From positions 1 through 22,396 of the IMG/VR virus record IMGVR_UViG_3300044729_000812: a DNA stretch of 22,396 bases, one strand, 5' to 3'. The DNA is from a virus. Position numbers and translations under genes: made by a program. This document shows, in pieces, positions 1-22,396 of this stretch. The notes below the pieces were generated by a model that did no database searches, was not told the origin of the DNA, and saw only the letters and a list, made by a program, of their open reading frames with translations. Numbering within the stretch: position 1 is the stretch's first letter; the number at the start of each line of letters is the position of its first letter.

Positions 1-122
1 TCTTTGGGTTTCTCATCCCAAGGAGCCGGTTTGCTGAGAACGCGAGCAACCGCCGGATCATATTTGCCCGGTCGTTGCAGACGCTTCAGGAGGCGATCAA
101 AGTTTTCAGGGCTGAGCTTCAT
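1..122 (-). CDS. Small hypothetical protein, 5' part only
   Basis: An open frame begins at an ATG at 122 and runs off the left edge, giving at least 40 residues. It starts MKLSPENFDRLLKRLQ and continues through RPGKYDPAVARVL. The visible part looks like a soluble, charged helical protein, with no signal peptide or membrane segment. The start lies 12 nt after the stop of the preceding small gene, in the same orientation, so it is probably the last visible member of the small-gene cluster behind the tail fibre. No strong Shine-Dalgarno sequence is present, so translation may depend on the upstream gene. I do not recognise the family and assign no function. Confidence 0.55.
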   Translation of the reverse strand, partial: MKLSPENFDRLLKRLQRPGKYDPAVARVLSKPAPWDEKPK

Positions 123-134
123 TAGTGGGAATGA

Positions 135-386
135 CTACTGGGCTGAAAAACCAATAACCGTCCTGGCAATGTCCAGAAAGGTTTCGGGACTGACGTGGTT
201 CCAGTTGTTTTCTTCAGCTAGTTTCAGCAGCTCTTCATCTGTCGGCCGCTGCGGCTCGGGCTGGGCTAGGGCGGCTCGGGCTTTGGTCGCCAACGCATAA
301 GTTTCGCGGCGATCATCCATTAGGAGCTGGCGGTAATGATCAAGCTCGTCAGCCATGCAGGCGCACAGCTCTCGAAAGTCAGTCAT
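135..386 (-). CDS. Small hypothetical protein, cyanophage-like accessory family
   Basis: An 83-residue acidic protein starting MTDFRELCACMADELDHY. The first half is a helical segment rich in Leu, Asp and Arg, followed by a turn with the motif AQPEPQRPTDEELLKLAEEN. I recall this 'QPEP..PTDEEL' arrangement from small proteins of unknown function in cyanobacteria and their phages; this is recollection, not a search. The ATG at 386 overlaps the stop of the tiny membrane peptide as ATGA, which favours it over the in-frame TTG at 398. It lies between the 25-residue peptide and the partial gene at the window edge, in one small-gene cluster. There is no signal peptide, membrane segment or catalytic motif. 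Confidence 0.6.
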   Translation of the reverse strand: MTDFRELCACMADELDHYRQLLMDDRRETYALATKARAALAQPEPQRPTDEELLKLAEENNWNHVSPETFLDIARTVIGFSAQ

Positions 387-460
387 TTGAAGTGCCAATC
401 AACGATAATGATGAAAATAATCAAGACGGCAGAAAGTACCGTGGACTGGTAATCAGTCAT
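383..460 (-). CDS. 25-residue single-membrane-segment peptide
   Basis: A very short frame starts at ATG 460 and stops at TGA 383-385. The peptide begins MTDYQSTVLSAV, continues with the hydrophobic run LIIFIIIV and ends DWHFK, so about 13 central residues form a plausible membrane helix with a polar N-terminus and an aromatic/basic C-terminus. Its ATG lies inside the last codons of the 111-residue gene (GATGACTGA), and its stop overlaps the next ATG as ATGA. It is thus stitched into the operon at both ends, which supports real translation by coupling. Possible roles are a small membrane peptide aiding lysis or host takeover; nothing shows which. It is shorter than typical holins, so I do not call it one. 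Confidence 0.5.
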   Translation of the reverse strand: MTDYQSTVLSAVLIIFIIIVDWHFK

Positions 461-788
461 CAAGTTGCTCCAGTGCGCGGCGGACAATCGTCCAGTCGTC
501 TTGGGTTTCGGTTCCGGCCATCATGCGGTTGTGTGCGTCTAACGCCTGCTCCTTCAAGCTCGGCGGTTTGGGGCGGCGGGCAGTGCGGAGTTTCTCACTC
601 CAGAATCCGTCATTCAAATTATCCAACACCTCACAGCACGCCTTCAGCTCCTGGTCGGCGCCCCATTGGGCAGCGCGGACAGCAACCCAGTTAATTGGGC
701 CACATGGGTCTTGTTTGGCTTGGTCGTACCACTGCTGCACCAGCTCTGGCGGTGGGGCAATGGGATGCCTGTAGTCTTCTTGGGTCAT
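453..788 (-). CDS. Small hypothetical protein, cyanobacterial/cyanophage family
   Basis: A 111-residue soluble protein starting MTQEDYRHPIAPPPELVQQW. Later motifs are AVRAAQWGADQELKACCEVL, RTARRPKPPSLKEQALDA and a C-terminal TIVRRALEQL. The combination 'HPI.PPPELVQQW', 'A..GAD.EL.ACCE' and 'RRPKPPSLKEQAL' is one I associate with small proteins of unknown function in cyanobacteria and cyanophages; this is from memory. It has no membrane segment or catalytic motif. It is the first gene after the tail fibre, across a gap of 93 nt containing a stem-loop, and its end overlaps the tiny membrane peptide gene. Function unknown; it is probably an accessory rather than a virion protein. Confidence 0.7.
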   Translation of the reverse strand: MTQEDYRHPIAPPPELVQQWYDQAKQDPCGPINWVAVRAAQWGADQELKACCEVLDNLNDGFWSEKLRTARRPKPPSLKEQALDAHNRMMAGTETQDDWTIVRRALEQLDD

Positions 789-810
789 GGTTTCTAGGGA
801 ACTGTGGCCG

Positions 811-838
811 GGGGCAGGAGCCGCAAACTCGCTGCCCC
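811..838 (-). other. Stem-loop between tail fibre and accessory genes
   Basis: GGGGCAG at 811-817 pairs with CTGCCCC at 832-838. An inner GAG/CTC pairing extends the stem across a one-base bulge and leaves a seven-base loop. It sits in the 93-nt gap after the fibre gene. On the coding strand no U-run follows, so it is not a clear intrinsic terminator. It may be an attenuator or an RNA-stability hairpin at the end of the structural operon. Confidence 0.35.
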
Positions 839-881
839 ACCACTATAAAGCTGGGCTGGCTATCTGCGTTAGTGAGTAGGA

Positions 882-2441
882 CTACTGGGCTTTGAGAGCT
901 GCTACCTCAGCTTCCAGGGTTTCGATGCGGAGCTGCGCTTCCTGGAGAGCTTTGATTGCCATCCACATCATCTGCTGCTCTTTGACACCAAGACGCTCCT
1001 CTTGGGCAGGCTCTGTCTCGGTGGCTTCCTTGGCTTCTTGAAAGACCGTGATCACTTCCGGGCAGCTTTCGGCAACCTGCTGGGCGATGACGCCCAAGTT
1101 CAGGTCAGCATCGTCGGACTGGTCTTTGTAGCGGAAATTGACGATTTCCCAATCTTTCAGGCAGTCCCATGTGCCAGTGGCGAGGCTGATGTCTTTCTTG
1201 GTATTGATGTCCGAGAGGTTAACGTCGTTGGCGCTGTAGTTGGCAAGGCCGCCGTTAGATCTAATAGATGCTCTTAATGCTGATGAATCAGCACAATATA
1301 AAAACTCTGATCCAGTATTATTGGCGGCTGTGCTATAGCGAATAAACAATCCGATGGGCGTTGCATTTGTATTTGTTATTGCAGCGGAAAAGTCTGCTCC
1401 TGTTGCAGTAACTTGAAACATTGTACTGGCACTAGTGCCAGCAATATTCGCCGTGCTGTTGATCCAGACTTGTCCGTTTTCCTTAATCCTCATCCGCTCC
1501 GTCGGGCTGCTCGCTCCGTCGGCGGTAGTGGAGAACACTAGGCGGCCTGGTTTATCCGCCGCTCCAGTGGCCGCATCTGCCACACAATCGATAGTCCCGT
1601 AGAAGGTGCTCGCAGTCGTGTCTTTGAATCGAATAGTTCCGATTGTTGTACCGCTGGCAGGAGACGCACTGTCAAATTGAATGTCAACTGCGCCAGCCCC
1701 GCCACCGCTATTTCCTTGAACCAAAAGTCTTGCTACGTCAGAAGTCGAAGACGTGCCAACTAACAGGCGTCCTGACCCATCAAGTCGAGCTGCTTCGCCG
1801 CCACCAATAAGCCAACGGTGCGCGTTGCCCGTTGAAGAATACGTAGCGTCGTAAGTAACGCCTGACGATTCCTGGGTAATCTGTAAGCGCCGATTAATTC
1901 CTGAGCTGATCTCATAAATTTGTAAACCTACGCCCTGACTACCTTGGATGTCTAATGCGTAGGCGGGACTAGTAGTGCCAATCCCTACCGCTTCTGCTGA
2001 CGCATCAACAAAGAAAAGCGAAGAGTTTGTATCGCCTTCAATGCGGAAGTCGTAATTAGCACCGCCATCGTTAAACACCACCTCGCTGGTCCCCCATTCG
2101 ACGCGCTCGACGCCGTTGGTTGCAATTGCAAGCTGATCAGCGCTTGGGCTATAGATGCCCGTATTCAGGTCCGACGCGAACGCCAAGCCAGGGGCCGAGA
2201 CCGTGCCTGCCTCAATGGTTAGCGTGCCATCCAGCTCTCTCAGCGTGATCCAAGCGTTGTTCGCAGCATTACGGAGCTTCAACAGCCCGGTGCTGGTATC
2301 AGCCCACCACTGGTAGGCATACATGGTTGCTGGCTCTGTCGCGCCGCTGTTCTGGCTGACGATGGCGGCCAGTGCGTTGTTCAGGTCAGAGCGGACAGCA
2401 GCACCAGTGCCGTTCGCGATGACGTAATCGTGTTGAGCCAC
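882..2441 (-). CDS. Tail fibre with C-terminal S74 intramolecular chaperone
   Basis: A 519-residue fibre starting at a GTG (2441), 28 nt after the gpJ stop. The N-terminal region (about 1-130) has repeated short beta motifs such as LNTGIYSPSADQLAIATNG, a pattern common in phage fibres and likely the virion-binding part. The middle (about 130-400) is a Ser/Thr/Gly-rich beta shaft. The last ~115 residues match the endosialidase-type chaperone family (Peptidase S74): SDINTKKDIS with the Ser and Lys of the cleavage site, then LGVIAQQVAE, then a C-terminal coiled coil (AIKALQEAQLRIETLEAEVA). In that family the chaperone drives trimer folding and then cuts itself off before the conserved Ser. The protein probably binds the host surface together with gpJ. 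Confidence 0.9.
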   Translation of the reverse strand: MAQHDYVIANGTGAAVRSDLNNALAAIVSQNSGATEPATMYAYQWWADTSTGLLKLRNAANNAWITLRELDGTLTIEAGTVSAPGLAFASDLNTGIYSPSADQLAIATNGVERVEWGTSEVVFNDGGANYDFRIEGDTNSSLFFVDASAEAVGIGTTSPAYALDIQGSQGVGLQIYEISSGINRRLQITQESSGVTYDATYSSTGNAHRWLIGGGEAARLDGSGRLLVGTSSTSDVARLLVQGNSGGGAGAVDIQFDSASPASGTTIGTIRFKDTTASTFYGTIDCVADAATGAADKPGRLVFSTTADGASSPTERMRIKENGQVWINSTANIAGTSASTMFQVTATGADFSAAITNTNATPIGLFIRYSTAANNTGSEFLYCADSSALRASIRSNGGLANYSANDVNLSDINTKKDISLATGTWDCLKDWEIVNFRYKDQSDDADLNLGVIAQQVAESCPEVITVFQEAKEATETEPAQEERLGVKEQQMMWMAIKALQEAQLRIETLEAEVAALKAQ

Positions 2442-2469
2442 AACTTACAAGACAGGCAGTGTCTACACT

Positions 2470-5400
2470 TTAAACGCCCTTGCCAAATCCGACTGCACTC
2501 CACAGGAAGTTCCTGTCAACTGCGGTGCCACTACTGTTCCTGAAGGTGACATCAAAGCCTGTGCTGGTCACGTTGGTGACGTTGAAGTAGTCACCTGTTG
2601 CAAGGTTCTGGGCCACAATGCCGACGCTGGGCAGGTAAGCATTGATGCCGCCGAGGCTGGCAGTGCCGGTAAAGAACGCTTTGTCAAACGTGATGGACTT
2701 GGTGCCTGCCGTACTGGCGACCGCTCCAACCGATTGCTCAGTCCTGCGCTGGAACGTTGCCTCATAGCCCAGTTCATCAATCAAGATGTTCTCTGCTGGG
2801 TCATTGCTAGTCAGCTCTGCCTTGAACTGGAAGCCACGGCCAAGGAAAGTGCCATTGACGAACTCCTGCCAGCTTGTCCAGGTTGGCGTGCCGCTTGGGT
2901 TGTCGCTGGTACGCCGCAGGTACAGCTTGCTATTGACCGAATCGACCACACCGCCGTCCCAATCAGACCAGTCATCAACCAAGCCATTACGGCTGTCGAT
3001 CAGGTCGCTAGGGAAAAATCCGCGAGTGACAAAGAACCTAGTCAGGTCAACCGAATACGAAGCGCCGAGGTCCAAGGTTGCATTGAACTCATAAGTGCCT
3101 GTCCCAACCGTGTCACCGATGAAGTCCATCACCGGCAGCAGGTCAAAGTCCACCACGTCATCAATCTCTTCATCCCCGTCAAGGGTGAGGGCGTCATAGT
3201 CCTCGTTGTAGAACACGTCCGTCTTGTTGCCCTGGAATGGCGGCACATCCGCATCCTCACGCCTTGACTGCACCAGCAGCCGTCCAAGCGCATCAGGAAA
3301 GTCAACGATGACACTGGTTTCTGCTGCAGACTGTCGGCCGCCGTCATCCTCAAACTTGACCAGGATTTCACCCTCGACCAGCGGCACAATTGCTTCGGTG
3401 TTGTGGCCTGCAATAGCAGGGATCAAGTCAACGCTGTTGCTCCATGTGCCAGTGCCATTCGTAAGGTTGGTGTGCCTGATGTGAACACGGCCAGCCACCT
3501 TCACGTCTAGGTCAACCGTTGCATCCCACCGCAGGCGGGCGCTGTTAGCGCTAATGGCCTCAATCGTCAGGTTCTGAACGTTGCCGGGAGATGCCGTCTT
3601 GCCGATCAGCGCAAACTGTGCCGTTGCGGTGGAGCTGATCCGTCCGGTAAGGCCAATGCTGACGATTTGTACGTACAGCGTGCCAGCACGCAACCCAGTC
3701 AGCCGGATCGACGGTGATGTCGTCTCCAGTTGCCGCCAATTGTCATTGTCAATTTTGTACTGCAACCGATAGTTGACCGCCTTGATGGCGCGGTTGGCAA
3801 CAATCCTGACGGTTGGCTCAATCCAGCTCAGCTCAAAAGCAGTAAGCACGTTGGAGCCGTCAACGTACAGGTGCTCAGTGCCATCAATGCTGCTCGGCGG
3901 ATCAGGTGCAGGTTCAACGATTGGTTCCTGCGGGATGGTGTTCGGATCGGTCAGGCCGCCATCGCCTACATCACGGAACGACAGCTTTAGGTCCGATTCA
4001 ATCGCGGCATAGATGCTGGCGTTATATGACAGCGCCGTGATGCCGTAGATGCCATCTTCACCCTCGGCAACCGTGATGACACGGAACTGCTGCGTTTGCG
4101 TGCCGGTGCTTTGGATAATCCAAATGCTCTGCGGATTAGGAGATTCGCTGAATGCACTGCTAACTGTCACCACACTGCCCGCTAAACCGCTGATGCTGCG
4201 CGTTTCGACCAAGCCCGTAGGCAGCAGCACGCTGATGGTTGGGCTTCCTCCCAAGGTGGGAGCAGAATCAAGCGTTACGGTCGTCGTCGTTGCTGCGCTG
4301 ATCCTGCCGCCCTGCCTGCTACCAGCCTTCATCGGGTCGGCAATGTCAATCACCATTCCAGGCCGCAGGACGATGCCACTATCAAGCGACACCGAAAATG
4401 TGACGGTCTCGGTCAGGTTCTGCTCTGACAGCAACGCCCACTTGCCCAAGCGGTGCGCCTGGCCCTGCGAGTAGCAGCCAATGGCCTTGATGTCCTTATT
4501 GATGATGCCGTATTTAGCAACCGCATCTGCCAGCTCGACATATTCATAGGTGACCTCACCAAGCTGCTGGTAGGTCTGGTATGCAACCGTTGCGGTGGTG
4601 TGCCGTGCCTTCTGTGCGCTGCCGCTGTAGCTGAACAGCCCATCAACGACATTGGCAGGTGTCAACAGGTACTGCGGATCTGCAGGCTTGTCCTGCAACA
4701 CCACCATCGACCCGGCGCCGTAGTAGGCAATGCCACGAAACAGGGCGACAAACTCTTGGATGACGTTGTAGACCTCATCACGGCTGTTGATCAGCATGTT
4801 GCAACTGAACCGTGGCTCCTGACCGCCGCGTCCGTTGCTCACAAGCGTGTTGCAGTATTGGCTGATGGCGAAAAAGTCGTAGCGGTCCAGGCTGCTGGCT
4901 GGAATGCCTGCGCCGTACCGCGTACTGGTCATCAAGTCCCACAAGCACCAAGCTGGGTCTGCGCACCATGTAGCAGCGCCAAACGTGCCGTCCCAGACGC
5001 CTGAGTAGGTAACGCGCCCTGGGTAGGTCGTCGTATCAACGGTGGCGTTGCTGGGTAGCTGCACCTTGATGCCACGCACCAGATACTTACGCGCTGGCAC
5101 CGTGTCAAACTGCCGCGAGTCAAACCGCAGGAAAGTCAGTGCGCTATTGGGATAACGCAGCTTTTCGTCAATGATCTCGGTGTAGCTGCTGAAGTAAGTG
5201 CGGTTTTGCCTGCGGGCGCTGGTCTCATCAGCACTGTTGCGGACAACGCGGATATCAACAGGGAACGCACCCGACAGGCTGACTATATAGTCACGCTGAT
5301 AGCTATTGGTGGTCTTGCCGCTGATGGTGTCATCAAATAGTTTGGTAAAGCCGCCACCGTTGTATTGGATGTAAACGCCAATGCTGACGCTATGGCCGAT

Positions 5401-6279
5401 GATGTCGCCGTCGTCTTCAATGATCTGCAGCGCCGGTAGCTGCACCGTGACGCGCACACGGTCAACATCAGTATCCGTGACGGTACGGGTTACAGATGCA
5501 GCATTGGTGACCTCAACGTTGACGGATTTTTCAGACTGCGTGCCTTCAGTGTTAGGGATGTATGCCTGATTCTGCGTTCCGTTGCGGGTGACAACGGTGT
5601 AGCCAGTGAAGTTATCAATGCCGCTGCTGCTTTGAATCGGTGTGCCGTCCAGGTAGATGCCCTTAACGCCGTTCTCAATGCCTTGGATTTCGCCTTCGCT
5701 GATCAAGTCAAGAACACTGCCGTATTGGACCGATTGCAGCGAGTCATCGGCCTCCGTTGGTACATGCGTCGTGCCGCCACCACCTTTGCCACCGCCACCA
5801 CCGCCACCGCCTGCACCAGCGATCGTGGCGCCAAGGCCAGCGTTGTGGACGCGAATGTTGCCCGCAATGAAGGTGTGCTGGCCTTCAACGGTCAGGTTGT
5901 AAACCGTGCCAGGCTCTAGCGGTTGCTTGCCGATGATGGGCCGCAGGTGCCCTAAGCCGTCAATCAGGCAGTCATCAGGCCCCAGCGTGTCAATGCAAAC
6001 AAACGCATTGAACTGGTTGAGTACCCAGTGATTAGGCGTTGCATCAAGGTGTTTGCCACCCCAGTAGCTGTAACGGGTGATCGGTTCGCTGTCGTGGACA
6101 TGCAGCTTGAGGATCTTGGCAGGCAGGATCTGCCCTTGATCGTCAAAGCTCAGAACGATGTCACCGGGCTTCAGCTCATCAATGCGGCACTGCCCGCCAG
6201 GGATATCGACAAGCGTGTATCCAGGGAAGCAGCCACCACCGCCACCACCACCACCGCCAGCACCTTGGATCTGTGTCAT
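2470..6279 (-). CDS. J: Tail tip host-specificity protein gpJ with N-terminal Hint (intein-like) domain
   Basis: This 1269-residue protein is the lambda gpJ homologue that closes the tail tip and contacts the receptor. Motifs shared with lambda J include VLDLISEGEIQGIENGVKG, SGVWDGTFG, AWCLWDLMTSTRYGAG, GQAHRLGKWALL and EDGIYGITAL. The middle (about 770-980) looks like fibronectin type III repeats, and the last ~85 residues resemble an H-type lectin-like beta domain. Unlike lambda J, it has about 165 extra N-terminal residues: nine Gly, then a Hint domain (17-146) with CFPGYTLV, TPNHWVL and IRVHN motifs, then a second Gly-rich tract to 169. The lambda-like part begins near KGGGGTTHVPTEADDSL, comparable to lambda KGHTPREAKDNL. 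The start at 6279 overlaps the gpI stop as ATGA. Confidence 0.95.
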   Translation of the reverse strand: MTQIQGAGGGGGGGGGCFPGYTLVDIPGGQCRIDELKPGDIVLSFDDQGQILPAKILKLHVHDSEPITRYSYWGGKHLDATPNHWVLNQFNAFVCIDTLGPDDCLIDGLGHLRPIIGKQPLEPGTVYNLTVEGQHTFIAGNIRVHNAGLGATIAGAGGGGGGGGKGGGGTTHVPTEADDSLQSVQYGSVLDLISEGEIQGIENGVKGIYLDGTPIQSSSGIDNFTGYTVVTRNGTQNQAYIPNTEGTQSEKSVNVEVTNAASVTRTVTDTDVDRVRVTVQLPALQIIEDDGDIIGHSVSIGVYIQYNGGGFTKLFDDTISGKTTNSYQRDYIVSLSGAFPVDIRVVRNSADETSARRQNRTYFSSYTEIIDEKLRYPNSALTFLRFDSRQFDTVPARKYLVRGIKVQLPSNATVDTTTYPGRVTYSGVWDGTFGAATWCADPAWCLWDLMTSTRYGAGIPASSLDRYDFFAISQYCNTLVSNGRGGQEPRFSCNMLINSRDEVYNVIQEFVALFRGIAYYGAGSMVVLQDKPADPQYLLTPANVVDGLFSYSGSAQKARHTTATVAYQTYQQLGEVTYEYVELADAVAKYGIINKDIKAIGCYSQGQAHRLGKWALLSEQNLTETVTFSVSLDSGIVLRPGMVIDIADPMKAGSRQGGRISAATTTTVTLDSAPTLGGSPTISVLLPTGLVETRSISGLAGSVVTVSSAFSESPNPQSIWIIQSTGTQTQQFRVITVAEGEDGIYGITALSYNASIYAAIESDLKLSFRDVGDGGLTDPNTIPQEPIVEPAPDPPSSIDGTEHLYVDGSNVLTAFELSWIEPTVRIVANRAIKAVNYRLQYKIDNDNWRQLETTSPSIRLTGLRAGTLYVQIVSIGLTGRISSTATAQFALIGKTASPGNVQNLTIEAISANSARLRWDATVDLDVKVAGRVHIRHTNLTNGTGTWSNSVDLIPAIAGHNTEAIVPLVEGEILVKFEDDGGRQSAAETSVIVDFPDALGRLLVQSRREDADVPPFQGNKTDVFYNEDYDALTLDGDEEIDDVVDFDLLPVMDFIGDTVGTGTYEFNATLDLGASYSVDLTRFFVTRGFFPSDLIDSRNGLVDDWSDWDGGVVDSVNSKLYLRRTSDNPSGTPTWTSWQEFVNGTFLGRGFQFKAELTSNDPAENILIDELGYEATFQRRTEQSVGAVASTAGTKSITFDKAFFTGTASLGGINAYLPSVGIVAQNLATGDYFNVTNVTSTGFDVTFRNSSGTAVDRNFLWSAVGFGKGV
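5842..6231 (-). other. Hint domain (intein-like, BIL-type) inside gpJ
   Basis: This is the coding stretch for gpJ residues 17-146. Block A is C17-F-P-G-Y-T; the TxxH block is T81-P-N-H84; the C-terminal block is YNLTVEGQHTFIAGN ending H145-N146. These are the residues that perform the N-S shift and Asn cyclisation in inteins. At ~130 residues there is no room for a homing endonuclease. The residue after Asn146 is Ala, not Cys, Ser or Thr, so standard splicing should not complete. That pattern is typical of bacterial intein-like (BIL) domains, which mainly cleave. Cleavage would release a 16-residue leader and the Hint domain, leaving gpJ starting AGLGATIAG. The activity is inferred. Confidence 0.88.
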
Positions 6280-6890
6280 CTCAGTTGATCAACGTCAAGG
6301 CCAGCGCTTAGGACTGCTGAGCCAGCAAAGACCCGACCATAAGCAATCGGAACCGGCAATCCCTGCTGGCTGGTGTTGTTGATGCCGCTGAAGCTGAAGC
6401 TCTCAAGCCTGGCTGCTTCCTTGCCGCGCACTAACGGCGAGATGTTGGGTTGCGGCGAAATCATCTGCGCGATACCACCAAGCACCAAGCTGGCGCCGAT
6501 CGTACCCAGCACGCTGCTAACAGAAAGCGGGGCTGCCAACCCGAGCAGGCCAATGGTTGCGCCACCCGTCACCAATGCCAGTGCCACAAGGCCAATCCCT
6601 GCAAAGATCTGCCCGACACCTTGACCAGCACCTGCGATCACCGGGGCAATGCTGAACACCTCACGCTCTGACCAAGGCAGGCAGACCAGCTCTGCATTTT
6701 CTGGCCCGATGCGCTCCTTGCCAACCGTGACGCGATAACCCCAATCGCTTTTAATGAGCCACTGCTCAAGATCAGGAAAATTGACACACAACGCCTTAAT
6801 TGCTTGCGCTGGTGTGTCTACTTCAAACTCGAAACGGCAGCGGCCACCTAGGAACTTGCGGAGGGCGCCGTAGACCTTAACGACTTTCAT
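6276..6890 (-). CDS. I: Tail tip assembly protein gpI
   Basis: A 204-residue protein matching lambda gpI (223 residues). The N-terminal ~90 residues form a ubiquitin-like beta-grasp domain (MKVVKVYGALRKFLGGRCRF, PAQAIKALCVNFPDL). A long Gly/Ala-rich hydrophobic segment follows (VGQIFAGIGLVALALVTGGA onward, about 110-160). The conserved C-terminus is INNTSQQGLPVPIAYGRV followed by a short tail. In lambda, gpI acts with K, L and J to build the tail tip but is not reported as abundant in mature virions. The start overlaps the end of gpK by 14 nt, and its stop overlaps the gpJ start, which suggests coupled translation of K, I and J. Confidence 0.92.
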   Translation of the reverse strand: MKVVKVYGALRKFLGGRCRFEFEVDTPAQAIKALCVNFPDLEQWLIKSDWGYRVTVGKERIGPENAELVCLPWSEREVFSIAPVIAGAGQGVGQIFAGIGLVALALVTGGATIGLLGLAAPLSVSSVLGTIGASLVLGGIAQMISPQPNISPLVRGKEAARLESFSFSGINNTSQQGLPVPIAYGRVFAGSAVLSAGLDVDQLR

Positions 6891-7590
6891 GCCGCAGGAC
6901 CATGGCAGTGCTCTTTACATAGTAGCCGCCGTACACGTCCCGACTAGATAGCCGCCCCTGCACATGATGCAAAATCTGCTGATCGCCAAGGTAGATCGCG
7001 CCGTGATTAGGCAGGTCAGCGCCAAGCTGCATCAGGATCGCGTCGCCGTACTGCAACTCATCAAACGGCACACGCCGGAAGCCTTGGGACTTGTACCCAT
7101 CGACGTACAGGTTTTCACCACGCTCCCAGAAACCATCACGCCTCGGGAAGTCAGCCAGCTCCAAACCCCATTCACGCTGATACCAATCACGGCACAGGCT
7201 GTAGCAATCCACCACGCCAAAGACAAACTCACGCCCGACATATGGCAGCTCAAAGTCAGACGGCTCGCACTGGCCCCATTCCTCAGTCTTGGGGTTGACG
7301 ATCACCCATGGCAGGCCGCTGCTATTGCAACCGATACGGTCCGCATCTGACGGCTCAGGCTTGGTAACAGGATGGCTGTGAACGATCGCCACGACCTCGC
7401 CCAAATCTTCAGCCGCTGCATAGTCAGCAGGGTCCAACACGAAGTGCTCATCAGGCGTTGCGGCGATGTTGCTGCAGGCGTAAAACCGCTTCCGGCCTTT
7501 AACCACATGGACAACCCCGCACATTTCCTTGGGGTCGCATGCCTGCGCGTAGGCGAGGATCTCGGTTTGCAACGTTGTGCCTAGCTTCAT
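6877..7590 (-). CDS. K: Tail tip peptidase gpK: JAMM plus NlpC/P60 domains
   Basis: A 237-residue lambda gpK homologue. The N-terminal half is a JAB/JAMM metallopeptidase-like domain with the full zinc motif H71-S-H73 followed seven residues later by S81-x-x-D84 (HxHx7SxxD). The C-terminal half is an NlpC/P60 cysteine peptidase with candidate nucleophile C129 in VVDCYSLCRDW and the His in PNHGAIYLGD (H196). H208 follows in LHHV. NlpC/P60 enzymes cut peptidoglycan stem peptides, so the protein may open the wall during DNA entry while also serving tail tip assembly. Both active sites look intact. The ATGA overlap with gpL and the 14-nt overlap with gpI place it in the L-K-I-J tip cluster. Confidence 0.93.
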   Translation of the reverse strand: MKLGTTLQTEILAYAQACDPKEMCGVVHVVKGRKRFYACSNIAATPDEHFVLDPADYAAAEDLGEVVAIVHSHPVTKPEPSDADRIGCNSSGLPWVIVNPKTEEWGQCEPSDFELPYVGREFVFGVVDCYSLCRDWYQREWGLELADFPRRDGFWERGENLYVDGYKSQGFRRVPFDELQYGDAILMQLGADLPNHGAIYLGDQQILHHVQGRLSSRDVYGGYYVKSTAMVLRHESR

Positions 7591-8480
7591 TGCGTTAGAC
7601 CAGCGCCAGGGAACGAGCCGAACGGCAGCTCTGCAGTGGAGCCAAACCGCAATCGGCAGCTACCAAGCCGCTTACCGCATACATCTTGCGCCAAGGTGCC
7701 GACCACCTGATCATTGACATTCCAGTAGTTGCTGCCGGTGTAGCCGCATTCTGCCGATCTGTACTGCCACTGGCACACGTTGGCAATGATCTGACGCCTT
7801 GGCAGCATCACGCCTGCAAGGTCAAACTTACTAGCCAGCTCAAATTGCACCAGATCGCGGTTCTCGGATGACTTCCGATCGACGTACCAGATCTCTGTCG
7901 GAAACCGTGCATTGGGGTCTGCATTGGTTTCGCCGTCTAGAAACTTCTTTAGCGTGCGGATCCTGCGGACAGTGGCGCCACCAAGGTCATTGCCGGGCGT
8001 CGTCGCATTGACTAGCAGCAAAATTGCTGTGATATCACCAGTTAGGTTGCTGATCGTCAGCGTTGGCCGTGGCAGGCTGCCAGTGTTGCTGTAGTCAAAA
8101 CCCTCTGCCTTGACCGGAAGCCTGACGTAGGTATTGCTGTTGAAAACGATGTCGCCAGTCACGTTGGCATTGACGCCGTTATGCCAGTAGTACGTCGTGC
8201 TTGCACCATGCAGCGTGTTGTCAAGCTGCAGCTCAAACAGCTCGATGATGGCATTCGGCGCCAGTACCGACAGTTCTTCGTAGACGCTGCTGATCGCTGC
8301 CCATGTGACCGTGCCATCTGCAATGGTGCTGCCGATATCGGTAGGCCAAGCAGGCTGTGTGCTAGCCGATGTGCCTGCAACAGTGCAGCGAAAAACAAGC
8401 CCTGTGGCCTGTACGGACGTTGCACGGACAATTGCGCCAACGCTGTAGGCGGTGCTGCTAGCCCAAGCTGCGTATGCCAT
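7587..8480 (-). CDS. L: Minor tail protein gpL with extra N-terminal sugar-binding-like module
   Basis: A 297-residue protein whose residues ~70-297 match lambda gpL (232 residues), a tail tip protein reported to hold a 4Fe-4S cluster. The C-terminal cysteine set is kept: C236 (NVCQWQYRS), C245 (AECGYTG), C268 and C275 (GSCRLRF). An extra ~65 residues at the N-terminus, starting MAYAAWASSTAYSVG and including PAWPTDIGST and DGTVTWAAI, follow the W-x-Y-x-x-G...P-W-P...DGTVTW pattern. That pattern is found in carbohydrate-binding-like modules of many tail and fibre proteins. This module might help bind surface polysaccharide (inference). The start overlaps the gpM stop (TAATG). Confidence 0.92.
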   Translation of the reverse strand: MAYAAWASSTAYSVGAIVRATSVQATGLVFRCTVAGTSASTQPAWPTDIGSTIADGTVTWAAISSVYEELSVLAPNAIIELFELQLDNTLHGASTTYYWHNGVNANVTGDIVFNSNTYVRLPVKAEGFDYSNTGSLPRPTLTISNLTGDITAILLLVNATTPGNDLGGATVRRIRTLKKFLDGETNADPNARFPTEIWYVDRKSSENRDLVQFELASKFDLAGVMLPRRQIIANVCQWQYRSAECGYTGSNYWNVNDQVVGTLAQDVCGKRLGSCRLRFGSTAELPFGSFPGAGLTQ

Positions 8481-8851
8481 TAGGGTTCAAACACCTGCTT
8501 GAACGTAGCCGTAATCGTTGCACGACCGGGATAAGGAAGTGATTTCGTCCAATCAGGACAGATCCACTTGTATGCCGTCGACTCATCAGGTGCCGTCCAG
8601 TCAAACGACTGATTATCTGCAGCACGATTGTTGAAAAATGTTTCGATCGCGTCGGCGTCAGACTCGAGGATGTTGCTCCAGGTCAACGACCATTCCTTAG
8701 GGTTCTGATTCAGGCCGTACGTCAAACGCTGTTGATACCCATCACCAAATTGCACGGTGCGTACAACAGGAGCATTCTTGCGTGATGACCCGTAATCAGG
8801 CGTTGTTCCGCCCGTGCTTGTACCAACAGTTGCGTCGTCAAAGGTTGCCAT
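8480..8851 (-). CDS. M: Minor tail protein gpM
   Basis: A 123-residue protein of the lambda gpM family (phage minor tail protein). Characteristic stretches are VRTVQFGDGYQQRLTYGLN, EWSLTWSNILESDADAIETF and a C-terminal ATITATFKQVFEP. Its predicted beta-rich fold resembles tail-tube-like domains, and in lambda gpM forms part of the distal tail between the tube and the gpL/gpJ hub. Its length is close to lambda gpM (109). The ATG shares one base with the tape-measure stop (TAATG), and its own stop shares one base with the gpL start, so expression is likely tied to both neighbours. Confidence 0.93.
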   Translation of the reverse strand: MATFDDATVGTSTGGTTPDYGSSRKNAPVVRTVQFGDGYQQRLTYGLNQNPKEWSLTWSNILESDADAIETFFNNRAADNQSFDWTAPDESTAYKWICPDWTKSLPYPGRATITATFKQVFEP

Positions 8852-11352
8852 TAACGAGTACCTGCGAGGATGCCGCCAGGACGCTGTTGCTTGATCAGTT
8901 CTTGTTGAACCGCCACGCCAATCACCTTACCAAGAGCACTGGCCTGCGCACTGTCGCCCTGAGCATTCGTTCCTGAGGCATCCACACTCACGTTTACGTT
9001 GACGCCACTACCACCAGCCATCTCAACGCCAAGGCGGCCACCAGGGCCACGACGCAGGGGCATGATCGCCTCAGGACCAGCTTCACCCATCAAGCCAATG
9101 CCGTTGGCAAACGGGAACATGGTCGGACGATTGACAATCCCACCACGGGCAAACTTTTGAATGCCGTTCTGACCAAAAACATTGCCTTTGGCATTAAGAC
9201 TGAACCCTGCCAGTGGGGTGGCTAGTGCGCCAATACCGCTCAGGTTTCTGTTGACCTGATTGAACACGCTGCCGCCACCCAAGAAGCCAAGCGCCTGCAT
9301 CACCGACTTCAGTACTAACTGTTGAATGATCATCCGTGCCGTATCAGCCAAGATCGATGAAGCGAACTCAGCAAAGTTGAATTTGCCGGTGGTAACAAGT
9401 TGGGTGATGGCATCCTCAACACCTTTAAAGCCTTTCTGAGACAGATTCGTCAAAGCATCATTCAAAGTGCCAATGCCGTCGATGTAATTTTGAATGCCTT
9501 GATTGAAAGGATCACGCTGATCCGTGGCAAAACCTGTGATACGAGACAGTGCTTTTTCACGATCAAGCTCGCCAAGAGCTTCTGCTTTGCGTCGTTCAGC
9601 TTGCGCACCAAGAGCCTGAAGATACTCTTGTGCCAGGCCAGTTCTATCTTTGTTGACAAGACCTTCAAACATTACGCGATTACCTGTCAACTCGCGCAGC
9701 TCTTTAATTGTCTTGTTTAAATCTTTGCCTTTATCGTTAATGTCATTCAACGCTTCCAGATATTGACGTTGAATTGCCTCTTCCGCCGTCTCGCCGATAC
9801 CAGCAGTTTCAAGTCTGACATCGCGAATCATGCGCCGCAGCTTCTCGGCAAGATCAGCGCCTTTTTCAAGACCCTTGTTGTAATCCCTAAGGGCTTTTTC
9901 AGCCTCGCGCTCAGCATCTGTTTTCCTTCTTTTTTGCGCCTCTGGCGTGATTCCAGGCAACCTGCTTGGTGGTTCATTTGCAGCACCAGAAGCAAGGCGT
10001 TCAGCAGCCTGCAATGCTTTCAACTGAGCAGTCTGTGTCTCGCGTCGCTGCACAAGACTTGCAAGCACATTCCTCTGCAACCCAACACCACGGCCAGATG
10101 ACACAAGGCGTTCGTACGCTGCAATTTGAACATTTGTCTGCTTCAGTCCACTTTGCAATTCTTTGATTTGTTGCGCCCTGCCTTTGTTCAGTCCAAAAAA
10201 CTCATTCAGCTTGCGAGCGGCGGCATCAATTGCTCTGACAATGTCGGCAAAAATTGTTTGAAAGAAGGCACCAACAGGCTTCAGCAAAGTACCAACGCTT
10301 TCTTGCAACCTCGACAAGGAAGTCCGAAGACGATCACCAGCAGCGTCGGGACCAGCAGCAATAATCTTGGCCGATTCCCCGTACTCAGCAAATAACTTTT
10401 CCGCAAACTTTTGGAAATCAAGCAGGCTGACTTGTCCTTTCTCAAGAGCCTTGTCCAACTCCTGCGGGGTCATCCCCATTGACTCAGCAAACAAGCTGAA
10501 AGCACCGGGCAAGCGCTCACCAATTTGTTGCCTCAGCTCCTCAGCACTGACCTTGCCTTTTGCAAAGACCTGTGTTGTCGCAAGCAATGCCGAATCAAGC
10601 TGCTCAAGGCTGCCACCCGTGCCTCTAATGCCTGCAGCGACACCAACAAAGGCCTTCTCTGCGTCACGAACGTTTCCGCCTGCACCCTTCACAGACGCGG
10701 TCAACTGCGTGAATTGACGTGTGATCAGCTCTTGCGGGATAGCAAGCTGACGACTTGTTCGATCAATAAACGACAGCGCTCTCTGATACTCACCAGCATT
10801 CTTCGTGACAAGCTCTAGAGCCTGACGCTGACGACTGATATCAGATGCATAACTTGCTGTTGCGCCAACCTGCTGCCTAACCTGCGAAACGCCACCACCA
10901 ATACCAGCGCCAATCGCGGCACCCTGTGGACCACCAATTAAACCCCCAGCAATGCCACCTATGAAGCCCTCAGGGCCACCAAAGATGCCACCAGCAGCAG
11001 CCGTACCAGCAATCTGTGCAGCGCCCCTCAGCGTTGGCCTGCGAGCTGCCTGAGCAGTCTGTTGCAGTTGCCTTTCAAGCTTTTCAGCTTCCCTTGTGGC
11101 CTGCTTAAATTCAAAACTTCCAACCTTGACGCTATTTGCAATCTCTCGCCACGCAGTCGCATAACCACGCAGATTGTTAATACTCTGAACTGAAGTTGAT
11201 TGAACTTTTTTCAGTTCATTTGCAAGCTGACTGAAATCAGTTGTTGCTGCCTTGCTCTGCTGCCCCAGATTCCGAAGGTTGCCAGCAAGCTTTGTGAGCT
11301 GCTCACCGCCCACCTGCTTCAGCCTGACAATTAGCTCCGTGCTCTGGCTCAT
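8851..11352 (-). CDS. H: Tail tape measure protein
   Basis: An 833-residue tape measure protein, close to lambda gpH (853), so a tail near lambda's length (roughly 130 nm) is expected. The N-terminus is alpha-helical (LIVRLKQVGGEQLTKLAGNL). A Gly-rich hydrophobic segment spans about 110-155 and could cross or insert into membranes. The tape-measure core domain (about 185-370) contains GTGGSLEQLDSALLATTQVF and QQIGERLPGAFSLFAESMG. Long coiled coils follow, and the lambda-H-type C-terminus has KFARGGIVNRPTMFPFANG and MGEAGPEAIMPLRR. The protein fills the tube, sets its length and leaves first at infection. The start overlaps the preceding stop as ATGA. Base composition is more AT-rich at about 9.4-10.4 kb than nearby. 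Confidence 0.95.
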   Translation of the reverse strand: MSQSTELIVRLKQVGGEQLTKLAGNLRNLGQQSKAATTDFSQLANELKKVQSTSVQSINNLRGYATAWREIANSVKVGSFEFKQATREAEKLERQLQQTAQAARRPTLRGAAQIAGTAAAGGIFGGPEGFIGGIAGGLIGGPQGAAIGAGIGGGVSQVRQQVGATASYASDISRQRQALELVTKNAGEYQRALSFIDRTSRQLAIPQELITRQFTQLTASVKGAGGNVRDAEKAFVGVAAGIRGTGGSLEQLDSALLATTQVFAKGKVSAEELRQQIGERLPGAFSLFAESMGMTPQELDKALEKGQVSLLDFQKFAEKLFAEYGESAKIIAAGPDAAGDRLRTSLSRLQESVGTLLKPVGAFFQTIFADIVRAIDAAARKLNEFFGLNKGRAQQIKELQSGLKQTNVQIAAYERLVSSGRGVGLQRNVLASLVQRRETQTAQLKALQAAERLASGAANEPPSRLPGITPEAQKRRKTDAEREAEKALRDYNKGLEKGADLAEKLRRMIRDVRLETAGIGETAEEAIQRQYLEALNDINDKGKDLNKTIKELRELTGNRVMFEGLVNKDRTGLAQEYLQALGAQAERRKAEALGELDREKALSRITGFATDQRDPFNQGIQNYIDGIGTLNDALTNLSQKGFKGVEDAITQLVTTGKFNFAEFASSILADTARMIIQQLVLKSVMQALGFLGGGSVFNQVNRNLSGIGALATPLAGFSLNAKGNVFGQNGIQKFARGGIVNRPTMFPFANGIGLMGEAGPEAIMPLRRGPGGRLGVEMAGGSGVNVNVSVDASGTNAQGDSAQASALGKVIGVAVQQELIKQQRPGGILAGTR

Positions 11353-11690
11353 TTGCGCTTCGCGTTCATGCAGGACAGGGCGGCCAATTCCATTACCTGT
11401 ATGCCCTCGAACAAGGCCACAGGATCCTTGACTACATACAGCTTACAGAGCCATTCGAGACTTGAGTAGATCAAGCCGGTCATCCCAGCCATATTCGTGT
11501 TCCATTGCGTGCTCATCCGCACGAACATCATTACGACTTCCCAGTTTTCCTCCCACACCTCAAAGTGCTTCTCGACAGCTTCCAGCCCCACAGCAGCGAT
11601 CTGCTCAGGGCTCATCCCAAGACCCCTCAAGTCCTCTTCCCGCTCGTCAATGACGCCGCCTTTGACCCAGTACTCAGCGGCGTCTTTTAG
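11349..11690 (-). CDS. T: Tail assembly chaperone, T-like part made by -1 frameshift
   Basis: This frame is open from the slippery codon at 11690 to a stop at 11349-11351, adding 113 residues to the 108 of the G-like protein for a ~221-residue fusion. It has no ATG near its start; an internal TTG at 11630 is possible but has no clear ribosome site. The sequence begins LKDAAEYWVKGGVIDEREED and includes EVWEENWEVVMMFVRM and ALFEGIQVMELAAL, matching the DUF1799 type found at this position in many siphoviruses. In lambda, the gpG-T fusion binds the tape measure and recruits tail tube subunits. The stop overlaps the tape-measure ATG, consistent with that partnership. Confidence 0.85.
   Translation of the reverse strand, partial: LKDAAEYWVKGGVIDEREEDLRGLGMSPEQIAAVGLEAVEKHFEVWEENWEVVMMFVRMSTQWNTNMAGMTGLIYSSLEWLCKLYVVKDPVALFEGIQVMELAALSCMNAKRK
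11652..11684 (-). promoter_or_regulatory. Frameshift-stimulating stem-loop
   Basis: GACGCCGC (coding strand, 11684-11677) pairs perfectly with GCGGCGTC (11659-11652) around a 17-nt loop. The stem is GC-rich and begins 5 nt after the slippery heptamer, the distance usual for hairpins that stimulate -1 frameshifting. It falls inside the T-like coding frame. Confidence 0.75.
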
Positions 11691-12013
11691 TTTTTTGCTG
11701 GCGCTCCCGTCACGCTGTCAGCGTATGCACCAATCAACGCCTTCATGATATAAGGATCGTCACACAGTTCTTTTTTGTTTTTCTGTGTGAACGGAATGTC
11801 CTTACCATCCTCATCCTTGATTCCGTCCCAACCTTCCAGGATCCCATCAACCAAAGCATCATCGCCTTGATCAATGAGATCGTTGAAGGCAGAGCGACTC
11901 ATCTTCCTGAAGACTGCATTAAAGGTCTGCTTCTCAAACTTTCCGCCATCGATCGGCGTTTCCACCGTGACAGGCCACTTGTACGAAGCAGTCTTCTTGA
12001 GGACGAAAGCCAT
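11687..12013 (-). CDS. G: Tail assembly chaperone, G-like
   Basis: A 108-residue protein starting MAFVLKKTASYKWPVTVETP and ending VTGAPAKN. The N-terminal beta hairpin followed by helices (FNAVFRKMSRSAFNDLIDQG, LIGAYADSV) fits the tail assembly chaperone family that fills the lambda gpG slot (lambda gpG is 140 residues). It lies between the tail tube and the tape measure. The short product would coat the tape measure during tail assembly and be lost afterwards; a minor share of ribosomes slip at its last codons to make the G-T fusion. It starts 5 nt after the tail tube stop, giving a tight V-G-T-H cluster. Confidence 0.87.
   Translation of the reverse strand: MAFVLKKTASYKWPVTVETPIDGGKFEKQTFNAVFRKMSRSAFNDLIDQGDDALVDGILEGWDGIKDEDGKDIPFTQKNKKELCDDPYIMKALIGAYADSVTGAPAKN
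11690..11696 (-). promoter_or_regulatory. -1 ribosomal frameshift slippery heptamer (A AAA AAC)
   Basis: In the frame of the G-like protein the codons read GCA AAA AAC TAA, so the heptamer A_AAA_AAC is in the correct X_XXY_YYZ phase and directly precedes the stop. A slip of one base back enters the open T-like frame at CTA AAA GAC. The position matches the lambda G/T frameshift, which uses a different heptamer (G GGA AAG). Confidence 0.85.
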
Positions 12014-12018
12014 ACAGA

Positions 12019-12960
12019 TCAGGTGAACACAAGGGACATTTCGTTGTTGCCTGCCGTGGTAGGCAGAGCCAGATACGGCATCGACAGAGCGATCACGCCG
12101 TTGGTATCAGCGTAGCTGCATCCGGTGATGTCGGTCTGTGCTGCGTTCAACGTGACAATGTTACCCGCAGTAGCACCCAATACAAAGCTTGAGCTGCCAG
12201 TCGCAGTCGCAACAGCCTTGGCAAAGAAGTCCGTCGTACCGATCGCAGGAGCCTCGATCACGGCAGTACCACCAGCGGCACGGTTCGTGATGATCACTTC
12301 CTTGTTCGATGCAGTCTCCTTGTACAGCAGCTCGTTGTTCAAAGCCAGATCAAAGGATTCCAGACGCACGCTGGTCACACCATGGAAGGTGGCAGTCGTC
12401 ACGTTGGTGTCGTTCACCTCGAGTGCAGCAGCCTGATTGGCAACAGTGAAGGTGCCGCTCAGTGCGGTGTTGTCAGGAGCGTTGTAGATCCCGATGAAGT
12501 TGAAGCTCATGACCCCAAACTGGCCAGCAGCCATGTTGAAGCTCACCGATCCACGAGCACCCGTGATCTTGTGCTGAGTGCCGTCGTAGAAGCAGTAGAT
12601 CGTTGCTGAACTGAAACTGCTGCTCACCGGGGCGTAGGTAACGCTGACTCCAGCAGAGATGGTCTCGCTCAGGCCGCAAGACTTCAGGAGAGGACCAAAA
12701 GCAGGAGCAGTGCCAGCAGTGCCAGAACCTCCAAGCTCCACATCAAACGTGACGCTGACTCGCTTGTTGGCAACCAAGGTGCTACGAGTGCTGTTGCCCA
12801 AGAAGCCCTGGAACGCTGCAGCCTGAACGTTATCCGATTCAATCGGAGTGATCTCAAGACTGCTGACCTGAACAGCATCACTGCCGCCCACAGGGGAGGG
12901 ATCCACCCCGTAGTTCGATTCAATCTTCGCGATCAGAAACTTCTTCCGAGTCAGTGCCAT
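12019..12960 (-). CDS. V: Major tail tube protein
   Basis: A 313-residue beta-rich protein starting MALTRKKFLIAKIESNYGVD. Features include VQVSSLEITPIESDNVQAAA, NKRVSVTFDVELGGSGTAG and FGPLLKSCGLSETISAGVSV. The pattern 'K...L.AK.E..YG.DP.P...DA..V' at the start and a central 'F.P.L..CG' is typical of siphovirus major tail (tube) proteins. Hexamers of it should stack around the tape measure to form the tail. It is longer than lambda gpV (246); part of the excess may be an extra surface domain, but I see no clear Ig repeat. The 50-residue gene upstream overlaps its first 41 nt in another frame. Confidence 0.88.
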   Translation of the reverse strand: MALTRKKFLIAKIESNYGVDPSPVGGSDAVQVSSLEITPIESDNVQAAAFQGFLGNSTRSTLVANKRVSVTFDVELGGSGTAGTAPAFGPLLKSCGLSETISAGVSVTYAPVSSSFSSATIYCFYDGTQHKITGARGSVSFNMAAGQFGVMSFNFIGIYNAPDNTALSGTFTVANQAAALEVNDTNVTTATFHGVTSVRLESFDLALNNELLYKETASNKEVIITNRAAGGTAVIEAPAIGTTDFFAKAVATATGSSSFVLGATAGNIVTLNAAQTDITGCSYADTNGVIALSMPYLALPTTAGNNEMSLVFT

Positions 12961-13072
12961 TGTCGGTAGGAGCGGCGGGTTCTGTGATCAGTGTAAGCTT
13001 CCCAGTCTTAGGGTCAAACAAATAAGTGCCGCCCACTCCGGGATTGGGAACTTCCTTTTCAATCTTAGCCAT
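12920..13072 (-). CDS. 50-residue conserved-looking small protein overlapping the tail tube gene
   Basis: A short frame from ATG 13072 to TGA 12920. It begins MAKIEKEVPNPGVGGTYLFD, continues PKTGKLTLITEPAAP and ends in an acidic tail (EEVSDRED). The start is 4 nt after the tail-terminator-like stop, and the gene covers an otherwise empty 116-nt gap plus 41 nt of the tail tube gene. The 'GG.Y..DPKTGKLTL' motif resembles small proteins I recall next to tail tube genes in other phages. It is soluble and charged, with no catalytic motif. It may be a small tail assembly factor; the role is unknown. Confidence 0.65.
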   Translation of the reverse strand: MAKIEKEVPNPGVGGTYLFDPKTGKLTLITEPAAPTDNGTDSEEVSDRED

Positions 13073-13076
13073 GATT

Positions 13077-13502
13077 TCAAGCGCTAGTTAGGTGGGTTCT
13101 GCTCGTCCGATAACGAACAAGGAAGTCTTGGCTAATGATACCCAAAGGCACATCAGCTTCATACAGGCTGAAGTCAGTTCGATCAGGTGTCAAGTCCAAG
13201 GCGTACCCGTTGACAGTTTGATCAGCCATCAGCTTCTGATGCACCTGCTGCGTGTATGCATCTGAATCGTCATCGGGCGTGTTCGTTCGCACCAGTGTCG
13301 TTACTCGAACCCTCATCGTCCAATCGAGCTTGTCGTAAAAGCTTGTGTCGATCGGTTGATCGTTGATCGGTTCCACAATTACCGCAGGCACCTCCCCACG
13401 AGCAAAAGGCTCTACACGGCTCCTGTAGACCGTTGCACCCGTGATCGAGCTCAGGTTGCTAGCTAGGCGGGCAAGGATCAGTTCGCGGCGTGTGTCAGCC
13501 AT
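13077..13502 (-). CDS. Tail terminator-like protein (gpU position)
   Basis: A 141-residue protein starting MADTRRELILARLASNLSSI. The pattern of an N-terminal helix, then GATVYRSRVEPFARGEVPAV, IVEP and a long beta segment (DWTMRVRVTTLVRT) fits the tail terminator/completion proteins that sit just before the tail tube gene; lambda gpU is 131 residues. Terminators cap the finished tail and stop tube growth, then join the head. It begins 2 nt after the stop of the fibre-like gene and ends 4 nt before the 50-residue gene. Assignment is by position, length and motif style, so it is less certain than for the tail tip proteins. Confidence 0.7.
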   Translation of the reverse strand: MADTRRELILARLASNLSSITGATVYRSRVEPFARGEVPAVIVEPINDQPIDTSFYDKLDWTMRVRVTTLVRTNTPDDDSDAYTQQVHQKLMADQTVNGYALDLTPDRTDFSLYEADVPLGIISQDFLVRYRTSRTHLTSA

Positions 13503-13504
13503 GA

Positions 13505-14143
13505 TCAGGCGGAAGCGACTTGCGCAACAGTGCAGATGATGCCAGGGATGCTCGGGTGAGCAAATGGGCTGGTCTCAGCCTCCTCAGCATGAATGTAGGC
13601 CTCAGCGTTTGATGTCGCCCAAATCAGCTCTAGGTAATCATCGGTTGCGACAGGCAACACGTAGTTGACACACCCAATCACGTTGCCGTCAACGTTGCCA
13701 TGCCTTGCGATGATGCTGAATCGGCTGTCGCTGCCCGGCACGTCACCAGCGCTGCCTTCGTTGTTCTTGCGCAACCAGACGTTGATGTCGTGAATTTCGT
13801 TGTCCGTATTGCTGAACTGAATCGAATACGTGATCGAGTAAACACCACTGTGTTGAAACGTAATACGCGTTCCATTCGTCACGGTCACCCCACGACCAAG
13901 CGTGTCCCTTTGACGTAGGTAAATAGACGTAGGCGTATTCGCTGTTGCCGTCTGAGATGTTGAGTCGTAAAACGAACCCCAATATCCAGGGCAACCAAAA
14001 TACTCAAGCTTGTCCCAACTTGATACCCCGTTACCAATTTTCAAATTTCGAGCAGGCATTTCGATCGCAAGCTCGCCCGGAAGCAACACGGGATTGATTG
14101 CTGACCAGTTGCCGCGAGTGTTGATCTTGGGAATAGCACTCAC
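13505..14143 (-). CDS. Fibre-like beta protein at the gpZ position (possible neck or decoration protein)
   Basis: A 212-residue protein starting at GTG 14143 behind an AAGG ribosome site. Residues 1-50 (RGNWSAINPVLLPGELAIEM, NLKIGNGVSSWDKLEYFG) match the N-terminal module found on many phage fibres and tropism determinants ('G.G...W..L'). Residues ~55-210 look like a C1q/TNF-like jelly roll: ITFQHSGVYSITYSIQFSN followed by INVWLRKN. Lambda has the tail completion gene Z here; this protein does not resemble gpZ. It sits between an FII-like connector and a terminator-like gene, so it may decorate the neck or head and bind host surfaces or particles. That role is inferred. Confidence 0.65.
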   Translation of the reverse strand: MSAIPKINTRGNWSAINPVLLPGELAIEMPARNLKIGNGVSSWDKLEYFGCPGYWGSFYDSTSQTATANTPTSIYLRQRDTLGRGVTVTNGTRITFQHSGVYSITYSIQFSNTDNEIHDINVWLRKNNEGSAGDVPGSDSRFSIIARHGNVDGNVIGCVNYVLPVATDDYLELIWATSNAEAYIHAEEAETSPFAHPSIPGIICTVAQVASA

Positions 14144-14145
14144 GG

Positions 14146-14427
14146 CTACACCTTGCTAAGGAGCAATTCAGAAAATAGTCCGTCATCAATAGCGCGGTTC
14201 TCCCTGACGGTATAGGAGGCGCCATCAACCGTAATCGAAGTGCCACGAGCGGCAGAACTCACATCAGCAGTCTTTGCATAAAGCAGATACTCCCGACTTA
14301 GAGCCATGCCGCCCGCCAACACCTCCACAGGCGAATCCAAGATGCCAACAAAGCTTGAAACACCAATGGCGCAGGTCACCCCAAACTCATTAATGTTCAA
14401 AAACGCCAGCGTGTCTTGGATTGCCAT
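14146..14427 (-). CDS. Head-tail connector, FII-like
   Basis: A 93-residue protein starting MAIQDTLAFLNINEFGVTCA. The layout of a short N-terminal helix, VSSFVGILDSPVEVLAGG, a central 'A.G..I.VDG..YTVRE' (residues ~62-77) and a final beta strand (LFSELLLSKV) fits the lambda FII head-tail attachment family (117 residues). FII-type proteins bind the closed portal/gpW assembly and form the surface to which the tail joins. It starts 5 nt after the preceding stop and ends 2 nt before the fibre-like gene's GTG. Lengths and the strand pattern agree; no catalytic residues are expected. Confidence 0.72.
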   Translation of the reverse strand: MAIQDTLAFLNINEFGVTCAIGVSSFVGILDSPVEVLAGGMALSREYLLYAKTADVSSAARGTSITVDGASYTVRENRAIDDGLFSELLLSKV

Positions 14428-14432
14428 CAGGA

Positions 14433-14834
14433 TCAGTTGCCGTACTTCTTGCTGTAAACAATGTGAACGGCATAGACAAACACCGGGTTGGTGCCAGCCT
14501 GCGTTCCAACTGCACGGACATAACGACGAACGTCGTTGCAGTTGATCGTGATTTTCTGGAGGGCAGCAGCACTATCAGTCACCTGGGTAAAGGTGGCGCC
14601 AGTGATGTCAGCCCAGTCAGAGTTATTGGCTGAATCCTGAAGCTTGACGTTCAGGGTGGGGGTGGTGCCGCTGCCAGCCTCAGAGTCGAGGATAACAATG
14701 GCCTCACCTTCAGCATCATTACCGCTCGACACAGTGCCTTGAAGATCAAAGCCAGTGCCGGTGGCGGTAGTAGTACGAGAATCGGCGCCCAACAGGCTAC
14801 CGAGATAGGTCTTAGACCCCAGGTTGTGGATCAT
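14433..14834 (-). CDS. Unassigned virion structural protein, possible capsid decoration
   Basis: A 133-residue beta-rich protein starting MIHNLGSKTYLGSLLGADSR. Later motifs are TPTLNVKLQDSANNSDWADI and RRYVRAVGTQAGTNPVFVYA. The 'TPTLNVK.Q.S..NS...D.TGA.F' and 'RYVRA' pairing occurs in many phage proteins of unknown role encoded just after the major capsid gene, probably an Ig- or jelly-roll-like fold. A head decoration role is plausible but not shown. An in-frame start at 14900 exists, but ATG 14834 has GGAGAA 8 nt upstream and lies almost at the previous gene's end (23-nt overlap), so I choose 14834. Confidence 0.72.
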   Translation of the reverse strand: MIHNLGSKTYLGSLLGADSRTTTATGTGFDLQGTVSSGNDAEGEAIVILDSEAGSGTTPTLNVKLQDSANNSDWADITGATFTQVTDSAAALQKITINCNDVRRYVRAVGTQAGTNPVFVYAVHIVYSKKYGN

Positions 14835-15057
14835 TGGTCTTTCTCCGTTTGGGAGCGGGTTTGCTTTGAACAGGGAGTGGCTGCTCTTCAGCCGTGACAA
14901 CTACTTCCTGAATAAGTGGGGCAGGAATCGCTTTCTTGATGCCGATCAACAGCAAAGCTGATTTGTGATCGGTTTCGACGATGTCACCAACGGCAACCTG
15001 CTTGAGGTCAACGATGGTTTTACGAAGCATCTGAATGCGCATTGCCTGCCCCAGCAT
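14812..15057 (-). CDS. Small head-region protein after the capsid gene
   Basis: An 81-residue protein starting MLGQAMRIQMLRKTIVDLKQ. The core MLRKTIVD..QVAVGDIVETDHKSALLLIGIKKA resembles the short 'V.G..V.L...DA..LI..GKA' proteins often encoded directly after the major capsid gene, in the region of lambda FI. The C-terminal ~30 residues are Pro/Lys-rich and probably disordered (PLPVQSKPAPKRRKTNDPQP). The start at 15057 is 2 nt after the capsid stop. ATG 15042 has a GGGGCAGG upstream and ATG 15030 fits family lengths, so the true start may be one of these. Role unknown; perhaps a head completion helper. Confidence 0.65.
   Translation of the reverse strand: MLGQAMRIQMLRKTIVDLKQVAVGDIVETDHKSALLLIGIKKAIPAPLIQEVVVTAEEQPLPVQSKPAPKRRKTNDPQPGV
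14841..14846 (-). promoter_or_regulatory. Ribosome binding site deciding a start
   Basis: GGAGAA on the coding strand lies 8 nt from the end of its GGAG core to ATG 14834. It favours that start over the in-frame upstream ATG at 14900, which lies deep inside the preceding gene. Confidence 0.7.
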
Positions 15058-15059
15058 TA

Positions 15060-17705
15060 TCAGGAGATCTTGCAGATGGACTCAGGATGACGGATGGCCA
15101 CGTCATAGTCCTGCATGGCGACCACACGCACGGTGCCAGAAGCGGAACCGGTGTAAGGATCAACCATGATGTCCAGACCGCTCCAGAAGCCGATCATGAT
15201 GTCGCTGAAGTTAGCGAACACCGCAGTATTGTCCGGCATGGAGTTGGACACATAAGCCGGGTAACCATTGATGGTGTTGTCGGCTTCGTAGACGAACTGA
15301 GCAGTGTTGTTCGCCTTTTCAGTGGTCTTCAGAAGACCGCGCAGGGCGGAATTCATCAGATAACCCAGCGAACCCAGCAGAGCGTTATCGGTGCTCAGCG
15401 AGGCTTCAGCGTTCACATAGTCAGTGAACGTGGTGTAACCAGACTCAGTGTTGATGCCGGTGACATTCAGGAAGCCCAGCGGGTACGAACCAGCGCCGAT
15501 ACCGTTGATGGCCTGGTTCTCGACCTCGATAGCGATTTGTTGAGCCAGATCACGACGGATCAGGTTCTCGATATCGATGCTGGACTGAAGCAGCAGACGA
15601 CGGCTGTAGTCGGTCAGAGCACCAATGGTGCGGGGCTGCATGGTCACCTGATCCACGGTGAGTTGCGATTCGTTGATCGAACCGGATTCAGCAACGTGGT
15701 AAGTGGTAGCGCCACCCGATTGACGGGGGATAGCAACCATGCCCTGCAGACCGGTCATCACGTTGGCGCCTGCAGTTTGCAGGACCAGCGCTTTACGCAG
15801 CAGGTCGATGAAGCTTTCGCTCATCAGTTCAGTAGCCACCAGATCGCCACCGCCGGAGGCAGAACCCACGGTCAGGTCACGACGGCCATAACCCAGCACA
15901 TCGGCAGGGATCAGGATGCCACGAGCTTCCTTGCCAGACCTCTGCTGAGCAGCACGGCTGACTTCCAGCTCGAAACCAGCAGCACGCTGAGCTTCTTGGC
16001 TGTTCGGATGGGCCAGTGCGTTGATGGCGCGAATGAAGGAGAAGGAGCGCTTCTCTTTATCACTCATGCCGATCTCGGCATCCTTAGGGTTGATGGGCTT
16101 TTCCTGGACACCCATCTTCTCCAGAAGGGCAGAACGAAGCTCATCCAGGCCACGGGAGTTTGCAATGAACTCCTGAGCCATTTCAAGGTTTTTGGTGCGT
16201 TGGCCAAGGGCCATCATTTCAGCTACCTCTTTCGCCTTGGCCTGAGCGGCCTCAGCGCGGATAGCCTCAACATTGAGGGTTTGATCCACGGTTGTAACTC
16301 CGATGGGTTGACTTGGTACGGCTGAGGCCGTTTCCGTGCCTTCATTATGGGAGAAAGCACGGCCAATGCCTACCGTTTGATCAGCAGGCACGGTGACCAA
16401 GCTAATCTCAAACGGTTGGAAGTTGGTAGCGCGATAAGTCACTGGTGAAGTGGACTCATCGGCCTCCATGGCATTGATCTTGTAACCGAAGCTGACATTC
16501 CGGATGATTCCATCCTTGATCAGCTCCTGCATTTCGCGTCCAAGCTCGTTATTGGCCAGCTTGACCTTGGCATAAGCGCGCTTGTTTTTGATGTAGGCAC
16601 GTTCCACCACACCAACAATTCGATCAGCATCGTGCTGATACAGCAATGGGGCGCCATCGTTCAGGCGGCTGAGATCCATGGACTTGTCATCCATGCTCAG
16701 GACTTCCATGCCGTAATAACGCTCAACAGGCGCTTCGCTGGCAAATGGGAACTCAAGGGTTCGGTCCTGTGCGTCTGCACGGAATTCAGTGCTCAGCGAG
16801 CGTATGAGCGTCTGACCCTCAAACATGCGCAGTGCAGCGATCTTCCGCAGCTCTGAAAAGCGATGGCCAACCAGGGTCTCGGTCTCTTCGTAGTTGCCCT
16901 CTTGACGGCGATAGACGCGAATCAGAGCAGCAGGGTCATCTTCTGAAGCGTTGATGCTGAACGACGAATCAGGAACGCCAAGAACGCCTTCACGCATGAC
17001 GTGCTCGATGCGGCCACGTGCAGTGCCACCACTCGAATCCCATTCAACAAAATCGCCTTCCTTCAGTGCGTCAGGAGCAGCACGCTTTTCACTGCGCTCG
17101 CCAGTGGCTTCCTCAAACATCATTGCTTCAAAGTCGTGATCAGTTAGCCATTCACGTGCTTCAGCAGGGGTGAAACGATCAGCGTCAAAACGAATTGCTT
17201 GCAGCTCAGAAGTGCCATCCTTGATGCCGTAGATCGCATCGATCCCTGCACCAAAATCATCGTTGACGCGACGGATCTCGTCGTACTGATCAGGATCGGT
17301 CAGGCGAGCAGCATGCTCATTGGGGTAAGGACGCCCGTCAATGATCTCAGTCATGGAACGCTCCCGTGCTTTTTTGATGGCTTTGGACTTCATGTTGCTC
17401 CACGATTGACCTGAATCGCCACCCCATGCCGCCCATGCTACGCGACCGGGAGAAGGATAGTCATCTTGATCGGGACGAAATCCTTTGCCCTGCTTGTCAA
17501 CTTCATGACGAGCAAACCATGCCGCCATGGTGATAACGGTATCTGGACTGAGCTCATTGCCGGACAGAATCTGACTGGCGCGGGTGGCAGCAACGTTCGT
17601 CCCACCAGGGCGACCCTCTTTCTTCCATGCGCGATAACGCTGCGCCTCAGTCCTCATGCCTTCAGTGGGCATCAGGTCAATCGTTTTCTCCCCAACTTTG
17701 GCCAT
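15060..17705 (-). CDS. Multidomain prohead protease - major capsid protein fusion
   Basis: One 881-residue frame holds several modules. Residues ~15-115 form a helical module seen before phage proteases (YRAWKKEGRPGG, ARHEVDKQGKGF, RVAWAAWGGDSGQSW). Residues ~118-210 form a second module (YPNEHAARLTDPDQYDEI, LQAIRFDADRFTPAEAREWL). Residues ~212-290 form a Tudor-like DUF2945-type domain (LKEGDFVEWDSSGGTARGRI). Residues ~295-455 are an HK97 prohead protease with its His (LLYQHD) and Ser (NVSFGY). After a Gln/Ala-rich coiled-coil delta-like region (about 470-570) comes the HK97-fold capsid domain (SASGGGDLVATELMSESFID, VTMQPRTIGALTDYSRRLLL). Self-cleavage should free the capsid. The start shares a base with the portal stop (TGATG). 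Confidence 0.92.
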   Translation of the reverse strand: MAKVGEKTIDLMPTEGMRTEAQRYRAWKKEGRPGGTNVAATRASQILSGNELSPDTVITMAAWFARHEVDKQGKGFRPDQDDYPSPGRVAWAAWGGDSGQSWSNMKSKAIKKARERSMTEIIDGRPYPNEHAARLTDPDQYDEIRRVNDDFGAGIDAIYGIKDGTSELQAIRFDADRFTPAEAREWLTDHDFEAMMFEEATGERSEKRAAPDALKEGDFVEWDSSGGTARGRIEHVMREGVLGVPDSSFSINASEDDPAALIRVYRRQEGNYEETETLVGHRFSELRKIAALRMFEGQTLIRSLSTEFRADAQDRTLEFPFASEAPVERYYGMEVLSMDDKSMDLSRLNDGAPLLYQHDADRIVGVVERAYIKNKRAYAKVKLANNELGREMQELIKDGIIRNVSFGYKINAMEADESTSPVTYRATNFQPFEISLVTVPADQTVGIGRAFSHNEGTETASAVPSQPIGVTTVDQTLNVEAIRAEAAQAKAKEVAEMMALGQRTKNLEMAQEFIANSRGLDELRSALLEKMGVQEKPINPKDAEIGMSDKEKRSFSFIRAINALAHPNSQEAQRAAGFELEVSRAAQQRSGKEARGILIPADVLGYGRRDLTVGSASGGGDLVATELMSESFIDLLRKALVLQTAGANVMTGLQGMVAIPRQSGGATTYHVAESGSINESQLTVDQVTMQPRTIGALTDYSRRLLLQSSIDIENLIRRDLAQQIAIEVENQAINGIGAGSYPLGFLNVTGINTESGYTTFTDYVNAEASLSTDNALLGSLGYLMNSALRGLLKTTEKANNTAQFVYEADNTINGYPAYVSNSMPDNTAVFANFSDIMIGFWSGLDIMVDPYTGSASGTVRVVAMQDYDVAIRHPESICKIS

Positions 17706-19264
17706 CAGTCAATGTCCTCCAGCTCAGGTTCCTCTTCATGTTCTACAGGATGTTCTGTCTCAGCAAAAGGGACAGACTGAGCAGTGCCGTTATTTGATAC
17801 CGCCGAAGGATCCGTATCGAGGACAATCCCAAGCTCATCAGCAACTGCCAATTCATGTTGGCGCTGACGCATCTGATCCTCGAAATCACCGCCGTGCAGT
17901 GCAATCACCTGTGACAGCGTCATGATCCCGCTGCGAATCAGCTCTTTGTACGCTGCTGCTTCCTTCTGAGGGTCAACAAACTGCGCAGCCGGAGCAATCC
18001 ATTTCGCCTCCTCGTAGCGTCCGGGATTGCTATCAAACGCAGGTAGGTCAAGCACGCCAGCCATGACTGCCATCTCGAGCCAACGCTCATAGACCTCCTC
18101 ACATAGCGATTCAATCAAATACTGCTGCAGCGTCTTGTAATGCGTGCGGGTTTCGAGCAATTCAAGACGTGAAGAGCTGTAGTTGCTCTGTGAAAAGTCA
18201 CTGCTGACCTGCGTGTAACTACAACCAACCCCAGCAGCCACAGCACGAAGCATCTGCTGCACAAAAGGAGTAAATGCATCGTCAGGCCGGTTGGGCGTGA
18301 AGAACTGCATCTCTTCACCGGGTGCCAGTCGCCGAATGCTGCCTGGTGAAAAGTCGAGGACAGATTCTTGATCAAAGGTTCCATCCTCCATCAACTCCTG
18401 ATCAGGGGTTCTGACAAACGCCATCATGCTGCTGCTTGCGCGGGCGGCAACAATCTCGGATTCCTCGTACCCGCTCAGGTTACGCAGGCGCATGATTGCC
18501 GAAGCAAACGCACTCACACCACGCGTCTGACCAGGGCGCTCGATTGCGTAAAGGTGAATGATGTCTTCGGCAGGGATGCGGATGCGCTTACGGGCCAGCT
18601 TTTGCGCGTAGCTGAACTGATAATCACCGGGGTGATAGTCGAAAAAGTGATACGCAACAGGGCGACCCCACTTGTCAATCTCAATCCCCATCCTGATCTC
18701 ATTGCCGTTTCGAGCGATGTCGTTGTAGTCATCGTCCAGAAGGTCGGATTCAACGATCTCGAGGCCCAGGGGGACACGGCTGCCACCAAAGGGCTGCTTC
18801 ACCAGACGAACAAACACCTCGCCTGATTCCAACATTGCAGTAATACAGAGCCGTTGGATGTCGTACCAGCTCAGCTTTCCGCCGCAATGGCAACGCTTGG
18901 CAGAAGTCCAACGATCAAACTCTTCCTCAATTCGACGATTGATGTCGTCAGCCAGGCGTCCACCACGCTGCATCCTGACCTGTGCCTGCATCCTGATGCC
19001 AGTGCCAACCACGTTGTTTTTGACCGCACGCAGCGCAGCCTTGGCAAAGTCAGAATCACGCACCAATTGACGAGCGCGATTGCGCAACATCCTGATGCTG
19101 CCTCGAATCTCACTGTCAGCAGACGTGGCCTGACTGATCCAATCTGATGTCAGCCGGTTGTTCTGCGCAGCAGCGTACGCACGCTTGAGATACGTGTTCT
19201 TCTCTTGCACTTCCTGCAATTGCTTACGCAACGCATTGGTACGTCCAATTCCGAAGATGGCCAT
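17705..19264 (-). CDS. B: Portal protein, lambda family
   Basis: A 519-residue portal protein, close to lambda gpB (533). Family motifs include MLRNRARQLVRDSDFAKAAL, RAVKNNVVGTG, WYDIQRLCITAMLESGEVFV, HLYAIERPGQTRGVS and SYTQVSSDFSQSNYSSSRLE. Twelve copies form the ring at one head vertex through which DNA enters and leaves and to which the connectors attach. The C-terminus is acidic (EHPVEHEEEPELEDID) and probably disordered. The start overlaps the gpW-like stop by one base, and its stop overlaps the protease-capsid start in the same way, so portal and shell genes are translated as a coupled set. Confidence 0.95.
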   Translation of the reverse strand: MAIFGIGRTNALRKQLQEVQEKNTYLKRAYAAAQNNRLTSDWISQATSADSEIRGSIRMLRNRARQLVRDSDFAKAALRAVKNNVVGTGIRMQAQVRMQRGGRLADDINRRIEEEFDRWTSAKRCHCGGKLSWYDIQRLCITAMLESGEVFVRLVKQPFGGSRVPLGLEIVESDLLDDDYNDIARNGNEIRMGIEIDKWGRPVAYHFFDYHPGDYQFSYAQKLARKRIRIPAEDIIHLYAIERPGQTRGVSAFASAIMRLRNLSGYEESEIVAARASSSMMAFVRTPDQELMEDGTFDQESVLDFSPGSIRRLAPGEEMQFFTPNRPDDAFTPFVQQMLRAVAAGVGCSYTQVSSDFSQSNYSSSRLELLETRTHYKTLQQYLIESLCEEVYERWLEMAVMAGVLDLPAFDSNPGRYEEAKWIAPAAQFVDPQKEAAAYKELIRSGIMTLSQVIALHGGDFEDQMRQRQHELAVADELGIVLDTDPSAVSNNGTAQSVPFAETEHPVEHEEEPELEDID

Positions 19265-19842
19265 CAGGTGAACCTCACTTTGGCGAGACCTGGATTCCCA
19301 AGACCCTGACGGATTCTCTCAGCCCGACGCTCCATTGCAACTTCGTTCTTCAAGCTGTCACGTAACTGCAGCAGCTCGACCATCTTGTAACGCCGCAGGC
19401 TGCGACCACCAATCGTGTACTCCTGAACCATCCCGCCTTGCGCCAGCGTGCGAATTGCAGCCTCGACAAAGGACAGATCAATCTCGGCCCTTGAGCGGTC
19501 ATCAAATGCCCCAGGAGTGCCCGTGTATTTGGCGCTTGCCTTGACTGTGAACTGACCGCGACCAGCGGTGTACGTCAGGGTGGTGTACGTTGCGATCGCC
19601 TGCCAAGTCCACAGACCAGCATCAAAACCTGCAGTCGTCGCTGCAGGGACCGTAACGCGCCACCCAGTGCTCTCGGCAGTGCCAACAATCGTTGCACCTT
19701 CGCTAGCCGTATTCGTCCTTGCGTACCAAGTCAGGGTGTAGGTGCCGCTGTCGATGACAGTGCCAATCGAATCTTTGAACGCAGGCACGTCAAAAACGAC
19801 GGTGTCACCCGCGTAAATCAAGCTCGGGACAAGGATGCTCAC
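19264..19842 (-). CDS. Head-tail joining protein: Ig-like domain fused to gpW
   Basis: A 192-residue protein with two parts. Residues 1-~115 form an all-beta domain (MSILVPSLIYAGDTVVFDVP, SGTYTLTWYARTN, GLWTWQAIATYTTLTYTAGR) resembling Ig-like or bacteriophage beta-sandwich domains. Residues ~118-192 match gpW (AEIDLSFVEAAIRTLAQGG, EYTIGGRSLRRY, MVELLQLRDSLKNEVAMERR). Lambda gpW is only 68 residues and seals the portal after packaging. It lies between terminase and portal, as W does in lambda, and overlaps the terminase stop by 4 nt. The extra beta domain may project from the neck or bind the portal; its role is unknown. Confidence 0.82.
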   Translation of the reverse strand: MSILVPSLIYAGDTVVFDVPAFKDSIGTVIDSGTYTLTWYARTNTASEGATIVGTAESTGWRVTVPAATTAGFDAGLWTWQAIATYTTLTYTAGRGQFTVKASAKYTGTPGAFDDRSRAEIDLSFVEAAIRTLAQGGMVQEYTIGGRSLRRYKMVELLQLRDSLKNEVAMERRAERIRQGLGNPGLAKVRFT

Positions 19843-21749
19843 CAGCTCGTCACGAATGAGGGAGTCCGCTTCTGCAGTCTACGCTGTGGTGGACGGTATG
19901 GCGACCTTTCCTCTTGTTGTTGCATTCGCACGTTTTCGACGTGTTTTGGTGCATTTGCAACGCCGCGCTCAAACTGCTCGAAGATTGTGCTCCTGTTGAA
20001 CCGCATGTACAGGAAGTGCAGAGCCGCATAGCTGTACACAAAGCAGTCCAACGCCTCGTTCCGATCACCCGCCTTCTTCTTCCATTCGCGAATAGCGAAT
20101 CCTTTGACGTACCGCACCACCTGCTTTTCAGCCGTAAGTTGCTTGAAGTACTCCTGGCCCGCTTCCGCGTGAAAGTGGATGTATCCAGCGCCGGGTTCGT
20201 TGTGCTTCATCCGGCCAAACAAGGTTGACTTGATCGTGTCTGTTCCGACCGGATACACCTCAGCCGAATTTTTGAGCACTTGACCCTTGTAGTTAATATC
20301 CACCTTTGACGGTTTGCCAATTGGTGGCTTGTTCCTTACTGATTGGCCCTTCAATGCAAAAATCCCTTTCCCTTTGCGACCACGCGCATACGCGTACACC
20401 TCAGAGGTGTAGTGACCACCAGAGTCGCAGCCAACAGCAGCAACCTTCACCCTTCCACCGTTGGCATGGGGATAGTCCCTTAACAAGAGGTCATCAACTT
20501 GATCCCACAACTTCTGACCGGCTGGGTCGCCATAAATCTCTGTGTGACTGACAAGCCAACATTCCTCATCGCGGCCCCAAGCGTACAAACCAATCGCCAC
20601 CCTGTTGTCCTGAACGTCAAGTCCAGCAGTAAGGATGGAAGCACCGTCTGGAACTTCCCCAGCGGCGTAAAACTCAGCGCGTTCAGACAGACCGTCAGCC
20701 CCCAGCTTTGCCCCGGTCTCTTCCTCCCAAGTCTCGCCAAGGACAGTGTTGACAAAGGTTTTCAGCAACGGCGCGTCGTTCTTCGCACGTAAAAATTCAC
20801 CAACGATCTCTTCCCAACTCTTCCACCCAAGCGGGCTGTACAGGGACGAAAGGTGAAATCCAACAGTGCGTGCGTCTTGACTCGTGGCTGTCGCACGCCA
20901 TTCACCTTTACGCAGCATCTCGCTCTTGTAATGCTCCTGAATGTGTGTGCCGCATGATTCGCACACGTAGGCCGCTGTACGAGGGTCTCCGTCACGCCAT
21001 TGCAGGTTCTTCCACTGCAGCCATTGCATGTGGTCACAGTGCGGACAGGGGACGTAATAACGCCGTTGATCAGACGCCAGATACTCTGTCTCGATACGGC
21101 TCGTATCCTTTACCGTAGGCGTGGAGGTGAGGATGATCTTCCGCCTTGAAAACGTTGACGCCCGTCGTTCAGCCAACGCACAAGGATCTCCCTCACCATC
21201 CACATCACTCGGGAAAGCATCAACTTCGTCAAGTAATACCCAGCGACAGGGAGCAGAACGAAGCCCCGTAGCACTGTTGGCACCCGTGAGAAGAAGAATC
21301 CCGCCAGGGAACTCCTTGCTAAACATCGTGTTGCCTGAATCTCGGCTTCGAGCAGGAGCGACCTTTTCCGCAAGACACGGTGTCTCATGAATCAACGAGT
21401 CGAGACGTTGCTTGCTCAATCTTTTAGCCATCTCGATCGTCGGCTGCACAAAAAGTGCCGGTCCAGGCGCGTGAGCGATCATGTACCCGACAACATTGTT
21501 GATGCCTTCGGTCTTGCCAAGCTGCGCACCAGCCATGAAAACCACCTTCTGAACGGCGGAGTTGGCTGACATGCAGTCCATGATCTCCCTGAGGTAAGGC
21601 GTCCTGTCTGTCCTCCAGGGGCCTGGCTCAGCGCTTGCCTTGTTTGACAGCATCCTGTACTTATCAGCCCACTGACTCACAGTCAGATCAGGGTCAGGCT
21701 TCAACCCATCCCTGAACGCAGCGCGATAAATCAGGGCGCCGTCACGCAT
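19839..21749 (-). CDS. A: Terminase large subunit (gpA family)
   Basis: A 636-residue packaging motor of the lambda gpA family (lambda gpA is 641). The ATPase domain has Walker A G74-A-Q-L-G-K79-T80 and Walker B WVLLD174-E175. A zinc-binding pair follows: C235-P-H-C238 and C263-E-S-C266. The nuclease domain has acidic residues in LTAGLDVQDNRV and AAVGCDSGGHYTSEVYAYAR. The N-terminal motif LTVSQWADKYRMLSNKASAE and PGPWRTDRTPYLREIMD are typical of the family. It cuts concatemeric DNA and pumps it through the portal. It overlaps the small subunit by 8 nt. All catalytic residues appear present, so the gene looks functional. Confidence 0.97.
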   Translation of the reverse strand: MRDGALIYRAAFRDGLKPDPDLTVSQWADKYRMLSNKASAEPGPWRTDRTPYLREIMDCMSANSAVQKVVFMAGAQLGKTEGINNVVGYMIAHAPGPALFVQPTIEMAKRLSKQRLDSLIHETPCLAEKVAPARSRDSGNTMFSKEFPGGILLLTGANSATGLRSAPCRWVLLDEVDAFPSDVDGEGDPCALAERRASTFSRRKIILTSTPTVKDTSRIETEYLASDQRRYYVPCPHCDHMQWLQWKNLQWRDGDPRTAAYVCESCGTHIQEHYKSEMLRKGEWRATATSQDARTVGFHLSSLYSPLGWKSWEEIVGEFLRAKNDAPLLKTFVNTVLGETWEEETGAKLGADGLSERAEFYAAGEVPDGASILTAGLDVQDNRVAIGLYAWGRDEECWLVSHTEIYGDPAGQKLWDQVDDLLLRDYPHANGGRVKVAAVGCDSGGHYTSEVYAYARGRKGKGIFALKGQSVRNKPPIGKPSKVDINYKGQVLKNSAEVYPVGTDTIKSTLFGRMKHNEPGAGYIHFHAEAGQEYFKQLTAEKQVVRYVKGFAIREWKKKAGDRNEALDCFVYSYAALHFLYMRFNRSTIFEQFERGVANAPKHVENVRMQQQEERSPYRPPQRRLQKRTPSFVTSW

Positions 21750-22224
21750 CGACCAAGGTCTCCAATGCTTTCCTGATCTCTTCGGTCAGGGTTTGGTGGA
21801 TGACGACCGGGTCTGATTCAGCAGCCAGTTGATTGCTGACGCGATCAGGAATATTCCCCAAAGCATCACGTACAGAACGAGCAGAAGTGAAAGCCTCACG
21901 CTCCACACGGGCAACTTCCACCAACTGCTCCTCTTTGACCTCCAGATCCAGACGAGCCAGCTCCGCACGAAAATGCTCAGATTTTGCACGGCTGTCATTG
22001 AACGACGGAATCTCAAGTTCATCTGATTTGCGACGGGTGGGACTGACAGAGGCAAGCGGGTTGCCCTCCTTGTACGCCTGTACGGCGGCTTCTTTGTCCC
22101 ACTGGATCTTGTTGCGCACGACCGTGAAGCAGCCCTCAAAGCGCCCCTGGGTCTTCATTTGACTGATGCGGGCTTGGGTAATCCCCAGCTCCTGCGCCAG
22201 TTCCTTGGTGTCGCAAGTGGTCAT
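21742..22224 (-). CDS. nu1: Terminase small subunit (Nu1-like)
   Basis: A 160-residue DNA-recognition subunit. Residues ~1-45 form a winged helix-turn-helix (TKELAQELGITQARISQMKT, QGRFEGCFTVVRNKIQWD), as in lambda Nu1. A basic, Ser-rich linker follows (about 50-70). The C-terminal helices (ELARLDLEVKEEQLVEVARV, ILPD-type turn GNIPDRVSNQLAAE, TLTEEIRKALETL) are typical of this family and should oligomerise and bind the large subunit. It opens the structural operon; nothing is coded upstream for 172 nt on this strand. The ATG at 22224 has no strong Shine-Dalgarno sequence. It recognises the packaging (cos or pac) site, which may lie close by, but I cannot identify that site. Confidence 0.9.
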   Translation of the reverse strand: MTTCDTKELAQELGITQARISQMKTQGRFEGCFTVVRNKIQWDKEAAVQAYKEGNPLASVSPTRRKSDELEIPSFNDSRAKSEHFRAELARLDLEVKEEQLVEVARVEREAFTSARSVRDALGNIPDRVSNQLAAESDPVVIHQTLTEEIRKALETLVDA

Positions 22225-22289
22225 GCCAGCAATTTAAGGCAAACAGCGGCGTTTTAAGCGAAATAGTGGCAAAGAGCGTTTTTGTGGCA

Positions 22290-22295
22290 TATAAT
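22290..22295 (+). promoter_or_regulatory. Perfect TATAAT box, possible divergent promoter
   Basis: TATAAT reads on the plus strand, away from the structural operon. The region 17 nt upstream (TGGCAA) is a poor -35 match. On the opposite strand a perfect TTGACA (22301-22296) abuts it but has no -10 at the right distance. A promoter for a rightward gene outside the window is possible but weakly supported. Confidence 0.3.
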
Positions 22296-22318
22296 TGTCA
22301 ACTTTTGCGTTTTGGGCG

Positions 22319-22341
22319 TCTCATGTGAGACTTGAGTGAGA
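22319..22341. promoter_or_regulatory. Operator-like palindrome with an extra half-site
   Basis: TCTCATGTGAGA (22319-22330) is a perfect 12-bp palindrome. Its half-site GTGAGA (22325-22330) recurs at 22336-22341, 11 bp on, so both would face the same side of the helix. This is the kind of layout bound by dimeric regulators. No regulator gene is in the window. Confidence 0.4.
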
Positions 22342-22396
22342 ATGCTGCGACACGCATACCCCTGGCGCTAGCGATAGAAGGGGGTTCGAAATTACC

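Follow-up and report, generated by a model that had tools for sequence, protein, structure and literature searches.

A capsid gene on a 22,396-base virus fragment (the window) probably encodes a nested pair of proteins: a minority full-length precursor, in which accessory modules and a prohead protease precede the major capsid protein, and a free delta-capsid protein that would form most of the shell. Fusion of protease and capsid protein is by itself of a known kind; what is new is the family-wide nested start and the exchange of modules ahead of the protease. A literature search of titles and abstract openings that included few subscription papers, together with passages of PMC10276861, PMC5512222, PMC12629253, and PMC6157547, returned no title or abstract opening on internal initiation within a fused protease-capsid gene and likewise none on module exchange in this capsid family.

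The gene is an 881-codon open reading frame (ORF) without interruption that runs on the minus strand from 17705 to 15060; the plus strand of the same interval contains stops. A preliminary description had reported this frame, with its protease and capsid domains, without giving a strand, and the frame proved real, with Pfam and PHROGs in agreement. The ATG of the precursor shares one base with the stop codon of the portal gene (TGATG), and the Shine-Dalgarno (SD) sequence of this full-length start is strong (hybrid energy, -9.3). The parts of the gene and its upstream neighbor are as follows.

17705–19264, minus strand: lambda-family portal gene, directly upstream of the precursor (ORF and Pfam).
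17716–17720, minus strand: Shine-Dalgarno GGAGG of the full-length start, within the end of the portal gene (counted from sequence context).
15060–17705, minus strand: full-length precursor of 881 aa, A-B-Tudor-S78 protease-delta-major capsid protein (ORF and profile searches).
17373–17678, minus strand: module A, residues 10–111, all-helical, with a WGGD motif (phrog_2859 and AlphaFold).
17085–17336, minus strand: module B, about residues 124–207, BRX-like beta/alpha (AlphaFold and fold/profile matches; boundaries approximate).
16830–17069, minus strand: Tudor-like module, residues 213–292 (Hva1_TUDOR PF11160 and AlphaFold).
16365–16655, minus strand: S78 prohead protease domain, residues 351–447 (Pfam).
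16298–16301, minus strand: candidate internal Shine-Dalgarno GGAG, 8 bases ahead of GTG473 (sequence).
16287–16289, minus strand: GTG codon 473, predicted internal start of the free delta-capsid protein (409 aa).
16215–16217, minus strand: ATG codon 497, weaker alternative internal start.
15852–16289, minus strand: putative delta (scaffold-like propeptide) region, residues 473–618, between S78 and the mature capsid protein (end placed by R4C homology).
15063–15851, minus strand: predicted mature HK97-type major capsid protein, residues 619–881 (homology to R4C chain 8gta_A).

Pfam recognized Peptidase_S78 (PF04586) at residues 351–447 (E 8e-13; 49.3 bits against a gathering score of 21) and Phage_capsid (PF05065) at residues 619–880 (E 1.5e-40; 139.8 bits against 24.2), while PHROGs matched residues 300–880 to phrog_617, major head (E 2e-148), and residues 10–111 to phrog_2859, of unassigned function (E 8e-23). 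Three protease residues, H358, S405, and E433, are invariant in all 31 lineages of the family defined below, and we take H358 and S405 to be the catalytic His and Ser. The capsid chain of phage R4C, 8gta_A, matches the capsid part of the window gene (E 4e-38), which suggests that this part forms an HK97-fold shell and that the mature protein would begin at about residue 619. The roughly 290 N-terminal residues, previously called extra modules, are indeed real domains according to domain searches and an AlphaFold model of residues 1–301 (39 sequences; mean pLDDT, 88.5), in which module A is helical, module B mixed beta/alpha, and the Tudor part a beta barrel. The Tudor-like (DUF2945-type) assignment was also borne out, Hva1_TUDOR (PF11160) scoring barely above its Pfam cut-off at residues 217–263 (25.2 versus 24.1 bits) and the best Tudor structural match to the model reaching Z 6.9 (rmsd of 2.1 over 55 residues). 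By precursor protein, the closest isolates are the Synechococcus phages S-CBS1 and S-CBS3, at 49–50% identity.

Relatives of residues 1–306 are encoded in at least 594 IMG/VR stretches found in a first scan, and four further scans added 248 IMG/VR loci. A protease-capsid match was present in 333 of the 336 loci examined and absent from 3; this locus count includes some contigs twice, as returned by separate scans, and 15 loci lie outside it (the window copy L081 and L085 to L098, mostly picked only because they are related to the N-terminal modules). Protease, delta region, and capsid protein occupy a single frame in 309 of the 333, with 23 cut by a contig end and 1 (L221) interrupted in its protease part by an in-frame stop. 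These 24 incomplete loci were excluded from lineage grouping and from the analyses of linker starts, SD sequences, and mRNA structure. The 309 complete loci and the window gave 310 genes, which fell into 31 lineages at 70% identity.

The linker between the protease and the delta region changes fast and has almost no conserved sequence, yet start signals within it are conserved. An in-frame linker ATG occurs in 29 of 31 lineages, against 21.2 ± 2.5 expected from Met content; with the GTG of the window lineage, 30 of 31 have a linker start codon and one (L120) has none. At the locus level, the start is present in 308 of 310, L120 and L121 being the exceptions. Where a linker held several ATGs, the best one was scored, and L120, having no site, was left out of the SD-energy and mRNA-structure comparisons. 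An anti-SD energy of -6 or lower was found at 16 of 39 linker starts versus 38 of 514 other in-frame ATGs in the same genes (Fisher p 5e-8), and an energy of -4 was reached in 20 of 30 lineages, whereas 300 codon shuffles of the genes gave 11.6 on average and never more than 19. Since the shuffled genes reach -4 less often, the linker SD is not merely a by-product of the protein sequence. The linker start also has the best SD of its own gene in 70 of 150 distinct sites (8.1 expected). The mRNA is more open there (median percentile, 0.87) than at 492 other in-frame ATGs (0.56; p 5e-9) or elsewhere in the same linkers (0.40; p 6.5e-9). Because the lineages are related, these p-values are optimistic.

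Within lineages, the linker SD is retained in 67/67, 30/30, 30/30, 10/10, and 8/8 members, and in 36/36 of the window lineage. It persists in the 67 members of the CRP-811 lineage despite 25 different 19-base sites and in the two 30-member lineages (L306 and L332) across 14 different sites each. A linker ATG is present in each of eight isolates that do not belong to the lineage set (ATG189 in R4C and ATG217 in Bas97, for instance), with an energy of -4 or lower in seven: R4C (-9.5; GGAGG), RHph_X2_26 (-8.2), Bas97, Persinger, and PPpW-3 (-6.1 each), Mica (-4.6), and Alexa (-4.3), with Murka at -3.5. RHph_X2_26 is a very distant relative, yet its linker SD is strong. Cyanophage-like lineages mostly lack a linker SD, which was found in 0/16 (L057), 0/3 (L078), 8/52 (L114), and 6/17 (L171) members, and S-CBS1 and S-CBS3 likewise have a linker ATG with no SD ahead of it. 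Starts without an SD are common in cyanobacteria. The ten lineages without an SD were also less structured at the linker start (p 0.005), although among the ten compared, L103 and L078, unlike the others, showed no open mRNA there. An in-frame internal codon with initiation signals, as in a nested start of the lambda C/Nu3 type, was found, and in each of the 30 lineages that have a site, the predicted internal product falls within 409–486 aa.

In the window itself, the internal-start signal is weaker than in other lineages, and GTG is a weaker start codon than ATG. GTG473, preceded by GGAG at a spacing of 8, is present in all 36 members of the window lineage, and all 36 use GGA for the Gly codon within this SD; a GGAG-GTG473 pair as strong arose in 49 of 2,000 codon shuffles, the GTG having been picked after the pattern had been seen. 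Conservation of the GTG was rejected as proof on its own, as 5 of the 27 columns with a conserved Val use GTG throughout in any case. An SD likewise precedes ATG497 in 36 of 36 members, but 849 of 2,000 shuffles yield as much, and this codon was rejected as the favored start. GTG473 is preferred because it is located where other lineages carry ATG. The preliminary description had offered an internal start around residues 480–570 as an alternative; the internal start has become the better supported option, while the favored codon falls just before that range and ATG497, inside it, is the weaker candidate.

We propose that ribosomes starting at the portal-overlapping ATG would make the 881-aa precursor, which, translated next to the portal as a minority product, would take the place of a separate protease. 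Ribosomes starting in the linker (at GTG473 here and at ATG in nearly all relatives) would make the delta-capsid protein of about 409 aa, a putative counterpart of HK97 gp5 that would build most of the shell. Both products are predicted to be made in infected cells and may co-assemble via their common capsid domain; because that domain is shared, the minority full-length subunit would deliver the protease, along with the N-terminal modules, to the prohead interior. The protease would then cut near residue 618, and residues 619–881 would stay in the mature capsid. Use of the internal start, product ratio, co-assembly, and order of cleavage are all parts of the model that we infer from the sequence. 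The HK97 gp5 precursor has 385 aa, to which the predicted internal products are close in size. The deposited R4C capsid chain (268 residues) starts at residue 362 of a 629-aa fusion, and a word search of the main text of the R4C structure paper (PMC10276861) gave no hit for "protease," "cleav-," or "maturation."

Every capsid subunit might instead be made as the full fusion, as the preliminary description considered, each bringing its own protease and modules; these would then act as the scaffold and be cut away. A frame continuous in 309 of 333 loci and the strong SD of the full ORF (-9.3) are in keeping with this, but start signals are present in the linker nearly everywhere, and the prohead would be crowded. 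With a cavity radius of 19–21 nm, after HK97, 415 copies of 472 residues would amount to 21.5 MDa and fill 67–91% of a T=7 cavity, delta regions uncounted; the figure of 415 capsid copies per shell comes from a passage in the R4C structure paper (PMC10276861). A shell made wholly of fusions is therefore not favored, and we regard it as unlikely.

It is also improbable, to a marked degree, that the linker SD and start codon serve as a ribosome pause aiding protease folding, or that the linker Met belongs to a protease site, with no initiation in either case. SD-like sequences inside genes can slow ribosomes, but a pause requires neither a start codon at SD spacing nor an unstructured start region, and a Met in a protease site is at odds with the window lineage, which has Val, never Met, and yet always GTG. 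An assembly or sequencing artifact, for which the in-frame stop of L221 might be cited, is hardly conceivable: frame error was rejected given the 309 loci with an unbroken frame from protease to capsid protein, and the artifact is refuted because isolated phages (S-CBS1, CRP-811, RcCronus, VP882, and R4C) carry the same fusion. Homologues with the modules as separate genes, together with a frame break in the window, had been named beforehand as counterevidence; A and Tudor modules do occur as free neighbors in bacteria, but no homologue shows the fusion to be an error.

The nested pair that we favor has partial counterparts in known systems. In lambda C/Nu3 and herpesvirus UL26/UL26.5, nested in-frame starts yield a protease fusion together with a partner, which in both cases is a scaffold protein, whereas the partner predicted for the window is the capsid protein itself. 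HK97 gp4 and gp5 are a protease and a delta-capsid precursor whose delta region is removed on maturation, but they are separate genes without extra modules, in contrast to the window fusion. R4C, RcCronus, VP882, and PPpW-3 (the NF045541 group) resemble the window in having an S78-delta-HK97-type capsid protein in one frame beside the portal, and each of the four has a linker start codon. No A, B, Tudor, or X module was detected in RcCronus and VP882, the two that were scanned, unlike the window, which scores 155.1 bits against the NF045541 protease/capsid fusion model, below its curated 525. S-CBS1 and S-CBS3 share A-B-S78-delta-capsid in one gene and the linker ATG with the window family but lack the Tudor module and an SD ahead of that ATG. 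The Roseobacter phages CRP-811, CRP-821, and CRP-406 carry the same fusion and a linker ATG with a good SD, with module sets (A-T, A-X-B, and A, respectively) that differ from the A-B-T of the window.

The N-terminal modules are rapidly exchanged parts that are also found on other phage head proteins. In the 279 genes (of 310) that begin within their contig, the layouts were A-B-T (82), A-T (74), none (41), A-B (22), A-X (18), X (13), A (11), A-T-T (6), T (5), and A-X-B (3), with one each of A-T-B, B-T, A-B-X, and A-B-T-T. A single lineage at 70% identity (L228; 56 complete members) holds A-T, A-B-T, A-B, A-X, and A. Module A also occurs in a protease with a separate capsid gene (phiPsal1), in an XkdF-like protein of Limnohabitans DC31 (XkdF assigned by eye) with a Tudor module in the next gene, in halovirus proteins of the portal or Mu gpF-like type, and as a stand-alone protein in PaBG, S-CBS4, and Vibrio phages. 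When the N-terminal model was searched against viral models, the matches included prohead proteases, portals, and XkdF proteins. These modules may serve as a core or scaffold, in contacts with portal or DNA, or as packaged cargo.

Bacterial genomes also carry free A genes, of which 80 loci were examined of 304 found. A Tudor gene lay within 3 kb in 43 of the 80, always on the same strand, upstream in 39 and downstream in 4, and mostly directly adjacent. This conserved pair of small genes, Tudor-like plus A, is seen for instance at 2741–3315 of L377 and 2676–3336 of L364 and in 41 further bacterial loci; Pfam recognized Hva1_TUDOR in three of four bacterial Tudor genes scanned (L377, L372, and L361 but not L364). 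The front of the capsid precursor thus fuses the counterparts of a gene pair that bacteria carry side by side.

Module B resembles the BRX domain, known from plants, through hints that are each weak but mutually consistent. Its score against BRX (PF08381) was 18.2 bits, under the Pfam gathering score of 24.5; 14 of 15 B modules matched the family at E ≤ 1 (best, 8e-5; subthreshold); the module B profile found BRX chains weakly, at E 0.09; and the two best of 995 chains compared with module B were BRX, also weak matches (Z 5.2 and 5.1; rmsd of 2.8 and 3.0 over 51–52 residues). A match of module B to MmeI (E 0.0093) was set aside, as it covers only a short YPNE stretch. A phage relative of the BRX domain would be unexpected. 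The X module was DUF5824-like in 5 of 5 members. The A-B-T and A-B models gave no PDB fold match at E ≤ 0.001, and the module A profile found no solved chain at E ≤ 1, from which novelty of the module A fold does not follow.

Elsewhere in the window, the second gene downstream of the capsid gene (14433–14900, minus strand) has a weak, below-cut-off match to Bbp16 (E 1.6e-4), which we take to be the cement protein of phage BPP-1; its product may therefore be a capsid decoration protein. The J-like tail-tip protein (2470–6279, minus strand) has an intein-like Hint stretch near its N terminus, between two glycine runs, at 28.0 bits against a cut-off of 29.7 (Intein_splicing E 7e-4); splicing is uncertain because the residue after its terminal HN is Ala and not Cys, Ser, or Thr. 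The tail fiber (882–2441, minus strand) ends in a C-terminal Peptidase_S74 chaperone domain, and a 66-base patch of its gene (1485–1550) shares about 95% identity with tail fibers of Synechococcus podoviruses.

The nested start, if used, would be a simple means by which phages with protease-capsid fusions balance protease against shell protein. The family concerned has hundreds of members in environmental samples as well as several in culture, and what is annotated in these phages as the major capsid protein probably conceals two products. More speculatively, and with considerable doubt on our part, the full precursor might act as a loading tag that takes limited copies of any small domain fused ahead of the protease into the prohead, where they would be cut loose and later ejected with the DNA, in which case A, B, Tudor, and X would be swappable, host-derived cargo that passes quickly among closely related capsid genes. 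The swappable modules ahead of the protease are a natural set of prohead-interior domains, and the bacterial Tudor-plus-A gene pair provides a first handle on module function.
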